Origin: Streptomyces sp. H39-S7
GTDB lineage: Bacteria > Actinomycetota > Actinomycetes > Streptomycetales > Streptomycetaceae
Assembly: GCF_027158205.1 (NCBI RefSeq)
Contig: NZ_JAPVLU010000006.1
Coordinates: forward strand, 124,001-188,000
Direction: 5' to 3'
DNA length: 64,000 nucleotides
Part shown: positions 1 to 64,000 of the stretch, piece by piece
How positions within the stretch are numbered: the stretch's first letter is position 1
How the letters are laid out: each line of letters begins with the position of its first letter
Made by a program: the position numbers and the translations under genes
Notes under the pieces: model-generated
The model's database searches: none
Seen by the model: the letters and a program-made list of their open reading frames with translations, nothing else
Told to the model about the DNA's origin: nothing

Positions 1-655
1 ACGGGGTCGGCGACGGTGACGAGGACCCCGAGGGCGTCGTCGACGGTCCGGACGAGGGGGCGCCGCTCGGGCTGCCGGCCGGATCGGAGGCCGGGGCGCT
101 CGGCTTCCCGGCCGGCGAGCCGCCGTGCGAGCCGCCGTTGAAGACCGCCGTGACCGACGGCTCCGAGCCGGTGGCCAGCTCGATCGACGTGACCGTGCCC
201 ATCGCCAGCACGAACACGACGACGGCGCCGATCGCCGACTTACGCCAGCCGCGCTTGGTCGTGCCGTGCACGGTCGCCTCGCCGTACTCCCCGTCCGGTC
301 TGCCGTCCTCCGGTCCACCGCTCTCACCCGGTGGCGGCAGTTCCTCCAGCATCCGGGTGGAGCCGGCCTGCGGCCCCGGGTCCGTTCCCGGCACGGAGAC
401 CGGCAGGTGCCGGGTGGAGACCGTGCGGATCTGCTCGCCGGTGCGCCGGAAGAAGTGCTGGAAGAGCGTGCCGCCCGCGGTGGCCACCACGCTGACCACA
501 CCGGCGCCGATGATCGTTCCGTACACCCCGAGCTGCGACGCCAGCAGCGCGGCGGTCACGGCCGCCAGCGCGCTGCCCGCCACCTGGGGGACGCTCAGGT
601 CCAGCCGTCCCCGCTGGGGCGTTTCCTCGCGCTCGTCCTTTTCGTCCATATCCAT
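1..655 (-). CDS. Membrane protein, C-terminus cut by window edge
   Basis: Unrecognised membrane protein; about 218 residues are visible and the C-terminus lies beyond position 1. After a short charged N-terminus (MDMDEKDEREE) comes a hydrophobic stretch at about residues 22-60, a long Pro/Gly/Glu-rich linker, a second membrane segment near residues 138-160 (AIGAVVVFVLAMGTV), and then a Ser/Pro/Gly-rich low-complexity tail, probably outside the membrane. The start is uncertain: in-frame ATGs lie at 655 and 649, and the only good AGGAGG (676-681) is about 20 nt upstream, which is unusually far. It diverges from sepH. No catalytic motif is visible and I assign no function. Confidence 0.7.
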   Translation of the reverse strand, partial: MDMDEKDEREETPQRGRLDLSVPQVAGSALAAVTAALLASQLGVYGTIIGAGVVSVVATAGGTLFQHFFRRTGEQIRTVSTRHLPVSVPGTDPGPQAGSTRMLEELPPPGESGGPEDGRPDGEYGEATVHGTTKRGWRKSAIGAVVVFVLAMGTVTSIELATGSEPSVTAVFNGGSHGGSPAGKPSAPASDPAGSPSGAPSSGPSTTPSGSSSPSPTP

Positions 656-1079
656 ACCTGGGTAGCCGATCTCATCCTCCTTGCACAGAGAAGAGACATA
701 TGGGCGAAGGCAGGAGTTCCACTTGCAGACATTCTGTGAGCCTCGCCACTCAACTGCCTTGCCACCGGAGAACTTCGCCTGCGCCGCGACCCACCTCAGT
801 GGCCCGAATGGAGTACTGTGGCGAATCCTGGCTCCGGCTTCCCGTCCGGTTGCCCGGACCACGGGAGGGGAGCCCGGAGGCGGTGCTCATCCCGGGGTGC
901 CGCGTTTGGTCACTCTGAGTGGCCAACTGGTCACCGTCCCATAACGGCGAGTCACGGCACCTGCCCGACACGCCGGGTAACCCTGCAAGGTTGTGGCATG
1001 CCGCACCTGGGCAGGCCACACTCGTCCAACGGGAGCAGCGACGCACGTGACGTCGGCAGGCACCACCCGGGAGGTTCCC
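656..1079. other. Intergenic region upstream of sepH with an operator-like inverted repeat
   Basis: This 424-nt divergent spacer holds no convincing gene. It must contain the promoters of both flanking genes. Its clearest structure is an inverted repeat at 906-926: TTGGTCACTC and GAGTGGCCAA flank one central base, with one mismatch. It has no T-tract and lies between divergent genes, so an operator fits better than a terminator. A sepH ribosome-binding site, GGGAGG, lies at 1069-1074. Confidence 0.45.
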
Positions 1080-2144
1080 ATGCCCGAACTGCGTGTCGTG
1101 GCCGTCAGCAACGACGGAACACGACTGGTGCTCAAGGCTGCAGACAGCACGGAATACTCGCTCCCCATCGACGAGCGACTCCGGGCAGCGGTACGCAATG
1201 ACCGTGCCCGCCTCGGCCAGATCGAGGTCGAGAGCCACCTGCGGCCACGCGACATCCAGGCACGTATACGAGCCGGAGCCTCCGCGGAAGAGGTCGCCCA
1301 GACCGCCGGAATTCCGGTGGAACGGGTCCGCCGCTTCGAGGGACCGGTGCTGGCCGAGCGCGCCTTCATGGCCGAGCGGGCCAGGAAGACCCCGGTGCGG
1401 CGGCACGGCGAGAGCGCCGGACCGCAGCTGGGTGAGGCGGTCGCCGAGCGGCTGCTGCTGCGCGGCGCCGAGAAAGAAACCGTTCTCTGGGACTCCTGGC
1501 GGCGCGACGACGGCACCTGGGAAGTCCTGCTGGTCTACCGGGTCGCCGGTGAACCGCACTCCGCGAGCTGGACGTACGACCCGCCCCGGCGGCTCGTCCA
1601 GGCCGTGGACGACGAGGCACGGGCGCTGATCGGCGAGACCACCCAGCAGGACGCCCCGCAGACGCAGGACTCCAAGGAGCCGCCGAGCTTCCCCTTCGTG
1701 CCGCGGATCGCCCGGCTGCCCAGGGACCGCCCGCTGGACCGGGCACTCGACCGGCAGTTGGAGCGCCCCGACCGGCCGCAGGAGCGCAGTGCCGAGCGCG
1801 CCGAGGAGGACCGGGACTCGCTGACCAGCCTGCTGGAGGCGGTGCCGAGCTTCCGCGGCGACATGGTCGTGCCGGCGCCACCGTCCGCACCGCCGGAGGC
1901 CCCTCCGGTGGAGCAGACGGAGGAGCCGGCGGCAGAGGAGGCGGCTCCGCCCGCCGCCAGCACGGGCGCGGGCTCCGCTTACGCGGACGTCCTGATGCCG
2001 CGGGCCGTCGCGGGGCACCGCGACCGGCTGGTCGGCACCACGGACCGGCAGGCCGAGGCGGACGGTGTCCGGCCGGGACGCCGGGCGACGGTGCCCAGTT
2101 GGGACGAGATCGTCTTCGGCAGCCGCCGCAAGAAGCAGGAGTAG
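1080..2144 (+). CDS. sepH: Cell division protein SepH
   Basis: Actinobacterial cell-division protein; the family is known to bind FtsZ and stimulate its assembly at Streptomyces division septa. The product is 354 aa. The N-terminal DUF3071 domain (about residues 1-160) includes a predicted helix-turn-helix at about 57-90 (RPRDIQARIRAGASAEEVA). A long disordered, acidic, Pro/Ala-rich linker follows, then the conserved C-terminal tail (PSWDEIVFGSRRKK). The ATG at 1080 is chosen over upstream in-frame codons because GGGAGG sits 5 nt before it and the conserved domain begins directly after. It is followed by a strong hairpin shared with the convergent sulfurtransferase gene. Identification rests on recalled family features and is strong. 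Confidence 0.9.
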   Translation: MPELRVVAVSNDGTRLVLKAADSTEYSLPIDERLRAAVRNDRARLGQIEVESHLRPRDIQARIRAGASAEEVAQTAGIPVERVRRFEGPVLAERAFMAERARKTPVRRHGESAGPQLGEAVAERLLLRGAEKETVLWDSWRRDDGTWEVLLVYRVAGEPHSASWTYDPPRRLVQAVDDEARALIGETTQQDAPQTQDSKEPPSFPFVPRIARLPRDRPLDRALDRQLERPDRPQERSAERAEEDRDSLTSLLEAVPSFRGDMVVPAPPSAPPEAPPVEQTEEPAAEEAAPPAASTGAGSAYADVLMPRAVAGHRDRLVGTTDRQAEADGVRPGRRATVPSWDEIVFGSRRKKQE

Positions 2145-2158
2145 CCACAGCAGTCGAC

Positions 2159-2197
2159 AGGTAAGGGGCGGCGCACCAGGTGCGCCGCCCCTTACCT
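2159..2197. terminator. Bidirectional terminator hairpin between sepH and sulfurtransferase
   Basis: A perfect 19-bp inverted repeat (arm begins AGGTAAGGGGCGGCGCACC) with one unpaired centre base lies in the 92-nt gap between two convergent genes. It has no long U-tract, which is usual for Streptomyces terminators, and can serve both strands. Confidence 0.8.
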
Positions 2198-2236
2198 GTT
2201 CCCGCGACCCCTGTCCGAAGGACGGGGTGGCGCGGG

Positions 2237-3064
2237 TCAGCCCGGCTGGGCGCCGGTGGCGACCGGGCGGGCCTCGTCGGCCGTCCATTCGCTCCACGAG
2301 CCGACGTAGAGCGCTGCGGGGATGCCCGCGACCGCCAGCGCGAGCACCTGCTGCGCCGCCGAGACGCCGGAGCCGCAGTAGACGCCGACCTCGGCGGAGT
2401 CCTTGGCTCCCAGCTCCGCGAACCGGGCCGCCAGCACCTCGGCCGGCAGGAAGCGGCCGTCCTCCGCGACGTTCTCCGTCGTCGGCGCGCTCACCGCGCC
2501 CGGGATGTGACCGGCCACGGGGTCGATCGGCTCCACCTCGCCCCGGTAGCGCTCACCGGCCCGTGCGTCGAGCAGCAGGCCGCGCCGGGCCAGCGCCGCC
2601 GCGTCGTCGGCGGTCAGCAGCGGCGCCGATCCGACGGCGGGGGTGAAATCGCCGTGGGCGGGGTCCGCCGTGCCGGTCTCCAGCGGCTGCCCTGCGGCGG
2701 TCCAAGCGGCCAGTCCGCCGTCCAGGACCCGCACCCGGGTGTGGCCCGTCCAGCGCAGCATCCACCAGGCGCGAGCGGCGCCCCAGCCCTGGGCGGCGTC
2801 GTAGACGACCACGTCACGGTCGGCGCTGACGCCCGCCGCGCGCATCGCGGCGCCGAAGACCTCCGGGTCGGGCAGCGGGTGGCGGCCGTTCACACCGGGT
2901 TCGCCGGCCAGCTCGGAGTCGAGGTCGACGTAGACCGCTCCGGGGATGTGACCCGCCTCGTACTCCGGACGGCCTGGAGGGGCACCGAGCCGGTAGCGGA
3001 CGTCGAGAACGGTGGTCCGGCTCAGCTCGCTCGCGAGTTCGACTGCAGCGATAATGGGTTCCAT
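2237..3064 (-). CDS. Thiosulfate/3-mercaptopyruvate sulfurtransferase (tandem rhodanese)
   Basis: Probable cytoplasmic sulfurtransferase of 275 aa with two rhodanese domains, the family's usual length. The N-terminal non-catalytic domain runs to about residue 125 (LDVRYRLG, GHIPGAVYVDLD, VVVYDAAQGW, RVLDGGLAAW). The catalytic domain carries the loop CGSGVSA with the persulfide cysteine at residue 230, close to the CGSGVTA loop of mercaptopyruvate sulfurtransferases. The ATG at 3064 starts the conserved domain; a longer in-frame extension upstream has no family character. It transfers sulfur from thiosulfate or mercaptopyruvate to an acceptor; the loop alone does not settle which donor. It is transcribed away from the VOC gene and converges on sepH. 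Confidence 0.88.
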   Translation of the reverse strand: MEPIIAAVELASELSRTTVLDVRYRLGAPPGRPEYEAGHIPGAVYVDLDSELAGEPGVNGRHPLPDPEVFGAAMRAAGVSADRDVVVYDAAQGWGAARAWWMLRWTGHTRVRVLDGGLAAWTAAGQPLETGTADPAHGDFTPAVGSAPLLTADDAAALARRGLLLDARAGERYRGEVEPIDPVAGHIPGAVSAPTTENVAEDGRFLPAEVLAARFAELGAKDSAEVGVYCGSGVSAAQQVLALAVAGIPAALYVGSWSEWTADEARPVATGAQPG

Positions 3065-3279
3065 ACGTCCATTGTGGGCCTCGCACGTTGGACGTTCGAC
3101 TGATCGTCGTCGCGCGGCAACCGGCTCGAAACGGAAGCCGAATGGCAAAACGGGCATGATTCAGCACTTAGGGGTTGGATGCGGCGCGGCCGGGGCGCGC
3201 CGCGGGCCCCGTGATGGAACCATCGACTTCGGCACCTCCCCCGAATGCCCCGCGCGCCGGCCCCGAGGAGAGAAAATCC

Positions 3280-4053
3280 ATGACCGAGGTTCCGAGCCGG
3301 CGTTCGCCCGGCACGCCCTGCTGGGTCAGCTTGATGGCACACGATCTGGACGCGGCCCAGGAGTTCTACGGCGCCCTGTTCGGGTGGGAGTTCCACGAGG
3401 GCCCGCAGCACCTCGGCCCCTACGTCCGGGCCGAGCTGGGCGGCCGGCAGATCGCCGGCATCGGCGACGGCCCGAAGGACCGCCACCTCCCGGTCTCCTG
3501 GACCACCCTGCTGGCCTGCGACGACGCGGACGTCACCGCCGAGTTGATCCGCGAGTGCGGCGGCACGGTCGGTGTCGGCCCGCTGGACGCCGACCACGAG
3601 GGGCGGATGGCGGTGGCCGTCGACCCGTCGGGCGCCGTCTTCGGGATCTGGCAGGCGCAGCGCCACCCCGGCGCCGGCGTCATCGGTGAGCCCGGAACGC
3701 TGGCCTGGAACGAGTTGGTCACGCGCGAGTCGTCCAGTGTCGAGAAGTTCTACACCGATGTCTTCGGCTACGAGACGGAGACCGGGAGGGCGGCGGACTT
3801 CGACTACCTCACCCTGCGGTTGAAGGGCCGTGCGGTGGCCGGGATCCACGGGGTCGGCCCGTCGCTGCCCCGCGACCGGGGCGCGCACTGGATGACGTAC
3901 TTCGCCGTGGCGGACACCGACGCGGCGGTCCGCCGGGTGGTCGAGCTGGGCGGCCGGGTGCTGCAGCCGGCCCGCGACTCGGGCTACGGACGGCTGGCGA
4001 CTGTCGCCGACCCCGAGGGCGCCGTCTTCACCGTCATCGACGCGGCTCGCTGA
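3280..4053 (+). CDS. VOC (glyoxalase/bleomycin-resistance) family protein, two domains
   Basis: A 257-aa protein with two vicinal-oxygen-chelate modules. The first begins CWVSLMAHDLDAAQEFYGAL, the second WNELVTRESSSVEKFYTDVF; each ends in the DP-G-AVF motif (DPSGAVFGIWQ, DPEGAVFTVID). The family includes dioxygenases, glyoxalases and antibiotic-binding proteins, and the substrate cannot be told from sequence. The ATG at 3280 is preceded by GAGGAG at 3265-3270; an earlier in-frame ATG lacks a good site and encodes a non-conserved extension. Its last 20 nt overlap the 3' end of the convergent thymidine kinase remnant. Confidence 0.85.
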   Translation: MTEVPSRRSPGTPCWVSLMAHDLDAAQEFYGALFGWEFHEGPQHLGPYVRAELGGRQIAGIGDGPKDRHLPVSWTTLLACDDADVTAELIRECGGTVGVGPLDADHEGRMAVAVDPSGAVFGIWQAQRHPGAGVIGEPGTLAWNELVTRESSSVEKFYTDVFGYETETGRAADFDYLTLRLKGRAVAGIHGVGPSLPRDRGAHWMTYFAVADTDAAVRRVVELGGRVLQPARDSGYGRLATVADPEGAVFTVIDAAR

Positions 4054-4700
4054 CGCCGGCTCGGTCGACGGACCCGACGTTGCGGTCGACGGCCTGGTCC
4101 ACCGGCAGCACGTCGGGGAAGAGTGCCGAGGCCTGCGCGCTCGCCGCCGTCATCCGCCGGGTGTGGTGGCGCCGGCACAGCACCTCGTAACCGACCTCGC
4201 CCGCCGGGCGGTTGACGTCGCCGACGAAGACCTGCGCGCCTTCGACGACCATCTGGCCGTCTATGGTCCGGGCGTTGTGCGTCGCGCGGGCCCCGCACCA
4301 GCACAGCGCCTCGACCTGCAGCACCTCGACGCGGTCGGCCATCTCGACGAGCCGCCGTGACCCGGGGAAGAGCTCGGTCCTGAAGTCGGTGGTGATACCG
4401 AAAGCGAAGACGTCCAGGCCCGGGTCGTCGACGATCCGGGCGAGCTGGTCGATCTGGGCGGGCGCGAAGAACTGCGCCTCGTCGACCAGGACGTAGTCGG
4501 CACGGCCGCCGCCCGACAGGTAGGAGACCACGTAGCCGTAGAAGTCGACGTCGTCGGCCGCCTCGATCGCCTTGGTGGACAGGCCCAGCCGGGACGAGAG
4601 CACGCCCTCCCCCCGCCCGGTCGTCACGGGTGAAGATCATGCCCTGCAGCCCCCGGGTCGAGCGGTTGTGCTCGATCTGAAGAGCGAGAGTGCTCTTACT
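4034..4700 (-). pseudogene. Truncated, frameshifted thymidine kinase remnant
   Basis: A decayed second copy of thymidine kinase, closely similar to the intact gene at 7306-7956. Homology begins abruptly at the P-loop lysine (codon 15); the first 13 codons are missing and the Walker-A glycine just before that lysine is replaced by serine. A +1 base in a run of six C (4609-4614, + strand) breaks the frame: residues through IFTRDDRAG are in one frame and SSRLGL onward in another. The rest keeps recognisable active-site and zinc-binding blocks (DEAQFFAPAQID, ALCWCGARATHNAR, CRRHH), so decay is fairly recent. The reading frame runs past the normal end to 4034. Positions 4701-4835 beyond it hold no gene I can see. 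No functional kinase is expected. Confidence 0.88.
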
Positions 4701-4835
4701 GGGGCATCCGCCATGTCAGCTGAGCCGGGACCGCTCCCCGCAGCCCTTCGGCGCCGTCCGACTCTCGGGCGCGAGAGCACGAGGGCCGTGCGCCCACACC
4801 GAGCCCGCCTGGGGGTTGCGCCCGGGATGGGTGGG

Positions 4836-6071
4836 TCACATCTGCTGGAGTCTGCGATTGGCTTCGCCGGGGGTGAACAGGGCCGCGTCGAAGCCCGCCC
4901 CGGAGTCAAGGCCGAGCCACCGCACGAGGTCGTCGTGCTCCGCCCGTGTCGGGTCGGCGAGAGTCCGCTTGAGGTCTTCATAGGCCGCGGCGCCTCCGCA
5001 GTCCTCAGGAGGGCATGCGCCGGAACCGGCTACGCAGACCGGATAGCTCCGGTCCGCCTCGGCTGCGAGCCGGTGCTCCACCGTGACGCGGTGGTCCCAG
5101 GAATCACCGAAGTCGTACGTGTAGGCAAAGCTCCCTCCCTCCTTGAGCAGGGCGCCGAGAGTGACGCCCCGCTCGTCCTCGAAGTCGAGCTCGGTGTTGG
5201 CCCGGCCGTACTGGACGCCGTCCACGGTGAAAGCGTGCATATGGCTGTCCTCCCAGCCCATGACAGCCTGGATCGCGGCATGCACTTGGTCGAACCGGGC
5301 CGCGGCCGGCAGCAGCGCACGTCGCCAGACCGCCGGTTCGACAACGTCCTCCAGATCGATGCGCAGCTGGAACACCGTTTCTCCGGGGAGCGGTTCGCCG
5401 CGCATCACGGCCACGGCCTGCCTGCCCTGACCCGTCAGCTCCACGGTGTCATCGTCGCTTCGGACGGCCCCAAGGGCCGCGAGGACGTCGAGCAACAGCC
5501 GCACGTCACGATCGTTGCTGCCGCGCCAGCCCCGCAGCCGCTCGGGCGACACATCGTCGAGGATGTAGGGAGCGGTCACCGCCTGCCACACCGCTCTGCG
5601 CAGCGCGTCGCCGGCGAGCGGGCCACGAGCCGCGTACAGCCGATGCAGCAGCGTCCGCAGGCCGGCGGCATACTCCTGCGAGAAGACCGACTGGGCCCAC
5701 CCCGAGACCAGTACGGCACTCCCGATGCGCGGTACCGCTTCGAAGAGGGCGTTCCACAGGCCATCGGGCTGGTCGAGCAGCCGGGCGTTCTTCTTCACCG
5801 GGAGCAGACGACCACCGGCAACCCTCAGCAGTCTGGCGGCCTTGGCCCATTCCGCCAGCAGGTTGAGGTGGTACAGCTCTTCGCTGGACTTCGTCTTGAA
5901 CATCCGGTCACCGATCACCGGGTCCAGCTGGTCGCCGGTGCCCAGCAGCTCCACCAAGGTCCGGGCGTCCGCGAGAGTGATCCGGCCGGTCTGCGTCAGT
6001 TTCCGTCCCGCGCCGATCCACCCGACCAACTCCCGCACCTGCCCCACCGACTTGCCATGAGACTGGTCCAC
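4836..6071 (-). CDS. Plasmid pRiA4b ORF-3 family protein
   Basis: A 411-aa protein. The C-terminal part (about residues 230-410) matches the pRiA4b ORF-3 family: FQLRIDLEDVVEPAVWRR, YTYDFGDSWDHRV and ACPPEDCGG are its hallmark blocks. This family is often annotated as a passenger protein of mobile elements; its biochemical role is unknown. The N-terminal part is mostly helical, with no motif I recognise. I chose the GTG at 6071, which has GGAG about 6 nt upstream and lies downstream of a candidate -10 (6106-6111); a GTG at 6122 is an alternative that would add 17 residues. It is divergent from the gene at 6148, and the two sit between two copies of tdk. Mobile-type family and position suggest acquired DNA. 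Confidence 0.8.
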   Translation of the reverse strand: MDQSHGKSVGQVRELVGWIGAGRKLTQTGRITLADARTLVELLGTGDQLDPVIGDRMFKTKSSEELYHLNLLAEWAKAARLLRVAGGRLLPVKKNARLLDQPDGLWNALFEAVPRIGSAVLVSGWAQSVFSQEYAAGLRTLLHRLYAARGPLAGDALRRAVWQAVTAPYILDDVSPERLRGWRGSNDRDVRLLLDVLAALGAVRSDDDTVELTGQGRQAVAVMRGEPLPGETVFQLRIDLEDVVEPAVWRRALLPAAARFDQVHAAIQAVMGWEDSHMHAFTVDGVQYGRANTELDFEDERGVTLGALLKEGGSFAYTYDFGDSWDHRVTVEHRLAAEADRSYPVCVAGSGACPPEDCGGAAAYEDLKRTLADPTRAEHDDLVRWLGLDSGAGFDAALFTPGEANRRLQQM

Positions 6072-6105
6072 AACCGCTCCGTTCCGTGCTCTCGCCGCCT
6101 CGCCG

Positions 6106-6111
6106 AATCTA
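6106..6111 (-). promoter_or_regulatory. Candidate -10 element for the pRiA4b ORF-3 gene
   Basis: TAGATT on the minus strand fits the Streptomyces TANNNT -10. It would start transcription near 6099, giving a short leader that contains GGAG before the GTG at 6071. No clear -35 is seen. Confidence 0.35.
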
Positions 6112-6134
6112 CCCTCCCGCACCGCCGTCAGCCG

Positions 6135-6140
6135 TAGGGT
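6135..6140 (+). promoter_or_regulatory. -10 element of a leaderless promoter for the gene at 6148
   Basis: TAGGGT is followed by exactly 7 nt and then the GTG start. This is the layout of Streptomyces leaderless transcripts, where transcription begins at the start codon. It supports the GTG at 6148 over the GTG at 6139. Confidence 0.55.
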
Positions 6141-6147
6141 GCTTCCG

Positions 6148-7278
6148 GTGAGCGAGTACCAGTACTACGAGTTTCAGGCCCTGGACCGGCCGCTGAGCGG
6201 CGACCAGCGGGAAGCACTGCGGGGCGTCTCCAGCCGGGCCAGGATCACCGCCACGAGCTTCACCAACGAATACCACTGGGGCGACCTGCGGGGGAATCCG
6301 CGAAACCTGGTGGAACGGTACTTCGACGCCCATCTGTACGTCGCCAGCTGGGGCACACGCCGGCTGATGCTCCGCCTGCCCCTACAGCGCCTGGCCCTGC
6401 GCAGCGTCCAACCGTACGGTCTCGGCAACCACGTCGAAGCCTGGGCCACCCGGACCCACCTTCTCCTCGACCTGACCAGCGAGGACGAGGGCGCCGACTG
6501 GGACGAGGGAGCCGACGATTCCCTGGCAGCGGTCATCGGCGTACGCGAGGAACTCGCCACCGGCGATATGCGGCCCCTCTATCTGGCGTGGCTCTCCGCC
6601 CTCTCTGCCTGGGAAGCCGAGGACGACGACGAAGGGGAGTACCAGTCCGCCCTGGAGCCTCCCGTCCCCGCCGGCCTGGGCAAACTCACGGCTCCGCAAA
6701 GCGCGCTCGCGGACTTCCTGCGCATCGACACCGACCTGCTCGCCGTCGCCGCACAGAGCAGCACCGCGGCGCCGGAACCCGCAGCCAGTCTGACACGGAA
6801 GGAGCTCGCGCGACTCGTCTCCGCCCTCCCGGACGAGGAGAAGGACGCCCTACTGGTGCGCCTCGCCCTCGGCCCGGAACCCCACTTGCACAGCGAACTC
6901 CTGCACCGTCTGCGGGAAACTTCCGCCCCCGCGACCGCACCCGGTCGCCGGACCGCCGCCCGGCTGCTGGATGCGGCGCACACCCGCCGCGCCGAGCGCC
7001 ACGGGCACGCCGAACGCGACCGGTTGCGAGCCCGCGCCACGCGCCTGACCGCACTCGCCGCCGAGGCGGACATCATCTGGAACCAGGCCGAAGCACACAT
7101 CGCCTCCAAGAAGACCAGTGCCTACGACGCGGCTGTCGCCCTCCTTTGTGACCTGCGCGATGCCTGCGCTCACGCCGGATACGGTGTCGATTTCCAGCAG
7201 CGTCTGGGGCTCCTGCGCGACACCTACCGGAGCCGGCCCGGCCTCATCCACCGTCTCGACAGTCACGGTCTCCGGTAA
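6148..7278 (+). CDS. Conserved protein of unknown function (SEYQYYEF family)
   Basis: A 376-aa protein beginning SEYQYYEFQALDRPLSGDQ, followed by conserved blocks TSFTNEYHWGDLRG and ERYFDAHLYVASWGTRRL. I recognise this as a conserved bacterial family, often beside SWIM zinc-finger genes, with no known biochemical activity; no SWIM gene is present here. The middle is acidic (EDEGADWDEGADD) and the C-terminal third is Arg/Ala-rich and helical, possibly coiled coil. There is no signal peptide or membrane segment. The start is fixed by a leaderless promoter 7 nt upstream. It diverges from the pRiA4b ORF-3 gene and converges on tdk, leaving 27 nt. Confidence 0.78.
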   Translation: MSEYQYYEFQALDRPLSGDQREALRGVSSRARITATSFTNEYHWGDLRGNPRNLVERYFDAHLYVASWGTRRLMLRLPLQRLALRSVQPYGLGNHVEAWATRTHLLLDLTSEDEGADWDEGADDSLAAVIGVREELATGDMRPLYLAWLSALSAWEAEDDDEGEYQSALEPPVPAGLGKLTAPQSALADFLRIDTDLLAVAAQSSTAAPEPAASLTRKELARLVSALPDEEKDALLVRLALGPEPHLHSELLHRLRETSAPATAPGRRTAARLLDAAHTRRAERHGHAERDRLRARATRLTALAAEADIIWNQAEAHIASKKTSAYDAAVALLCDLRDACAHAGYGVDFQQRLGLLRDTYRSRPGLIHRLDSHGLR

Positions 7279-7305
7279 CTCGGCCGCCGGCATGGAAGAA
7301 GCCGG

Positions 7306-7956
7306 TCAGGCGTGGTTGACGGGGAGGACGTCCGGGGAGAGGGCGCCGGCGTGGGCTGCGGCCGAGGTCATGCGGCGGCGGTGATGGCGGCGGCACAGGA
7401 CCTCGTAGCCGATCTCCTCCGCCGGGCGGTTCACGTCACCGACCACCACCTGGGCGCCCTCGACGACCATCTCGCCGCCCACGGTACGGGCGTTGTGCGT
7501 GGCACGGGCGCCGCACCAGCACAGGGCCTCGACCTGGAGCTGCTCAAGCCGGTCCGCCAGCTCGATCAGCCGCTGCGAGCCCGGGAACAGCTTCGTGCGG
7601 AAGTCCGTCGTGATACCGAACGCGAAGACGTCCATGTCCAGGTCGTCCACGATGCGCGCAAGCTGGTCGATCTGCTCCGGGGCCAGGAACTGGGCCTCGT
7701 CCACGATCACGTAGTCCGCCTTGCCGCCCTTCGAGAGCTGGGAGACCAGGTACGCGTACAAGTCCATGCCCTCCGGCGCCTCGATCGCCTCCGTCACCAG
7801 ACCCAGCCGGGACGACAGCTTGCCCTCGCCCGCGCGGTCGTCCCGCGTGAAGATCACGCCCTGCAGACCCCGCGCGTCGCGGTTATGGGCAATCTGGAGC
7901 GCCAAAGTGCTCTTTCCGCAGTCCATCGTTCCGGAGAAGAACACAAGCTCGGGCAT
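7306..7956 (-). CDS. tdk: Thymidine kinase
   Basis: Type II thymidine kinase, 216 aa, phosphorylating thymidine to dTMP in the pyrimidine salvage pathway. The Walker A loop GTMDCGKST is at residues 9-17 and the catalytic glutamate at 87 (VDEAQF). The lasso domain has zinc ligands C146, C148, C188 and H191 (ALCWCGA, LCRRHH). All elements lost or altered in the left-hand remnant at 4034-4700 are intact here. It starts 59 nt downstream of no promoter I can identify; the gap to the phosphodiesterase stop at 8016 is short, so both may be read from the same transcript. The 5' part (codons 1-14) is probably the ancestral locus, and the rest may have been supplied by the inserted segment (see findings). 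Confidence 0.93.
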   Translation of the reverse strand: MPELVFFSGTMDCGKSTLALQIAHNRDARGLQGVIFTRDDRAGEGKLSSRLGLVTEAIEAPEGMDLYAYLVSQLSKGGKADYVIVDEAQFLAPEQIDQLARIVDDLDMDVFAFGITTDFRTKLFPGSQRLIELADRLEQLQVEALCWCGARATHNARTVGGEMVVEGAQVVVGDVNRPAEEIGYEVLCRRHHRRRMTSAAAHAGALSPDVLPVNHA

Positions 7957-8015
7957 GAGGAGGGCGACGGCCTTTCAGGGAGGAATGTCAGGGAGGGGAC
8001 GGGCTGCGCTGCGGA

Positions 8016-9215
8016 TCAGGAGCGTACTTCGAGCAGCGGCACGTGCTGCTCGACGGGGGACATCGAGCCGTGCAGACCCACCATCAGGGACTCCCCCGAC
8101 TCCGTGCGGTTCGCCACGATCGCGATGTCGTCGCGCGCGACGGCGATGACGTCGCCGATCCTGCCGAGCACCCGCTCGTCGACGGGGTCGCCGGGGCGGC
8201 CGAACCAGCCCGCCGCGATGGCCTCTTCACGGGTGGCGACCCACATCTGCTCGCCGAGCACCTCGCTCCACACCGTGTACACGTCGGCGGCGGCGCCCGG
8301 CACGGCGTACACGTGGCGGGCACGGGCCTCGCCGCCGAGGACGGAGACGCCGGCGCCCAGCTCCCAGTCCTCGTCGAAGTCGATCCTGGACTCGGGGTCG
8401 AACGGGATGTCGATCATGCCGTGGTCGGCGGTGATGTAGAGCGCGGAGCGCGGCGGGAGTTGCTCGGCCAGCCGCTGGGCGAGGCGGTCGACCATCATCA
8501 ACTGGCCGCGCCAGGCGTCGGAGTCGACGCCGTGCCGGTGGCCCATGGAGTCCAGCTCGCTGTAGTACGTGTAGACGAGCGTCCGGTCGGCGGCGCCGAG
8601 CCGGTCGGCCGCCAGGTCCATCCGCTCGTCGCCGGTGAGCCGGCCGTGGAAGGTGCCGCCGCTGAGCGCGATCTTCGTCAGCGGCGTGTGCTGGAAGTTC
8701 GGCGAGGACACCTGACAGGTCGCGACCCCGGCGGCGTCGGCGAGCTGGAAGACGGTGGGGTAGGGCTGCCACACGTGCGGGTCGGTCCACGGCTGCCAGC
8801 GCAGCTGGTTCATCAGCCGCCCGGAGGACGGATCCAGGACGGTGTAGCCGGCGAGCCCGTGGCGGCCCGGCGCCAGGCCGGTGCCGACCGACGCGAGCGA
8901 GGTCGCGGTGGTGGACGGGAAGCCCGCGGTGAGCGGCTGCCCCGTGCCGCCCCGGGAGGTGTGCATCAGGGAGGCGAGGAAGGGCGCCTCCTCCGGGTGC
9001 GCGCGCAGCAGTTCCCAGCCCATCCCGTCGACCAGGAAGACGCAGACGCGGTCGGCGGGGGCCAGTTCGAGGCCGGTGGCGGGCATGCCCGGGACGGCCA
9101 GCCCGGCGGCCGCCGCGGGGAAGAGGTCGCAGAGCGAGGCGGTGCCGTAGAGCGGTGCCGGAGCGGTACGCGGATCCAGTGGCGCGGGGTCGTAGGCGGG
9201 TACGGCGTGCACCAT
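8016..9215 (-). CDS. Alkaline phosphatase superfamily nucleotide pyrophosphatase/phosphodiesterase
   Basis: A 399-aa metal-dependent hydrolase of the nucleotide pyrophosphatase/phosphodiesterase branch. Metal and catalytic signatures appear in order: VFLVDGMGWE (metal aspartate), FPSTTATS (Thr nucleophile region), YSELDSMGHRHG (Asp/His metal ligands), ITADHGM (Asp-His pair) and VGLHGSMSPVE (final His). There is no signal peptide, so a cytoplasmic location is inferred. Its ATG overlaps the stop of the DUF5998 gene by one base (TGATG), so translation is likely coupled. The substrate is unknown. Confidence 0.85.
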   Translation of the reverse strand: MVHAVPAYDPAPLDPRTAPAPLYGTASLCDLFPAAAAGLAVPGMPATGLELAPADRVCVFLVDGMGWELLRAHPEEAPFLASLMHTSRGGTGQPLTAGFPSTTATSLASVGTGLAPGRHGLAGYTVLDPSSGRLMNQLRWQPWTDPHVWQPYPTVFQLADAAGVATCQVSSPNFQHTPLTKIALSGGTFHGRLTGDERMDLAADRLGAADRTLVYTYYSELDSMGHRHGVDSDAWRGQLMMVDRLAQRLAEQLPPRSALYITADHGMIDIPFDPESRIDFDEDWELGAGVSVLGGEARARHVYAVPGAAADVYTVWSEVLGEQMWVATREEAIAAGWFGRPGDPVDERVLGRIGDVIAVARDDIAIVANRTESGESLMVGLHGSMSPVEQHVPLLEVRS

Positions 9216-9799
9216 CAGCGGTCGGCCGCCGTCGCCTCGGACAGCGCCTGCGCGAAGGCGAGGGCCTGGCGTACCGCGTCGGGCCCGTCGCCGGCCTCGC
9301 TGACCCGCAGCGACAGGTCGTCGGCGGTCGAGGAGCCGGTGTAGCCGTGGTCGGCGTCGCAGTTGGGGTCGCCGCAGGCGGCGGGCTCCAGGTCCAGCCG
9401 GCTGACCGCGCCCCAGCCGATGGTCAGTACGACCTCGCGGGGCAGCGTGCCCGGCACGTACGCCTCGGGGTTGGCCACCACCCGGCTGACCACCACGGAC
9501 GAGATCCGGCCGATCTTCACGGACTCGGTGGAGGTGGTCGCGTACGGGGTCGGGGACGTGTCGTCGGCGGCCTGCTCGTCGGTGTGGCTCACGATGAAGC
9601 GGTGGTCGGTGATGACCAGCACCGTCACATGCCGGCGCACCTCGTTCGCGTCGAACGTCGTCTCCTGGTGGACCAGGTAGGACGCCACCGGCTCGCCGCC
9701 CACCGCGGCCTCGACGGCCTCGGCCACCAGGGCCGGGTAGTAGCCGCTGCGCTCGATGGCCGTGCGCAGGCCCTGGGTCGTCATACCGGTCTTCGCCAT
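9215..9799 (-). CDS. DUF5998 family protein
   Basis: A conserved actinobacterial protein of about 194 aa with no known function, recognised from QGLRTAIERSGYYPALVAEAV near the N-terminus and the Cys-containing ACGDPNCDADHGYTG segment, which may bind metal. It is soluble, with no signal peptide. Three in-frame ATGs (9808, 9799, 9784) are possible and none has a strong ribosome-binding site; I chose 9799 because the family usually begins MAKT. It forms a coupled two-gene unit with the phosphodiesterase (one-base TGATG overlap), suggesting joint function. Confidence 0.75.
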   Translation of the reverse strand: MAKTGMTTQGLRTAIERSGYYPALVAEAVEAAVGGEPVASYLVHQETTFDANEVRRHVTVLVITDHRFIVSHTDEQAADDTSPTPYATTSTESVKIGRISSVVVSRVVANPEAYVPGTLPREVVLTIGWGAVSRLDLEPAACGDPNCDADHGYTGSSTADDLSLRVSEAGDGPDAVRQALAFAQALSEATAADR

Positions 9800-9826
9800 G
9801 AGGTCCATCTTAAGGGCGGGTACCGC

Positions 9827-12583
9827 TCAGAAGGACGACAGTGCGCGTGGTCCCAGATCGGTTCTGGCGGGCGGCCGGTCGAGCCGGACGGACGCTCCGA
9901 GAACGGTGAGGCCGCGAGCCGCCACGACCACCGGCTCCAGGTCGACGGCGACCACTTCCGGGAGGTCGTCGACGAGCAGCGAGACCCGCAGCAGCAGTTC
10001 CTCCAGGGCGGCGGTGTCCACCGGTTCGCTGCCGCGCCAGCCGAAGAGCAGCGGGGCCGCCTTGATGGAGCGCACCAGTTCCGCCGCGTCCCGGTCGGTG
10101 GCGGGCACCAGCCGGTGCGCGGTGTCCCCCAGCAGTTCCGAGGGGGCGCCGGCCAGGCCGAACGAGAGCACGGCACCGACCGCCGGGTCGACCGTGGCGC
10201 GGACGACGGTGTCCACCCCGCGCGGCGCCATCGCCTGCACCACCAGCAGCAGTTCCTCCGGCTTACCGAGACGCGCGGTCAGCTCCTCGTAGGCGCGCCG
10301 CAGATCGTCCTCGTCGGCGAGGTCGAGCCGGACCCCGCCGAGGTCGGCCCGGTGCCGCAGGTGCGGAGCCGTCGTCTTGAGGGCCACCGGGTAGCCGAGC
10401 CGCCGGGCGGCGGCGAGCGCGGCGGCGATCCCGGGCGCGGGCAGCGCGGACCGCACGGTGATCCCGTAGCGCCCCAGGAGGGCCGCGGCGGCCCCGTCGT
10501 CGAGGAGGACGCCGTCCTGGCTGCCGCTCTCCCCCGCGTCCAGCAGCCGTGCCACGTCGGCCGCCGCCGCGCTCTCCTCGATGTCCGCGAACTGCGGCAC
10601 CCGGCCGGGCGTGGCGGCGCCCTGCCGCCACAGCGCGTACTCCACCGCCTCCGCCAGGGCGCGCACCGCGCGGTCGGCGGCGGGATACGCCGGGACCCGC
10701 GCCTGGTCCGGCCCCTCGCCGGAGGGGGCCGGGAGGCCCAGCCGGTCGGCCATGGTCTCCAGCGCGAGGTGGGCGACGACGACGGGCTTGCCGGAGCCGG
10801 CCGCGGCCGCGCGCAGTGCCTGGGCCAGCGCGGGGTCGTCGCCGGACTCCGGGTCGGGGGCGTCCTCGCAGCCGACCCGGGGGATGGCGGTGACGACCAC
10901 GGCGTCGCTGGTGTCGTCGGCCAGTGCCGCGGTGAGCGCGGCGCGGAAGTCGCCGGGTCCGGCCGACGTGGTGAGGTCGATCGGAGCGAGCGGCCGCAGC
11001 CCCGCGGTCAGCGCCGCGTCGTAGGTGAGCAGCCCGAGGGAGTCGGAGTTGCCGAGGATCGCGACCCGGCCGCCGCGCGGGATGGGCTGGAAGGAGAGCA
11101 GCAGGCCCACGTCCAGGAGTTCGGTGACCGTGTCGACGCGGATCACCCCGGCCTGCCGGAACAGCGCGGACACCGTGCTGTCCGGGATCCGGGTCGGGGA
11201 GACGGCGTGCCCGGCGGGGGTGGTGCCGGAGTGCAGGGCGCCCTTGACGACCACGACCGGCTTGCTCGCGGCGGTCCGTTTGGCGAGGCGGGTGAACTTG
11301 CGCGGGTTGCCGAAGGATTCGAGGTACATGAGGACGGCGTCGGTGTCCGGGTCGTTGTGCCAGTACTGCAGCAGGTCGTTGCCGGAGACGTCGGCCCGGT
11401 TGCCGGCCGACACGAACGACGAGAGCCCGGCGCCGCGCCGGTGCAGCCCGGACAGCAGCGCGATGCCGATCGCGCCGGACTGGGTGAACAGCCCGAGCCG
11501 TCCGGCGGCCGGCACCTCGGGCGAGAGCGAGGCGTTGAGGCGCACGCCCTGGGCGGTGTTGATGATGCCGAAGGCGTTGGGGCCGATGACCCGCATGCCG
11601 TACGAGCGGGCCTGGCGCACCAGTTCGCGCTGCCGTTCCCTGCCCTCGGGGCCGGACTCGGCGTACCCGGCGGTGACCACGACGACGCCTTGGACGCCGT
11701 GTTCCCCGCAGGCCGCGACGGCGGCGGGCACGTTCTCGGCGGGTACCGCGATGATCGCCAGGTCGACCGGTTCGGGGATGTCGGCGACGGTGCGGTGCGC
11801 GCGGACGCCGTCGAGGGTGCTCTCGCCCGCGGGGAACGAGCGGTTGACCGCGTGCACCCGGCCGGTGAAGCCGCCCGCGAACAGGTTGCGCAGCAGGGTG
11901 CGGCCGACGCCGCCGGGCCGCCGGCTCGCGCCGATCACGGCGACCGACCGGGGGGTGAGCAGCCGCTGCACCGAGCGCGCCTCGGCGCGGTGCTCGCGGG
12001 CCCGCATCACCTGGACCGACGCCTCGGTGGGCTCCAGGTCGAGTTCGAGGTGGACGACGCCGTCGGTGAAACTGCGCTGCTGGGTGTAGCCCGCGTCGGT
12101 GAAGACCTTGACCATCTTGCGGTTGGCGGGCAGGACTTCGGCGATGAACCGCAGGATGCCGCGCTCGCGGGCGACCGCCCCGATGTGCTCCAGCAGCGCC
12201 GAGGCCACCCCGCGGCCCTGGTGGGCGTCCTGGACGAGGAACGCCACCTCGGCCCGGTACGCGTCGCCGCTGGCCGGCCGGCCGTCGGCGTCGATGCGGT
12301 CGTAGCGGACGGTGGCGATGAACTCGTCGCCGACGGTTGCCGCCAGGCCCACCCGGTCGTCGTAGTCGTGATGGGTGAAGCGGTGGACGTCGCGGTCGGA
12401 GAGCCGGGGGTACGGCGCGAAGAAGCGGTAGTACTTCGACTCGTCGGAGACCTGCTCGTAGAAGTCCACGAGCCGCTGGGCGTCGTCGGGGCCGATCGGC
12501 CGGATGTGGGCGATGCCGCCGTCGCGCAGAACGACGTCCGCTTCCCAGTGCACCGGATACGGGCGGGGGGCCGGAGTCGTCAT
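9827..12583 (-). CDS. GNAT acetyltransferase fused to NDP-forming acyl-CoA ligase
   Basis: A 918-aa fusion. A GNAT acetyltransferase domain comes first (about residues 20-190; acetyl-CoA motif QDAHQGRGVASALLEHI). A CoA-binding Rossmann domain follows (SVAVIGASRRPGGVGRTLLRN), then the succinyl-CoA-synthetase-like part with LGLFTQSGAIGIALL, and a C-terminal ATP-grasp domain (about 690-918; YPVALKTTAPHLRHRADLGG). This is the architecture of Pat-type protein lysine acetyltransferases, whose ligase half often only senses acetyl-CoA. By family knowledge the likely role is acetylating metabolic enzymes such as acetyl-CoA synthetase; whether the ligase half is active I cannot tell. It is followed by the DUF5998 gene on the same strand. 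Confidence 0.88.
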   Translation of the reverse strand: MTTPAPRPYPVHWEADVVLRDGGIAHIRPIGPDDAQRLVDFYEQVSDESKYYRFFAPYPRLSDRDVHRFTHHDYDDRVGLAATVGDEFIATVRYDRIDADGRPASGDAYRAEVAFLVQDAHQGRGVASALLEHIGAVARERGILRFIAEVLPANRKMVKVFTDAGYTQQRSFTDGVVHLELDLEPTEASVQVMRAREHRAEARSVQRLLTPRSVAVIGASRRPGGVGRTLLRNLFAGGFTGRVHAVNRSFPAGESTLDGVRAHRTVADIPEPVDLAIIAVPAENVPAAVAACGEHGVQGVVVVTAGYAESGPEGRERQRELVRQARSYGMRVIGPNAFGIINTAQGVRLNASLSPEVPAAGRLGLFTQSGAIGIALLSGLHRRGAGLSSFVSAGNRADVSGNDLLQYWHNDPDTDAVLMYLESFGNPRKFTRLAKRTAASKPVVVVKGALHSGTTPAGHAVSPTRIPDSTVSALFRQAGVIRVDTVTELLDVGLLLSFQPIPRGGRVAILGNSDSLGLLTYDAALTAGLRPLAPIDLTTSAGPGDFRAALTAALADDTSDAVVVTAIPRVGCEDAPDPESGDDPALAQALRAAAAGSGKPVVVAHLALETMADRLGLPAPSGEGPDQARVPAYPAADRAVRALAEAVEYALWRQGAATPGRVPQFADIEESAAAADVARLLDAGESGSQDGVLLDDGAAAALLGRYGITVRSALPAPGIAAALAAARRLGYPVALKTTAPHLRHRADLGGVRLDLADEDDLRRAYEELTARLGKPEELLLVVQAMAPRGVDTVVRATVDPAVGAVLSFGLAGAPSELLGDTAHRLVPATDRDAAELVRSIKAAPLLFGWRGSEPVDTAALEELLLRVSLLVDDLPEVVAVDLEPVVVAARGLTVLGASVRLDRPPARTDLGPRALSSF

Positions 12584-12714
12584 GGGGCCAGGGTAACGAC
12601 CTCGGGTGCCCGGAGGGCTCGGTGCGGTCCGGGCGCGCCCGTCTGGCGTCGGGTCGGCGCAGCGGGCAGGCTGAACTGCGTCGAGGTGTCTGAGCAGTCT
12701 CCCGCCCGTGCGAA

Positions 12715-12730
12715 ACTGGTCTAGACAACA
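12715..12730 (+). promoter_or_regulatory. DasR-type dre operator upstream of ptsH
   Basis: ACTGGTCTAGACAACA matches the known DasR-responsive element (core TGGTCTAGACCA), with departures only in the right half. It lies 24-39 nt upstream of the ptsH ATG. In Streptomyces DasR, a GlcN6P-responsive GntR regulator, controls the PTS genes, so ptsH here is probably repressed by DasR and induced during N-acetylglucosamine use. Confidence 0.75.
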
Positions 12731-12753
12731 GGAACCACCTGAAGGGCTACACC

Positions 12754-13035
12754 ATGGTTGAGCGCCGCGTCACCGTCGGCTGGGCCGAGGGCCTGCACGC
12801 CCGCCCCGCTTCACTCTTCGTCCGCGCGGTGACCGCCGCCGGCGTCCCGGTGACGATCGCGAAGGCGGACGGCAACGCCGTCAACGCCGCCTCGATGCTG
12901 GCCGTGCTCGGCCTGGGCGCGCAGGGCGGCGAGCCGGTCGTGCTCGCGTCGGAGGCCGAGGGCGCCGACGCCGCACTCGACCGGCTGGCCAAGCTGGTCT
13001 CCGAGGGCCTCGAGGAACTCCCCGAGCCCGTCTGA
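12754..13035 (+). CDS. ptsH: Phosphocarrier protein HPr
   Basis: The general PTS phosphocarrier, 93 aa, passing phosphate from Enzyme I to EIIA proteins in sugar uptake. The phosphorylatable His15 lies in GLHARPAS. Ser47 sits where the regulatory serine of Bacillus HPr lies (AASMLAVLGLG), although the surrounding motif differs and Streptomyces are not known to use HPr kinase. It is a single-gene unit with a dre site upstream and a strong intrinsic terminator downstream. Confidence 0.95.
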   Translation: MVERRVTVGWAEGLHARPASLFVRAVTAAGVPVTIAKADGNAVNAASMLAVLGLGAQGGEPVVLASEAEGADAALDRLAKLVSEGLEELPEPV

Positions 13036-13066
13036 GCCCCCGGGCGTATGCCCGTGCAGGAATATC

Positions 13067-13110
13067 GGCGGGGTCGCGTTGTCCGACGGGATAACGCGAC
13101 TCCGCCTTTT
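13067..13110 (+). terminator. Intrinsic terminator of ptsH
   Basis: A 14-bp stem (GGCGGGGTCGCGTT with AACGCGACTCCGCC, one G-T pair), a 12-nt loop and a TTTT tail lie 31 nt after the ptsH stop. This is an unusually classical rho-independent terminator for a Streptomyces. Confidence 0.85.
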
Positions 13111-13169
13111 CCTATTCAAGGCGCCCGCAGAGCACCGGTAATTCTGCCCACTTGTATACGGTGCCATTG

Positions 13170-13871
13170 TTAATTCTTCCGGCGTGCGGCGTATACAGAA
13201 GGTTTCGGAGTCCTCACGGCGACGGCGCGCTCCACATGCCCGGCCGAGATCCGGCGGGCCCGCTCGGCGTCCCCGCGGGCCACCGCGTCGACTATGGCGC
13301 CGTGCTCCTCCCAGGACTGCACCGCCCGGTCCGGCTCCCCCTCGCCGTACACCCAGGCGATCTTGTGCCGCAGCTGGGTGAGCAGCGCGGCCAGGGTGGG
13401 ACTGCCGGAGGCCTGCGCGAGCGTCTCGTGGAACCAGCCGTTCAGGGACGGCAGATCCGACAGCTGGCCCTGCTGGGAACGCTCCTGGCCCAGCCGCACC
13501 AGCCCGCGCAACACCTTGAGGTGGGCGTCCGTGCGCCGCTGCGCGGCCCTGGCGGCCCCCAGCGGCTCCAGCAGGCCGCGAAGCTCCAGCAGATCGGCCG
13601 CCTCCTGCGCCGTCGGCTCGGCGACGGAGGCGCCCGCGTGCCGGCGGGTGCGGACGAACCCCTCGGACTCCAGCGTGCGCAGCGCCTCCCGCACCGGGAC
13701 CCGGGAGACGCCGTAACGCCTCGCCAGCAGCTCCTCGGTCAGCCGGCTGCCAGGCGGGTAGTAACCGCCGACAATGTCGTCACGGATCGCGGTGCACACG
13801 ACCTGTGCGGAGATACGACGCCCTGCGCCGTCCGTCCCGTTCACACCCGATTCCGCATCGCCGGTCTCCAT
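13170..13871 (-). CDS. GntR-family (FadR/FCD) transcriptional regulator
   Basis: A 233-aa regulator. The N-terminal winged helix (about residues 20-90; TEELLARRYGVSRVPVREAL) is followed by a helical FCD effector domain in which NGWFHETLAQASGSPTLAAL carries the usual helix with a metal/ligand histidine. It is not DasR, which has a UTRA domain. It converges on ptsH and is read toward it; the target and ligand are unknown. The ATG at 13871 has GGGGAAATGA just upstream. Confidence 0.87.
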   Translation of the reverse strand: METGDAESGVNGTDGAGRRISAQVVCTAIRDDIVGGYYPPGSRLTEELLARRYGVSRVPVREALRTLESEGFVRTRRHAGASVAEPTAQEAADLLELRGLLEPLGAARAAQRRTDAHLKVLRGLVRLGQERSQQGQLSDLPSLNGWFHETLAQASGSPTLAALLTQLRHKIAWVYGEGEPDRAVQSWEEHGAIVDAVARGDAERARRISAGHVERAVAVRTPKPSVYAARRKN

Positions 13872-13960
13872 TCATTTCCCCGTATTCTTCGGCGACTCTA
13901 TTCCAGCACATCCGGGAATCCGACCGCAGGCGAGAATTCATGGATTATTTTTGGACAACA

Positions 13961-13991
13961 CGAAGGCCCCGGCGGGGAGCCGGGGCCTTCG
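13961..13991 (-). terminator. Terminator of the M23 peptidase gene
   Basis: A perfect 12-bp inverted repeat (CGAAGGCCCCGG) with a 7-nt loop begins 41 nt past the peptidase stop. On the minus strand it is followed by an A/T-rich stretch including several T residues. Confidence 0.75.
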
Positions 13992-14031
13992 GGGGGACGG
14001 GGTTCTGCTGATCCCGGAGGGATCGGGTGGA

Positions 14032-14871
14032 TCAGATGGAGACGCCGTGCGAGCGGAGGTACGCCTCGGGGTCGATGTCCGAGCCGTACTCGGCCGTGGT
14101 GCGGGCCTCGAAGTGCACGTGCGGTCCCGTGACGTTGCCGGTCGCGCCGGACAGGCCGATCTGCTCGCCGGTGGTGACGGTCTGGCCGACCGAGACGCTG
14201 AGCGAGGACATGTGGGCGCACAGCGTGTAGATGCCGTCGTTGTGCCGGATCACCACGTTGTTGCCGTAGGCCGAGTCGAAGCCGGCGGTGACGACGGTTC
14301 CCGCCCCGACGGCGTGGACCGGGGTGCCGGTGGACGCGGTGAAGTCGACACCGGTGTGGTAGCCGGAGGACCACATGGAGCCGGGGACCTTGTACCCGGT
14401 GCCGATGCCGCTGTCGACGGGCAGCACGAAGGAGTTGAGCTTCCTGCGCTCCTCGTCACGGGCGGCGCGGGCCTGGGCCTCGCGCTCGGCGATGCGCTCC
14501 GCCTTGGCCTTAGCCTCGGCGGCGGCCTTCTTCGCGGCGGCCTCGGCCAGGCGCTTCGCCTCGTCCGCCTTGCGCTTGGCCTCCGCGGCCTTGCGCTTGG
14601 TCTCGTCGGCCGCCTTGTGCTGGGCGGCGGCCTGGGCGGCGAGGGAGTCGGTGAGGTTGTCCGAGGCGTCGACGGCGCGGGCGAACGCGATGTCCTCGAT
14701 CGCCTGGGGAGCGGCATCGGCCGGGGTGGAGAGCGCGGTGGCCGCGGTGGCTCCGAAGGTGCCGGCGGCGGTCAGGACCGCGACGCCGGCCAGGGTGGTC
14801 CCGGTGCGCAGAGCGGCACGACGGGGACGGCGGTGCTTCCCGCTGGGCGCGGGCAGAACTTTGAACGCCAT
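14032..14871 (-). CDS. Secreted M23-family (LytM-type) peptidase
   Basis: A 279-aa cell-wall endopeptidase. The N-terminus is Arg/Lys-rich and followed by a hydrophobic export segment (TLAGVAVLTAAGTFGATAA). An Ala/Lys/Glu-rich coiled coil spans about residues 75-135. The C-terminal M23 domain has zinc-site motifs HTGVDF and HVHFEA. It probably cuts peptidoglycan cross-bridges or stem peptides outside the membrane. I chose the ATG at 14871 because AAGGAAAGGATC lies upstream and an earlier in-frame codon would run translation through the riboswitch. Expression is very likely controlled by the c-di-AMP riboswitch in its leader, as known for other Streptomyces wall hydrolases such as rpfA. Confidence 0.9.
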   Translation of the reverse strand: MAFKVLPAPSGKHRRPRRAALRTGTTLAGVAVLTAAGTFGATAATALSTPADAAPQAIEDIAFARAVDASDNLTDSLAAQAAAQHKAADETKRKAAEAKRKADEAKRLAEAAAKKAAAEAKAKAERIAEREAQARAARDEERRKLNSFVLPVDSGIGTGYKVPGSMWSSGYHTGVDFTASTGTPVHAVGAGTVVTAGFDSAYGNNVVIRHNDGIYTLCAHMSSLSVSVGQTVTTGEQIGLSGATGNVTGPHVHFEARTTAEYGSDIDPEAYLRSHGVSI

Positions 14872-14884
14872 GGGTGCGGCGAGA

Positions 14885-15078
14885 TCCTTTCCTTCCTTCT
14901 CGCCTACCGGGTTAGCTGACGGGTTCGGAGCAGGAAGGTCTCCTACGGGCTGCCTCGTGGTGAGGACGGCCCGATTCACCCCAGGGACGTGGGTCCCCGG
15001 CTCCCCAGGCTCGCGCCGGACGGGGACTCGGCGATCACTGCCCGGTTGCCGCTGGACGCGGCGGATGGTGACGAGCAG
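14885..15078 (-). ncRNA. ydaO/yuaA-type c-di-AMP riboswitch
   Basis: The leader of the M23 peptidase gene carries the conserved blocks of the actinobacterial ydaO riboswitch in order on the minus strand: GAGCCGGGGACCCA, CTGGGGTGAATCGG, CGTAGGAGACCTTCC, TCCGAACCCGTCAGCTAACC and GGTAGGCGAGAAGGAAGG. This class binds c-di-AMP and, in Streptomyces, switches off wall-lytic enzymes when ligand is high. The 3' block runs into the gene's ribosome-binding region, so either terminator formation or translation could be the output. The upstream boundary is approximate. Confidence 0.9.
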
Positions 15079-15087
15079 CAGAGGGGG

Positions 15088-15117
15088 ACGCTAATCGGAC
15101 CGCGTCGGTTACGGCAA
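15088..15117 (-). promoter_or_regulatory. Candidate promoter of the riboswitch-M23 transcript
   Basis: On the minus strand TTGCCG (15117-15112) and TAGCGT (15093-15088) are separated by 18 nt, fitting a Streptomyces housekeeping promoter. Transcription would begin near 15081, right at the start of the riboswitch. Confidence 0.5.
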
Positions 15118-15185
15118 ACAGATCAGGTGATTTGTTGCGTTCGCCACAAGATTGGTTTGCCGGCGGATAAAGATCCAAAACGCCC

Positions 15186-15221
15186 GGAACCCCGGCGCCC
15201 CAAGGGGTGCGCCAGGGTTCC
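15186..15221 (-). terminator. Terminator of the M16 peptidase operon
   Basis: A GC-rich hairpin (GGAACCCCGGCGCCCC with GGGGTGCGCCAGGGTTCC, small mismatches, AA loop) begins 26 nt after the stop of the second M16 gene. Confidence 0.7.
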
Positions 15222-15246
15222 GCCGACCGCCGCGCGGTCGGGCCGG

Positions 15247-16638
15247 TCAGCCGGCCGAGACGACCTTCACCGGGCCGAGGCCCAGCTCCGTGACAGGCCC
15301 CTCGATCGCCGAGGCGTCGCCCACCAGGACGACGACCAGGCGGTCCGTCGGGAAGGCGCTGACCACCGCGGCGGTCGCCTCCACGGTGCCGGTCCTGGCC
15401 AGCCGCGCGTACATCTGGGCCTGGAAGTCGTCCGGCAGGAACTGCTCGACCTGGTCGGCGAGCGTGCCGGCGACGGCCGCGGCCGTCTCGTAGCGCAGCG
15501 GGGCCACGCCCACGAGGTTCTGCACGGCGACGTCGCGCTCGTCGTCGGTCAGCCCCTCGGCCGCCAGCGTGCGGATGACCAGCCAGGCGTCGGCCAGCGC
15601 CGGTCCGGTGACCTCGGTGGCCACCGAGCCGCTGATGGCGAGCAGCGAGGCTCCCGTGCCCTCCGGGGTGGACAGCAGCACCTGGCCGAAGGCCCGCACG
15701 CCGTACGTGTAGCCCTTCTCCTCGCGCAGCACCCGGTCGAGACGGGAGGTCAGGGTGCCGCCCAGGCAGTACGTGCCGAGCACCTGGGCCGGCCAGACCG
15801 GGTCATGGCGGTCGGAGCCGGTACGGCCGATCAGCAGCTGGGTCTGCACCGCTCCCGGCCGGTCCACGATCACCACGCGCGCGGTGTCGTCGGCGGTGAT
15901 CTGCGGCAGCGGGCGCGGCTGCGCGGCCGAGCCGGTCCATTCGCCGAGCGTCTCGTCCAGCAGCGCGACCAGGTCGATGCCGGTCAGATCGCCGACGACG
16001 ACGGCCGTGGTGGTGGCGGGACGCACGTGCGCCTCGTAGAACGCCCGGACGGCCGCCGCGTCGATCCGCGCCACCGTCTGCTCGGTGCCCTGGCGCGGGC
16101 GGGAGCAGCGCAGGTCCGTGGGGAACAGTTCGGCGGAGAGCGCCATGGAGGCGCGGCGGGCCGGGTTGGCCAGCTCGTGCGGGATCTCGTCGAGCCGGTT
16201 GTTGACGAGCCGCTCGACGTCGCTGTCCGGGAACGCGGGGGCGCGCAGGGCGTCCGCGAGCAGCCCGAGAGCCTTGTCCAGCCGGGAGGCCGGGACCTCC
16301 AGCGAGACCCGGACGCCCGGGTGGTCGGCGTGCGCGTCCAGGGTGGCGCCGCAGCGCTCCAGCTCCGCGGCGAACTCCTCCGCGGTGAGCTTGTCGGTGC
16401 CCTCGGAGAAGGCGCGGGCCATGATCGTGGCCACCCCGTCCAGGCCTTCGGGTTCCGCGTCCAGCGGCGCCGAGAGCAGCACCTCCACCGCGACGACCTG
16501 CTGGCCGGGGCGGTGGCTGGTGAGCACGGTCAGCCCGTTGCCGAGCGTGGACCGGTCCGGGGCCGGAAAGGCCCACGGCTTGGGGGCACCCGGCTGCGGC
16601 TGGGGGTGGAACGTCATGGTCGCGGCGACGTCGGTCAC
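15247..16638 (-). CDS. M16-family peptidase-like protein, non-catalytic partner
   Basis: A 463-aa M16 (pitrilysin/insulinase) family protein. It has the M16 fold pattern, including a GVRAFGQVLL-type C-terminal region with the TSRLDRVLREEKGYTYGV block, but where active members have HxxEH it reads VATIMARAFSEGTD, so it lacks the zinc site. It is probably the structural partner of the active protein encoded just upstream, as in the alpha/beta pairs of mitochondrial processing peptidase. Its GTG start overlaps the upstream stop by 4 nt (GTGA at 16638-16635), so translation is coupled and a 1:1 complex is likely. Substrate unknown. Confidence 0.85.
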   Translation of the reverse strand: MTDVAATMTFHPQPQPGAPKPWAFPAPDRSTLGNGLTVLTSHRPGQQVVAVEVLLSAPLDAEPEGLDGVATIMARAFSEGTDKLTAEEFAAELERCGATLDAHADHPGVRVSLEVPASRLDKALGLLADALRAPAFPDSDVERLVNNRLDEIPHELANPARRASMALSAELFPTDLRCSRPRQGTEQTVARIDAAAVRAFYEAHVRPATTTAVVVGDLTGIDLVALLDETLGEWTGSAAQPRPLPQITADDTARVVIVDRPGAVQTQLLIGRTGSDRHDPVWPAQVLGTYCLGGTLTSRLDRVLREEKGYTYGVRAFGQVLLSTPEGTGASLLAISGSVATEVTGPALADAWLVIRTLAAEGLTDDERDVAVQNLVGVAPLRYETAAAVAGTLADQVEQFLPDDFQAQMYARLARTGTVEATAAVVSAFPTDRLVVVLVGDASAIEGPVTELGLGPVKVVSAG

Positions 16639-17993
16639 TGGTCCGCGCCTTCCTGCTCGGTCTCGTCGGCCGCCTCGTCGGACGAGCCGGTGGGCTCGTA
16701 GACCAGGACGGCTCGGTTGTCGGGGCGCAGCCGGGCCGCGGCGACGGCCCGTACTTCCTCCGGAGTGATCTCCAGCACCCGCTGGACGGCGGTGAGCGCC
16801 AACTGCGGGTCGCCGTAGAGCACCGCGAAGCGGCACAGCTCGTCGGCGCGGCCGCCCACGGTCGCGAGCCGGTCGAGCCACTCGCGTTCCAGCTGCGCCT
16901 GGGCCCGCTCCATCTCCTGCGGGGTGGGGCCCTCGGCGGCGAAGCGCGACAGCTCCTCGTCGACGGCCGCCTCGATGTCGGTGAGTTCGGCGCCGCTGGA
17001 CGCCTTCACGTCCAGCCAGCCCAGCGACGGCGCGCCGGCCAGTCGCAGCAGGCCGAACCCGGCCGCCACGGCGCTGCGGTCGTGGCGCACCAGCCGGTTG
17101 TGCAGCCGGGACGACTCGCCGCCGCCGAGCACGGTCAGCGCCAGGTCGGCCGCGTCGGACTCCCTGGTGCCGTCGTGCGGCAGCCGGTACGCCGCCATCA
17201 GGGCGCGCGAGGGCACGTCCTCCTCGACGACCTCGCGCAGCTGGCCGCCCATGACGTCGGGCAGCGACCCGTCACGGGGGGCGGGCTTGCCGTCGTGGCC
17301 GGGGATGGTGCCGAAGTACTTCTCGACCCAGGCCAGCGTCTGCTCGGGGTCGATGTCGCCGACCACGGCCAGCACCGCGTTGTTCGGCGCGTAGTACGTG
17401 CGGAAGAACGCCCGCGCGTCCTCCAGGGAGGCCGCGTCCAGGTCGGCCATCGAGCCGATCGGGGTGTGGTGGTACGGGTGGCCGTCGGGGTAGGCCAGCG
17501 CGGTCAGCCGCTCGAAGGCCGTGCCGTACGGCACGTTGTCGTACCGCTGGCGGCGCTCGTTCTTGACGACGTCGCGCTGGTTCTCCAGGCTCTCGTCGTC
17601 GAGCGCGGTGAGCAGGCTGCCCATCCGGTCCGCCTCGAGCCACAGCGCCAGTTCCACCTGGTGGGCCGGCATCGTCTCGAAGTAGTTGGTGCGCTCGAAG
17701 CTGGTGGTGCCGTTGAGCGAACCGCCTGCGCCCTGGACCAGCTCGAAGTGACCGTTGCCCTTCACACTGGCCGACCCCTGGAACATCAAGTGCTCGAACA
17801 GGTGGGCCAATCCGGTCCGGCCTTTCACCTCATGACGGGAACCGACGTCGTACCAGAGGCACACCGAGGCGACCGGGGTGAGGTGGTCCTGGGAGAGCAC
17901 CACACGCAGGCCGTTCGCCAAACGGTGTTCGGTTGCTGTCAGGCCGTCGGAGTCCTGCGGCTGTGTGCCGTCCGACGTGGCCGTGAGACCCAT
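16635..17993 (-). CDS. M16-family zinc metallopeptidase, catalytic subunit
   Basis: A 452-aa M16 peptidase with the zinc-binding HLFEH at residues 64-68 and the downstream acidic ligand region (ENQRDVVKNERRQRYDN). The C-terminal module has the family's ESDAADLALTVLGGGESSRL region. There is no signal peptide, so it is presumed cytoplasmic. The ATG at 17993 is preceded by GGAAGGAC and begins where conservation begins; longer in-frame extensions have no family character. It is divergent from parC, with 193 nt between them, and is the first gene of the coupled M16 pair. Confidence 0.88.
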   Translation of the reverse strand: MGLTATSDGTQPQDSDGLTATEHRLANGLRVVLSQDHLTPVASVCLWYDVGSRHEVKGRTGLAHLFEHLMFQGSASVKGNGHFELVQGAGGSLNGTTSFERTNYFETMPAHQVELALWLEADRMGSLLTALDDESLENQRDVVKNERRQRYDNVPYGTAFERLTALAYPDGHPYHHTPIGSMADLDAASLEDARAFFRTYYAPNNAVLAVVGDIDPEQTLAWVEKYFGTIPGHDGKPAPRDGSLPDVMGGQLREVVEEDVPSRALMAAYRLPHDGTRESDAADLALTVLGGGESSRLHNRLVRHDRSAVAAGFGLLRLAGAPSLGWLDVKASSGAELTDIEAAVDEELSRFAAEGPTPQEMERAQAQLEREWLDRLATVGGRADELCRFAVLYGDPQLALTAVQRVLEITPEEVRAVAAARLRPDNRAVLVYEPTGSSDEAADETEQEGADQ

Positions 17994-18186
17994 GGGCAAG
18001 CTGTCCTTCCGGTCGTATGCACGTGTCTTGGTCGAGTGCTGACACTCTAGGCAAGCGTGCCGACACCACGCGAAGTTCCCGCTCACGGCACGCTTATGCC
18101 GGGCGGTGGTCACCAGTGTCAGTGGGCCGGTCCACAATGGTCCGCGTCAGCCCCGTCCAGGTCCAGGAAAAGGAGCAGCAGCCGCG

Positions 18187-20637
18187 ATGGCCCGCCGCAC
18201 CACGAAGACCCCTCCTCCCGACGACTTCGAGGAGCGCATCCTCGACATCGACGTCGTCGATGAGATGCAGGGCTCTTTCCTCGAGTACGCCTACTCGGTC
18301 ATCTACTCGCGCGCCCTGCCCGACGCCCGTGACGGGCTCAAGCCCGTGCACCGGCGCATCGTCTACCAGATGAACGAGATGGGGCTGCGCCCCGACCGGG
18401 GGTATGTGAAGTGCGCCCGCGTGGTCGGCGAGGTGATGGGCAAGCTGCATCCGCACGGCGACGCCTCCATCTACGACGCCCTGGTGCGTATGGCGCAGCC
18501 GTTCTCCATGCGCCTCCCGCTGGTCGACGGGCACGGGAACTTCGGCTCCCTGGGCAACGACGACCCGCCCGCCGCGATGCGTTACACCGAGTCGAAGATG
18601 GCCGGGGCCGCCACGCTGATGGTGGAGTCCATCGACGAGGACACCGTCGACTTCTCGCCCAACTACGACGGCCAGGAGATGGAGCCGGTCACGCTCCCGG
18701 CCGCCTATCCGAACCTGCTGGTCAACGGCGCGTCGGGGATCGCGGTCGGCATGGCGACGAACATGCCGCCGCACAACCTCGGCGAGGTCATCGCCGCCGC
18801 CCGGCATCTGATCAAGCACCCGGGCGCGGACCTCGAGACGCTGATGCGCTTCGTACCCGGCCCCGACCTGCCCACCGGCGGCCGCATCGTCGGCCTGGCC
18901 GGGGTGCGGGACGCGTACGAGAACGGCCGCGGCACGTTCAAGATCCGTGCCACGGTGTCCGTCGAGGACACCTCGCCGCGCCGCAAGGGCCTGGTCGTCA
19001 CCGAGCTGCCGTTCACGGTCGGCCCGGAGAAGGTCATCGCCAAGATCAAGGACCTGGTCGGCGCGAAGAAGCTCCAGGGCATCGCCGACGTGAAGGACCT
19101 CACCGACCGGTCGCACGGCCTGCGCCTGGTGATCGAGGTCAAGAACGGCTTCCACCCCGAAGCCGTGCTGGAGCAGCTCTACAAGCTGACGCCGATGGAG
19201 GAGTCCTTCGGCATCAACAACGTGGCGCTGGTCGACGGGCAGCCGCTCACGCTGGGCCTCAAGGAGCTGCTGGAGGTCTACGTCGACCACCGCTTCGAGG
19301 TGGTCAGGCGCCGCAGCGAGTTCCGCCGCACCAAGCGCCGGGACCGGCTGCACCTGGTCGACGGCCTGCTCGTCGCCCTCATCGACATCGACCAGGTCAT
19401 CTCGATCATCCGGTCGAGCGACAACTCCGCGCAGGCCAAGGAACGGCTGATCGGGCACTTCTCGCTGTCCGAGATCCAGACCCAGTACATCCTGGACACC
19501 CCGCTGCGCCGGCTCACGCGGTTCGACCGCATCGAGCTGGAGTCCGAGCGCGAGCGGCTCAACGCCGAGATCGAAGCGCTCACGGTGATCCTGGAATCGG
19601 ACGCCGAGCTGCGCAAGCTGGTCTCCAACGAGCTGGCCGCGGTGGCCAAGCAGTACGGCACCGACCGCCGGACCGTCCTGCTGGAGTCGGCCGGCTCGCC
19701 GGTCTCCTCCGTTCCGCTGGAGGTCGCCGACGACCCCTGCCGGGTGCTGCTCTCCTCGACGGGGCTGCTCGCGCGGACCGCCAACGGCGAGGAGTTCGAC
19801 GACAGCGAGGGCAAGCGGGCCAAGCACGACGTGATCGTCTCCGCGGTGCCGACCACGGCGCGCGCCGACGTCGGCGCCGTCACCTCCGCCGGCCGGCTGC
19901 TGCGGCTCACCGTGATCGACCTGCCGATGATGCCGGACACGCACGGGGCGCCGAACCTGGCGGGCGGAGCTCCCGTCTCGGAGTTCCTGTCCCTGGAGAC
20001 CGGCGAGCGGGTGCTGTGCCTGACGACGCTCGACGAGTCCTCACCCGGTCTCGCGCTGGGCACGGAGCAGGGCATCGTCAAGCGGGTGGTCCCGGACTAT
20101 CCCGCGAACAAGGACGATCTGGAGGTCATCGGCCTCAAGGACGGTGACCGGGTCGTGGGCGCCGTGGAGCTGCGCACCGGCGAGGAGGACCTGGTCTTCA
20201 TCACCGACGACGCCCAGCTGCTGCGGTACCCGGCCTCGCAGGTGCGCCCCCAGGGGCGCCCGGCTGGCGGTATGACCGGCATCAAGCTGACCGACGGGGC
20301 GAAGGCGATCTCCTTCACGGCCGTCGACCCGGCCGTGGACGCGGTGGTGTTCACCGTGGCCCGCGCCGAGGGCACGCTCGACGGCGCGGTCCAGGGCACC
20401 GCCAAGCTCACCCCGTTCGAGCAGTATCCGCGCAAGGGCCGGGCGACCGGCGGGGTGCGCTGCCAGCGCTTCCTGCGCGGTGAGGACGGCCTGGTGCTCG
20501 CCTGGGCGGGCGCGGTCCCGGCCCGCGCCGCGACGGCGACGGGCCTGCCCGCCGACCTCCCCCCGAAGGACCCCCGCAGGGACGGTTCAGGGGTGGCGCT
20601 GGCCAAGCCGATCACGGTGGTGGCCGGCCCGGTCTGA
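18187..20637 (+). CDS. parC: DNA topoisomerase IV subunit A
   Basis: Type IIA topoisomerase subunit A, 816 aa, which decatenates daughter chromosomes together with ParE (29382-31505). The N-terminus has the canonical [20 protein letters not shown] and [13 protein letters not shown]; the catalytic tyrosine lies in [12 protein letters not shown], and the quinolone-region segment [20 protein letters not shown] is present. The C-terminal half holds the beta-pinwheel repeats. The ATG at 18187 has AAGGAGC 10-15 nt upstream. It is called parC rather than gyrA because the parE-type partner lies in the same window and no gyrA-specific context is seen. Confidence 0.93.
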
Positions 20638-20662
20638 CCCGAAGGACCGCCGACCGGCGACC

Positions 20663-20697
20663 GGCAGGGCGCGGCACCACCGGTGCCGCGCCCTGCC
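20663..20697 (+). terminator. Terminator hairpin after parC
   Basis: A perfect 16-bp inverted repeat (GGCAGGGCGCGGCACC) with a 3-nt loop lies 26 nt past the parC stop, just before the promoter of the next gene. Confidence 0.8.
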
Positions 20698-20707
20698 GCG
20701 CTGCGGT

Positions 20708-20713
20708 TAGGCT
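20708..20713 (+). promoter_or_regulatory. -10 element of a leaderless promoter at 20721
   Basis: TAGGCT is followed by exactly 7 nt and the GTG start. There is no Shine-Dalgarno sequence, consistent with a leaderless mRNA beginning at the GTG. Confidence 0.6.
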
Positions 20714-20720
20714 GCCCTGT

Positions 20721-21638
20721 GTGAGTACGTGCACGAACGCTTCGGCGGAGCTGGGCGAACCGCTCGCCGCGACCGCTGCCACCGCCAGCACCTGGCTCCT
20801 GCTCGAACAGCCCGGTCCCTGGGGCGCGAAGGCCCTCACCTCGAGCCATCTGGATCCGGCGGTGGGCCGGGCCCTGGAGAAGGCCGCGAAGGGCACCGGC
20901 GTCAGGGTCGCGCTGATCCGGCGCCCGGGGCGCCACGCGGACTTCCGTGTCCCGCCCTCCCGGCACCAGGTCCTCATCGCCCATGTCGTCCCCGGGCGGT
21001 CCTGGATCCGGCAGGACGTGATCGACGACCCCGCCGCCCTGCTGGAGCTGGACTTCGCGGCGCTGGGCACCGGCGAGCACCGGGGGTTCGGGCAACCGCA
21101 CCGGGAACCCGTCGCGCTCGTCTGCACCAACGGCAGACGGGACCGCTGCTGCGCGCTGAACGGCCGTCCGCTCGCCGCGCGGCTGGCCGCCGAGGGCGGC
21201 GGCAGCGGCGTATGGGAGATCACCCACATCGGCGGCCACCGGTTCTCCCCCACCATGCTCGTCCTGCCGTCCGGCTACGCCTACGGGCGGATCGACGCGG
21301 AACTGGCCCACGGGGTGCTCAAGGCTGCGCGCGACGACCGGATCGGGCTCGAGGGCTGCCGCGGCGCCTCCGCCTGGGACCGGCCGGGCCAGGCCGCCGA
21401 CCTCGCGGTGCGCTCCCTGACCGGCGAGGACCGGACGGACGCGCTCGTGGTCGAGCGCACGGAGGGTTCGTCGCCGGCCTGGTCGGTGCGCGTGGCGCAC
21501 ACCGACGGCCGGTCCTGGGACGTCGGCGTCACCGAGGTCCCGGCGCTGCCGCCGCGCCCGGAGAGCTGCGGAGCGGCCCTCGGCTCCCCCGCCCGGATGG
21601 AGGTCACGGGGATCGAGGCGGTGGCCGGGGGCCGCTGA
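20721..21638 (+). CDS. Sucrase/ferredoxin-like family protein
   Basis: A 305-aa protein of the sucrase/ferredoxin-like family, a thioredoxin-fold iron-sulfur family. Key blocks are ALVCTNGRRDRCCALNGRPLA, holding the conserved cysteines, and THIGGHRFSPTMLVLPSG, holding the conserved histidine. These suggest an Fe-S ligand set, and a redox role is inferred; the "sucrase" in the name does not describe activity. It stands alone between the parC terminator and the convergent ABC operon. Confidence 0.85.
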   Translation: MSTCTNASAELGEPLAATAATASTWLLLEQPGPWGAKALTSSHLDPAVGRALEKAAKGTGVRVALIRRPGRHADFRVPPSRHQVLIAHVVPGRSWIRQDVIDDPAALLELDFAALGTGEHRGFGQPHREPVALVCTNGRRDRCCALNGRPLAARLAAEGGGSGVWEITHIGGHRFSPTMLVLPSGYAYGRIDAELAHGVLKAARDDRIGLEGCRGASAWDRPGQAADLAVRSLTGEDRTDALVVERTEGSSPAWSVRVAHTDGRSWDVGVTEVPALPPRPESCGAALGSPARMEVTGIEAVAGGR

Positions 21639-21663
21639 CAGCGACGCGGGAGGAAGGTGCGGA

Positions 21664-22692
21664 TCAGCCCGCCTTCTTCACGAACTCCGAGGTGTAGGTC
21701 TTCTCCAGGTTCACCGTGGCGTGCTTCAGGGCCGGGTTGAACGCCTTGAGGACCTTCTCGACGGTCTGCGGACCGTCGGCCGGCATGACCCCGTCCTTGG
21801 TGAACATCGGCAGCGTGGCCTTGATCGACTGGGCGTACAGCTCCTTGCCGCCCTGCGCGTAGTCGGCCGGCATCTTCGCGGCGATCTCCTCCGGGGTGTG
21901 CGTGGACATCCAGGCGAGCGTCTTGACGAAGGCGTTGGCCATCTTCTGCACCGTCGCCTTGTGACCGTTCACCCAGTCGGTGCTCATGTAGAGGCTGGAC
22001 GACGGGTAGAGGCCGCCGAGCGCCGCCTTCGAGCCCTCGGGGGTGCGCATGTCGTACAGCACCTTGCCGATGCCCTTGTCGAGGATCTGCGCGACGGTCG
22101 GGTCGGTGGTCATCCCGCCCTGGATCGAGCCCTGCTGCAGAGCGGCGATGAACGTCTGGCCCGCGCCCACGGCGACCGGGGTGAAGTCGCTGACCTCCAC
22201 GCCGTTCTTGACGGCGAGGTACTTGGTGAGGAAGTCGGTGGAGGAGCCGAGGCCCGTCACGCCGAGCTTCTTGCCCTTGAAGTCCTTGGCGGAGGAGATG
22301 TCGCCGGCCGCCTTGGCGGAGACCACCTCGACCTCACCGGGAGCCTGCGCCAGTTGCACCACGGACTCGATGATCTTTCCCTTGACCTGGAGGTCGAGGG
22401 TGTGGTCGTAGAACCCGACGACGCCCTGCACGTCGCCGGAGACCAGCGAGGTGGTGGCCTGCACACCGGCCGGCTCGGTGAGCAGCGTGACGTCCAGGCC
22501 CTCGGCCTTGAAGAAGCCGAGCTGCTGGGTGAGCATCGCGGGCAGGTAGATGACCTTGTCGAGGCCGCCCACCATGACCTTGACCTTGCCGTTGTCGCCC
22601 GCCGCCGAGGAGTCGCTGCCGCAGGCGGTGAGGGTGGTGAGGGCGAGCGCTCCGGCGACCGCGGCCGCCGGGATTCTGGCCATGCTGCGCAT
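21664..22692 (-). CDS. ABC transporter substrate-binding lipoprotein (NMT1/SsuA type)
   Basis: A 342-aa extracellular solute-binding lipoprotein. The N-terminal signal ends in the lipobox LTAC, followed by GSDSSAAG. The mature part is of the NMT1/THI5-SsuA class (LPAMLTQQLGFFKAEGLDV, VGFYDHTLDLQ, GVTGLGSSTDFLTKYL), whose members bind nitrate, sulfonates, thiamine pyrimidine or riboflavin precursors; I cannot choose among them. The ATG at 22692 has AAGGAC upstream. It is the last gene of the operon with permease and ATPase, all on the minus strand. Confidence 0.88.
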   Translation of the reverse strand: MRSMARIPAAAVAGALALTTLTACGSDSSAAGDNGKVKVMVGGLDKVIYLPAMLTQQLGFFKAEGLDVTLLTEPAGVQATTSLVSGDVQGVVGFYDHTLDLQVKGKIIESVVQLAQAPGEVEVVSAKAAGDISSAKDFKGKKLGVTGLGSSTDFLTKYLAVKNGVEVSDFTPVAVGAGQTFIAALQQGSIQGGMTTDPTVAQILDKGIGKVLYDMRTPEGSKAALGGLYPSSSLYMSTDWVNGHKATVQKMANAFVKTLAWMSTHTPEEIAAKMPADYAQGGKELYAQSIKATLPMFTKDGVMPADGPQTVEKVLKAFNPALKHATVNLEKTYTSEFVKKAG

Positions 22693-22775
22693 GTTCACGT
22701 CCTTGTGAGGGGATGGCGAAATGAAGGGGGAGAGTCGTTCGGGGGACATCGGGAACGAGGCCCGGCTCGCGGGTC

Positions 22776-23684
22776 TCAGCGTTCGGAGCCGGGCTCGGCC
22801 GGCTTCCAGCGGAACAGCCGCTTCTCGCCGAACGTCAGCAGCCCCTCGGCCAGCAGTGCCACCACGGCGAGGATCACCATGGCCGCGTACACCCCGGCCG
22901 CGTTGAAGGTGCCCTGCGAGGCGGAGACCAGCAGGCCGAGGCCCTTGGTCGCGCCGATGTACTCGCCGACGATGGCGCCGATCAGCGCGAAGCCGAATGA
23001 GACGTGCAGGCTCGTGAAGATCCATGACGTGGCGGACGGGATGACGACCTGCAGCGTCACGCGGCGGTTGCTCGCGCCGAGGATGCGGGCGTTGGAGACC
23101 AGGTTGCGGTCCACCTCCCTGGCCCCCTGGAAGGCGTTGAAGAACACCGGGAAGAAGACCAGGACGACTGCGGACGCGACCTTCGAGGCCGGGCCGAGGC
23201 CGAACCAGATGAGGAAGATGGGCGCCAGCACGATACGCGGCAGCGCGTTGAGGACCTTGATGTACGGGCCGAGCACGTCGGCCAGGAAGCGCACCCGGCC
23301 GAGCGCGATGCCCAGCAGCACGCCGGCGATGACGCCGATGATCCAGCCGAACAGCGCCTCGTAGAGCGTGTACCAGATCTGCTCCCACAGGGAGCCCTGC
23401 GCGGTGCCGTGCAGCGCCCACTCCCGGATCTGGTCCCAGATCTTCGACGGCATCGAGAAGTTGAACGGGTCGATGATCCCGGCGCGGGCGAACCACTCCC
23501 ACAGGCCGATCACGGCGACGAGCAGCAGCAGACGGGTTCCGTAGACCAGGACCCGGCGGTTGCGGGCGGCCCGGGCCCGGGCCGCGGTGCGCTCGGTGGA
23601 AGCCTTGGCGGGACGGGCCTCGGCGGGCCGGTCCCTGGTGGCCACGGCGTCGGTGACGATGCTGGTGACGGGTTCAGGCGGCAT
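22776..23684 (-). CDS. ABC transporter permease (SsuC/TauC type)
   Basis: A 302-aa inner-membrane permease with a cytoplasmic Arg/Ala-rich N-terminus and about six membrane segments. The coupling-helix motif reads LGASNRRVTLQVVIPSATS, as in the SsuC/TauC/NrtB class. Its start overlaps the ATPase stop by 11 nt (23674-23684), so the two are translationally linked. It pairs with the lipoprotein encoded downstream. Confidence 0.9.
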   Translation of the reverse strand: MPPEPVTSIVTDAVATRDRPAEARPAKASTERTAARARAARNRRVLVYGTRLLLLVAVIGLWEWFARAGIIDPFNFSMPSKIWDQIREWALHGTAQGSLWEQIWYTLYEALFGWIIGVIAGVLLGIALGRVRFLADVLGPYIKVLNALPRIVLAPIFLIWFGLGPASKVASAVVLVFFPVFFNAFQGAREVDRNLVSNARILGASNRRVTLQVVIPSATSWIFTSLHVSFGFALIGAIVGEYIGATKGLGLLVSASQGTFNAAGVYAAMVILAVVALLAEGLLTFGEKRLFRWKPAEPGSER

Positions 23685-24489
23685 TGCCGGCTCCCCTCTC
23701 GCGGGTGATGCGGACCTCTTCGCCCAGCGAGGACCAGATCTCCCGGTAGATCTCCAGGAACCGCGGTTCCATCCGGACCTCCTCGACCTTGCGCGGCCGC
23801 GGCAGGTCGATCGTGAAGACCTCCTTGACGGTCGCGGGTCCGGCGGTCATGACCACGACCTTGTCGGCGAGGGCGATGGACTCCTCCAGGTCGTGCGTGA
23901 CGAACACGACCGAGGAGCCGGTGCCCGCCCACAGGTCCAGCAGTTCGTCCGACATCAGCGCCCGGGTCTGGACGTCGAGCGCCGAGAAGGGCTCGTCCAT
24001 CAGCAGGATCTCGGGGTCGTTGACGAAGGTCGCGGCAAGCGCCACGCGCTTGCGCTGGCCGCCCGACAGCTGGTGCGGATAGCGGTCCTCGAAGGACGTC
24101 AGGCCCACCCGGGCCAGCCACTCCCGGGCCCGTTCCCTCGCCTCGGCCTTGGGCACGCCGCGGAAGCGGGGCCCCGCCATCACGTTGGACAGCACGGTGC
24201 GCCAGGGGAAGACGGCGTCCTGCTGGAAGACGAACCCGACCTTGTCGCCGATGCCGCGGACCGGCTCACCGGCCACCAGCACCTCGCCCTCGGTCGGCTC
24301 CTCCAACCCGCTGACCAGGGTCAGCGTCGTGGACTTGCCGCATCCGGTCGGTCCGACGACCGCGACGAACTCGCCGCGCTCCACGGTCAGGTCCAGATCA
24401 CGTACGGCGGTGTGCAGCGCCCCGGACGGGGTCCGGAACGCCTTGCTCGCCCCCCGCAACTCAATGGCGGGACTCGTTTGACTGCTCAT
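23674..24489 (-). CDS. ABC transporter ATP-binding protein (SsuB/TauB type)
   Basis: A 271-aa ATPase. Walker A is GPTGCGKST, the signature is LSGGQRKRVALA and Walker B is ILLMDEPFSALD, with the switch histidine in VFVTHDLEES. It powers the importer formed with the downstream permease and lipoprotein. The ATG at 24489 begins the conserved part; an in-frame extension upstream covers the regulatory region shared with the divergent histidine kinase gene and is unlikely to be translated. Confidence 0.92.
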   Translation of the reverse strand: MSSQTSPAIELRGASKAFRTPSGALHTAVRDLDLTVERGEFVAVVGPTGCGKSTTLTLVSGLEEPTEGEVLVAGEPVRGIGDKVGFVFQQDAVFPWRTVLSNVMAGPRFRGVPKAEARERAREWLARVGLTSFEDRYPHQLSGGQRKRVALAATFVNDPEILLMDEPFSALDVQTRALMSDELLDLWAGTGSSVVFVTHDLEESIALADKVVVMTAGPATVKEVFTIDLPRPRKVEEVRMEPRFLEIYREIWSSLGEEVRITRERGAGNAA

Positions 24490-24530
24490 GGGCCGGGACG
24501 TTAGGCGCGGCTCCGGGCCGGGCGGCAGCC

Positions 24531-24583
24531 TTGTGAGCACAGGGCGCCTTCTGCTCACAACCGCTGTTCTGCTCGTTCTGCTC
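24531..24583. promoter_or_regulatory. Candidate operator: two-turn inverted repeat plus triple TTCTGCTC
   Basis: TTGTGAGCA (24531-24539) and TGCTCACAA (24552-24560) form a perfect 9-bp inverted repeat with centres 21 bp apart, two helical turns. TTCTGCTC occurs at 24549, 24567 and 24576, i.e. 18 and 9 bp apart. All lie between the ABC operon and the divergent histidine-kinase gene. This is a likely binding site for the neighbouring response regulator; the assignment is inferred. Confidence 0.55.
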
Positions 24584-24733
24584 GCTCCCGCACAACGAAA
24601 GCGAAACGGAGGCTGTGCATCCGCCTCTGTGGCGTTTACGTTGCGTTCACACCGGGATACGGCACGGTCCTCGCCTGCGAAACGGTGCATATCGCTCTAT
24701 AACCCCGCACACCACTCAGCAGAAGGAGACCGC

Positions 24734-26398
24734 ATGCGCATCCGGTGGCCGCGTCGCGTCTCCGCACAGGTCCTGCTGACCCAGGTCGCGATCACCACGG
24801 GTGTCACCGTGCTGGCCACCGCGCTCTTCCTCGCACCGCTGAGCCACCAGCTCGACGACCAGGCGATGCGCCGCGCCCTGTCCATCGCGCAGACCGCCGC
24901 GGCGGAACCGCGGCTCGCCGAGGCACTCCTCGCCTCGGAGCCCACCCCCGACGGCCCGGTCCAGGCCGAGGCCGAGCGGATCCGCCTCGCTACCCGGGCC
25001 GAGTACGTCGTCGTGATGGATCTCCACGGAACGCGCTGGTCGCACACCACACAGGACCGGATCGGCGAGCACGTCTCCACCGACCCCGGCGGTGCGCTGG
25101 CCGGCGAGGACGTCATGCAGATCGACAACGGCACCCTGGGCCGCAGCGCCCGGGGCAAGACGCCGCTGCGCGACAGCGGCGGCCGGATCGTCGGCGCGGT
25201 CTCCGTGGGCATCGCCTACGACAGCGTCCGCGAGCGGCTGCTCGGCGCGGTCCCCGGGCTGCTGCTGTACGCGGCCGCCGCGCTCGCGGTGGGTGTGCTG
25301 GCCGCGATCGGCGGTTCCCGCAGGCTGCAGCGCCGCACCCACGGACTCGCGTTCGCCGACATCTCCTCGCTGCTCGACGAGCGCGAGGCGATGCTGCACG
25401 GCATCCGGGAGGGCGTCGTGGCGCTCGACCGGCAGGGCAGGGTCCGGCTCGTCAACGACGAGGCCGGCCGGCTGCTCGGACTCGGCCCCGACGCCACCGG
25501 ACACGTCCTGGACGACGTGCTGCCGCCGGGCCGCACGGCGGACGTCCTGACCGGCCGGGTCGAGGGCACCGACCTGCTGACGGTGAGCGGCGGCCGGGTA
25601 CTGGTCACCAACCGGATGCCGACCGCCGACGGCGGCGCGGTCGCCACCTTGCGGGACCGCACCGAACTGGAGCTGCTCGGCCGGGAGCTGGACAGCACGC
25701 ACGGGTTGCTGGACGCGCTCCGTGCCCAGGACCACGAACACGCCAACCGGCTGCACACCCTGCTGGGCCTGCTGGAACTGGGGATGCACGACGAGGCGGT
25801 GGAGTTCGTCGTGGAGGTCGCCGACACCCACCGTTCCTCCGCGGAGCAGATCGCCGAACAGGTGCGGGACCCCCTGCTGGCGGCCCTGCTGGTCGGCAAG
25901 GCGGCCATCGCCGCCGAGCGCGGGGTGGCCCTGCGGATCTCCGCCGCGACCGGGCTGCCCGACCGGGTCGTCGACCCCCGCGACCTGGTGACCGTGCTGG
26001 GCAACCTCATCGACAACGCCCTCGACGCGGCGGCGGCGCACCGCACCGCCGACTCCTTCGTGGAGGTCGAGCTGCGGACCGAGGAGGGGACGACCGCCGT
26101 CCTGCGGGTCTCCGACACCGGCCCCGGGGTGCCGCCCGAGGCGCGCGACCTCATCTTCACCGAGGGCTGGTCCACGAAGGAGCGCCCCGCCCACCGGGGC
26201 CGGGGGCTGGGCCTGGCGCTGGTCAGACGGCTCGCCGAACGGTACGGCGGCATCGCCCGGGTCACCGCCCGTGCGGGCGGCGGCGCGGTCTTCACCGTGG
26301 TGCTGCCCGAGTCCCTGGTCGCGGAGGACGTCCAGGGCTGCCGCCCCGGCGCAGCCGATCACTCCACGCAGCTCGTCGCCACAAGGGAGACACGATGA
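24734..26398 (+). CDS. CitA/DpiB-type sensor histidine kinase
   Basis: A 554-aa membrane sensor kinase. A first membrane helix (about residues 11-34) and a second near 172-192 flank an extracellular PAS-like sensor. A cytoplasmic PAS domain follows (about 215-310). The phosphoacceptor H334 is in LRAQDHEHANRLH, the CitA/DcuS-type box, and an HATPase domain has NLIDNALDAA, DTGPGVPP and GRGLGLALV. The family senses carboxylates; whether this one does is unknown. The ATG at 24734 follows AGAAGGAGAC. The stop overlaps the response-regulator start by 4 nt. Confidence 0.92.
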   Translation: MRIRWPRRVSAQVLLTQVAITTGVTVLATALFLAPLSHQLDDQAMRRALSIAQTAAAEPRLAEALLASEPTPDGPVQAEAERIRLATRAEYVVVMDLHGTRWSHTTQDRIGEHVSTDPGGALAGEDVMQIDNGTLGRSARGKTPLRDSGGRIVGAVSVGIAYDSVRERLLGAVPGLLLYAAAALAVGVLAAIGGSRRLQRRTHGLAFADISSLLDEREAMLHGIREGVVALDRQGRVRLVNDEAGRLLGLGPDATGHVLDDVLPPGRTADVLTGRVEGTDLLTVSGGRVLVTNRMPTADGGAVATLRDRTELELLGRELDSTHGLLDALRAQDHEHANRLHTLLGLLELGMHDEAVEFVVEVADTHRSSAEQIAEQVRDPLLAALLVGKAAIAAERGVALRISAATGLPDRVVDPRDLVTVLGNLIDNALDAAAAHRTADSFVEVELRTEEGTTAVLRVSDTGPGVPPEARDLIFTEGWSTKERPAHRGRGLGLALVRRLAERYGGIARVTARAGGGAVFTVVLPESLVAEDVQGCRPGAADHSTQLVATRETR

Positions 26399-27087
26399 TC
26401 GAGGTACTGGTCGTGGACGACGACTTCCGCGTCGCCGAGATCAACGCGGCCTACGTGGCCAAGGTCCCCGGCTTCCGGGTGGCCGGCCGGGCCCACACGG
26501 CCGCCCACGCGCTGGCGACCCTGGAGCGCACCCGGATCGACCTGATCCTGCTGGACCACTATCTTCCCGACGAGACGGGACTGACGCTGGTGCGGCGGCT
26601 GCACCAGCTCGGCCACCACGCCGACGTGATCATGGTGACCGCCGCCCGCGACGTCGCGACCGTCCAGGCCGCGATGCGGTACGGCGCCCTGCAGTACCTG
26701 GTCAAGCCGTTCACCTTCGCCGGGCTGCGCGCCAAGCTCGACGGGTACGCGGCGCTGCGCCGCACCCTGGACGGGGTCGGCGGGGCCGGTCAGGCCGGCC
26801 AGGAGCAGGTCGACCGGATCTTCGGTGCGCTGCGGACGGCGGGAGCGGCCTCCGCCGAACTGCCCAAGGGGCACTCGGCGCCGACCGCCGACCTGATACG
26901 CCGGGTGCTGCGCGAGGCCGGACACCCGCTCTCCGCGCAGGAGGTCGCCGAACTGGCCGGGCTGAGCCGCTCCACGGCGCAGCGCTATCTGAAGTACCTG
27001 GAGCAGGCCGGGCGGATCGGCCTGACCCTCAAGTACGGCGACACCGGCCGCCCCGAGCACCGCTACGCCTGGGCGGCGGCGGACTGA
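26395..27087 (+). CDS. CitB/DpiA-type response regulator
   Basis: A 230-aa response regulator. The receiver domain has acidic D8-D10, phosphoacceptor D54 (LILLDHYLPDETG), T82 and K104 (LVKPF). The C-terminal winged-helix region (about 165-230; EVAELAGLSRSTAQRYLKYL) is of the CitB type. The ATGA overlap with the kinase indicates tight co-expression. The likely targets are the divergent ABC operon, the kinase operon itself, or the convergent symporter pair, in that order of proximity to the candidate operator. Confidence 0.93.
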   Translation: MIEVLVVDDDFRVAEINAAYVAKVPGFRVAGRAHTAAHALATLERTRIDLILLDHYLPDETGLTLVRRLHQLGHHADVIMVTAARDVATVQAAMRYGALQYLVKPFTFAGLRAKLDGYAALRRTLDGVGGAGQAGQEQVDRIFGALRTAGAASAELPKGHSAPTADLIRRVLREAGHPLSAQEVAELAGLSRSTAQRYLKYLEQAGRIGLTLKYGDTGRPEHRYAWAAAD

Positions 27088-27117
27088 ACGGTGCGGGAGT
27101 GCCGGCCTGCCGCCGCG

Positions 27118-28743
27118 TCACACCGCTCCCGCACCGGTGAGGGAACGGACCTCCGTCTCCGCGTACTTGCCCGCGTCCCCCGGTTCCGGGAAGAGCACGG
27201 TGCCCAGCCAGCCGGCCAGGAAGCCCAGCGGGATGGAGACCAGTCCCGGGTTCTCCAGCGGGAAGAGATGGAAGTCCATACCGGGGAAGAGCGCGTCGGG
27301 GCGTCCGGAGACAACGGGCGACAGCACGACGAGGAGCAGCGCGGGGACCAGTCCGCCGTAGATGGCGCAGACCGTTCCCCTGGTGGTGAACCGGGGCCAG
27401 AACAGGGAGAACAGCAGCGCCGGCAGATTCGCCGAGGCGGCCACCGCGAAGGCGAGGCCCACCAGGAAGGCGATGTTCTGCCCCTGCGCGAACAGGCTCA
27501 GCGCGATGGCCACCGCACCGATCCCGGCCGCGGCGAACCGCGCCACCCGCACTTCGTCGTTCCCGGTCGCGGGGCCCGCGTGCTTCCCACTGCGGCGCAG
27601 GGTGGCGTACAGGTCGTGCGCGACGGAGGCGGACGAGGCCAGCGTGATGCCGGCGACCACCGCCAGGATCGTGGCGAAAGCCACCGCGCCGACGACGGCG
27701 AACAGAACCGTTCCGCCTGTGGAGCCCGCTCCCCCGCCCAGATCCTGGGCCAGCAGCGGCACGGCGGTGTTGCCGGCCGCATTGGAGGTGCGCACGGCGT
27801 CCGAGCCCACGACGGCCGCGGCGCCGAAGCCGAGGACGATCGTCATCAGGTAGAAGGAGCCGATCAGCCCGATCGCCCAGACCACCGACCGGCGGGCGGA
27901 GCGGGCGGTGGGCACCGTGTAGAAGCGCGACAGGATGTGCGGCAGCCCGGCCGTGCCGAGCACCAGGGCGATCCCGAGGCTGATGAAGTCCAGCTTCGAG
28001 GTCCAGCTCCCGCCGTACTTGAGGCCGGGGGCCAGGAAGGCGCTGCCGTGTCCGCTGCCGGCCGCCGCGGAGCGCAGCAGGCCGTTCAGGTCGCCGTGGA
28101 AGCGGATCAGCACCAGCACGACGAGCGTGATGGTGCCGCCCATCAGCAGCACGGTCTTGACGATCTGGATCCAGGTCGTCGCGCGCATGCCGCCGAACGA
28201 CACGTAGACCACCATCAGACCGCCGACCCCGATCACCGTCCAGGTACGGGCCGCGCCGCCCTGGCCGCCGAGCAGGAGCGCCACCAGGCTGCTCGCGCCG
28301 ACCATCTGCGCGACCAGGTAGAGCACCGAGACGATGACCGAGGAGGTGCCGGCTGCCAGCCGCACGGGCCGCTGCCGCATCCGGGCGGACAGGACGTCGG
28401 CGAGGGTGTAGCGGCCGCAGTTGCGCACGAGCTCCGCGACCAGCAGGAGCACGACGAGCCACGCGACGAGGAAGCCGACCGAGTACAGCAGGCCGTCGTA
28501 GCCGAAGAGCGCGATGAGGCCGGAGATGCCGAGGAAGGACGCCGCCGACATGTAGTCGCCCGCGATGGCGAAGCCGTTCTCCATGGGGGAGAAGAGCCGG
28601 CCACCGGCGAAGAACTCCACCGAGGAGCTGCGGCGCCGGCCCGCCCAGGCGGTGATGGCCAGGGTGACGGAGACGAAGATCGTGAACAGGACGAGGGCGA
28701 GCCCTTGGTGCTCGTTCGCCGGATCTGCCAGGTACCGGACCAT
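27118..28743 (-). CDS. Cation/acetate symporter (sodium:solute symporter family)
   Basis: A 541-aa membrane transporter of the SSS family with about 13 membrane segments. Recognisable ActP-like blocks are VEFFAGGRLFSPMENGFAIA, AGDYMSAASFLGISG, SFGGMRATTWIQIVK and GTAGLPHILSRFYTVP. It probably imports acetate or another short carboxylate with Na+ or H+. Its ATG overlaps the stop of the DUF485 gene by one base (TGATG), the standard yjcH-actP arrangement. It converges on the CitA/CitB operon with 30 nt between stops. Confidence 0.88.
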   Translation of the reverse strand: MVRYLADPANEHQGLALVLFTIFVSVTLAITAWAGRRRSSSVEFFAGGRLFSPMENGFAIAGDYMSAASFLGISGLIALFGYDGLLYSVGFLVAWLVVLLLVAELVRNCGRYTLADVLSARMRQRPVRLAAGTSSVIVSVLYLVAQMVGASSLVALLLGGQGGAARTWTVIGVGGLMVVYVSFGGMRATTWIQIVKTVLLMGGTITLVVLVLIRFHGDLNGLLRSAAAGSGHGSAFLAPGLKYGGSWTSKLDFISLGIALVLGTAGLPHILSRFYTVPTARSARRSVVWAIGLIGSFYLMTIVLGFGAAAVVGSDAVRTSNAAGNTAVPLLAQDLGGGAGSTGGTVLFAVVGAVAFATILAVVAGITLASSASVAHDLYATLRRSGKHAGPATGNDEVRVARFAAAGIGAVAIALSLFAQGQNIAFLVGLAFAVAASANLPALLFSLFWPRFTTRGTVCAIYGGLVPALLLVVLSPVVSGRPDALFPGMDFHLFPLENPGLVSIPLGFLAGWLGTVLFPEPGDAGKYAETEVRSLTGAGAV

Positions 28744-29213
28744 CAGCGCATCCGCTCCTGGGTGTCCCAGCGCAGGTCGAGCGCGGCCCGGTCCCTGCGC
28801 AGCCGTGCGTGCCGCGAGTAGGCCCAGGTCAGCAGGAACGTCGTGGCGAACTGCCCGAGCCCCGCGACCATCGCCACGTTGAGCTCCCCGGCCACCGGCC
28901 GGCTCATCAGGCCCGGCGCCACCGTGGCCGCCACCACATAGAGCAGGTACCAGGCGAGGAACGCCGCGGTCGCCGGGAAGGCGAACCGGCGGTACCGGCC
29001 CCGCACCTCCTGGAACGCGGCGCTCCGCTGCACTTCCAGGTAGATCGCGGCCCGGTCCCGCTCCGCTCCCGGGACGGGCGCCGCGGAGGGCGCCGGCACG
29101 GGCGCGGACGGCGGAGCCGTCGGGTCCGGAGCCCAGAGCCCGGCGGCCAGGGCGTCGTACCAGGGGTCGTCCACCCGCAGCGCACCCGGGTCGCCCCCGT
29201 CGTGCTTGTCCAC
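28743..29213 (-). CDS. DUF485 family membrane protein
   Basis: A 156-aa small membrane protein with a long Pro/Ala-rich cytoplasmic N-terminus and two membrane segments (AFPATAAFLAWYLLYVVAAT and VAMVAGLGQFATTFLLTWAY), matching the DUF485 proteins that accompany acetate permeases. The GTG at 29213 follows GAGGAG. It is coupled to the symporter gene by a TGATG overlap and probably assists that transporter. Confidence 0.87.
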   Translation of the reverse strand: MDKHDGGDPGALRVDDPWYDALAAGLWAPDPTAPPSAPVPAPSAAPVPGAERDRAAIYLEVQRSAAFQEVRGRYRRFAFPATAAFLAWYLLYVVAATVAPGLMSRPVAGELNVAMVAGLGQFATTFLLTWAYSRHARLRRDRAALDLRWDTQERMR

Positions 29214-29381
29214 CGAACTCTCCTCGCGTCACGAGCCAATCGGCCGTGTGCCCAAGCATGGACAGAGTGCGAAGATCCGGTGCCACCAAGCGGAAACGTT
29301 CACCCCATCAGGTGATGCCGTGCCGTCGGCCATGCCCGGGAACGGTGCCCGTGGACATGACCGACGGCCTCACCCGCGGGA

Positions 29382-31505
29382 CTACACGTCGATGCGGGAG
29401 CGGTCGAGCGTCGCCGCCGAGTTGGTGATGAACTCCTTGCGGGGCGCGACCTCGTTCCCCATGAGCAGGTCAAAGGCCTGCTCCGCTGCTTCGAGGTCGC
29501 TGATGTTGATCCGGCGCAGGGTGCGGTGGCGCGGGTCCATCGTGGTCTCCGCGAGCTGGTTGGCGTCCATCTCGCCCAGACCCTTGTAGCGCTGGATTCC
29601 GTCCTTGTAGCGGACGTTCCGGCGCTGCAGGTCGAGCAGCGTCTGGCGCAGCTCGTTGTCCGAGTAGGTGTAGATGTACTTGTCCTGCCCCTTCTTGGGC
29701 TGGACGAGCTCGATCCGGTGCAGCGGGGGCACGGCCGAGAAGACCCTGCCCTGCTCGACCATCGGACGCATGTAGCGCTGGAACAGGGTGAGCAGCAGGC
29801 ACCGGATGTGCGCGCCGTCGACGTCGGCGTCCGCGAGGAAGATCACCTTGCCGTAGCGCGCCTGGTCGATGTCGAAGGTGCGGCCCGACCCGGCCCCTAT
29901 CACCTGGATGATCGCGCCGCACTCGGCGTTCTTCAGCATGTCCGAAACCGACGACTTCTGGACATTGAGGATCTTGCCGCGGATCGGCAGCAGGGCCTGG
30001 AACTCCGAGTTCCTGGCCACCTTGGCGGTGCCGAGCGCCGAGTCGCCCTCGACGATGAACAGCTCGGTGCGGTCCACGTCGTCGCTGCGGCAGTCCGCGA
30101 GCTTCGCCGGCAGCGAGGAGGTCTCCAGCGCCGTCTTCCGGCGCTGCGCGTCCTTGTGCTGACGGGCGGCGATGCGGGTGCGCGCGGCGGCGACGGTCTT
30201 CTCCAGCACCGCCCGCGCCTGCAGCTTCGTGTCGCGCTTCGCGGAGGTCAGGAACTCCTTGAGCTCCTTGGCCACGACGTTGGCCACGATCCGGTTGGCG
30301 GCCGAGGTGCCGAGCACTTCCTTCGTCTGGCCCTCGAACTGCGGCTCGGCCAGCCGTACGGTGACGACCGCCGTCAGGCCCTCCATGGCGTCGTCCTTGA
30401 CGACGTCGTCCTCGGCGACGCGCAGCAGCTTCGAGGAGCGCAGCACCTCGTTGACGGTCTTGGTGATGGCCCGCTCGAAGCCCGTGACGTGGGTGCCGCC
30501 CTTGGGGGTGGCGATGATGTTCACGAAGGAGCGGGCCACGGTGTCGTACCCGGTGCCCCAGCGCATCGCGATGTCGACGCCCAGCTCGCGGGTGACCTCG
30601 GTGGCTGTCATGTGGCCGCGGTCGTCCAGGACCGGGACGGTCTCCTTGAAGCTGCCGCTGCCGGTCAGCCGCAGGACGTCGCAGATCGGCTTGTCCTGGG
30701 AGAGGTACTCGCAGAACTCGCTGATGCCGCCGTCGTAGTGGAAGACGTCCTCGATCGCCTTGCCGTCGCCCTCCAGGTCGCGCTCGTCGCGGACGAGGAT
30801 GGTCAGACCCGGCACCAGGAAGGCCGTCTGGCGGGCGCGCTGGTGGAGGTTCTCCAGCGAGATCTTGGCGTCCTTGAGGAAGATCTGGCGGTCCGCCCAG
30901 TAGCGGACGCGGGTGCCGGTCCTGTTCTTGGGCACCTTCTTGGTCTTCTTCAGGCCACTCGCCGCGTCGAAGGAGGAGTCGGGGCCCGCCCCGGAGAAGG
31001 AGCCGGGAACGCCCCGCCGGAAGCTGATGGCGTGCGTGTGGCCGCTGCGGTCGACCTCTACGTCGAGGCGGGCGGACAGGGCGTTGACGACGGAGGCGCC
31101 GACGCCGTGCAGGCCGCCGGAGGCCGCGTAGGAGCCGCCGCCGAACTTGCCGCCGGCGTGCAGCTTGGTCATCACGACCTCGATGCCGGACAGCCCGGTC
31201 TTGGGCTCCACGTCGACCGGGATGCCGCGGCCGTTGTCGCGGACCTCGACCGAGGAATCGCTGCGCAGGAAGACCTCGATGCGGTCGCAGTGACCGCCCA
31301 GGGCCTCGTCGACGGAGTTGTCGATGATCTCCCACACGCAGTGCATGAGGCCACGGCTGTCGGTGGACCCGATGTACATGCCGGGGCGCTTGCGGACCGC
31401 CTCCAGCCCCTCGAGGACCAGCAGATGCCGCGCGGTGTAGTTGGAACCGTCGCGATCTGCGCCCGTCAGCAGCGCGGAGGACGGCACGGATGTTTCGGCG
31501 GTCAC
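29382..31505 (-). CDS. parE: DNA topoisomerase IV subunit B
   Basis: ATPase subunit of topoisomerase IV, 707 aa. GHKL ATP-site motifs are EIIDNSVDEALGG, VRDNGRGIPVD and GGLHGVGASVVNALS; the TOPRIM domain has VEGDSALGTA and LADADVDGAH. The C-terminal zone QRYKGLGEMDANQL is conserved. The GTG at 31505 has GAGGAG upstream; an earlier in-frame start lacks this. It is preceded by a long leader (see the region 31506-31925) and is separated from its partner parC by about 9 kb. Confidence 0.93.
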   Translation of the reverse strand: MTAETSVPSSALLTGADRDGSNYTARHLLVLEGLEAVRKRPGMYIGSTDSRGLMHCVWEIIDNSVDEALGGHCDRIEVFLRSDSSVEVRDNGRGIPVDVEPKTGLSGIEVVMTKLHAGGKFGGGSYAASGGLHGVGASVVNALSARLDVEVDRSGHTHAISFRRGVPGSFSGAGPDSSFDAASGLKKTKKVPKNRTGTRVRYWADRQIFLKDAKISLENLHQRARQTAFLVPGLTILVRDERDLEGDGKAIEDVFHYDGGISEFCEYLSQDKPICDVLRLTGSGSFKETVPVLDDRGHMTATEVTRELGVDIAMRWGTGYDTVARSFVNIIATPKGGTHVTGFERAITKTVNEVLRSSKLLRVAEDDVVKDDAMEGLTAVVTVRLAEPQFEGQTKEVLGTSAANRIVANVVAKELKEFLTSAKRDTKLQARAVLEKTVAAARTRIAARQHKDAQRRKTALETSSLPAKLADCRSDDVDRTELFIVEGDSALGTAKVARNSEFQALLPIRGKILNVQKSSVSDMLKNAECGAIIQVIGAGSGRTFDIDQARYGKVIFLADADVDGAHIRCLLLTLFQRYMRPMVEQGRVFSAVPPLHRIELVQPKKGQDKYIYTYSDNELRQTLLDLQRRNVRYKDGIQRYKGLGEMDANQLAETTMDPRHRTLRRINISDLEAAEQAFDLLMGNEVAPRKEFITNSAATLDRSRIDV

Positions 31506-31925
31506 GCGGGCAGCTCCTCGATAAAAGTACTTCGGCCGTGTCAATGGGCCGTGTCGGTGGAAGGGTACCGAGAGCTGGTGCGCCCGTAGTGCCGCGACCC
31601 GTTATCCGGGCCTCGGAGTACCCCCGTATCGATCATACGTTCGATACCTCATTTGAGTGATACACATGTCACGTTCACATTGAGGCATGAACCATTTAGG
31701 CTCCGGGCACGTCCTCACCAACAACCGGCAAGCCAGTCGGCGGACACAACCGGACAAGCGCCCCAAAAGCGACAACTAACGCATCAGAGGCCAATCCGCT
31801 ACCAACAGGTAGCATCCAGTCACTTCGAAGTCAGATTTCGAGGAAAAGCCACGAGCGGGAACGTTTTCGGCCTGGTTGGATGTTGACCCTGGTACGACAG
31901 CTCGTCGAGCTAGAGAAGAGGCGAC
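31506..31925. other. Divergent parE / DUF7455 regulatory region
   Basis: This 420-nt spacer contains no gene I can support. It is less GC-rich than its surroundings, as expected for promoters of two divergent genes. Its main feature is the inverted repeat at 31626-31647, containing the SOS-box-like sequence listed separately. I could not fix -10 and -35 elements with confidence. Confidence 0.5.
31629..31644. promoter_or_regulatory. SOS-box-like palindrome upstream of parE
   Basis: TCGATCATACGTTCGA differs at one base from the actinobacterial LexA consensus TCGAAC-N4-GTTCGA. It lies within a longer 7-bp inverted repeat (GTATCGA and TCGATAC, 31626-31647), about 125 nt upstream of parE and 280 nt upstream of the divergent small gene. 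Confidence 0.45.
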
Positions 31926-32156
31926 GTGACTACAGTTCTGACCCCCGCGAGCCCGCTGACGGCAGCGGACCGCTGCGACCGTTGCGGCGCCCAGGCATAC
32001 CTGCGCGTCGTCCTCATCAGTGGCGGCGAACTGCTCTTCTGCGCGCACCACGGGCGCAAGTTCGAGCCCGAACTCAAGAAGATCGCTGCGGAAATACAGG
32101 ACGAAACCGGCCGACTCACTGACACCCCGGCGCAAACGGTCGAGGACGAGCACTGA
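31926..32156 (+). CDS. DUF7455 small zinc-ribbon-like protein
   Basis: A 76-aa protein conserved in Streptomyces next to parE and hrdB. CDRCGAQAYLRVVL and LLFCAHHGRKFEPEL give a CxxC...CxxH arrangement that probably binds zinc. The function is unknown. The GTG at 31926 is preceded by AGAAGAGG. It ends 85 nt before the convergent protease gene in a region with GC-rich inverted repeats. Confidence 0.85.
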   Translation: MTTVLTPASPLTAADRCDRCGAQAYLRVVLISGGELLFCAHHGRKFEPELKKIAAEIQDETGRLTDTPAQTVEDEH

Positions 32157-32241
32157 CACTTCGCACCTGCGACGAGCTCGGAACCGACGGGCGGCCGGAC
32201 CCCACCCGGGGCCGGGCCGTCCGTCGGCTCTTCCGGGCCCG

Positions 32242-33090
32242 TCACCGGTGCCGGGCGGCCGGCCCGTCCGTGATCAGGGCGCTGAACGAGGAGATCCGGG
32301 TGTAGACCCCGGGATGTCCGGCCTCCGCGCACCCGGTGCCCCAGGAGACCAGGCCGACCAGCTTGCCCCGGACCACCAGCGGCCCGCCGCTGTCGCCCTG
32401 ACAGGCGTCTCTGCCGCCCTGCGGCTCCCCCGCGCACAGCATCGTCCTTCTGAGGTACGTGCCGTCCGCAGTGCCCGGGTAGGCCCGCTCACAGACCGTG
32501 TCGGAGAGCAGCGCCACCTCCGCGGAGCGCAGCACCGACGAGTACGCCCCGGCGCCCGTGGTGTCCCCCCAGCCGTACACACGGGCCGGCGAGCCCGCCC
32601 GGTAGGCCTTCGGGTCGTCCGGACCCGCCATCTCGATGGCGGATTCCGTCGGCAGCGGGCTCTGAAGTGTGATGACCGCCACATCGCCCGCGTTGGTCAC
32701 CGGGTCGTATCCGGGGTTGATCCGGACCTGCCGCAGCCGGATCTCCCGGCCGTCGCGGCTCCGCAGGTCGACCCGGCCGGCGATGACGCGCAGGTCCCGG
32801 ACGGTCCGCCAGTCCCCGCCGAGCACGTCCCGGCCGAAGCAGTGCGCCGCGGTGATCACGGTCGAGGCGGACACCACGGCCGCTCCGCAGAACTGGCCGG
32901 ATCTCGCCGGTCCGAACCGGTTTCGACTGGCCAGCGCCACCGCCCAGGGCTGCTGTCCCGCGACGACCTGGTCCCCGCCTATGACCACCGCCCCGGCCTC
33001 CGCCGCGGCTCCGGGGACCGCGAGCGGCACGATCAGCGCCGCCAGCGCCATCGCCGACCCGTTGAGCACCATCCGGAACGAGAAACGCAT
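32242..33090 (-). CDS. Secreted trypsin-like (S1) serine protease
   Basis: A 282-aa exported protease. A signal peptide ([24 protein letters not shown]) is followed directly by the mature-type [16 protein letters not shown]. The catalytic triad is H83 (TAAHC), D136 (GDVAVI) and S234 (QGDSGGPLV). Cysteine pairs fit a chymotrypsin fold. The ATG at 33090 has AGGAGG 4-5 nt upstream; longer in-frame starts run into the hrdB 3' region. It lies 82 nt downstream of hrdB on the same strand and could be partly read through from it. Confidence 0.9.
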
Positions 33091-33172
33091 ACGGCCTCCT
33101 GACCCTGTGGATCCCTCTGGAAACCCAGAGTGATCCATAGGACCGGAGGCCGCATCCGCTGGATTGCGAGGA

Positions 33173-34726
33173 TCAGTCGAGATAGTCCCGCAGCACCTGC
33201 GAGCGTGACGGGTGCCGAAGCTTCGACATCGTCTTCGACTCGATCTGGCGGATCCGCTCGCGCGTGACCCCGTAGACCTTGCCGATCTCGTCGAGCGTCT
33301 TCGGCTGACCGTCCGTGAGGCCGAAGCGCATGGAGACCACGCCCGCCTCCCGCTCGGACAGGGTGTCGAGCACCGAGTGCAGCTGCTCCTGGAGGAGCGT
33401 GAAGCTGACCGCGTCGGCCGGGACGACCGCCTCGGAGTCCTCGATGAGGTCTCCGAACTCGCTGTCGCCGTCCTCACCCAGCGGGGTGTGGAGGGAGATC
33501 GGCTCGCGGCCGTACTTCTGGACCTCGATGACCTTTTCGGGGGTCATGTCGAGTTCCTTGGCCAGCTCCTCCGGGGTGGGCTCGCGGCCCAGGTCCTGGA
33601 GCATCTGGCGCTGGACGCGGGCCAGCTTGTTGATGACCTCGACCATGTGCACCGGGATACGGATGGTGCGGGCCTGGTCGGCCATCGCGCGGGTGATCGC
33701 CTGGCGGATCCACCACGTGGCGTACGTGGAGAACTTGAAACCCTTGGTGTAGTCGAACTTCTCGACCGCACGGATCAGGCCCAGGTTGCCCTCCTGGATC
33801 AGGTCCAGGAAGAGCATGCCGCGGCCGGTGTAGCGCTTGGCCAGCGAGACCACGAGACGGAGGTTGGCCTCCAGCAGGTGGTTCTTGGCCCAGCGGCCGT
33901 CCTCGGCGATGATCTCCAGCTCGCGCTTGAGCTTGGGGGCGAGCTTGTCCGCCGCCGCCAGCTTGTCCTCCGCGAACAGGCCGGCCTCGATGCGCTTGGC
34001 GAGCTCGACCTCCTGCTCCGCGTTGAGCAGCGGAACCTTGCCGATCTGCTTCAGGTAGTCCTTGACCGGGTCGGCGGTGGCACCGGCCACCGCGACCTGC
34101 TGGGCGGGAGCGTCGTCCTCGTCGTCGTCGGAGAGCACGAAGCTCTCGGACTCGGGCTTGTCCGACTCCTCGCCGTCCTTGCCGGGCGTGGTCGTCTCGT
34201 CGGCTTCTTCACCGTCGGCGGCCTCGTCATCGCCCGAGGTCTTCTTGGCGGCGGTCTTCTTGGCCGCCGTCTTCTTGGCGGCGGTCTTCTTGACCGCCGT
34301 CTTCTTGGCCGCCGTCTTGGCGGCGGGTGCGTCGGATTCTTCGACCGGATCCACCGTCTCGGCCTCGACAGCACCGGGAGCGGTGGCGGCCTTGGCGGCG
34401 ACGGTCTTCTTGGCGACGGTGGCCTTGGTGACGACCGTCTTGGTGGCGGTGCGCTTCGCCGGGCTCTTGGCTGCGACGCTCTTGCGAGTGCGCTTGGGCT
34501 CCTCAGCGGCACTGACCATCAGCGTCACACCTTCCTCATCGAGGACCTGGTTGAGGCTGCGCAGAACGTTCTTCCACTGGGTTGCCGGAATCTGGTCCGC
34601 TTCGAAGGCCCGACGCACGTCGTCGCCGGCGATCTGCCCCTGAGCCTTACCCCGCTCGATGAGCGCCATCAGAGACTCGGACTCGGCGATCTCCGGCGGG
34701 AGCGTACGGGATGTGCTGGCCGACAC
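33173..34726 (-). CDS. hrdB: RNA polymerase principal sigma factor HrdB
   Basis: The housekeeping sigma-70 factor of Streptomyces, 517 aa. After region 1.1 ([20 protein letters not shown]) comes a long Lys/Ala/Thr-rich repeat zone (AAKKT units) and an acidic stretch, both typical of HrdB. Regions 1.2-2.4 follow ([56 protein letters not shown]), then regions 3 and 4 ([20 protein letters not shown]). The GTG at 34726 begins the characteristic [15 protein letters not shown] and has AGAGGTTGTTC upstream. Transcription probably starts in the 210 nt upstream, where the A/T-rich sequence near 34885-34920 is the likeliest promoter area. Confidence 0.97.
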
Positions 34727-34935
34727 GAACAACCTCTCGGAACGATGGGAACGACTCGGTGGAACCGCTCGGGAGCACAGCGTCAGAACTGTCGCTGCTA
34801 TTCCTCCTGCGGCCACCACCTCTTAAGTCATCGCGCTGCCTCGCCAAGCGTTACGCCCGGCCCACGTGGCCCGAGTCACACCCCATACCAACTGTACTTA
34901 TCGGATAGCGGGACACTCTGTGCACCTGGGCTGCC

Positions 34936-34966
34936 GCCGGCCCCGGACCGATGGCCCGGGGCCGGC
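34936..34966 (-). terminator. Terminator of whiH, upstream of hrdB
   Basis: An 11-bp inverted repeat (GCCGGCCCCGG with CCGGGGCCGGC, 9-nt loop) lies 19 nt after the whiH stop and isolates hrdB transcription from whiH. Confidence 0.7.
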
Positions 34967-34984
34967 CGCGGAACGGCCGTACGG

Positions 34985-35881
34985 TCAGTGCTCGCGCGGA
35001 GCCGGGACGACGTGGTCGCTCGCGGCGACCTCGGTGTGCACGGCGAGGAGCTGGCGCATGGTGGCCTCGGCGCCGGCCCCGTCGCCCGACGCGAGTGCCT
35101 CGACGATCCGCCGGTGCAGGGTCACGGCGGGCTCGCCGGGCCGCTCGCAGCCGGTGATCGGGCCGCCCGACACGTGCAGGGCGGAGGAGACGATGCCGGC
35201 CAGGTGTTCGAGCATCCGGTTCCCCGCCACCTGCAGGAGCAGGGAGTGGAACTCGGCGTCCGCCCGGGAGAACGTCAGGGAGTCGCCCTGGGCGGCGGCG
35301 TGGCCCATGATCTCCACCATGTCGGCGAGGCGCTGCTGCACGTCCTCGCGGCCGTGGCCGGCGGCGAGGCGGGCCGCGAGCGGCTCGATCGTCCAGCGCA
35401 GCTCGAACAGCTCGCGGCGCTGGTCGTCACGCTGCGGACCGAAGGCGCGCCATTCGATGATGTCGGGGTCCAGCAGGTTCCAGTCGGCGACCGGGCGGAC
35501 CCGGGTCCCGACGTTCGGCCTGGCACTGACCAGGCCCTTGGCCTCGAGGACGCGCAGGGACTCGCGCACCACCGTGCGGGAGACCTCGAAACGCTGGCCG
35601 ATCTCCTCGGGGACGAGCGGCCGGTCGGCGCCCAGGTCGCCGGAGACGATCATCTGGCCGAGCTGTTGGACGAGTTGGCCGTGCAGCCCGCGGCCGCGGC
35701 TGCCGCCGGCCCGGCGGCCGACCCGGCCCATGTCCGAATCGGCGCCGTCCCAGGAGGGCAGGCCGGGGCGGTCGACACCTGAGGCGTCGGCATACGAGTA
35801 GCGGTCGAGCTCGGCCGGGCCGACGATGCTGGAGTCGGCGGAACGAGCCGTGGTCATCAGGGGGTGCGCAAGGGTACTCAC
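34985..35881 (-). CDS. whiH: GntR/FadR-family sporulation regulator WhiH
   Basis: A 298-aa regulator with an N-terminal extension, a winged helix (EEIGQRFEVSRTVVRESLRV) and an FCD ligand-binding domain (FSRADAEFHSLLLQVAGNRM). Its position directly upstream of hrdB matches whiH in Streptomyces, and its N-terminal residues (STLAHPLMTTARSADSSIVG) agree with what I recall. WhiH acts in aerial hyphae to promote sporulation septation. The GTG at 35881 has AAAGGATGC upstream. It is followed by its own terminator. Confidence 0.85.
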   Translation of the reverse strand: MSTLAHPLMTTARSADSSIVGPAELDRYSYADASGVDRPGLPSWDGADSDMGRVGRRAGGSRGRGLHGQLVQQLGQMIVSGDLGADRPLVPEEIGQRFEVSRTVVRESLRVLEAKGLVSARPNVGTRVRPVADWNLLDPDIIEWRAFGPQRDDQRRELFELRWTIEPLAARLAAGHGREDVQQRLADMVEIMGHAAAQGDSLTFSRADAEFHSLLLQVAGNRMLEHLAGIVSSALHVSGGPITGCERPGEPAVTLHRRIVEALASGDGAGAEATMRQLLAVHTEVAASDHVVPAPREH

Positions 35882-36046
35882 GCATCCTTTGTCGGCGATG
35901 CCGGTGCGGGCCTTGAGGGCTTTGCTGAAAAGCACACGAAAGGGTGAGCGCTCATCACCTGATAATTGACGCTTTATCGGAATGAAACGCCCTACGGGAC
36001 AGGCCACGGCGACACTTCCGTTTATCCGACCGCGAGTTGGCCGGCG

Positions 36047-37807
36047 TCAACGTCCACGGCCCCGCAACACCGTTGCGAGGTGGGCGCAGAGCAGCACGGT
36101 GAGCGACAACACGAAGGCGCAGCCGACCGGTTGGACGGCCTTTCCCATCACCCCCGCGGCGGTGCTGCCGACGCCTCCCGGCCAGCCGCCGAGGACGCTG
36201 AGCAGTGCCCCGGCGGCGTCGATCAGGTGGCTTCCCGCGCGGCTGCGGACCACCAGCCGCACCGCGGGGGCCACGATCAGCGGGACCGCCAGCACGGCCA
36301 GCATTCCCAGCGCCGTGGTGCGGAAGAGCCCGGCGGCCAGCAGTCCGGCCCAGGCGCAGCCGACGGCCAGCGCGGCCCATCCGGCCGCCTGCACGGGCCG
36401 GTCGACGGGCAGCGGAACCGCGCCGGAGCCCAGGAACGCGCGGAGCACGAGGGTGTCGAGCACCGCGGCGGCGGCCGCGATCAGCAGCGCGGCGGCGCCG
36501 GCCACCAGCAGCTTGGCGGCGAGCAGCCGCAGTCGCCGGGGCACCGGCACCTGGGCGGGCGCCAGGGCCGGATAACGGAACTCCTGCCCGTAGGCGAGCG
36601 CGCCGAGCAGACCGGCGCCCAGCGCGGCGGGCGGCAGCGGAAAGTGGGGCACCCAACCGGACATCAGCGACAGCGCGGAGGCGCCCCCGGTCCGCGAGAG
36701 CACCAGGGCGCCCGCCACCGAGGCGAGCAGCGAGAACGCGGCGATCCACCACGGCGTGCGGATTCCCCCGAGCCGGAGCAGTTCGTACCGGAGCGGGTGG
36801 GCGGGAGTGGCCGGCGCGACGGCCGCCCGGGACGGGGCGGGGATCCGGACGGGCGGCCCCTCGGCGGGATCGCCCGAGGGGGCCGGGGTCGGATCGCCGG
36901 AGGGGACGGCGGCGGGATCGCGGCCGTCGGCGCGGTGCAGCGCGGCGACCGGGCCGAGGTCGGCGACCTCGTCGGTCAGCCGGTGCAGCAGGATCCCGTT
37001 CCGGTAGGCGATCTCCCCGATGTGCGCGGAGGTGGTGCCGTAGATGACCAGATGGCTGCCGGCGGCCGACGCGATCTCGGCGCCGCGCTCGGTCAGCACA
37101 CCGGCGAGCCGCTGGGCGTGCGGGGAGTGGACGGACACGTGCGGGCGCAGCCGGGTGCGGCGGAACTCCTCTGCGGGCTGGTCCGCCACCAGCCGGCCGC
37201 CTTCCATCGAGACCACCCGGTCGGACGTCCTGGCCATCGCCTTGGCATCGCGCCCGGTGACCAGGACGGCTCCGCCGTCGGCCGCGTAGGCCCGCAGCAG
37301 CGCGTGGACCCAGTCGGCTTCACGGGGCGTCAGGCCGAACGACGGTTCGTCCAGGAAGAGGGTCCGCGGTTCCGCAAGCAGCGCCGCCCCGAGGCCCAGC
37401 CGCCGGTCCATGCCCAGCGAGTAGGTGCTCAGCCGCTGGTCCGCGAGGCCGGTGAGACCGACGATGTCGAGCACTTCGTCGGCCCGCTCCGCCGGCACGC
37501 CGAGCGCGGCGGTGAGCATGCGGAGATGGTTCCGCGCGGTACGCCCGGGATGCCCCGGCACATCGCCGAGGAGGATGCCGACCTCGCGGTTGGGTTGCCG
37601 CACCGCGTGCAGCGGGACGCCGTCGAAGAGGGTGACGCCCCGGCCCGCCTCGAGTTCGAGCATCAGGCGCAGCGTGGTCGACTTTCCCGCGCCCGGCGCG
37701 CCGAGCAGACCGGTGACCTGCCCGGGGCGGACCTCGAAGGTGAGGTCGTCGACCGCGGGCGGACCGTTACGGCGGGGCATGCTGGTCAATCCGATGGCCT
37801 GGATCAC
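36047..37807 (-). CDS. ABC transporter ATPase-permease fusion, conserved next to whiH
   Basis: A 586-aa single-chain exporter-like protein. The N-terminal ATPase domain has Walker A GAPGAGKST, a degenerate signature (TYSLGMDRRLGLGAAL in place of LSGGQ) and Walker B TLFLDEPSFGL. A Pro/Ala-rich linker near residues 300-340 joins it to about six membrane segments. The substrate is unknown; ABC-2-type exporters of this size commonly act on peptides, lipids or drugs. The start codon is not secure. Confidence 0.8.
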   Translation of the reverse strand: MIQAIGLTSMPRRNGPPAVDDLTFEVRPGQVTGLLGAPGAGKSTTLRLMLELEAGRGVTLFDGVPLHAVRQPNREVGILLGDVPGHPGRTARNHLRMLTAALGVPAERADEVLDIVGLTGLADQRLSTYSLGMDRRLGLGAALLAEPRTLFLDEPSFGLTPREADWVHALLRAYAADGGAVLVTGRDAKAMARTSDRVVSMEGGRLVADQPAEEFRRTRLRPHVSVHSPHAQRLAGVLTERGAEIASAAGSHLVIYGTTSAHIGEIAYRNGILLHRLTDEVADLGPVAALHRADGRDPAAVPSGDPTPAPSGDPAEGPPVRIPAPSRAAVAPATPAHPLRYELLRLGGIRTPWWIAAFSLLASVAGALVLSRTGGASALSLMSGWVPHFPLPPAALGAGLLGALAYGQEFRYPALAPAQVPVPRRLRLLAAKLLVAGAAALLIAAAAAVLDTLVLRAFLGSGAVPLPVDRPVQAAGWAALAVGCAWAGLLAAGLFRTTALGMLAVLAVPLIVAPAVRLVVRSRAGSHLIDAAGALLSVLGGWPGGVGSTAAGVMGKAVQPVGCAFVLSLTVLLCAHLATVLRGRGR

Positions 37808-37829
37808 CCTTGCACCATAACGCCCGGAA

Positions 37830-38564
37830 TCAGACCTCTGGTCGCAACATGGGCGGATTGAGCAGAGCGGCCCCTCCGGCCTGGAACAACTGGGCCGGCC
37901 GGCCGCCCTGACGGGTCGTCGTCCCTCCGGTCGGTACGAGGAAGCCGACGGTGCCCGTCACCTTGCGGTGGAAGTTGCGGGGGTCGAGGGCCACCCCCCA
38001 CACCGCCTCGTACACCCGCCGCAGCTCACCGACGGTGAACTCGGGCGGGCAGAAGGCGGTCGCCAGCGAGGAGTACTCGATCTTCGACCTGGCGCGCTCG
38101 ACCCCGTCGGCGAGGATCCGCGCATGGTCGAAGGCCAGCGGAGCGGCCTCGCCCGCCGAGTCGAAACCGTCCTGCTCCAGCAGGGAACCCACCGGGGCCC
38201 AGCGGGCGCTGCGCGCGTCGCCGCCCGCGCGGGGCGCGGGCAGATCGGGTGCCAGGACGAGATGGGCGACGCTGACCACCCGCATCCGCGGGTCGCGGTG
38301 CGGATCGCCGTACGTGGCCAGCTGTTCCAGGTGCGCGCCGCTCTGGGCGCGCAGACCGGTCTCCTCCGCGAGCTCGCGGGCCGCGGCCTGGGACAGGTCC
38401 TCGTCGGCTCTGACGAACCCGCCGGGCAGTGCCCAGCGCCCCTGATAGGGCGGCTCGCCCCGGCGCACGGCCAGCGCGCACAGGGCGTGGTCCCGCACCG
38501 TGAGCACGACCAGGTCGACGGTGACGGCGAAGGGTGGAAAGGCCGACGGGTCGTAGGGCGACAT
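37830..38564 (-). CDS. Nudix hydrolase / NrtR-like protein with C-terminal winged helix
   Basis: A 244-aa protein. An intact Nudix box spans residues 49-71 (G49, E55, R63, E64, E67, E68, G70). The C-terminal part (about 165-225) has the winged-helix signature of NrtR regulators (FTVGELRRVYEAVWG, LDPRNFHRKV). NrtR proteins repress NAD-metabolism or sugar genes and respond to ADP-ribose-type ligands. An intact box leaves hydrolysis possible. The ATG at 38564 follows a -10 by 6 nt, with no Shine-Dalgarno, so the message is probably leaderless. It ends 22 nt before the ABC fusion, same strand, and may form an operon with it. Confidence 0.83.
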   Translation of the reverse strand: MSPYDPSAFPPFAVTVDLVVLTVRDHALCALAVRRGEPPYQGRWALPGGFVRADEDLSQAAARELAEETGLRAQSGAHLEQLATYGDPHRDPRMRVVSVAHLVLAPDLPAPRAGGDARSARWAPVGSLLEQDGFDSAGEAAPLAFDHARILADGVERARSKIEYSSLATAFCPPEFTVGELRRVYEAVWGVALDPRNFHRKVTGTVGFLVPTGGTTTRQGGRPAQLFQAGGAALLNPPMLRPEV

Positions 38565-38570
38565 GGCGCG

Positions 38571-38592
38571 ATCATAGTCGTCTGCCTGACGA
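38571..38592 (-). promoter_or_regulatory. Leaderless -10 and short inverted repeat of the Nudix/NrtR-like gene
   Basis: On the minus strand TATGAT (38576-38571) is followed by 6 nt and the ATG. Just upstream an inverted repeat, TCGTC and GACGA around 5 nt (38578-38592), overlaps the space between -10 and -35, a good place for autorepression. The repeat is short, so this is tentative. Confidence 0.4.
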
Positions 38593-38721
38593 TAAACAGC
38601 AGGATGGCCCCCTGCGCCCGCCCCTTGTTTCACCCTGTTTCCCGCGCCGGGGTCCGCGGCACGGACGACGCCACGGGCCGCGGTGCCGTCGGCGTGCCGC
38701 CCCGCGGCGACACGCCGGTGC

Positions 38722-40701
38722 TCACGCGCCGAGCTGGAGGGCGGGGGCCGCCTCCTCGACCATCGCCATGCCGAGCCTGCTGACCCGCACCGCGAACGGC
38801 TGCTCGTCCACCCGCAGTCCGGAGAAGCGCACCGCGCCCAGTGGGGCGGTACTCATCGGACGCACCGCGACGACGCCGCCGGGAGCGTCGGGCCGTACCC
38901 CCGCGAGGGAGGCCAGCAGGTGGACGGCTCCCGCGGCCGCGACGGCGGACGGCCGGCACGCGGTGGGGTGCGGCAGCGGCGTCCGGTCGGCGGCTCGCTG
39001 TTCGCCCGCGTACATCTCGGGGAGCCGGCACCCGAAGGTCCCGGCCGCGTCCAGCACACCGAGCAGCAGGGCGCCCGCCTCCTTCTCGTATCCGGCGGCA
39101 GCCAGCCCCGATACGGCGAGGGCGCTCTCATGGACCCGCACCGCACCACTCCGGTGGCCGAACGGATTGTGCCCGGGCGCCCGGCTCGAGAGCGTCCGCA
39201 GGCCCCATCCGGAGTCGAGGTCCGGGGCGCCGAGCAGCCGCGCCAGCTGCCCGGTCCGCGCCTTGCCGAGCAGTCCGGTGTCGAGCAGGTGGACCGCCGC
39301 CGACCCGAGGTGGACCGCCTGCCGTCCGCCGGGGGTGAGCGCCGCGGCGGGCCTGCCGCCACCCCGGTCGTCGACCCAGAAGTCCTCCTCGAACCGCTCA
39401 CGAAGCCCCGCCGCGTACTCGCGCCACGCGCCGGATCCGGGACGCCCGTACGCGTCCAGGAGGTCGGCGCCGTGCAGCGCCGCCCGGTGGGCGTGGGCCT
39501 GGACCTCGCTGCGCAGCGGGCCACCGGGGGCGGGGTCCGGCACGTAGCCCGCCGTGTCCGCGACCGCGCGCAGCCAGCCGAGGCAGCGTTCCGCCGCGGG
39601 CAGCAGCAGCTCGGCCTCCCGTGGCGGCATCCCCCAGCGCCGCGCCTCCGCCAGGACGGTGACGAACAGCAGCGTGGCCTCGACGCCCGAGCAGGTGGGC
39701 GGCAAATGAGGTCCCGCATGCCGCAGAACGCCGGGGATCCGGCCGCTGTCCTGGTCCTGGAGCCGCGCGAGGGTGCGCAGGGTGCCGGCGGCAAGCCTGG
39801 TGCCGAGCGGCAGCAGCATTCTGGCCGCCCACAGCGCGTCGGCGGGCGTCAGTCCCATCCGCCAGGGGGCATCCGCCGCCACATGGACGTCGGAGAGCCG
39901 CGCAGGGTCGCGCAGCAGCAGCACCCGCAGACCGTCCAGGCTGCCCCGCAGCAGCGCCTCACCCCGGGCGTCGTCCCCGGACAGCTCGGCGGCGGACCAG
40001 GGCGCGGGCGCCCGGTCGCCGCGCACCGGGGCGGGAACGGCGGCCCCCTGGGCCGCGGACTCCCGCCACACCCGCAGCTCGACGGTCCGGCCGGCGCCGG
40101 GCGGCACCGCCAGATCCCAGCGCAGTACCCCCGCCGACGCCAGCACGCTGGCAGGAGCCGGCCGCGCGGTGACCCGGACCCCGATCCCGGCATGGGACCA
40201 GCGCAGCCCTGCGGCACAGACGCCGGCCGGCAGGTCGGGTCCCGCCCGCCCCGCGGCGGCCGCGCCGAGCTCGGCCAGGTCGGTACCCAGCGCCACCTCG
40301 AGCGGCAGCCGCAGCACGGTCGGCCCCGTGTTGACCACGGTGATGCGCTCGGAGCCGTCTGCGTCCCGCAGCCGCTCCACCGTGACCTCCGGATCGGGAC
40401 CGGTATCGGCCGGGGTCCTGACCACCGCCACGAACCGCGCCCGGTCCGCGCTGAGCAGCGCGGCCAGCACGGGGACCGGCTCGGCCCCCGCCAGCCGCAC
40501 CTCGCAGCGCGCCAGCACCCGCCGGCCCTCCTGGTAGAAACCGTCGAGCCCCTTCCCCCGCAGTTGTCCGTCCTCGGCGGAGACGGCGAGCGAGGGGGCC
40601 GCGACACAGATCACCGAGGTGTGCACGGGCTGCGGGCCGGAAGCGGTCCTGGTCGGGGTGGGAGGCGTCGAAACGGTCGGGGCGGTCATGGACGGGTTCA
40701 C
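38722..40701 (-). CDS. Glycogen-debranching N-terminal-domain protein (GH-type toroid)
   Basis: A 659-aa protein. The N-terminal all-beta domain (about residues 25-250; DGFYQEGRRVLARCEVRLAG) is of the amylo-alpha-1,6-glucosidase N-terminal type, and the rest is a six-hairpin (alpha/alpha)-barrel with SGRIPGVLRH, CSGVEATLLFVTVL and SGWGLRTLSSRAPGHNPFG. These match a Streptomyces debranching-enzyme-like family. It may act on alpha-glucan side chains; I did not confirm the catalytic acids. The GTG at 40701 or the ATG at 40689 could be the start. It diverges from the peptidase gene at 40806. Confidence 0.78.
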   Translation of the reverse strand: MNPSMTAPTVSTPPTPTRTASGPQPVHTSVICVAAPSLAVSAEDGQLRGKGLDGFYQEGRRVLARCEVRLAGAEPVPVLAALLSADRARFVAVVRTPADTGPDPEVTVERLRDADGSERITVVNTGPTVLRLPLEVALGTDLAELGAAAAGRAGPDLPAGVCAAGLRWSHAGIGVRVTARPAPASVLASAGVLRWDLAVPPGAGRTVELRVWRESAAQGAAVPAPVRGDRAPAPWSAAELSGDDARGEALLRGSLDGLRVLLLRDPARLSDVHVAADAPWRMGLTPADALWAARMLLPLGTRLAAGTLRTLARLQDQDSGRIPGVLRHAGPHLPPTCSGVEATLLFVTVLAEARRWGMPPREAELLLPAAERCLGWLRAVADTAGYVPDPAPGGPLRSEVQAHAHRAALHGADLLDAYGRPGSGAWREYAAGLRERFEEDFWVDDRGGGRPAAALTPGGRQAVHLGSAAVHLLDTGLLGKARTGQLARLLGAPDLDSGWGLRTLSSRAPGHNPFGHRSGAVRVHESALAVSGLAAAGYEKEAGALLLGVLDAAGTFGCRLPEMYAGEQRAADRTPLPHPTACRPSAVAAAGAVHLLASLAGVRPDAPGGVVAVRPMSTAPLGAVRFSGLRVDEQPFAVRVSRLGMAMVEEAAPALQLGA

Positions 40702-40805
40702 ATCCCGGTGAACGGCCGTGTGGGCACCCGGGTCACGGCCCGTCTACCGTTCCTGGACAGGGATCGCACCCCCGGTATCCGCCCGTACCACCGGAAAGAG
40801 ACGCC

Positions 40806-42116
40806 ATGGCCGTGTACCGCCAGCCCGGCACCGTAGTGACCGACCACGCTTTCGACGTACCGCTCGACCACGCGGCCCCCACCGGGGAGCGGATCCAGGT
40901 GTACGCCCGTGAGGTCGTGGCCGCGGGCCGGGAGGGCGAGCCCCTGCCCTGGCTGCTGTTCCTGCAGGGCGGCCCCGGCGGCCGCTCCCCGCGCCCGCTC
41001 GGCCGGGACGGCTGGCTGGTCCGGGCCCTGGACGACTACCGGGTGCTGCTGCTCGACCAGCGCGGCACCGGACGCTCCACCCCCGCCAACCGGCAGACCC
41101 TGCCCGCGCGCGGCGACGGCAGCGCCCAGGCGGCGTATCTCGCGCATTTCCGGGCCGACTCCATCGTGCGGGACTGCGAACTGATCCGTCGTGAACTGCT
41201 CGGCGCGGAGGGGCGGTGGAGCCTGCTGGGGCAGAGCTTCGGCGGTTTCTGCGCGCTGACCTACCTGTCGCTGGCCCCCGACGGCCTGCGGGAGGCGTTC
41301 ATCACCGGCGGCCTGCCGGGGCTGCGCAGCAGCGCCCTCGACGTCTACCGCTCGGCTTTCCCCCGGGTGGAGCGCAAGAACGCAGCGCACTACGACCGCT
41401 ACCCCGGGGACGTGCAGGCCGCGCGCGCCGTCGCCCGGCATCTGCGCGACCACGACGTGACGCTGCCCGACGGCGGCCGGTTCACCGCGGAGGCGTTCCA
41501 GTCCCTGGGCCTGATGCTCGGCACGGGCACCGGCTCGCACACCCTCCACTATCTGCTGGAGGACGCCTTCCTCCCCGGCACCGCCGACCCGGAGCTCTCG
41601 GACGGCTTCCTCGCCGAGGCGCAGAGCCATCTGTCGTTCGCGGCCAATCCGCTGTATGCCGTGCTGCACGAGTCGGTCTACGGGCAGCGTTCGGTGTCCG
41701 CCGCGGGTACCGGCTGGGCGGCGCATTCCGCGCACCTCGAGTTCCCCCAGTTCGACGTGGACAAGGCGCTGGCGGGCGAGGGACCGGTGCTGTTCACCGG
41801 CGAGATGATCTATCCCTGGATGTTCACCGGCGACCCCGCGCTCGTCCCGCTCCGGGACGCCGCGAACCGGCTGGCGCTGCGCGAGGGCTGGCCGGACCTC
41901 TACGACCCGGCTCAACTGGCCCGCAACGAGGTGCCGGTGGCGGCGGCGGTCTACCACGACGACATGTACGTCGACGCCGCCGACTCGCTGGCCACCGCCC
42001 GCGCGGTGCGCGGTCTGCGCACCTGGGTCACCGACGAGTACGAGCACGACGGTCTCCGGGTGAGCGGCGGCCGGGTCCTCGACCGGCTGATCCGACTGGT
42101 CCGCGGCGAGCTTTAG
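40806..42116 (+). CDS. Alpha/beta hydrolase, proline iminopeptidase type
   Basis: A 436-aa cytoplasmic serine hydrolase of the S33 family. The oxyanion-loop motif is FLQGGPGGRSP; DQRGTGRST and the nucleophile elbow GQSFGG are as in proline iminopeptidases, and the final histidine lies in TDEYEHDGLR. The length fits the family. It probably releases N-terminal proline or other residues from peptides. The 3' end overlaps the convergent DUF4192 gene by 89 nt (42028-42116). Confidence 0.87.
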   Translation: MAVYRQPGTVVTDHAFDVPLDHAAPTGERIQVYAREVVAAGREGEPLPWLLFLQGGPGGRSPRPLGRDGWLVRALDDYRVLLLDQRGTGRSTPANRQTLPARGDGSAQAAYLAHFRADSIVRDCELIRRELLGAEGRWSLLGQSFGGFCALTYLSLAPDGLREAFITGGLPGLRSSALDVYRSAFPRVERKNAAHYDRYPGDVQAARAVARHLRDHDVTLPDGGRFTAEAFQSLGLMLGTGTGSHTLHYLLEDAFLPGTADPELSDGFLAEAQSHLSFAANPLYAVLHESVYGQRSVSAAGTGWAAHSAHLEFPQFDVDKALAGEGPVLFTGEMIYPWMFTGDPALVPLRDAANRLALREGWPDLYDPAQLARNEVPVAAAVYHDDMYVDAADSLATARAVRGLRTWVTDEYEHDGLRVSGGRVLDRLIRLVRGEL

Positions 42117-43257
42117 ACGCGTCGATCACCCGCTGCCGCCGCTCCTGGCGCAGGCACTGGCGCAGCGGCTCGGGGTCGAGCCCTTCGTTCACCGAGTGGT
42201 GGAGCAGCCGCGCGAAGGTGTATCCGGGATCGAGGTCGAGCGCGCGGCCGAGGGCGACGCGCGCCTCCGGTTCGTCCCCGGACGCCCAGGCGACCCAGCC
42301 GGCCAGAGTCAGCGGGGCGGCGGCATGGTCCTCGTACGGCCCGACACAGCGCCGGGCCAGGGCTCGCCACAGGCGCAGCGCGGGGTCGGTGTGCGGGGGC
42401 TCCATCCACTCCGCGGCCCGGTCCCGCGCGGCGCGGTCCTGGAGGCCCAGGATGATCTCGGCGGCCTCGTCGTCGCCGAGCAGCCCGTCGTCGCGCCGGT
42501 CGCTGCGCCGCGGGTCCCCGTCCGCCGGGGTGGCCCGGAAGCGTTCGAGTGCCGCGCCGACCAGGGTCAGCGTCCGGTGCCGCACGGCCTCGCAGTCCCC
42601 CACGTCCAGGATCCGCGGGACGAGTTCGGCGCAGACCCGGTCCAGCGCCAGCGCCTGCCCGGAGGTCCGTTCCGTGGCCGGCGGGACGAGCCGGGCCTCC
42701 ATCTCGCGCAGCGAGCCGCGCACATGGATGCCGGCGTACGCGGCGGCCGCGGCCATCACGGAGTCGCCCGAGGTCGCGATGGTGAACCCGTCGGCAGGAC
42801 AGCAACCATTGCCGGCGCAGCAGTAGGACCACCAGCGGCCCGCCGAGACGCAGAGCGCCTCGACCACCGGCACGTCCAGGGCGCCGCAGGCTGTCCGCAG
42901 CCGCTGCGCCAGTGGCCGCAGGCGCTCCATGACCTCGGATGGCCGCTCGCTCCCCGCCGGGTCCTGGCACAGGAAAAGGACGATCGAGGCCGCCCGGTCG
43001 CCGCGCTGCTCGCTGCCGCGCACCAGACAGTCCGCGAGCTGCGCGGCGACCTCGGGCCACTCCCCGCGGTCCCGGGGAATCCCCAGGCGCAACCGGCCAC
43101 CGAAACGGCCGTGCTCCCCGTGCAGGGCGACCATCACGATGGAGTCGGTGGGGTGGAATCCCATGAGGTACGGCAGGGCGTCGGCCAGGTCGGCCGGACT
43201 GCGCAGGGTGACCTTGGGGTCGTTCTCGGACCGGGGCGATTCGGTGTGCTGTGTCAT
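42028..43257 (-). CDS. DUF4192 family protein
   Basis: A 409-aa protein with the DUF4192 start (LRSPADLADALPYLMGFHPTDSIVMVAL), conserved in actinobacteria and without a known function. A Cys-rich segment (YCCAGNGCCPADG) may bind metal. The C-terminal part ends in an Arg-rich tail, and a TPR-like helical region precedes it (ASGDEPEARVALGRALDLDPGY). It is divergent from the RecQ-fusion gene, with a palindromic pair of DnaA boxes between them, and 89 nt of its 3' end lie antisense to the peptidase gene. Confidence 0.83.
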   Translation of the reverse strand: MTQHTESPRSENDPKVTLRSPADLADALPYLMGFHPTDSIVMVALHGEHGRFGGRLRLGIPRDRGEWPEVAAQLADCLVRGSEQRGDRAASIVLFLCQDPAGSERPSEVMERLRPLAQRLRTACGALDVPVVEALCVSAGRWWSYCCAGNGCCPADGFTIATSGDSVMAAAAAYAGIHVRGSLREMEARLVPPATERTSGQALALDRVCAELVPRILDVGDCEAVRHRTLTLVGAALERFRATPADGDPRRSDRRDDGLLGDDEAAEIILGLQDRAARDRAAEWMEPPHTDPALRLWRALARRCVGPYEDHAAAPLTLAGWVAWASGDEPEARVALGRALDLDPGYTFARLLHHSVNEGLDPEPLRQCLRQERRQRVIDASKARRGPVGSAGRGPGRRSPGDRRARTRR

Positions 43258-43303
43258 GGCCCGACAGTCCCGCAGGCCGGTGATCTCCGCCAGACCCCCC
43301 AAA

Positions 43304-43342
43304 AACCTGTGGATAACTTCGGGACGGAGTTATCCACAGGTT
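43304..43342. promoter_or_regulatory. Perfect 15-bp inverted repeat with two DnaA-box consensus sequences
   Basis: AACCTGTGGATAACT (43304-43318) and AGTTATCCACAGGTT (43328-43342) flank a 9-nt spacer. Each arm contains the DnaA box TTATCCACA (43330-43338, and reversed at 43308-43316). It lies between the divergent DUF4192 and RecQ-PRTase genes, so a terminator is unlikely; a DnaA- or other protein-binding operator is inferred. Confidence 0.7.
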
Positions 43343-43389
43343 CGGTGCGCGGTTCGCGCGTTGTCGGTGGCATCGGGTTGCATGGGGGT

Positions 43390-45567
43390 ATGACTGACTC
43401 CCCCACCGCGCTCCGTACCGCGGCCGACACCGTTCTGAGCCGCCTCGTCGGCGACTCCACCGGCACCGCCCGGCTGCGCGAGGACCAGTGGCTGGCGGTC
43501 GAGGCCCTGGTGGCACACGGCCGCAGGACGCTGGTCGTGCAGCGCACCGGCTGGGGGAAGTCCGCGGTGTACTTCGTGGCCACCGCCCTGCTGCGCCGGC
43601 GCGGCGGCGGTCCCACGGTGATCGTCTCGCCGCTGCTCGCGCTGATGCGCAACCAGGTCGAGGCCGCCGAGCGGGCCGGTATCCGGGCCCGGACGATCAA
43701 CTCGGCGAACACCGAGGAGTGGGACACCATCGAGGCCGAGGTCGCGGCGGGCGAGGTGGACGTGCTGCTGGTCAGCCCGGAGCGGCTGAACAACCCCGAT
43801 TTCCGCGACCAGGTGCTGCCCAAGCTCGCGGCGACGACCGGACTGCTGGTCGTCGATGAGGCGCACTGCATCTCGGACTGGGGCCACGACTTCCGCCCCG
43901 ACTACCGGCGGCTGCGCACGATGCTGGCGGATCTGCCGCCGGGGGTCCCGGTGCTGGCCACCACCGCCACCGCCAATGCCCGGGTGACCGCGGACGTCGC
44001 CGACCAGCTCGGCACCGGCACGGCCGGGACGGGCGAGGAGGGCGCGCTCGTGCTCCGCGGTCCGCTGGAGCGCGAGAGCCTGTCGCTCGGGGTGCTGCGG
44101 CTGCCGGACGCGGCCCACCGGCTGGCCTGGCTCGCGGACCATCTCGACACCCTGCCGGGCTCCGGCATCATCTACACCCTCACGGTCGCCGCGACCGACG
44201 AGATCACCGCGTTCCTGCGCGGGCGCGGCTACCCGGTGGCGTCCTACTCGGGCAAGACCGAGAACGCCGACCGCATGGCCGCCGAGGCGGACCTGCTGGC
44301 CAACCGGGTGAAGGCGCTGGTCGCGACGTCCGCGCTCGGCATGGGCTTCGACAAGCCGGACCTCGGATTCGTCGTGCACGTCGGATCCCCCTCCTCCCCC
44401 ATCGCCTACTACCAGCAGGTCGGCCGCGCCGGGCGCGGAGTGGACCACGCGGAGGTCCTGCTGCTGCCCGGGCGCGAGGACGAGGCGATCTGGCGCTACT
44501 TCGCCTCCCTCGCGTTCCCCACCGAGGAGCAGGTGCGCCGCACCCTGGAGGTGCTGGCCGACGCCGGCCGCCCGGTGTCCGTCCCGGCGCTGGAGGCGCG
44601 GGTGGATCTGCGCCGGTCCCGGCTGGAGATCATGCTCAAGGTGCTGGACGTGGACGGGGCGGTGCACCGGGTACGCGGCGGCTGGACCTCCACCGGACAG
44701 CCCTGGGCCTACGACACCGAGCGCTACGCGTGGGTCGCGCGGCAGCGCGAGGCGGAGCAGCAGGCGATGCGCGACTACGCGTCGACGACCGACTGCCGGA
44801 TGGAGTTCCTGCGGCTCCAGCTGGACGACGAGGAGGCCAAGCCGTGCGGCCGCTGCGACAACTGCGCCGGCGCCCGGTTCGGCATAGAGGTCTCCGCCGC
44901 GGCGCTGGACGCCGCGCGGGCGGCGCTGGGCCGGCCCGGCATCGAGGTGGAGCCGCGCAAGATGTGGCCGACCGGGCTGCAGGCGATCGGGCTCAACCTC
45001 AAGGGCCGCATCCCGGCCGGGGAGCAGGCGTCCTCCGGGCGGGCACTGGGCCGGCTCTCGGACATCGGCTGGGGCAACCGGCTGCGCCCGCTGCTCGCCG
45101 AGGGCGCCCCGGACCAGCCCGTACCCGCCGACGCGGCGGAGGCGGTGGTGCGGGTGCTGGCGGACTGGGCCAAGGGCCACGGAGGGTGGGCGAGCGGCGA
45201 GGCGGACGCCCCGCAACGGCCCGTCGGCGTCGTCACCGTCGCGTCCCACACCCGTCCGCAGCTCATCGGAACCCTGGGCGCGCGCATCGCCGAGATCGGC
45301 CGGATGCCGCTGCTCGGCCAGATCGCGTACACGGACGAGGGACCGGGCCGGGTACCGCGCAGCAACAGCGCGCAGCGGCTGCGGGCGCTGCACGGCGCGT
45401 TCACCGTCCCGCCGGAACTGGCCGCGACGCTGGCCGCGACGCCGGGTCCCGTGCTCCTGGTGGACGATCTGGCCGACACGGGCTGGACGCTGGCCGTAGC
45501 CGCCCGGCTGCTGCGCAAGGCGGGCGCGACCGCGGTGTTCCCGCTGGTCCTGGCCGCGCAGGGGTGA
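43390..45567 (+). CDS. RecQ-type helicase with C-terminal phosphoribosyltransferase-like domain
   Basis: A 725-aa protein. RecQ motifs are VQRTGWGKSAVY (Walker A, about 52-58), VVDEAHCISDWGHDFRPDY (156-), TATAN, ALGMGFDKPDL and QQVGRAGRG, and the RecQ zinc cluster is CRMEFLR and CGRCDNC. The winged-helix/HRDC region of E. coli RecQ is not evident. In its place, the C-terminal ~200 residues end in VLLVDDLADTGWT (688-700), the PRPP-binding signature of type I phosphoribosyltransferases. It is a DNA helicase for repair or recombination, with an unusual accessory domain. The ATG at 43390 begins the conserved part. Confidence 0.88.
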   Translation: MTDSPTALRTAADTVLSRLVGDSTGTARLREDQWLAVEALVAHGRRTLVVQRTGWGKSAVYFVATALLRRRGGGPTVIVSPLLALMRNQVEAAERAGIRARTINSANTEEWDTIEAEVAAGEVDVLLVSPERLNNPDFRDQVLPKLAATTGLLVVDEAHCISDWGHDFRPDYRRLRTMLADLPPGVPVLATTATANARVTADVADQLGTGTAGTGEEGALVLRGPLERESLSLGVLRLPDAAHRLAWLADHLDTLPGSGIIYTLTVAATDEITAFLRGRGYPVASYSGKTENADRMAAEADLLANRVKALVATSALGMGFDKPDLGFVVHVGSPSSPIAYYQQVGRAGRGVDHAEVLLLPGREDEAIWRYFASLAFPTEEQVRRTLEVLADAGRPVSVPALEARVDLRRSRLEIMLKVLDVDGAVHRVRGGWTSTGQPWAYDTERYAWVARQREAEQQAMRDYASTTDCRMEFLRLQLDDEEAKPCGRCDNCAGARFGIEVSAAALDAARAALGRPGIEVEPRKMWPTGLQAIGLNLKGRIPAGEQASSGRALGRLSDIGWGNRLRPLLAEGAPDQPVPADAAEAVVRVLADWAKGHGGWASGEADAPQRPVGVVTVASHTRPQLIGTLGARIAEIGRMPLLGQIAYTDEGPGRVPRSNSAQRLRALHGAFTVPPELAATLAATPGPVLLVDDLADTGWTLAVAARLLRKAGATAVFPLVLAAQG

Positions 45568-45753
45568 CGGGTACCGACGTTTGAGACGATGAGCGGGATC
45601 TAACCGACGCACCGGGCCATAACCGGTCAGAAGATTCGAGTGCCCGTTGCCGCTCGCAGGCGCGAGGGGAAGAATTGACGATGGATCCCCGACCGGCTCA
45701 TCGAGCCCCTGACCGGCGTGCGCCCGCGCCCGGCCCTCGGGTGTGTCCGCCGA

Positions 45754-45769
45754 CTGGGGGCACCCCCAG
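45754..45769. repeat. Short GC palindrome before the gene at 45789
   Basis: CTGGGGGCACCCCCAG is a perfect 7-bp inverted repeat with a CA loop, followed by GGTAGCGGGG. Similar GGGGG/CCCCC palindromes recur between Streptomyces genes. It lies 20 nt before the ATG of the next gene. Confidence 0.4.
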
Positions 45770-45788
45770 CGGTAGCGGGGGGAGGAAC

Positions 45789-46379
45789 ATGACCATCGGT
45801 TTCGCTCCGCAGGCCACGACGCGCGGCTCCTCCCGGCTCTTCCGCAACCTCGAACCGGCCGAGTGGACAGCGGCGGGGATCCCGCTGCTCGCCAATCCGC
45901 GCGAGGTCGTCAAGGATTTGCAGTTCCGTCATCTCCCGACTCCGGTCACCGCCGTGGTCGCGGTGTTCGCGCCGGAGGGCCGGCTCGTGGCGAGCGCCTC
46001 GTTCACCGGCAGCACCGGGGCCGTCGACGGCTGGGAGCACCGCAACGCGATCCTCGCGCATCTGCGCCGGGTGCTCCCGCACGACCTGCGGCGGCGCACC
46101 CCGGCACGGACCGCGATGCTGCTGCTGTGCCGCGACGGGCCTCCCGGCTGGACCGAGGAGGACGGCGCCTGGATGTGGGGCCTGCGCGACGCGTGCGGGC
46201 TGCACGGGCTGCGCTGCGGCGCCTACATCACGCTCACCCGGGAGGGCTGGCGGGTCCTGGGCGAGAACCGCTGCGGCCGCACCCCGAATTCCGGGCACCT
46301 TTCCGAACGGACGGGCGGCGTAGCGGCTCCGGGCCCGCACAGGGCACCGGAGTCGCTACGCCGCACCGCCGCCCGGTGA
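45789..46379 (+). CDS. Uncharacterised actinobacterial protein
   Basis: A 196-aa soluble protein that I do not recognise beyond being a Streptomyces-conserved type. It has AEWTAAGIPLLANPREVVKD, LPTPVTAVVAVFAPEGRLVA and a WMWGLRDACGLHGLRCGAYI block with two cysteines. There is no signal peptide or membrane segment; the C-terminal tail is Arg/Pro-rich. The ATG at 45789 follows GGAGGAAC; an earlier ATG at 45681 with GAGGGGAAG upstream is possible. Confidence 0.65.
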   Translation: MTIGFAPQATTRGSSRLFRNLEPAEWTAAGIPLLANPREVVKDLQFRHLPTPVTAVVAVFAPEGRLVASASFTGSTGAVDGWEHRNAILAHLRRVLPHDLRRRTPARTAMLLLCRDGPPGWTEEDGAWMWGLRDACGLHGLRCGAYITLTREGWRVLGENRCGRTPNSGHLSERTGGVAAPGPHRAPESLRRTAAR

Positions 46380-46400
46380 CCGGGACGGGGTCCGTGCGGC

Positions 46401-47060
46401 TCAGGCCTTCGCCGCGACGATCCCGTTGATCAGGACGGGGTCGCCGCACACGATCAGCAGGGTGCCGGCGCGGGCCAGCGCGGTGGGCAGTCCCAACGCC
46501 GTGGCCTCGTCGGCTCCGCCGTTGACCGCGACGACCACGACCTGGCGGCCGGCGGCACGTTCGGCCGTGATGCCGGCGTAGAAGACGTCGTCGCCCGCGT
46601 CGTGCTGCGCCCAGTAGGACGTCTCACCGAAGGACAACTCGTGCGCGGCCCAGGGGTGGTGCTCGCCGGTGGTGAGCACCAGGATCTCGCCGGGCGCGCG
46701 GCCGGTGTCCAGCAGCAGGTCGACCGCCTCGTCGGCGGCGTCGATCGCACCGTCGGCGGGAGCCGGGATGAGCTGGATCTGCGCCGTTGCGGTAACGCCG
46801 CCGGCTCCGCCCGGCGAACGCGGCACCAGCGGCGCGGTGGCCGTGGCGGTCGCGGAAGCGGTCGGCGCGGGCCCGCGGGCCGGACCGGGCCGACCGGGCC
46901 CGGCGTTGGCCGCGTAACCGGCGCGCGGAGGCACGGGACGGGGGGTAGGTCGGGGACCGGGGACAGGACGGGGGGTCGACGCGCTGCGGCCTGCGGCCGG
47001 AGCTGAGCGGGGACCCGGGACACTCTCGTGAATCTGAGGCTCCTCGGGGATGAGAGGCAT
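46401..47060 (-). CDS. Uncharacterised protein with Pro/Ala-rich N-terminus
   Basis: A 219-aa protein. The first ~95 residues are low-complexity Pro/Ala/Arg; the conserved C-terminal part reads GEILVLTTGEHHPWAAHELS, YWAQHDAGDDVFYAGI and RQVVVVAVNGGADEATA. This has some resemblance to the C-terminal part of UvrD-like helicases, but no helicase motif is present. It is read directly after rnhB, 46 nt downstream on the same strand. I give no function. Confidence 0.65.
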   Translation of the reverse strand: MPLIPEEPQIHESVPGPRSAPAAGRSASTPRPVPGPRPTPRPVPPRAGYAANAGPGRPGPARGPAPTASATATATAPLVPRSPGGAGGVTATAQIQLIPAPADGAIDAADEAVDLLLDTGRAPGEILVLTTGEHHPWAAHELSFGETSYWAQHDAGDDVFYAGITAERAAGRQVVVVAVNGGADEATALGLPTALARAGTLLIVCGDPVLINGIVAAKA

Positions 47061-47106
47061 GGGCTGATGTCTATCAAATACGCCGCGGATGCGCAGCGGT
47101 GGGTCG

Positions 47107-47793
47107 TCAGAAATCGAAACCGAGCTGCTCCCCAGGGTCGGCGGAAGCCCGGACCTTCTTCAGGTGCCGCCAGCGCGGCAGCGCGTCGAGGTACGACCAG
47201 GACAGCCGGTGGTGCGGTGTGGGGCCGAGTTCCTCCAGGGCCGCACGGTGTACGGGCGAGGGGTAGCCGGCGTTGTCGGCGAAGCGGAACGGCGCGTGTT
47301 CCGCGCCCAGTTCGGCCATCGCGGCGTCGCGGTGCACCTTGGCGATGACCGAGGCCGCGGCCACCGAGACGCAGGACTGGTCGCCCTTGATGACGGTGCG
47401 CACCCGCCAGGGCCCGCCGAGGTAGTCGTGCTTGCCGTCCAGGATCACCGCGTCGGGTCGCACCGGGAGGCCTTCGAGGGCGCGGACGGCCGCCAGCCGC
47501 AGCGAGGCGGTCATGCCGAGGGTGTCCACCTCCTCGACCGTCGCGTGGCCGAGGGCGTAGGACGTCACCCAGTCGGCCAGCAGCGCGGCCATCGGGGCGC
47601 GGCGCGGCGCGGGGATCAGCTTGGAGTCGGTGAGTCCTTCGGGCGCCCGGCGCAGACCGGTGACGGCCGCGCACACGGTGACGGGCCCGGCCCACGCGCC
47701 ACGTCCCACCTCGTCGACGCCTGCGACGATCTTCGCTCCGAGGGTGGCGCGCAGGGAGCGTTCGACGCTGTGGGTGGGAGGTTCATACGGCAT
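47107..47793 (-). CDS. rnhB: Ribonuclease HII
   Basis: RNase HII, 228 aa, removing ribonucleotides and RNA from RNA/DNA hybrids during replication and repair. The active site begins [13 protein letters not shown] with D27 and E28; the conserved ILDGKHDYL and [11 protein letters not shown] follow, and the C-terminal [14 protein letters not shown] region is present. It is the first gene of a probable unit with the unknown gene at 46401. Confidence 0.95.
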
Positions 47794-47817
47794 GGCGGGG
47801 ACCAGGGTACTCCCCCC

Positions 47818-48003
47818 TCAGGGCCGGAGGAGCGGGAGCATCACGTGATCGACGAGATCGGCCATGTCCTGCTCCCCGATCCGGTGGTCGCCGAGCTTGG
47901 CGCGGTACCTCCTCAGGGCGGTCACCACGTCGGCGACGATGGCCGCGGTGGCGTCGGCCACCAGCGCATCCTTCGACGGCCAGCGGCGGTGGACCGCCGC
48001 CCT
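47818..48003 (-). pseudogene. TetR-family regulator remnant
   Basis: About 60 codons of a TetR repressor remain: HRRWPSKDALVADATAAIV is the end of the helix-turn-helix domain (usually TIYRRWPSKEALV), followed by a piece of the ligand domain and a stop at 47818. The N-terminal DNA-binding part and the C-terminal domain are missing. It abuts the MFS remnant on the opposite strand at about 48003, so one deletion probably removed the middle of a divergent TetR/MFS pair. Confidence 0.7.
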
Positions 48004-48293
48004 CTCAAGTCGTCGGGGGCGCCATCGCCTCCCCCACCTCACTGGCCCTCATCCCCAGCACGATTCCCGAAGGCCCGGAGCGCAACCGGGCGTTCGGGGT
48101 GTTCGCCGCCGTCTCGGCGGGCGGCGGCACGACGCACGAGCTGCCCGCCCGCTGGGGGCACGACGTGCCCTCCCAGGGCATATCCACGGCCTTCATGGCC
48201 GGGGTCGGCTTCGTCGTCCTGGCGGTCGTGGTGCGGGTGCGCAAGAGCGACCTGGAAGCGCTCAGCGGAAGGCCCGCCGCGCCGGCGGCCTGA
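48003..48293 (+). pseudogene. MFS drug-transporter remnant
   Basis: About 97 codons of a DHA2-type MFS transporter. VVGGAIASPTSLALIPSTIP and EGPERNRAFGVFAAVSAGGG come from the fourth-fifth membrane region; then a deletion joins this to the C-terminus, HDVPSQGISTAFMAGVGFVV followed by a charged tail (RVRKSDLEALSG). There is no start codon in frame at the left. It and the TetR remnant are what is left of an efflux locus. Confidence 0.72.
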
Positions 48294-48397
48294 CGCCGCG
48301 CCGCCGCCCGGCCCGGGGGAACGCGGCCGAGCGGCGGAGCGGCGGTGGGACAGCCGGTGCGCGGCGGGTCCGTGGGACAGGCCCGGCGCGACGGGTC

Positions 48398-49312
48398 TCA
48401 GCCCTCCGCGGGCGCCGCGGCCCACAGCGGCAGCGGCTCGGTCCGCTCCAGCCACTCCGCCGGCGGCTGCCCGGTGGGTCGCGAGGCGACGATCCCGCCG
48501 ACGATCGCGCAGGTGGTGTCGACGTCGCCGCCCGCCTTGGCCGTGGTCCAGAACGCCTGCCGGTAGTCGTCCAGGTTCCGGGCCGCCGCCCACAGGGCGA
48601 ACGGCACGGTGTCGTGCGCGCTGGTGCGGCGGCCACAGCCGAGCACCGCCGCCACCGTGGCCACGTCCGCGTAGTCGAGCATGTCGCGCGCCCGCCGTAT
48701 GCCGGCCTTCACCGCGCTGGTCGGCACCAGGTCCAGCACCGCACCGAGCAGCGCCGAGGGGTCCTTCGGGCCGTCCGGGTCGGCGACGAGCGCCGCCATG
48801 GCCGCCACGGCCATCGCGCCGACGACGGCCTCACGGTGCTGGTGAGTGGTGTACGCCGAGATCTCGGCCTGGTGGGTGGCCTGCTCCGCGTCGCCCGCGT
48901 ACCAGGCGCCCAGCGGGGCGACCCGCATGGCGGCCCCGTTGCCCCACGAGCCCTGGCCGTTGAACAGACCCGCGGCCAGCTCACGCCAGTCGGCGCCCTC
49001 CTGCCGGATGAGGCGCAGCATGCGGTTCACGGCCGGGCCGTAGCCGCGGTCGAAGTCGTGGTGCTCCGCGAAGGACATCGCCAGGGCGTCCTGGTCGATG
49101 CGGCCGTGGGCGGCCAGCACGGCCAGCACGGAGCAGGCCATCTCGGTGTCGTCGGTCCACTGCCAGACGCCGGGCGGCAGCCCGCCGTTCTGGAGGGCCT
49201 TGTAGTTGGAGGGGACGAAGAACTGGGAGCCGAGGGCGTCGCCGACGGCCAGCCCGCGCAGACTTGCCAGGGCGCGGGAGGTGCTTTCGGAGTCAACTGG
49301 GTGAGCGGTCAT
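48398..49312 (-). CDS. ADP-ribosylglycohydrolase family protein
   Basis: A 304-aa hydrolase of the DraG/ADP-ribosylglycohydrolase family, which removes ADP-ribose from proteins or other substrates using a dinuclear metal site. TDDTEM (53-58) and GGDVDTTCAIVGGIV carry the metal-binding Asp/Thr residues, and GRGNG-type GSWGNGAAMRVAPLG is conserved. The partner ADP-ribosyltransferase is not in the window. The ATG at 49312 has only a weak ribosome-binding site. Confidence 0.88.
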   Translation of the reverse strand: MTAHPVDSESTSRALASLRGLAVGDALGSQFFVPSNYKALQNGGLPPGVWQWTDDTEMACSVLAVLAAHGRIDQDALAMSFAEHHDFDRGYGPAVNRMLRLIRQEGADWRELAAGLFNGQGSWGNGAAMRVAPLGAWYAGDAEQATHQAEISAYTTHQHREAVVGAMAVAAMAALVADPDGPKDPSALLGAVLDLVPTSAVKAGIRRARDMLDYADVATVAAVLGCGRRTSAHDTVPFALWAAARNLDDYRQAFWTTAKAGGDVDTTCAIVGGIVASRPTGQPPAEWLERTEPLPLWAAAPAEG

Positions 49313-49368
49313 CGCGTCGGAAACTCTGACATCGTGCCTGATCCCGGTCAATCACCCTGTGCGCAAAC

Positions 49369-50037
49369 TCACCCGTGGAATCCCTCGCCGGGCACGGCGT
49401 CCGGGAGCCGCCACCGCGCGAAGGGGCGGTCGAGGGTGTAGCGGCCCGAGTCTCCGATGAGCAGGGTGCGGCTCTCGGCGTTGCCCGGATTGGACAGCGA
49501 TTCGAACTCCTCCACCGTCCAGTGGAACCACCGCATGCAGAACAACCGCATGGTCAGCCCATGGGTGACCAGCAGGACGTTCGGCGGGAAGTCCGGCTTG
49601 TCGAAGGCCCGGTAGAGGGTCTCCAGGAACGCGCCCACCCGGTCGTACACGTCCGCACCGGACTCGCCCTGCGCGAAGCGGTAGAAGAAGTGCCCGTAGG
49701 CGTCCCGGGCCTTGCGCTGGCGCTGTACGTCGTCGACGTCCTGCCAGTTGCCCCAGTCCTGCTCCCGGAGCCGGGGCTCCTCCATCGCGTGGGTCAGCGA
49801 CGGATCGAGGTCCAGCCCGCGGAAGGTCTGCCAGGTGCGGCGGTAGGGCGAGACGAAGGCCCGGACCGGCTCGTCGCCGAACAGCGCCCGCAGACTCTCC
49901 CCCGCGTCGGCGGCCTGCCGGCGGCCGGTCGCGGTGAGTTCGAGGGCGTGGTCCGGCACCCGCTCGTATATGGAGTCGTCGGTGTTGCCCTCGGACTCCC
50001 CGTGCCGGATCAGGACGATGTGGCGTGGTCGGGCCAT
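49369..50037 (-). CDS. Histidine phosphatase (phosphoglycerate mutase-like)
   Basis: A 222-aa histidine-phosphatase family protein. The catalytic RHG motif is at residues 11-13 (VLIRHGESEGN), SPYRRTWQT and the second histidine in LVTHGLTMRLF complete the site. It is a phosphatase on an unknown small or phosphorylated substrate. The ATG at 50037 begins the conserved part; longer in-frame starts run through an unrelated upstream region. Confidence 0.9.
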   Translation of the reverse strand: MARPRHIVLIRHGESEGNTDDSIYERVPDHALELTATGRRQAADAGESLRALFGDEPVRAFVSPYRRTWQTFRGLDLDPSLTHAMEEPRLREQDWGNWQDVDDVQRQRKARDAYGHFFYRFAQGESGADVYDRVGAFLETLYRAFDKPDFPPNVLLVTHGLTMRLFCMRWFHWTVEEFESLSNPGNAESRTLLIGDSGRYTLDRPFARWRLPDAVPGEGFHG

Positions 50038-50152
50038 GGTGATCAGCCTATTCCCGCGACGGACCCCGGGCGCGCCGGTACGGCGGCCGGGGCGCGGCCC
50101 CCGAAGGCCCGGGCTCGCGGGCGCCGGAACCCCGTGGCCTTCCGCGGCGCCG

Positions 50153-50758
50153 TCACACCGTCCACGCCTGCACGAGGTCCACGACGTCGCCGGCCACCGA
50201 GGACACGTCGCCCTCCAGCTCCGTGCGCTCCGCCAGCCTCGCCATCGCGGCGGGCCGGTACTTGCCGCGCTCGTTCGCCGAGATCCACAGCGACAGCACC
50301 AGGAAATCGCTGTCCGCTCCCTCGGCGAAGGTCCCCCGCAGCAGTCCGGGCGACCCCGCCATCGCCGGGTTCCACACCTTCTTCTGCATCTCGACGAAGT
50401 GCTCGCCGCGGCCCGGCCGCACCTTCGAGTGCGCCACGCGCAGCAGATCGGCGTCGGCGAAGCGCGCCTCGAAGCCCACCCGCACGTCCAGCAGGTGCTC
50501 GAAGAGCAGCACCCCGAGGTTCTCGTACGAATCGGCCTGCGATCCCGCGAGCTGGTCGTGCCCGCCCGCCATGAAGGCGTCGTAGGCCGCCCTGCTGTCC
50601 CAGAACGCGAACAGATGCGCCACACCCGGCTGCGCGCGGCTCCAGCCGCCGCCCAGCCCCCGGAATCCCGGCTGCCCGCGCAGCCCCGCCCACTTTCGCT
50701 GCCCCCGTTCGAACCCCGCCCGGTCCACGACCCCACAGCGAATCCACTTCACCAGCAC
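50153..50758 (-). CDS. DUF4937 / antibiotic-monooxygenase-fold protein
   Basis: A 201-aa protein with two ABM-like ferredoxin-fold halves: LVKWIRCGVVDRAGFERGQR at the N-terminus matches the DUF4937 start, and VRPGRGEHFVEMQKKVWNPA begins the second half. The function is unknown. The GTG at 50758 is fixed by TAGGAT (50770-50765) 6 nt upstream, a leaderless promoter. Confidence 0.75.
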   Translation of the reverse strand: MLVKWIRCGVVDRAGFERGQRKWAGLRGQPGFRGLGGGWSRAQPGVAHLFAFWDSRAAYDAFMAGGHDQLAGSQADSYENLGVLLFEHLLDVRVGFEARFADADLLRVAHSKVRPGRGEHFVEMQKKVWNPAMAGSPGLLRGTFAEGADSDFLVLSLWISANERGKYRPAAMARLAERTELEGDVSSVAGDVVDLVQAWTV

Positions 50759-50764
50759 CGCGCC

Positions 50765-50770
50765 ATCCTA
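50765..50770 (-). promoter_or_regulatory. -10 element of a leaderless promoter for the gene starting at 50758
   Basis: TAGGAT on the minus strand is followed by 6 nt and GTG; no Shine-Dalgarno is present. Confidence 0.5.
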
Positions 50771-51973
50771 AGTCCGACCGGTGCCCCTCTCGCGCCCGCT
50801 CGCCCCGCTCAATTCCCTTCCAGGGGTGGCGAATACGATGGAGCCATGGACGCTCTCCATCCCCGCCTCCTCGTGGAGGACTTCGCCGCCGCCGCCGCGT
50901 TCTGGGCCGCGGCGCTCCGCGATCTCCTCGGCATCGAGCCCGTGAAGGTCATCCCCGAGGCCGGATACGCCAACTGGGACCTGGACGGCGAGGGCGTCCT
51001 CGTCCTGTTCTCCCGCGCCGCCATCGCGGCGGTGGCCGGTACCGAGAGCCTGCCGGCCCGTCCCGCCGGGCAGGACACCTCGATGCTCGTCCTCCGGGTG
51101 GAGAGCGTGGACGACGACGCCCCGCGCCTCGCCGTGCGCGGCCAGGCGGCTCAGTCGTTCGGCGTCGGCCGCGTCGAGGACGAGGCCGAAGGTGCTCTCC
51201 AGCACCCGGGCCAGGTCCTCCGGCGCCACCTTCCGCCGCTCCTCGGCGCCGTCCGCCGCACCGGGGCGCGTCACCGTCAGCTCGTCCCGCACCAGGACGT
51301 ACCGGGCCTGCGGCGTCGCCCGCTGCACCACGAGCTGGCCGGTGAACCGGGACAGCGGATGCGTCGACGTGTAGTGGTTCAGCACGACGACATCCACCGG
51401 GTACAGCGGATTCGGCGCGAACGCGTACAGGTCCGACCAGCCCCGCGCGCCGAGTGAGCGCAGCACGCGCACGCCGCCCGCTTCCTCGGCGACCTCGAAG
51501 GCCCAGCCGCCCTGCCACGTCGGGGTGCCCACCCGCAGCTCGACCGGCTCCATCGGTCCGAGGCCGCCGAAGCCGGTGTCCGCGAGCCATTCGGCGCCGT
51601 CCACGACGACCCGCAGCAGTACGTGCGTGATGGGCCGCAGCGCCGGGCCCGCCGTGCGGACCCGGGCCCCGTGGGCCGTCACGGCGAAGCCCAGGCGTTC
51701 AAGGACCGCCGCGAAGAGGGAGTTCTGCTCGTAGCAGTAGCCGCCACGGCGTTCCGTGACGAGCTTGCGCTGCACGCTGTCCGGATCGAGTCGGACCTCG
51801 CGGTCCAGCGCGACGTCCAGGTTCTCGAACGTGATCGCGGCGACGTGCGCGCGGTGCAGTCCCCGCAGGGTCTTCACCGTCGGGTCCAGGGCGCCCGTGT
51901 AGCCGGTCCGCTCCAGATAGGCGTCCAGGTCGAGCCGGTCGCCGCCCCAGACGCACTCCGCGGTCGCCGTCAC
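50768..51973 (-). CDS. Arylamine N-acetyltransferase, C-terminus altered by deletion
   Basis: An N-acetyltransferase of the NAT family, transferring acetyl from acetyl-CoA to aromatic amines or hydrazines. The catalytic triad is visible: Cys in RRGGYCYEQN, His in PITHVLL, Asp in LADTGFGG. Conservation spans about 283 residues, the normal family length, to near 51125. Beyond that the frame has lost its stop and reads on about 120 residues, antisense to the VOC remnant, to 50768. The start is a GTG at 51973 that overlaps the stop of a 29-codon ORF (GTGA). The core should fold; the tail's effect is unknown. Confidence 0.8.
   Translation of the reverse strand: MTATAECVWGGDRLDLDAYLERTGYTGALDPTVKTLRGLHRAHVAAITFENLDVALDREVRLDPDSVQRKLVTERRGGYCYEQNSLFAAVLERLGFAVTAHGARVRTAGPALRPITHVLLRVVVDGAEWLADTGFGGLGPMEPVELRVGTPTWQGGWAFEVAEEAGGVRVLRSLGARGWSDLYAFAPNPLYPVDVVVLNHYTSTHPLSRFTGQLVVQRATPQARYVLVRDELTVTRPGAADGAEERRKVAPEDLARVLESTFGLVLDAADAERLSRLAAHGEARGVVVHALHPEDEHRGVLPGGTGRQALGTGHRRDGGAGEQDEDALAVQVPVGVSGLGDDLHGLDAEEIAERRGPERGGGGEVLHEEAGMESVHGSIVFATPGRELSGASGRERGTGRT
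50834..50839 (+). promoter_or_regulatory. -10 element of a leaderless promoter for the VOC remnant at 50846
   Basis: TACGAT is followed by 6 nt and the ATG at 50846. It shows that the truncated gene still has a start signal. Confidence 0.45.
50846..51120 (+). pseudogene. Truncated VOC-family protein gene
   Basis: About 92 codons of a single-domain VOC protein: HPRLLVEDFAAAAAFWAAAL, PEAGYANWDLDGEGVLVLFS and DTSMLVLRVESVDDD are typical. Where the second half should give the metal-binding DPEG motif, the sequence instead becomes the antisense of the neighbouring N-acetyltransferase. A leaderless promoter remains at 50834. The protein is probably non-functional. Confidence 0.7.
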
Positions 51974-52059
51974 CGCGAGGTCCCGGACGCGAAGCGCGCA
52001 CCCGGCTTCGGCAGGTGCAGGCGGTCGCCGCCCACGTAATGGATATCCAGCTCGGTCAT
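51970..52059 (-). CDS. 29-aa small ORF coupled to the N-acetyltransferase
   Basis: A 29-codon ORF beginning MTELDIHYVGGD and rich in Gly, His and basic residues. The ATG at 52059 has AGGGGG 9 nt upstream, and its TGA overlaps the N-acetyltransferase GTG in the sequence GTGA (51973-51970). This arrangement is typical of translational coupling, which makes real translation plausible. I do not recognise the peptide; it could be a small protein, a leader, or the remains of a longer gene. Confidence 0.45.
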   Translation of the reverse strand: MTELDIHYVGGDRLHLPKPGARFASGTSR

Positions 52060-52063
52060 CGCA

Positions 52064-52095
52064 ACTACCCCCTGTCATCACTACCCCCTGTCATC
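52064..52095 (-). repeat. Tandem 16-bp direct repeat upstream of the small ORF
   Basis: ACTACCCCCTGTCATC occurs twice without a gap (52064-52079 and 52080-52095). On the minus strand each unit reads GATGACAGGGGGTAGT and the copy nearer the gene supplies the AGGGGG ribosome-binding site of the 29-codon ORF. It may be an operator or a local duplication. Confidence 0.6.
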
Positions 52096-52247
52096 GGCGG
52101 GACCGGTAGCGGAACGCCGTACGGGCACCCCGCCCGCACCAACGCCCCCGTGCCACTTCACCCGTGACAAGGCCTCCAAGATCACGGGTATTCCCCACCC
52201 CCGCGAGCCCCGTCGAGGGCGCCGAATCCGTCACCCGGCCATGCGAA

Positions 52248-52281
52248 AGGTCCGGCGCCGACTCCCGTCGACACCGGACCT
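52248..52281 (-). terminator. Terminator of nrdJ
   Basis: AGGTCCGG and CCGGACCT (52248-52255 and 52274-52281) form an 8-bp outer stem with further imperfect pairing inside. It lies 44 nt downstream of the nrdJ stop. Confidence 0.6.
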
Positions 52282-52324
52282 CTCACACCCTCGACCGCGG
52301 TTCAGCGCCGCGGCACGCGTTCGA

Positions 52325-55219
<2,895 letters not shown>

Positions 55220-55349
55220 GTGCCGCCTCCCAATACAGGCAAAACGCCTAGAAGTGCGCGGATCATCCCGCCGCACCGTTCTTTGTCCAACGCCTCGGCG
55301 CAGCGCGCCTCGGCAAATCTGTGGGTACCGCCGCTGATCGGCCGCTCGG

Positions 55350-55862
55350 TCAGTCAGCGGCGGGGACGGGCGCGGGGACCCCGAGGTCCTCGTCGAGCCC
55401 GCGAAGGTTCGTGGGTGGGAGCTGCTCGCGCAGCTCCACGATGGCGGCCTCGAAGTCCTCGAGCGAGTCGAAGGCCCGGTAGACCGAGGCGAAGCGCAGG
55501 TACGCGACCACGTCGAGCTCCTGCAGGGGACCGAGTATGGCCAGTCCCACGTCGTGGGTCGAGAGCTCGGCGCTGCCCGTCGCCCTGACCGCCTCCTCGA
55601 CCCGCTGCCCGAGCTGGGCGAGCGCGTCCTCGGTGACGGGGCGGCCCTGGCATGCCTTGCGGACGCCGGCGATGACCTTGTCCCTGCTGAAGGGCTCCGT
55701 GACGCCGCTGCGCTTGATCACCATCAGGGACGCCGTCTCCACCGTGGTGAAGCGGCGGCCGCAGTCGGGACACTGGCGACGACGGCGGATCGAGGTGCCG
55801 TCGTCCGTGGTGCGGCTGTCCACCACACGGCTGTCGGAGTGTCTGCAGAAGGGGCAGTGCAT
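55350..55862 (-). CDS. nrdR: Transcriptional repressor NrdR
   Basis: NrdR, 170 aa, an ATP/dATP-responsive repressor of ribonucleotide reductase genes. The N-terminal zinc ribbon has C3, C6, C31 and C34 ([15 protein letters not shown]), and an ATP-cone domain runs over about residues 46-136 ([20 protein letters not shown]). The ATG at 55862 follows GGAGGGGATAGGGAAC and begins MHCPFC, the fixed start of the family. Its own promoter carries two NrdR boxes, so autoregulation is expected. Confidence 0.97.
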
Positions 55863-55994
55863 GTTCCCTATCCCCTCCTTCATTCAGCCCAAACCGGCGG
55901 CTGAGCGCACGACGATGACGCCCCCGGGGTCTGGTCGCAACCCCTGGGAACAGCCCCAAGCATAGGCGATCCCTTGAGGTGTTGAGCCCCGGGG

Positions 55995-56041
55995 ACCACT
56001 ACCGGTGGTGGCTGGCACTTACTTAACCACTAGATCTGGTG
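55995..56041 (-). promoter_or_regulatory. Two NrdR boxes upstream of nrdR-nrdJ
   Basis: ACCACTACCGGTGGTG (55995-56010) and ACCACTAGATCTGGTG (56026-56041) are 16-bp palindrome-like repeats with start-to-start spacing of 31 bp, three helical turns. This is the layout known for tandem NrdR boxes. The right-hand box partly overlaps a candidate -35 (TTGGCA) on the minus strand. Confidence 0.75.
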
Positions 56042-56180
56042 CCAAAGTCCCAAGCGCGTCATTCCGCGTGTCGCGGCGGCGCGGCGCGTCGGAGCATACG
56101 TGACGTCGCGCCTGGACGGGATGGGAGGGCGGTGGTGCGACACTGGGGGCGTTGGTCGCGGAGGGCCCCGGCCCCCACCT

Positions 56181-56195
56181 GGTAATCGAATTACC
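56181..56195. repeat. A/T-rich palindrome between nrdR and lexA
   Basis: GGTAATCGAATTACC has perfect 6-bp arms and a 3-bp centre. It stands out in a high-GC genome and lies between the NrdR boxes and the SOS box. It may be an operator. Confidence 0.4.
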
Positions 56196-56250
56196 GTTCG
56201 ATCAATACACCCGATACCTTGATCACGTCAGGTGATTTACAAAATTTCAC

Positions 56251-56266
56251 TCGAACGTGTGTTTGG
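56251..56266 (+). promoter_or_regulatory. SOS box of lexA
   Basis: TCGAACGTGTGTTTGG matches the actinobacterial LexA operator TCGAAC-N4-GTTCGA in the left half and GTT of the right. It is 158 nt upstream of the lexA start, which implies a fairly long leader, and is consistent with autorepression. Confidence 0.75.
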
Positions 56267-56423
56267 CGCAACCTTTCGAAACCCACTACCGTTGTACTAA
56301 CTGTCCGCGACAGTTGAGCGGGCCGACCGCACCCATGTGGTGCGGTCGTAGGACGTGGAGACCTTGCCGCCGGGCAGTCTGCGAAGCGTCTGTCACAGGG
56401 AGAACATCTCGAGAGGGGCCGCC

Positions 56424-57194
56424 GTGACCACCACCGCAGACACCGCAGCATTGACCGCCCAGGACCGCTCCCAGGATCGGCTCGGCCCGATGGACGCCAT
56501 GAACGACGAAACGCCCAAGCCCGCCCGCTCCCTCCCGGGCCGCCCGCCCGGGATCCGTGCGGACAGCTCCGGCCTCACCGACCGCCAGCGCCGGGTCATC
56601 GAAGTGATCCGCGATTCGGTGCAGCGCCGCGGCTACCCGCCGTCCATGCGCGAGATCGGCCAGGCCGTCGGCCTGTCCAGCACCTCCTCGGTCGCCCACC
56701 AGCTGATGGCGCTGGAGCGCAAGGGATTCCTGCGCCGCGACCCGCACCGCCCGCGCGCCTACGAGGTCCGCGGCTCCGACGCCACGCACTCGCAGCCGAC
56801 CGACACCACCGGCAAGCCGTCCGCGTCGTACGTGCCGCTCGTCGGCCGGATCGCCGCCGGCGGGCCGATCCTCGCCGAGGAATCGGTCGAGGACGTCTTC
56901 CCGCTCCCCCGCCAGCTGGTGGGTGACGGCGAGCTGTTCGTCCTCAAGGTGGTCGGCGACTCGATGATCGAGGCCGCCATCGTCGACGGGGACTGGGTCA
57001 CCGTCCGCCGTCAGCCCGTCGCCGAGAACGGCGACATCGTCGCCGCGATGCTCGACGGCGAGGCGACCGTCAAGCGCTTCAAGCGCGAGGACGGCCATGT
57101 CTGGCTGCTCCCGCACAACTCCGCGTACCAGCCCATCCCCGGTGACGAGGCGACGATCCTCGGCAAGGTGGTGGCGGTACTGCGCCGGGTCTGA
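56424..57194 (+). CDS. lexA: SOS-response repressor LexA
   Basis: LexA, 256 aa. An actinobacterial N-terminal extension (about residues 1-48) precedes the winged helix ([20 protein letters not shown]). The cleavage site is A145-G146 in [10 protein letters not shown], with catalytic Ser180 (VVGDSMIE) and Lys217 (ATVKRF). It represses DNA-repair genes until RecA triggers self-cleavage. The GTG at 56424 follows GAGAGGGGCC. The 3' end converges on dinG with a terminator between. Confidence 0.96.
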
Positions 57195-57210
57195 ACGACC
57201 CCTCACGACC

Positions 57211-57244
57211 GGGCCCCGGGACCTCTGCGCCGGTTCCGGGGCCC
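57211..57244. terminator. Bidirectional hairpin between lexA and dinG
   Basis: GGGCCCCGGGA (57211-57221) pairs with TTCCGGGGCCC (57234-57244), with one wobble and a 12-nt loop, between convergent stops. Confidence 0.65.
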
Positions 57245-57261
57245 TGCCATGTCCGGACGCG

Positions 57262-59334
57262 TCACCCTGCGGCGGCCACGTCCTCCGCGGCCACGGCCGC
57301 CTCGCCGGTCACCGCTTCGCCGGTCACCGCCTCCTCCGCCGCTGCCTCCTCCACCGCTTCCGCGGTCTCGGCGATGGCGTTCGCCGTCGCGTCGATGGCC
57401 GCCAGCGAGCGGCGCACCTGGTTGCGATCGGTGGTGTACCAGAGGTCCGGCATTCCGGCCCGCAGGAAGCTCCCGTACCGCGCGGTCGCCAGCCGGGGGT
57501 CCAGGACGGCGACGACGCCGCGGTCACCCGAGGCGCGGATCAGCCGGCCGGCGCCCTGCGCCATCAGCAGCGCCGCGTGCGTGGCGGCCACCGACATGAA
57601 GCCGTTCCCCCCGCGCTCCTCCACCGCCTTCTGCCGCGCGCTCATCAGCGGGTCGTCCGGGCGCGGGAACGGGATCCGGTCCATCACCACCAGCTGGCAG
57701 TTCACCCCCGGCACGTCCACCCCCTGCCAGAGCGAGAGCGTGCCGAACAGGCAGGTGGCCGCGTCCTCCGAGAAGGTGCGGATCAGCTCCCCGAGCGTCT
57801 CCTCGCCCTGCAGCAGGATGGGGTTGTCGAGCCGGCCCCGCAGCTCCTCGGCCGCCGCCTGGGCGCCCCGCATGGAGGAGAACAGCCCCAGCGTGCGGCC
57901 GCCCGCCGCCTGGATCAGCTCGGCGAGCTCATCGAGCATGTCCTCGCGGCGGCTGTCGCGGCCCGGCTGGGCGAGGTGCTTGGCGACGTAGAGGATGCCC
58001 TGCTTGGGGTAGTCGAAGGGCGAGCCGACGTCGATGCCCTTCCACGGCGGCACGTCCTCGCCCTCGACGCCCTCCGGGGCCAGTCCGAGCGAGGCCGCGA
58101 CCCCGTTGAAGTCGCCGCCGAGCCGGAGGGTGGCGGAGGTGAGCACCACGGAACGGTCCGTGAAGAGCTTCTCGCGCAGCAGGCCCGAGACGCTGAGCGG
58201 GGCGACGCGCAGCGACGCGCCGAACCGGTCGTGGCTCTCGCACCAGACCACGTCGTACTCGGAGCCCTGCACAATGCGCTCGGCGACCTCGTGGACGTGC
58301 TCGACCGAGGCGAGCGCCTGCTTGCGCACCGCGTTCTCGTCCTGGACCGACTTGTCGCGGGTCTCGCCGATCGCGGTGATCACCTGGCGGCAGGCGTCGC
58401 GCAGCGCCGCCAGCGCGAAGCCGAGGTCCTCCGGGATCTCCTCCAGGCGGCCGGGCAGCGCCAGCTCCATCAGCCGCTCGAACCCCTCCGAGGCGCTGAG
58501 GAGCGCGTCGGCAGCCTTCTCGTTGACGAGCTTGGCGGCCCGCCGGACGGCGCGGTTGACGCTGCCGGGGCTGATCTCGCCGGTCGCGACGCCGGTGACG
58601 CGGGAGACCAGCTCATGCGCCTCGTCCACGATCAGCACCTCGTGGCTGGGCAGCACCGGCGCGCCCTCGATCGCATCGATGGCCAGCAGGGCGTGGTTGG
58701 TGACAACCACGTCCGCGAGCTTGGCGCGCTCGCGGGCCGCCTCGGCGAAGCACTCCGCGCCATAGGCGCACTTCGTGGCGCCGAGGCATTCGCGCGAGGT
58801 GACGGAGATCTGCGACCAGGCCTTGTCGGAGACACCGGGGGTGAGGCCGTCGCGGTCGCCGGTCTCCGTCGCGTCCGCCCAGTCGCGCAGCCGGAGCAGG
58901 TCCTTGCCGAGCTTGCTGGTGGGCGCGGCGGCTTCGAAGACGTCGAAGAGACCGTCCTCCTCTTCCTGCGGCACCCCTTCGTGCAGGCGGTGCAGGCAGA
59001 GGTAGTTCGACCGGCCCTTGAGCATGGCGAACTGCGGCTCGCGGCGCAGCAGCGGCTTCAGCGCCTGGACGGTGCGCGGCAGGTCGCGCTCGACCAGCTG
59101 CCGCTGCAGGGCGAGGGTGGCGGTCGCGACCACCACCCGCTCGCCGTGGGCGAGGGCGGGGACCAGGTAGCCGAGGGACTTTCCGGTACCGGTGCCGGCC
59201 TGTAGGAGCAGATGGGCGCTGTCGTCCACTGCGGTCTCGACGGCCTGGGCCATCGTGACCTGGCCGGGGCGCTCCACACCGCCGACGGCGGTGACGGCTG
59301 CGTGGAGGAGTTCGGTGAGGGCGGGCTTCGTCAT
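57262..59334 (-). CDS. dinG: DinG/XPD-family ATP-dependent DNA helicase
   Basis: A 690-aa superfamily 2 helicase of the DinG/XPD type. Walker A is QAGTGTGKSLGYL and Walker B is LIVDEAHEL. Four cysteines around YLCLHRL, SRECLGATKCAYGAECF fit the Fe-S cluster. The later motifs are LTSATLR and AQGAGRLIRASGDRGVVAVL. The C-terminus ends in an Ala/Glu-rich low-complexity tail. It unwinds damaged or R-looped DNA. It is convergent with lexA; I saw no SOS box upstream of it, so LexA control is not shown. Confidence 0.93.
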   Translation of the reverse strand: MTKPALTELLHAAVTAVGGVERPGQVTMAQAVETAVDDSAHLLLQAGTGTGKSLGYLVPALAHGERVVVATATLALQRQLVERDLPRTVQALKPLLRREPQFAMLKGRSNYLCLHRLHEGVPQEEEDGLFDVFEAAAPTSKLGKDLLRLRDWADATETGDRDGLTPGVSDKAWSQISVTSRECLGATKCAYGAECFAEAARERAKLADVVVTNHALLAIDAIEGAPVLPSHEVLIVDEAHELVSRVTGVATGEISPGSVNRAVRRAAKLVNEKAADALLSASEGFERLMELALPGRLEEIPEDLGFALAALRDACRQVITAIGETRDKSVQDENAVRKQALASVEHVHEVAERIVQGSEYDVVWCESHDRFGASLRVAPLSVSGLLREKLFTDRSVVLTSATLRLGGDFNGVAASLGLAPEGVEGEDVPPWKGIDVGSPFDYPKQGILYVAKHLAQPGRDSRREDMLDELAELIQAAGGRTLGLFSSMRGAQAAAEELRGRLDNPILLQGEETLGELIRTFSEDAATCLFGTLSLWQGVDVPGVNCQLVVMDRIPFPRPDDPLMSARQKAVEERGGNGFMSVAATHAALLMAQGAGRLIRASGDRGVVAVLDPRLATARYGSFLRAGMPDLWYTTDRNQVRRSLAAIDATANAIAETAEAVEEAAAEEAVTGEAVTGEAAVAAEDVAAAG

Positions 59335-59424
59335 AGGGAAACCAGACTAAGGGGGCGGACTGACAACGCGGTCCCGCCCCTGGACGCGCTGATCGTTCGT
59401 CGTACGCGATCCGGCACCCGGTGC

Positions 59425-59430
59425 TAACTT
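59425..59430 (+). promoter_or_regulatory. -10 element of a leaderless promoter at 59438
   Basis: TAACTT, preceded by TGC, is followed by 7 nt and the ATG of the kinase gene, with no Shine-Dalgarno. Confidence 0.55.
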
Positions 59431-59437
59431 CTGGCGC

Positions 59438-60694
59438 ATGTCGTTCGAGTCGGCCGGGGATATCGGCGTGGGAACCGTTCTCAACGGCCGGTACCGGCTG
59501 GAGGTCGCGCTCGGTGGCGGCGGCTTCGGACAGGTGTACTCGGCGTGCGACCAGGCGCTCGGCCGGCAGGTGGCGGTCAAGGTGCTGACGCTTCGCCCCG
59601 AGTGGGCGGACGGTGAGCGGTCCGCGCGGCAGGGCAGGTTCCGCCGGGAGGCGACGGCCGCGGCCCGGCTCAGCCACCCGAACGTGGCCGCCGTCCATGA
59701 CGCGGGCGAGCACTCCGGCGCACCGTTCATCGTGATGGAGCTGCTGCGCGGCCAGGACCTGCGGCAGGTCCTGGCGGAGCGGGGCGCCCTGCCGGTCGCC
59801 GAGGTGGTGGCTTACGGCATCCAGATCTGCGCGGGTCTCGAGCACGCGCACGGCCAGGGGCTGGTGCACCGGGACATCAAGCCGGAGAACCTGATGCTGC
59901 TGCCACGGGGCATCGTCAAGATCTGTGACTTCGGGCTGGTCGCGGAGCGGGGGGCGAACGTCACCCGGTACACCGGGCCGATGTCCATGCTGGGTTCCCC
60001 GCCGTACTTCTCCCCCGAGCAGGCGCTGGGCCACGAGGTGACCGGCCAGGCCGACCTGTACGCGCTGGGGTGCGTCCTCTACGCGCTGCTGGCGGCGGCT
60101 CCGCCCTTCTCCGCGGGGAACACCGTCGGGTATGCGTACCTGCATGTGCACGAGGCGCCGGAGCAGCTGATCACCCGCCGTCCCGGGGTTCCCGCCGCGG
60201 TCGCCGAGGTGGTGCACGCGCTGCTCGCCAAGGACCCGGCGGACCGGCCGGCCGGTGCCGCGGAGACCGCGGAGCGGCTGCGCGCGGCGCTCCGGCCCGC
60301 GCCGTCCCGGAGACTTCCGGAGCCCGCGAAGGCTCCGCGGCAGGACCTGCCCCGGACGCCGACCGTGCTGGACCGCCGGCCGCAGGACATCACCGCCTGG
60401 TCGCGGCTGGAGGAGGCGGAACGGCTCCTCGCGGCGGGCCGGTTCCCCGACGCCGACCGCTGCTACTGGAATCTGTACCAGCAGCTCAGCCGGTCGGGCG
60501 GGGAGAGCGAGCCCGCCGCGTTCGCCGCGCTGTTCGGCCGGGCGCGGGTCCTGGAGGGGCTCAACGGCCCGGCCACGGTCGTCCGCCGGCTGACGGATCT
60601 GTCGGCGCGTACGGCGGCGGCGCTGGGCCCGGACCACCCGCTGGCGCGCTGCGTGACGTCCTACGCGGCGGTCAGGACTCCACCCGTGCGGTGA
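59438..60694 (+). CDS. Serine/threonine protein kinase with TPR-like C-terminus
   Basis: A 418-aa Hanks-type kinase. The Gly-rich loop is LGGGGFGQVYSA, the ATP lysine K48 (VAVKVL), catalytic D146 in HRDIKPEN and DFG at 164-166. The activation loop holds several Ser/Thr (NVTRYTGPMSMLGSPPYFSP). After about residue 285 a Pro/Arg linker leads to a helical repeat segment (LEEAERLLAAGRFPDADRCY). There is no transmembrane segment or PASTA domain, so it is cytoplasmic. It overlaps the convergent FHA-domain gene by 23 nt, and an FHA protein is a typical substrate of such kinases. Confidence 0.92.
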   Translation: MSFESAGDIGVGTVLNGRYRLEVALGGGGFGQVYSACDQALGRQVAVKVLTLRPEWADGERSARQGRFRREATAAARLSHPNVAAVHDAGEHSGAPFIVMELLRGQDLRQVLAERGALPVAEVVAYGIQICAGLEHAHGQGLVHRDIKPENLMLLPRGIVKICDFGLVAERGANVTRYTGPMSMLGSPPYFSPEQALGHEVTGQADLYALGCVLYALLAAAPPFSAGNTVGYAYLHVHEAPEQLITRRPGVPAAVAEVVHALLAKDPADRPAGAAETAERLRAALRPAPSRRLPEPAKAPRQDLPRTPTVLDRRPQDITAWSRLEEAERLLAAGRFPDADRCYWNLYQQLSRSGGESEPAAFAALFGRARVLEGLNGPATVVRRLTDLSARTAAALGPDHPLARCVTSYAAVRTPPVR

Positions 60695-61184
60695 CGTCGG
60701 CGGCCAGCCGCAGCGCGTCGCCCGGGCGCAGCGCCACGCGCTCGCCCGCGGTGATCCGGGTGCCGCGCACGAAGGTGCCGTTGGTCGAGCCCTCGTCGGT
60801 GATCCAGGCGGAGCCGTCGGGGTCGACGCCGACGCTGGCGTGCAGCCGGGACAGGTTGTCGCGGCCGACGAGGAAGCGCACGGACGGGCACTGCTGCGGA
60901 TCCCGGCCGAGCCGGATGCGGCCGCCCGGTTCGATGACGGCCGCGCCGTCGGGGAAGACGAGCCGCAGCACCCGGCCGGGCGCGTCACGGCGGGTGATGC
61001 CCGGCACCGGCACCTGTGGCGGCAGCGTCAACGTCACCGCCGACGGAACGGCCGCCGGCGCGGGAGCCGCCATCAGGGCGAACGGTACGTAGCAGCCCCG
61101 GCAGACGAGTTGGCCGGAGACCGCGCCGGCCAGGCCGCACTCCGGGCAGGGCCGGCCGGCGCCGTCGTCATCACCGTGGTGCAT
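60672..61184 (-). CDS. FHA-domain protein with N-terminal zinc ribbon
   Basis: A 170-aa protein. C13, C16, C28 and C31 (CPECGLAG, VCRGC) form a zinc ribbon; the FHA domain (about residues 75-165) has IRLGRDPQQCPSVRF, NLSRLHASV and STNGTFVRG, the phosphothreonine-binding signature. It probably binds a phosphorylated partner, and the convergent kinase is the natural candidate. The ATG at 61184 follows GGGAGGCGG. Its 3' 23 nt overlap the kinase gene. Confidence 0.9.
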   Translation of the reverse strand: MHHGDDDGAGRPCPECGLAGAVSGQLVCRGCYVPFALMAAPAPAAVPSAVTLTLPPQVPVPGITRRDAPGRVLRLVFPDGAAVIEPGGRIRLGRDPQQCPSVRFLVGRDNLSRLHASVGVDPDGSAWITDEGSTNGTFVRGTRITAGERVALRPGDALRLAADVTARVES

Positions 61185-61263
61185 CGCGCCCCCGCCTCCC
61201 GCTCCCGTGGTCTCCCGACACGGTATCCCCACCCGTTTCCGGGCGTGGAGCGCGAGGCGGGTT

Positions 61264-63060
61264 TCAGGGGCCGCTCAGGGGGTTGCGGACCGTGCCGTGG
61301 ACGGCCGCGTGCGGGCGGTCGGGACGGTCGCGGTACCCGTCGAGGTGCAGCCGGTTGCGGTTGAGGCAGAGCCGGTCGATCCGTGGGGTGAGCAGGTCGA
61401 AGGTCGCGAAGCGCTCCTTCAGCTCGGGGAAGCGGTCCTGGTGCCGCAGGACCGTCTCGCGGACCAGGGACCAGAAGACGCTCTCCGGGACGCCCAACTG
61501 GTCCTCGCACAGCGGCGCGAGGTAGCGGAAGACCCCGATGAAGAGCCCGGAGTGGATGAACTGGGTGAGGAAGGACGGGGGTTCGGTGAGCAGTACCGCG
61601 CCGACGTCCGCGGGCATCGCGTCGTGTTCCGGCAGCGGCTCCGCCGAGACGTTGATGTCGTCGACGAAGTCCTTGACGGCGAGCCGGACGGGGACGTCGT
61701 GCTCGTCGAAGACGACGATCGCGTTCTCCCCGTGCGGGGAGAAGACCGTCCCGTACTGGTACAGGAAGTGCAGCAGCGGGGGCAGCAGGCTCGCGAACAG
61801 GTGCCGCAGCCAGACGTACGGCGCCAGACCGGAGCGTTCGACGAGCTCGGCGGTGAAGGAGCGTCCTGACCGGTCGGTGTGCAGCAGCGCCGCGAGCGTA
61901 CGGGCCCGCTCGCCGGGGCCGAGCCGGCCGGTCAGCGGCTCGCGCCAGATGCAGCCGAGGAGTTCGCGGTACTGGTAGGGCACGCCGGGGATCCGGTCGT
62001 ACAGCGGGTGTTCGACGGTGATCGAGGCGACCTCGCCGAGCAGGATCACCCGGGTCTCGTCCCGCAGGAACGGATCGGCGTCCCGCAGCCCGTGCACCCA
62101 GGCGGTGACGGCGGGGGCGGCGAGGGTGCGCTCGGTGGGCAGCCCGCGCCAGACGAGGGTGTTGAGGACGGACAACGGCAGCTTGACCGTGCGGCGGTCC
62201 GTGCGGCTGGTGTTGAGGAAGGTCCTGATCGACTGCTGGGGCAGCCGCAGGTCGTTGTCAGTGCCGAGGGGCAGGATGGATCCGTCGGCGAGATGGGCGG
62301 CGAACAGGGGCGCGATCGTCTCCTCCCACTGCCACGGGTGGACGGGTAAGAGGAGGTGGTCGGCGGGGTCGCGGCCCTGGTCGGTAATGGTGCGGGCGAA
62401 GGCGGCGCGGACGTCCGGGGGGAGTTCTTCGGCGTAGAGCCGCTCGGGGGTGTCGAGGGCGGCGACGCCCCGGTACTGGGCGAGGTCGCGGTGGACGGCG
62501 ATCCAGGGAAGGCGGTGGTGCCGACGGGCTTCGGGAGCCCAGTGCGCGGCGTCGGCGGCGGAGAAGCCGAGCCGGCCCTTGTTGGCGACGAGCCAGGGGT
62601 GGCCGGTCTGATGGCCTTCGACATCCGCGTAGTCGAGTGCGGCGAGCTCGGCGGCCGTGACCGCCGTGGCGTCGAGGCGGACGTCGGCCGCGAGGGTCGC
62701 CAGGAGCTCGCGGATCAGATGCCCCGTGGTGTCGCCCGGCAGGTCCAGCACGGTGTCGTGCGCGTGGGCGAGGAAGTGCAGCGGGTCGCCGGTCGGCGTG
62801 ATGGAGCCGGCGTCCACGTACCAGCTGCCGTAGGCGCCGCGGCGGGCGCGGAACCGGTAGACGACGTCGTCGCGCAGCGCCAGCCGGTAGGGCGACGCGC
62901 CGTCCCCGCTCCCGGAGGCCGCGTCGGCGACGGGACCGGCGTCGGGGTCCGGTTCCGGGGTGATGACGGCCTCGTACGCGTACTCGGCGAGCATCTTGGC
63001 CAGCATGCGGCGGCCGGCGACCTGCCAGCCGGTGCCTCGGAGCGGGGAGTGGATGGGCAT
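61264..63060 (-). CDS. IucA/IucC-family NRPS-independent siderophore synthetase
   Basis: A 598-aa NIS synthetase, which joins a hydroxylated amine or amino alcohol to a carboxylate by ATP-dependent adenylation. Motifs in order are HPWQWEETIAP, TFLNTSRTDRRTVKLPLS, HGENAIVVFDE and KDFVDDINVS. It is in a cluster with a GNAT acyltransferase and a second NIS synthetase. The ATG at 63060 has GAGGAGC upstream. I saw no iron box in the 86-nt gap before it, so the promoter is probably further upstream in the cluster. Confidence 0.92.
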   Translation of the reverse strand: MPIHSPLRGTGWQVAGRRMLAKMLAEYAYEAVITPEPDPDAGPVADAASGSGDGASPYRLALRDDVVYRFRARRGAYGSWYVDAGSITPTGDPLHFLAHAHDTVLDLPGDTTGHLIRELLATLAADVRLDATAVTAAELAALDYADVEGHQTGHPWLVANKGRLGFSAADAAHWAPEARRHHRLPWIAVHRDLAQYRGVAALDTPERLYAEELPPDVRAAFARTITDQGRDPADHLLLPVHPWQWEETIAPLFAAHLADGSILPLGTDNDLRLPQQSIRTFLNTSRTDRRTVKLPLSVLNTLVWRGLPTERTLAAPAVTAWVHGLRDADPFLRDETRVILLGEVASITVEHPLYDRIPGVPYQYRELLGCIWREPLTGRLGPGERARTLAALLHTDRSGRSFTAELVERSGLAPYVWLRHLFASLLPPLLHFLYQYGTVFSPHGENAIVVFDEHDVPVRLAVKDFVDDINVSAEPLPEHDAMPADVGAVLLTEPPSFLTQFIHSGLFIGVFRYLAPLCEDQLGVPESVFWSLVRETVLRHQDRFPELKERFATFDLLTPRIDRLCLNRNRLHLDGYRDRPDRPHAAVHGTVRNPLSGP

Positions 63061-63146
63061 GGTCGGTGCTCCTCTGCGGGGACGGCGCGGCTGCGGACGG
63101 GGATCGGCGGAGGTCTCGATGGGCCCAGGGGGTCGGGAAGTGGCGG

Positions 63147-63839
63147 TCAGAGCAGATGCCGCACGGCGCGGTCGCGGATCATCAGAGCCGCCCGTTTGTC
63201 CGGCAGCTCCACTTCCGCGGAGAACCGGTACCCCGCGGCGAGGAACGCGGCGACGGAGGGGGTGTTGCGCAGATCGGGTTCCGCGATGACGCGCGCGCAC
63301 GCCGGCCGGCGGTCGAGGACGAGGTCCGCGACGGCGCGCAGCAGCGTGCCGCCCAGACCGCGCGCCCGGTCGTCGACGACCCCGATGAGCAGGTGCACCC
63401 CGGTGTCATGGAGGCGGGAGGGGTAGTAGCGGGCGATGGGGTCGAGATCGGCCCGGTAGATCTCCCAGTAGCTCATGGGGGTGCCGTCCAGGACGCCGAG
63501 GCAGGGGACGCTGCGGCCGTCCCCGTCGAGCTGCCCGCGCAGATGCCGCTCGGTGATCCGCGGTTCTCCGGCGAGTTCCCAGAACTCGGCGACCGCCGGG
63601 TCGTTCATCCAGCCGGCGATCATCGGCAGATCGCGTTCGACGGTCGCGGGAACGAGCTGGAAGGTGCCCGCCCGGGTGGCCACCGGCCCCCAGCCGGCGA
63701 CGCCGTCGAGCAGGCCGCCGTCCGCGCCCGGGGCCCCGGTGGAGCGCCGCGGATCCGGCGCGTTGAAGAGGGCGAGGACTTCGTCGGACAGTTTCAGGTC
63801 CAGGGTGTCCTCGGTGGTGGAGTCGGCGGGCGGCAGCAC
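63147..63839 (-). CDS. GNAT acyltransferase of hydroxamate siderophore synthesis
   Basis: A 230-aa acyltransferase of the IucB/RhbD/AlcB type. It acylates an N-hydroxylated amine. The family signatures FQLVPATVERDLPMIAGWMN, EFWELAGEPRITERHL, MSYWEIYRADLDPIARYYP and HLLIGVVDDRARGLGGTLLR are visible. The GTG at 63839 follows GGAGGGAGCC. The gap to the upstream synthetase stop is only 27 nt, indicating one operon. Confidence 0.9.
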   Translation of the reverse strand: MLPPADSTTEDTLDLKLSDEVLALFNAPDPRRSTGAPGADGGLLDGVAGWGPVATRAGTFQLVPATVERDLPMIAGWMNDPAVAEFWELAGEPRITERHLRGQLDGDGRSVPCLGVLDGTPMSYWEIYRADLDPIARYYPSRLHDTGVHLLIGVVDDRARGLGGTLLRAVADLVLDRRPACARVIAEPDLRNTPSVAAFLAAGYRFSAEVELPDKRAALMIRDRAVRHLL

Positions 63840-63866
63840 GGCTCCCTCCTCTCCTGGTCGGACCGC

Positions 63867-64000
63867 TCAGGCGGCCAGCGGATTGCGGATCGTCACGTAG
63901 ACGGACTGGGTGTCGACCGGGCCGACGAGTTCATCCATACCGTGCAGCCGGGTCAGCAGGTTCGCTTTGCAGCGCAGTGTCGCGGCCCCGAGCAGTTGTC
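63867..64000 (-). CDS. Second NIS siderophore synthetase, only the C-terminus in the window
   Basis: The last ~44 codons of a gene that runs off the right edge. KANLLTRLHGMDELVGPVDT and SVYVTIRNPLAA match the C-terminus of IucA/IucC-family synthetases. With the GNAT and the complete synthetase downstream it forms a hydroxamate siderophore cluster that continues past the window. Confidence 0.72.
   Translation of the reverse strand, partial: QLLGAATLRCKANLLTRLHGMDELVGPVDTQSVYVTIRNPLAA

What the first reader, a model, noticed from the sequence alone, without database searches (positions are those of the whole stretch)
4034..7956. Gene pair flanked by an intact and a 5'-truncated thymidine kinase: insertion with target-gene restoration
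The left tdk copy starts exactly at the P-loop lysine (codon 15) and has a frameshift; the right copy is complete. Both share the 9-bp direct repeat AGTGCTCTT at the junction (4689-4697 and 7906-7914). Between them lies a pRiA4b ORF-3 family gene, a family linked to mobile elements, divergent from an uncharacterised conserved gene. One model: an element entered tdk at the P-loop and brought a replacement tdk 3' part, leaving the old 3' part to decay. No integrase is seen, so an unrecognised mechanism or homologous replacement must be considered.
Basis: partly seen in the sequence, partly recalled or inferred. Interest (0 to 1): 0.75.

Follow-up and report, generated by a model that had tools for sequence, protein, structure and literature searches.

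The report
Stackable gene cassettes in thymidine kinase
A two-gene DNA cassette has inserted at one exact point in the bacterium's thymidine kinase gene and brought a spare copy of most of that gene, so the enzyme stays intact; related Streptomyces stack several such cassettes at the same point, much like an integron but with no integrase found in the cassettes.

Summary
Relatives G017, G033 and G027 carry an uninterrupted VOC-tdk-phosphodiesterase site. The window's left tdk remnant is the native gene from codon 15 on. The right tdk has native upstream DNA and foreign sequence from codon 19 on, the switch falling within nt 1-54.

The inserted unit is 3,217 bp (4698-7914). It recurs at 94-95% identity, full length from att site to att site, as one unit inside tandem arrays of other Streptomyces. 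Those arrays hold up to six cassettes plus remnants. Nearly every internal tdk copy begins at codon 15, and each unit ends in a shared ~18-bp motif (15 cassettes with unrelated ends define it). Only the promoter-proximal tdk is complete. Cargo includes Rhs/WXG toxins, a P450/MFS cluster, a HerA-type gene and a 78-kb NRPS-bearing island.

[quoted passage not shown] No Pfam-detectable tyrosine or serine recombinase lies in the arrays; the enzyme is unidentified. Homologous exchange between tdk copies also occurs. The gene pair is cargo of unknown function.

The parts
3280..4053 (+). VOC/glyoxalase-family gene, native left flank of the tdk site
   Evidence: Pfam PF18029/PF00903; next to tdk in relatives G017, G033, G027, G004
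4091..4697 (-). Native tdk remnant, codons 15 to the 3' end; no start codon; decayed
   Evidence: Aligns with tdk from nt 43; native at 72 of 77 informative sites; groups with G017/G033/G027 tdk, support 100/99
4605..4616 (-). One-base insertion (frameshift) in a C run of the tdk remnant
   Evidence: Gap column in the alignments
4689..4697 (.). Left copy of the 9-bp core AGTGCTCTT (tdk strand AAGAGCACT)
   Evidence: Sequence
4698..4716 (-). Cassette-end motif (att left arm), tdk strand ACATGGCGGATGCCCCAGT, directly before codon 15
   Evidence: Shared by 15 cassettes with unrelated ends; found only at tdk arrays in 14 genomes
4698..7914 (.). Whole inserted cassette, 3,217 bp
   Evidence: Aligns att to att with single array units in G434, G438, G439 at 94-95%
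4836..6122 (-). Cargo gene g1: predicted winged-helix-like N part and PRiA4_ORF3 C domain
   Evidence: PF07929 E 2e-53; AlphaFold model, 2i1s Z 24.4 over 246-425, winged-helix rows Z about 7-8 over 121-243
6139..7278 (+). Cargo gene g2: conserved 379-aa family of unknown function
   Evidence: No family match; 324 relatives in genome contigs from Streptomyces to Desulfobacterota and Planctomycetota; model pLDDT 85, no clear fold match
7306..7914 (-). Foreign tdk tail (codons 15-216) brought by the cassette
   Evidence: Foreign at 72 of 77 informative sites; sister to the tdk of the same cassette in G436, support 100/94
7906..7914 (.). Right copy of the 9-bp core
   Evidence: Sequence
7915..7956 (-). 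tdk codons 1-14, most likely native, fused to the foreign tail
   Evidence: Upstream DNA native at 17 of 18 sites; no informative site within nt 1-51
8016..9215 (-). Phosphodiesterase-family gene, native right flank
   Evidence: PF01663; same order in relatives

Best explanation
The window holds one mobile cassette, 4698-7914, inserted by site-specific recombination at codons 15-17 (P-loop K-S-T) of tdk. The unit is [tdk codons 15-216] + cargo + [about 18-bp end motif]. When it inserts, probably as a circle, the native codons 1-14 are joined to the cassette's tdk tail, so a full tdk and an attB-like site are remade; the displaced native tail stays behind the cassette end as a pseudogene. Because the target is remade each time, further cassettes can enter at the same place and arrays grow at the promoter-proximal side. 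Shown here: exact boundaries, foreign origin of the right tail, recurrence of the identical unit, stacking, shared end motif. Inferred: circular intermediate and a recombinase acting in trans; a tyrosine-type enzyme is only a weak guess from a partial dyad around a short spacer.
For: Empty site in relatives. Native/foreign switch on both sides of the insert falls in the same short stretch. Full-length recurrence of the unit in arrays, homology starting 0 bp from the left att core and ending within 0-10 bp of the right one. Internal tdk copies start at codon 15 in arrays of six genomes plus G170 and G084. Motif of about 25 bits over 18 positions in 15 cassettes with unrelated ends, only at tdk arrays, control 0. 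Distinct cassettes share no gene except the tdk tail and, in several, Rhs genes, and no PF00589 or PF00239 recombinase lies in the arrays, so the enzyme is likely outside them.
Against: No recombinase or circular form was found. The right-hand exchange lies in the longest identical run between native and foreign tdk (32-38 bp from nt 13), so homologous recombination could explain that side. tdk tails are 88-91% identical while the units are about 94%, and copies cluster partly by genome, so homologous exchange acts here too. The core nt 47-48 differ between most internal copies and complete tdk genes, unusual for an enzyme that needs an identical overlap. The arrays were found through g2, so they are not a random sample.
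Confidence: 0.8

Rival explanations
1. Homologous recombination only: donor DNA with the gene pair and tdk sequence recombined with native tdk, and the codon-15 boundary is simply inherited from one ancestral truncated copy.
For: tdk copies within arrays show mosaic identity and cluster partly by genome. G004 has a mosaic single tdk. Right exchange lies in a 32-38-bp identical run.
Against: In the window the remnant is native right from codon 15, where shared identity with the cassette form of the site is only 4-12 bp, too short for homologous exchange and at the very edge of the 600-bp homology. Fifteen cassettes with unrelated ends share the codon-15 junction and the motif, which inheritance from one truncated copy does not explain.
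Confidence: 0.12
2. The cassettes derive from a large serine integrase element of the G191 type: decayed remnants or satellites that use its att sites.
For: G191 carries a 27.6-kb element in the same P-loop with a serine recombinase gene directly beside the tdk remnant.
Against: Its right junction (after nt 51, GACTTCC...) lacks the cassette motif and it carries a whole tdk with its own start. The motif is absent from G191. At E<=1e-100 the integrase has one other relative among 395 family genomes.
Confidence: 0.05
3. Assembly error or recent tandem duplication of tdk.
For: Two tdk copies 3 kb apart in a 146-contig draft assembly.
Against: The copies fall in different well-supported clades, and the same unit is assembled independently in other genomes.
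Confidence: 0.01

Closest known systems
CIMEs and site-specific accretion (review PMC5704250)
   Same: att-flanked units without integration genes, stacked in tandem by insertion into an att site that includes part of the target gene
   Different: Each unit carries about 94% of a protein-coding target gene (609 of 651 bp) rather than a short end; many unrelated small cargos; no parent ICE identified
PAISt of Streptomyces turgidiscabies at bacA (PMC4057263)
   Same: Streptomyces, site-specific, modular, tandem integration and capture of att plasmids, described by its authors as integron-like
   Different: 3' end of bacA, 8-bp palindrome TTCATGAA, tyrosine recombinase IntSt encoded in the island
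ssrA-specific islands of Dehalococcoides (PMC3146451)
   Same: Many islands at one single-copy gene with varied cargo, part of them without the integration module
   Different: RNA gene target; 16 of 31 islands carry a syntenic integration module
Integrons (own knowledge; PMC8618304 seen as abstract only)
   Same: Cassettes without recombinase stacked at one platform, newest nearest the promoter side
   Different: No intI or attC; no integrase gene found at the platform; cassettes of 3-12 kb or more carry a tail that rebuilds the host gene
SCC elements at rlmH (own knowledge)
   Same: Target gene kept intact and several elements in tandem at one gene
   Different: ccr recombinases are carried by the element and only a short gene end is rebuilt

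Membership tests
CIME / accretion array | Unit bounded by two related recombination sites | tested here: met
   Same core at 4689-4697 and 7906-7914; units end at the codon-15 core in arrays
CIME / accretion array | No integration or transfer genes inside | tested here: met
   Window unit holds only g1, g2 and the tdk tail; no PF00589 or PF00239 hit in the arrays. Integrases that Pfam misses, such as IntSt, cannot be excluded in larger cassettes
CIME / accretion array | Tandem accretion at one target gene | tested here: met
   Up to six stacked units in G435
CIME / accretion array | Derived from an ICE or IME by loss of its modules | tested here: inconclusive
   No parent element with the same motif found; cassettes share no backbone
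Integron | intI tyrosine integrase gene beside the insertion platform | tested here: not met
   No PF00589 hit in the tdk loci of the array genomes; neighbours are VOC and phosphodiesterase genes
Integron | attC-type cassette sites recombined as folded single strands | not tested
   No folding or covariance test was run; only a weak dyad was seen
Element with its own site-specific integrase (ICE, IME, prophage) | Integrase gene inside the element next to att | tested here: not met
   Absent from the window unit and the arrays; present only in the separate G191 element

The most novel reading that the evidence does not exclude
Streptomycetaceae have an integron-like capture system in which tdk codons 1-14 serve as the insertion platform: cassettes with no recombinase of their own, each with a tdk tail and an 18-bp end motif, are stacked by an unidentified recombinase encoded elsewhere, and the system moves toxins and biosynthetic gene clusters.
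Probability: 0.4. Interest if true: 0.85.

Novelty: new variant of a known kind. Interest (0 to 1): 0.7.

Why it matters
It gives a defined, testable site (tdk codon 15) where Streptomyces take up toxins, biosynthetic genes and unknown genes in precise units without losing tdk. The end motif lets such units be found by sequence alone. The missing recombinase is a concrete open question, and the site could serve as a stackable landing pad for cloning in laboratory Streptomyces.

Tried and rejected
Tandem duplication: rejected by the tree. G004's mosaic tdk was first read as an excision scar; dropped, because its 5' part is nearest to G029, not to the cassette tdk type. Tyrosine (PF00589) and serine (PF00239) recombinases in the arrays: none. 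Phage, plasmid and viral collections for a free cassette: none. Relatives of the G191 integrase: phage hits under 60% identity, one other family genome at E<=1e-100, none in viral contigs. Fold searches of g1 and g2 listed no recombinase among the rows shown; g2 has no clear match and g1's N part resembles winged helices at middling Z, which proves little. Neighbourhood clustering for g2 was confounded by antisense ORFs in GC-rich DNA, though a SWIM-like zinc-finger neighbour appeared in four loci. Dyad test of the att site: the centre at nt 46 was best of 29 tried (58 of 117 matches), suggestive only. Literature searches found no report of tdk as an integration site, in a library that lacks most subscription journals.

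Full report
Observation. The right tdk is a full, well-scoring thymidine kinase. The left copy keeps only codons 15 onward.

Empty site and origins. In G017, G033 and G027, the nearest genomes, VOC, one tdk and the phosphodiesterase lie in a row with 91-93% identity on both sides of the window's insert. Using 95 sites where these natives differ from the tdk type of the main Streptomyces clade, the window's left remnant is native at 72 of 77 sites from nt 55 to the stop. The right tdk is native at 17 of 18 sites before the ATG and foreign at 72 of 77 sites after nt 54. There is no informative site in nt 1-51, so 'native codons 1-14' is inferred from the flank. A tree puts the left copy with the natives (100/99) and the right copy with the tdk of the same cassette in G436 (100/94), inside a 26-row clade of main-clade and array tdk copies.

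The same unit elsewhere. A scan with g2 found six Streptomyces genomes with 86-95% identical g2, all next to tdk copies in tandem. Fetching these loci showed arrays: nearly every internal tdk copy starts at codon 15, some are truncated further, and only the copy next to the phosphodiesterase is complete. G435 has six stacked units plus older remnants. The window unit, 3,217 bp, matches one array unit over its full length: G434 94.0%, G438 94.6%, G439 94.1%. Homology begins 0 bp from the left att core and ends within 0-10 bp of the right one. A 12-kb cassette shared by G435, G438 and G439 has the same exact left end. These genomes were found through g2, so they are not a random sample.

The att site. 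Aligning 22 internal boundaries, 15 of them with unrelated upstream sequence, gives a motif A-N-W-TGG-Y-G-R-ATG-S-Y-C-N-AG-N immediately before codon 15. It holds about 25 bits over 18 positions, with low values beyond position -20. It is not tdk sequence. Allowing two mismatches it occurs 19 times in 14 genomes, every time at a tdk array, with no hit for the reversed control. A longer pattern hit 4 of 395 Streptomycetaceae genomes, control 0. In the same set 377 of 395 have tdk, nearly always once; eight have more than one match. The core is AAGAGCAC in complete genes; it is changed in most internal copies, and about a third keep the native nt 47-48. Selection for a working P-loop in the complete copy, with either form tolerated in the displaced copy, would explain this; that is inference. 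A weak dyad centred on nt 46 fits, but does not prove, a tyrosine recombinase core.

Cargo. Cargo proteins include Rhs/WXG100/T7SS-signal toxins with an Imm50 gene, a cytochrome P450 + MFS + arginine-deiminase-like cluster, TetR and PPDK genes, and a HerA-like ATPase beside a calpain-like protease. In G084 a 78-kb stretch with two giant NRPS-like ORFs lies between a codon-15 tdk copy and the complete tdk ('NRPS' is my reading of the sequence, not a family search). The window's g1 is PRiA4_ORF3 (2i1s, Z 24.4) with a predicted winged-helix-like N part. g2 is an unnamed family found from Streptomyces to Desulfobacter and Planctomycetota. Among the fetched loci, full g1 and g2 occur together only in the tdk cassette. 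Their function is unknown; a DNA-binding or regulatory role for g1 is a guess.

Mechanism. The boundaries, motif, stacking and exact recurrence of units point to site-specific insertion that rebuilds both tdk and the target site. Homologous recombination could account for the right exchange, where native and foreign sequences share 32-38 identical bases, but not for the left one, where the shared run is 4-12 bases at the edge of homology. Homologous exchange does act on the tdk copies: tails are 88-91% identical against about 94% for the units, and copies cluster partly by genome. Distinct cassettes share no gene apart from the tdk tail and, in several, Rhs genes. With no PF00589 or PF00239 hit in any array, the enzyme probably acts in trans. 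IntSt of PAISt shows that a Streptomyces integrase can escape Pfam, so this is not proof.

A second user of the site. G191 carries a 27.6-kb element in the same P-loop, with a large serine recombinase truncated at its N-terminus and its own complete tdk. Its junction and sequence differ from the cassettes, so it is a separate element, but it shows that this codon block is a target of more than one system.

Comparison. The arrays work like CIME accretion (PMC5704250) and like integron arrays. They meet the att-flanked, integrase-free and tandem criteria of CIMEs; derivation from an ICE is inconclusive. They fail the intI criterion of integrons. I file the finding as a new variant of a known kind.

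Noticed in passing
L189, L190, L195 (G191:C1, about 5326560-5354850): A 27.6-kb element in the tdk P-loop with a large serine recombinase that lost its N-terminal part (match starts at PF00239 position 34), Rhs-like giant genes, and a complete tdk with its own start; native tdk nt 1-50 left at one end.
   Followed up: partly
L180, L181, L183-L186 (G084:C2 1289571-1368307): 78-kb stretch with two giant ORFs (3419 and 8282 aa, NRPS-like by eye) between a codon-15 tdk copy and the complete tdk; the two tdk copies are about 98% identical, so the donor was close or the copies were homogenised.
   Followed up: partly
L187, L188 (G164:C1, left of tdk): Two giant ORFs (2999 and 5238 aa, NRPS-like by eye) directly beside a complete tdk whose product is 99% identical to the window's right tdk; no codon-15 copy found within 75 kb.
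   Followed up: no
L007 (G004), tdk 1501-2148: Single mosaic tdk: nt 52-350 nearest to G029, the rest like G033/G027; ordinary homologous exchange is likely.
   Followed up: partly
L164, 9148-13733 (G438 array): Cassette with a HerA-like ATPase and a calpain-like protease gene, possibly a defence pair; PADLOC gives only weak HerA/mad8 matches.
   Followed up: partly
L179, 14453-16449 (G170): RNA ligase and polynucleotide kinase-phosphatase genes side by side (an RNA repair pair) between VOC and the tdk copies.
   Followed up: no
window 6139-7278 and loci L083-L156: The g2 family is widespread (Desulfobacterota, Planctomycetota, Myxococcota, Streptomyces) yet has no family model; near a SWIM-like zinc-finger protein in four loci.
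   Followed up: partly

Follow-up and report, generated by a model that had tools for sequence, protein, structure and literature searches.

The window, by which we mean the whole 64-kb stretch of DNA analysed, carries the genes of an ABC importer on the minus strand and, diverging from them on the plus strand, those of a CitA/DcuS-type sensor kinase and a CitB/DcuR-type response regulator (Table 1). Between the two units lies a set of short repeats. The original prediction had placed these repeats in a divergent intergenic region, and the start codons of the ABC ATPase (24489-24487, minus strand) and of the kinase (ATG at 24734, plus strand) bear this out. Its account of the repeats themselves, a perfect 9-bp inverted repeat and three TTCTGCTC units spaced by 18 and 9 bp, is exact. 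The arms of the inverted repeat lie 21 bp apart from start to start, or about two turns.

Table 1. Features of the locus, by position in the window.
Feature	Position	Strand	Basis
NMT1-family substrate-binding protein	21664..22683	-	PF09084, 72.1 bits (cut-off 20.5); closest solved chain 3qsl, E 1e-50
ABC importer permease	22776..23684	-	PF00528
ABC importer ATPase	23674..24489	-	PF00005
Predicted -10 box (TAACGT) of the ABC operon, 8 nt from the start codon	24498..24503	-	Ortholog conservation
Perfect 9-bp inverted repeat, arms 24531-24539 (TTGTGAGCA) and 24552-24560 (TGCTCACAA)	24531..24560		9/9 complementary
Weaker inverted 8-mer copy towards the ABC promoter (CTGTGCTC on the minus strand)	24536..24543	-	Ortholog comparison
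Third TTCTGCTC copy, 18 bp upstream of the core, overlapping the right half of the inverted repeat	24549..24556	+	TTSTGCNC in 20/20 orthologs
Predicted operator core: two TTCTGCTC 8-mers at a 9-bp period (24567-24574, 24576-24583)	24567..24583	+	Conservation in 20 orthologs; pattern scores at ABC-linked loci
Conserved block ACAACGAAAGCGAAACGG between predicted operator and -35	24592..24609		1.64 bits/column, 20 orthologs
Predicted citAB promoter: TGTGCA, 17 bp, TACGTT	24614..24642	+	Ortholog conservation
CitA/DcuS-type sensor kinase (sCache, PAS, SpoOB-type helix, HATPase)	24734..26398	+	PF17203, PF00989, PF14689, PF02518, all above cut-off
CitB/DcuR-type response regulator	26395..27087	+	Domain profiles; recognition helix GLSRSTAQRYLKYL
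MctC-type monocarboxylate symporter, convergent neighbour	27118..28750 (start approximate)	-	NF058657, 743.9 bits (cut-off 670)

The importer belongs to the NMT1-like class by its matches to PF09084, PF13379, PF00528 and PF00005. It resembles the NMT1/SsuA/TauA-type importers in its PF09084 binding protein, TauB/SsuB-like ATPase and TauC/SsuC-like permease, but the NCBIfam matches of these proteins fall below their cut-offs, including that of the binding protein to the SsuA subfamily (TIGR01728, 69.8 bits against a cut-off of 163.5). Of the label “NMT1/SsuA-type” that had been given to it, the first half therefore stands and the second is loose. The sensor has the domains of the CitA/DcuS type, and its sCache domain aligns with the solved CitA and DcuS domains. 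The regulator has a receiver domain; its match to HTH_64 (DpiA-like) reaches 26.0 bits against a cut-off of 27, HTH_IclR lies above its cut-off, and the DcuR model scores 152 bits against 262. Sensor and regulator best match the DcuS/MalK, DcuR and DpiA models, yet stay below the curated cut-offs of those models. The E. coli DcuSR and DpiBA systems themselves have different targets.

The repeats did not arise by chance. Dinucleotide shuffling of the window, repeated 100 times, produced neither composite pattern, even when three mismatches were allowed, and TTCTGCTC-N10-TTCTGCTC and the exact tandem TTNTGCNCRTTNTGCTC each occur once in the 9.54-Mb genome, at this site. A regulon search across that genome likewise returned an exact match at this locus only; the five one-mismatch matches included no convincing promoter site, and three of them overlap likely coding ORFs.

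We compared the region among 35 genomes of the genus, the window's own counted. The intergenic DNA is found in 20, a regulator ortholog (at least 85% identity) is found in exactly the same 20, and these make up a 20-row alignment of the intergenic region. The most conserved element is the tandem repeat, TTCTGCTC-G-TTYTGCKC, with 14 of 17 columns invariant and a mean of 1.88 bits per column. The arms of the inverted repeat reach 1.61 and 1.67 bits per column, and their intervening spacer reaches 1.33; over 60 nt beyond the promoter the figure is 0.65, and none of those 60 columns is invariant. None of the 20 orthologs departs from the six fixed positions of the third 8-mer, at 24549; the inverted copy that faces the ABC genes keeps five of six in 14 orthologs and three of six in the other 6. 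Because same-genus genomes are related, conservation among these 20 alone overstates their independence. The nearest named regulators are those of Streptomyces sp. SPB162 (99%) and S. fildesensis (97%), followed by Actinacidiphila alni (89%). One genome (G030) has a decayed locus in which fragments of the binding protein and kinase abut, the regulator gene is split between frames and the intergenic region is gone.

Phylogenetic footprinting, the check that had been proposed, thus finds the repeats conserved in relatives and favours a response-regulator operator, with a change of emphasis: the core is the tandem 8-mer and not the inverted repeat. The latter is perfect only in the window and its three nearest relatives (4 of 20) and retains 6-7 of 9 pairs in the other 16, and we reject it as the main element, the 9-bp tandem being the invariant part. 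The same figure bears on the notion that the inverted repeat forms an RNA hairpin, as an attenuator or leader element. Its arms can be extended to 15 nt that are 87% complementary and abut without a gap, which would suit such a structure. However, both predicted starts are downstream of the repeat, few orthologs keep perfect pairing, the sole Rfam match falls far below the gathering score and no terminator was found. We reject this reading, to which we would grant almost no probability.

Candidate promoters flank the repeats on both sides. In all 20 orthologs a minus-strand hexamer, TAnCGT or TAGCCT, is separated from the ABC start codon by 8 nt, and the predicted importer mRNA is therefore nearly leaderless. 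On the citAB side, the orthologs have a TGnnCA-like box followed by TACnTT, with a spacer of 17 in 18 genomes and of 18 in 2. A generic promoter scan of the region called no sigma-70 promoter, and the boxes thus rest on conservation. In 22 aligned paralogous regions a TGGGCA-like box comes just after the tandem repeat, which lies about 12 nt from this -35, with a CACAAT-like box some 17 bp further on; from sequence comparison, these boxes appear to be placed as would be expected of an activator's targets. The conserved block at 24592-24609 was not seen in the paralogous group. A further conserved block, 24632-24647, includes the predicted -10; the two blocks (CAACGAAAGCGAAACG and CGTTTACGTTGCGTTG) are imperfect inverted copies of each other on either side of the predicted -35, where a different regulator may bind.

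The repeat recurs beyond the orthologs, and it does so in company with the importer. A 15-mer search matched this locus and the DNA before two CitAB paralogs. Among 20 further stretches, 5 hold a CitAB pair beside the same type of ABC importer, four divergent and one (L086) co-directional. All five ABC-adjacent paralogous systems, whose regulators are 48-52% identical to the window's, have the tandem repeat before citA. From the genus and paralog material, in which the conserved core is TTnTGCnC-R-TTnTGCnC, a tandem 8-mer of 9-bp period, we fixed a test pattern, TTNTGCNCRTTNTGCNC, with 13 scored positions; CitAB paralogs without that ABC (13 scored) reach at most 10/13. We then tested this pattern on a further 60 loci, drawn from the family and class. 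The ABC importer is divergent from the kinase or the regulator in 38 of these, and all 38 regions score at least 11/13 (33 of them at least 12), each beating 200 dinucleotide shuffles (p<=0.01). Their regulators are 76-83% identical to the window's at 7 loci, 66-73% at 5 and 42-53% at 26, and 8 of the 38 lie outside the family, spread over six others. Among upstream regions of CitB-type systems with no ABC neighbour, 3 of 33 reach 11/13: L130 (13), L137 (13) and L167 (11). The regulators of L130 and L137 have a TAQR helix, and an MctC-type symporter precedes the kinase in L130, as does a like ORF in L137. Six further regions were left unscored, four in which tblastn found no kinase (L122, L147, L148 and L170), one at a contig end (L092) and the decayed locus (L097).

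Loci from named genomes behave alike. The ABC importer is divergent in 71 of 80, and all 71 score at least 12/13; of the nine others, it lies elsewhere in four and is absent from five, one of which scores 13. The 20-ortholog, 38-locus and 71-locus sets evidently share some genomes and are not fully independent. Since 38 of the 60 wider loci and 71 of the 80 named ones have the divergent arrangement, the pairing of CitAB with an NMT1-type importer is common, and the view that such coupling would be unusual does not hold.

These distributions also speak to whether the site might serve citAB alone, as an element of autoregulation, with the ABC operon under separate control and the divergence incidental. 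The tandem repeat does sit just upstream of the predicted citAB promoter, close to the -35 in the paralogs, and the ABC-facing 8-mer copy is weak. Yet in 17 of the 71 named loci the ABC faces a regulator without its kinase, and the repeat is kept in the region between them; loci without the ABC are mostly free of it, as the 3 of 33 and 1 of 5 attest. Further, in 12 of the 22 aligned paralogous regions (L089, L091, L113 and nine more) another repeat of 9 bp, TTGCGCnCR-TTGCG, is found 36-37 bp closer to the ABC genes than the main site. We therefore regard control of citAB alone as unlikely. Because the ABC-facing copy is weak (three of six positions in 6 of 20 orthologs), control of the importer is argued chiefly from the shared region and less from a strong site at its promoter.

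A regulator standing alone before the ABC importer is found in many Streptomyces, including L140, L141 and the 17 named loci (L225, L241, L244 and others). L140 and L141 have a second regulator, with an SRQTAQR helix, and a kinase beyond the far side of the ABC genes, and the DNA before that kinase is free of the repeat. The exact tandem repeat also occurs at 1501-1517 of both L181 and L182 (genomes G042 and G102), in a conserved stretch with a nested GAGCA..TGCTC palindrome between convergent genes, which we take to encode a P-type ATPase and a citrate synthase-like protein.

The recognition helix of the regulator varies with the repeat. All 44 ABC-linked regulators tested have TAQR in this helix. 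The 28 regulators without it carry [TS]ARR or TRR, fall on one side of a tree branch (support 94/89) and mostly have a different repeat. Presence of the ABC requires six changes on the regulator tree, and ten TAQR regulators have no facing ABC. Three TAQR-type CitAB pairs from other family members, L144, L145 and L149, adjoin no ABC, and the DNA ahead of their kinases lacks the repeat; searching their whole genomes for the exact pattern gave one match (inside an ORF), none and none. These three loci and the kinase-side pairs of L140 and L141, which lack the repeat, count against a strict rule tying TAQR to the repeat. A consensus-free test for 8-mers recurring at a lag of 9, with at least 7 of 8 identities, found them at 26 of the 38 ABC-linked loci and at 24 of 25 other CitB loci; lags of 8 and 10 gave 4-5 of 38 and 1-5 of 25, and lags 11, 18 and 19 gave elevated counts at ABC-linked loci as well (13, 15 and 18 of 38). 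Read by eye, the printed pairs from the other CitB loci comprise units like TTGTGTTC or TATTGGTC in 19 of 25, the six remaining best pairs being unrelated or of low complexity.

The arrangement has a precedent outside the actinomycetes. MaeR of Lactobacillus casei, a CitB-family regulator, binds three TTATTWAA 8-mers between maeP and maeK, of which the first two are separated by 1 bp, and phosphorylation enhances binding (PMC5457438). The window's locus has the same grammar: 8-mers at 24567 and 24576 with a period of 9 and a third copy at 24549, between a transporter and a two-component system with a CitB-type regulator. The systems differ in the sequence of the 8-mer, in the non-canonical MaeR-associated kinase and in the target of MaeKR, which is a malate utilisation cluster and not an ABC importer.

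Could a DNA-binding protein other than the adjacent regulator occupy the repeats? The case for binding by the regulator is built on sequence comparison, and the conserved blocks at 24592-24609 and 24632-24647 mean that more than one factor may act here. However, the repeat strictly co-occurs with the regulator, helix and operator vary together, and the grammar matches that of MaeR; we consider another protein quite improbable. On the strength of conservation, co-distribution with the regulator, the helix correlation and the MaeR grammar, we regard the site as very probably the operator through which the adjacent CitB-type response regulator acts on both the importer and the two-component units, presumably as an activator.

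For this shared operator we envisage the following sequence of events. An extracellular carboxylate would be recognised by the sCache domain of the CitA-type sensor, which would phosphorylate the regulator. The phosphorylated regulator would then bind the two 8-mers at 24567-24583 head-to-tail, making a third contact at 24549-24556 and contacting the inverted copy at 24536-24543 less strongly. We infer that the bound regulator would activate, rather than repress, the predicted citAB promoter to the right and that of the NMT1-type importer to the left, the leftward transcript starting so near its gene as to be almost leaderless.

The pocket of the sensor offers a hint as to the ligand. Residues R101, H104, R140 and K142 are the equivalents of R66, H69, R107 and K109 of K. 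pneumoniae CitA, so that all four citrate contacts are kept; exchange of those residues in CitA raises the citrate Kd 38- to over 300-fold, according to a review (PMC3353115). Among ABC-linked sensors, RHRK is present in all 12 from the window's group, and 30 of the 31 from the other group (one unread) have RHN with K, R or T as the fourth residue. Given these two types of pocket, we infer that the window's sensor probably recognises a carboxylate and that the other group probably recognises a different one. Beside citAB, 27118-29213 (minus strand) holds the MctC-type symporter and a short upstream ORF, presumably DUF485-like. An MctC homologue lies within the fetched DNA at 34 of the 71 named ABC loci, and no operator-like site, with up to 3 mismatches, was found near the start of the window's symporter operon.

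Among actinobacterial systems, CitAB of Corynebacterium glutamicum similarly adjoins and opposes a transporter gene (citH) and largely conserves the citrate-contact residues, but its targets are citH and tctCBA, with no NMT1 ABC (PMC3353115). The S. coelicolor pair SCO5828/SCO5829, suggested as orthologs by gene order, was rejected, the regulator being listed as NarL type in a review (PMC9739842). With the terms used, searches of listings and abstract openings in an open-licence library showed no paper on this operator or on the pairing of CitAB with NMT1-type importers.

Tentatively, and with rather less than even confidence, we propose that actinomycete CitB-type regulators share an operator code, a tandem 8-mer of 9-bp period whose inner base (TGC against TGG/TGT-like) tracks the helix (TAQR against [TS]ARR). 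The TGC/TAQ branch would govern a large group of NMT1-type carboxylate importers of two ligand types, the sensor pocket being RHRK for the window's group and, through exchange of R for N, RHNK-like for the second. The MaeR grammar, the different 8-mer and the listing of the C. glutamicum CitB motif as not identified in a review (PMC3353115) point to a MaeR-style operator serving NMT1-type ABC importers across actinomycetes. This amounts to a concrete, class-wide operator prediction for the regulator family. It would also put a large set of NMT1-type importers under a sensor with a readable pocket. The ligand of that sensor should be, or resemble, the cargo of the importer, and the question of what these importers carry thereby becomes testable.
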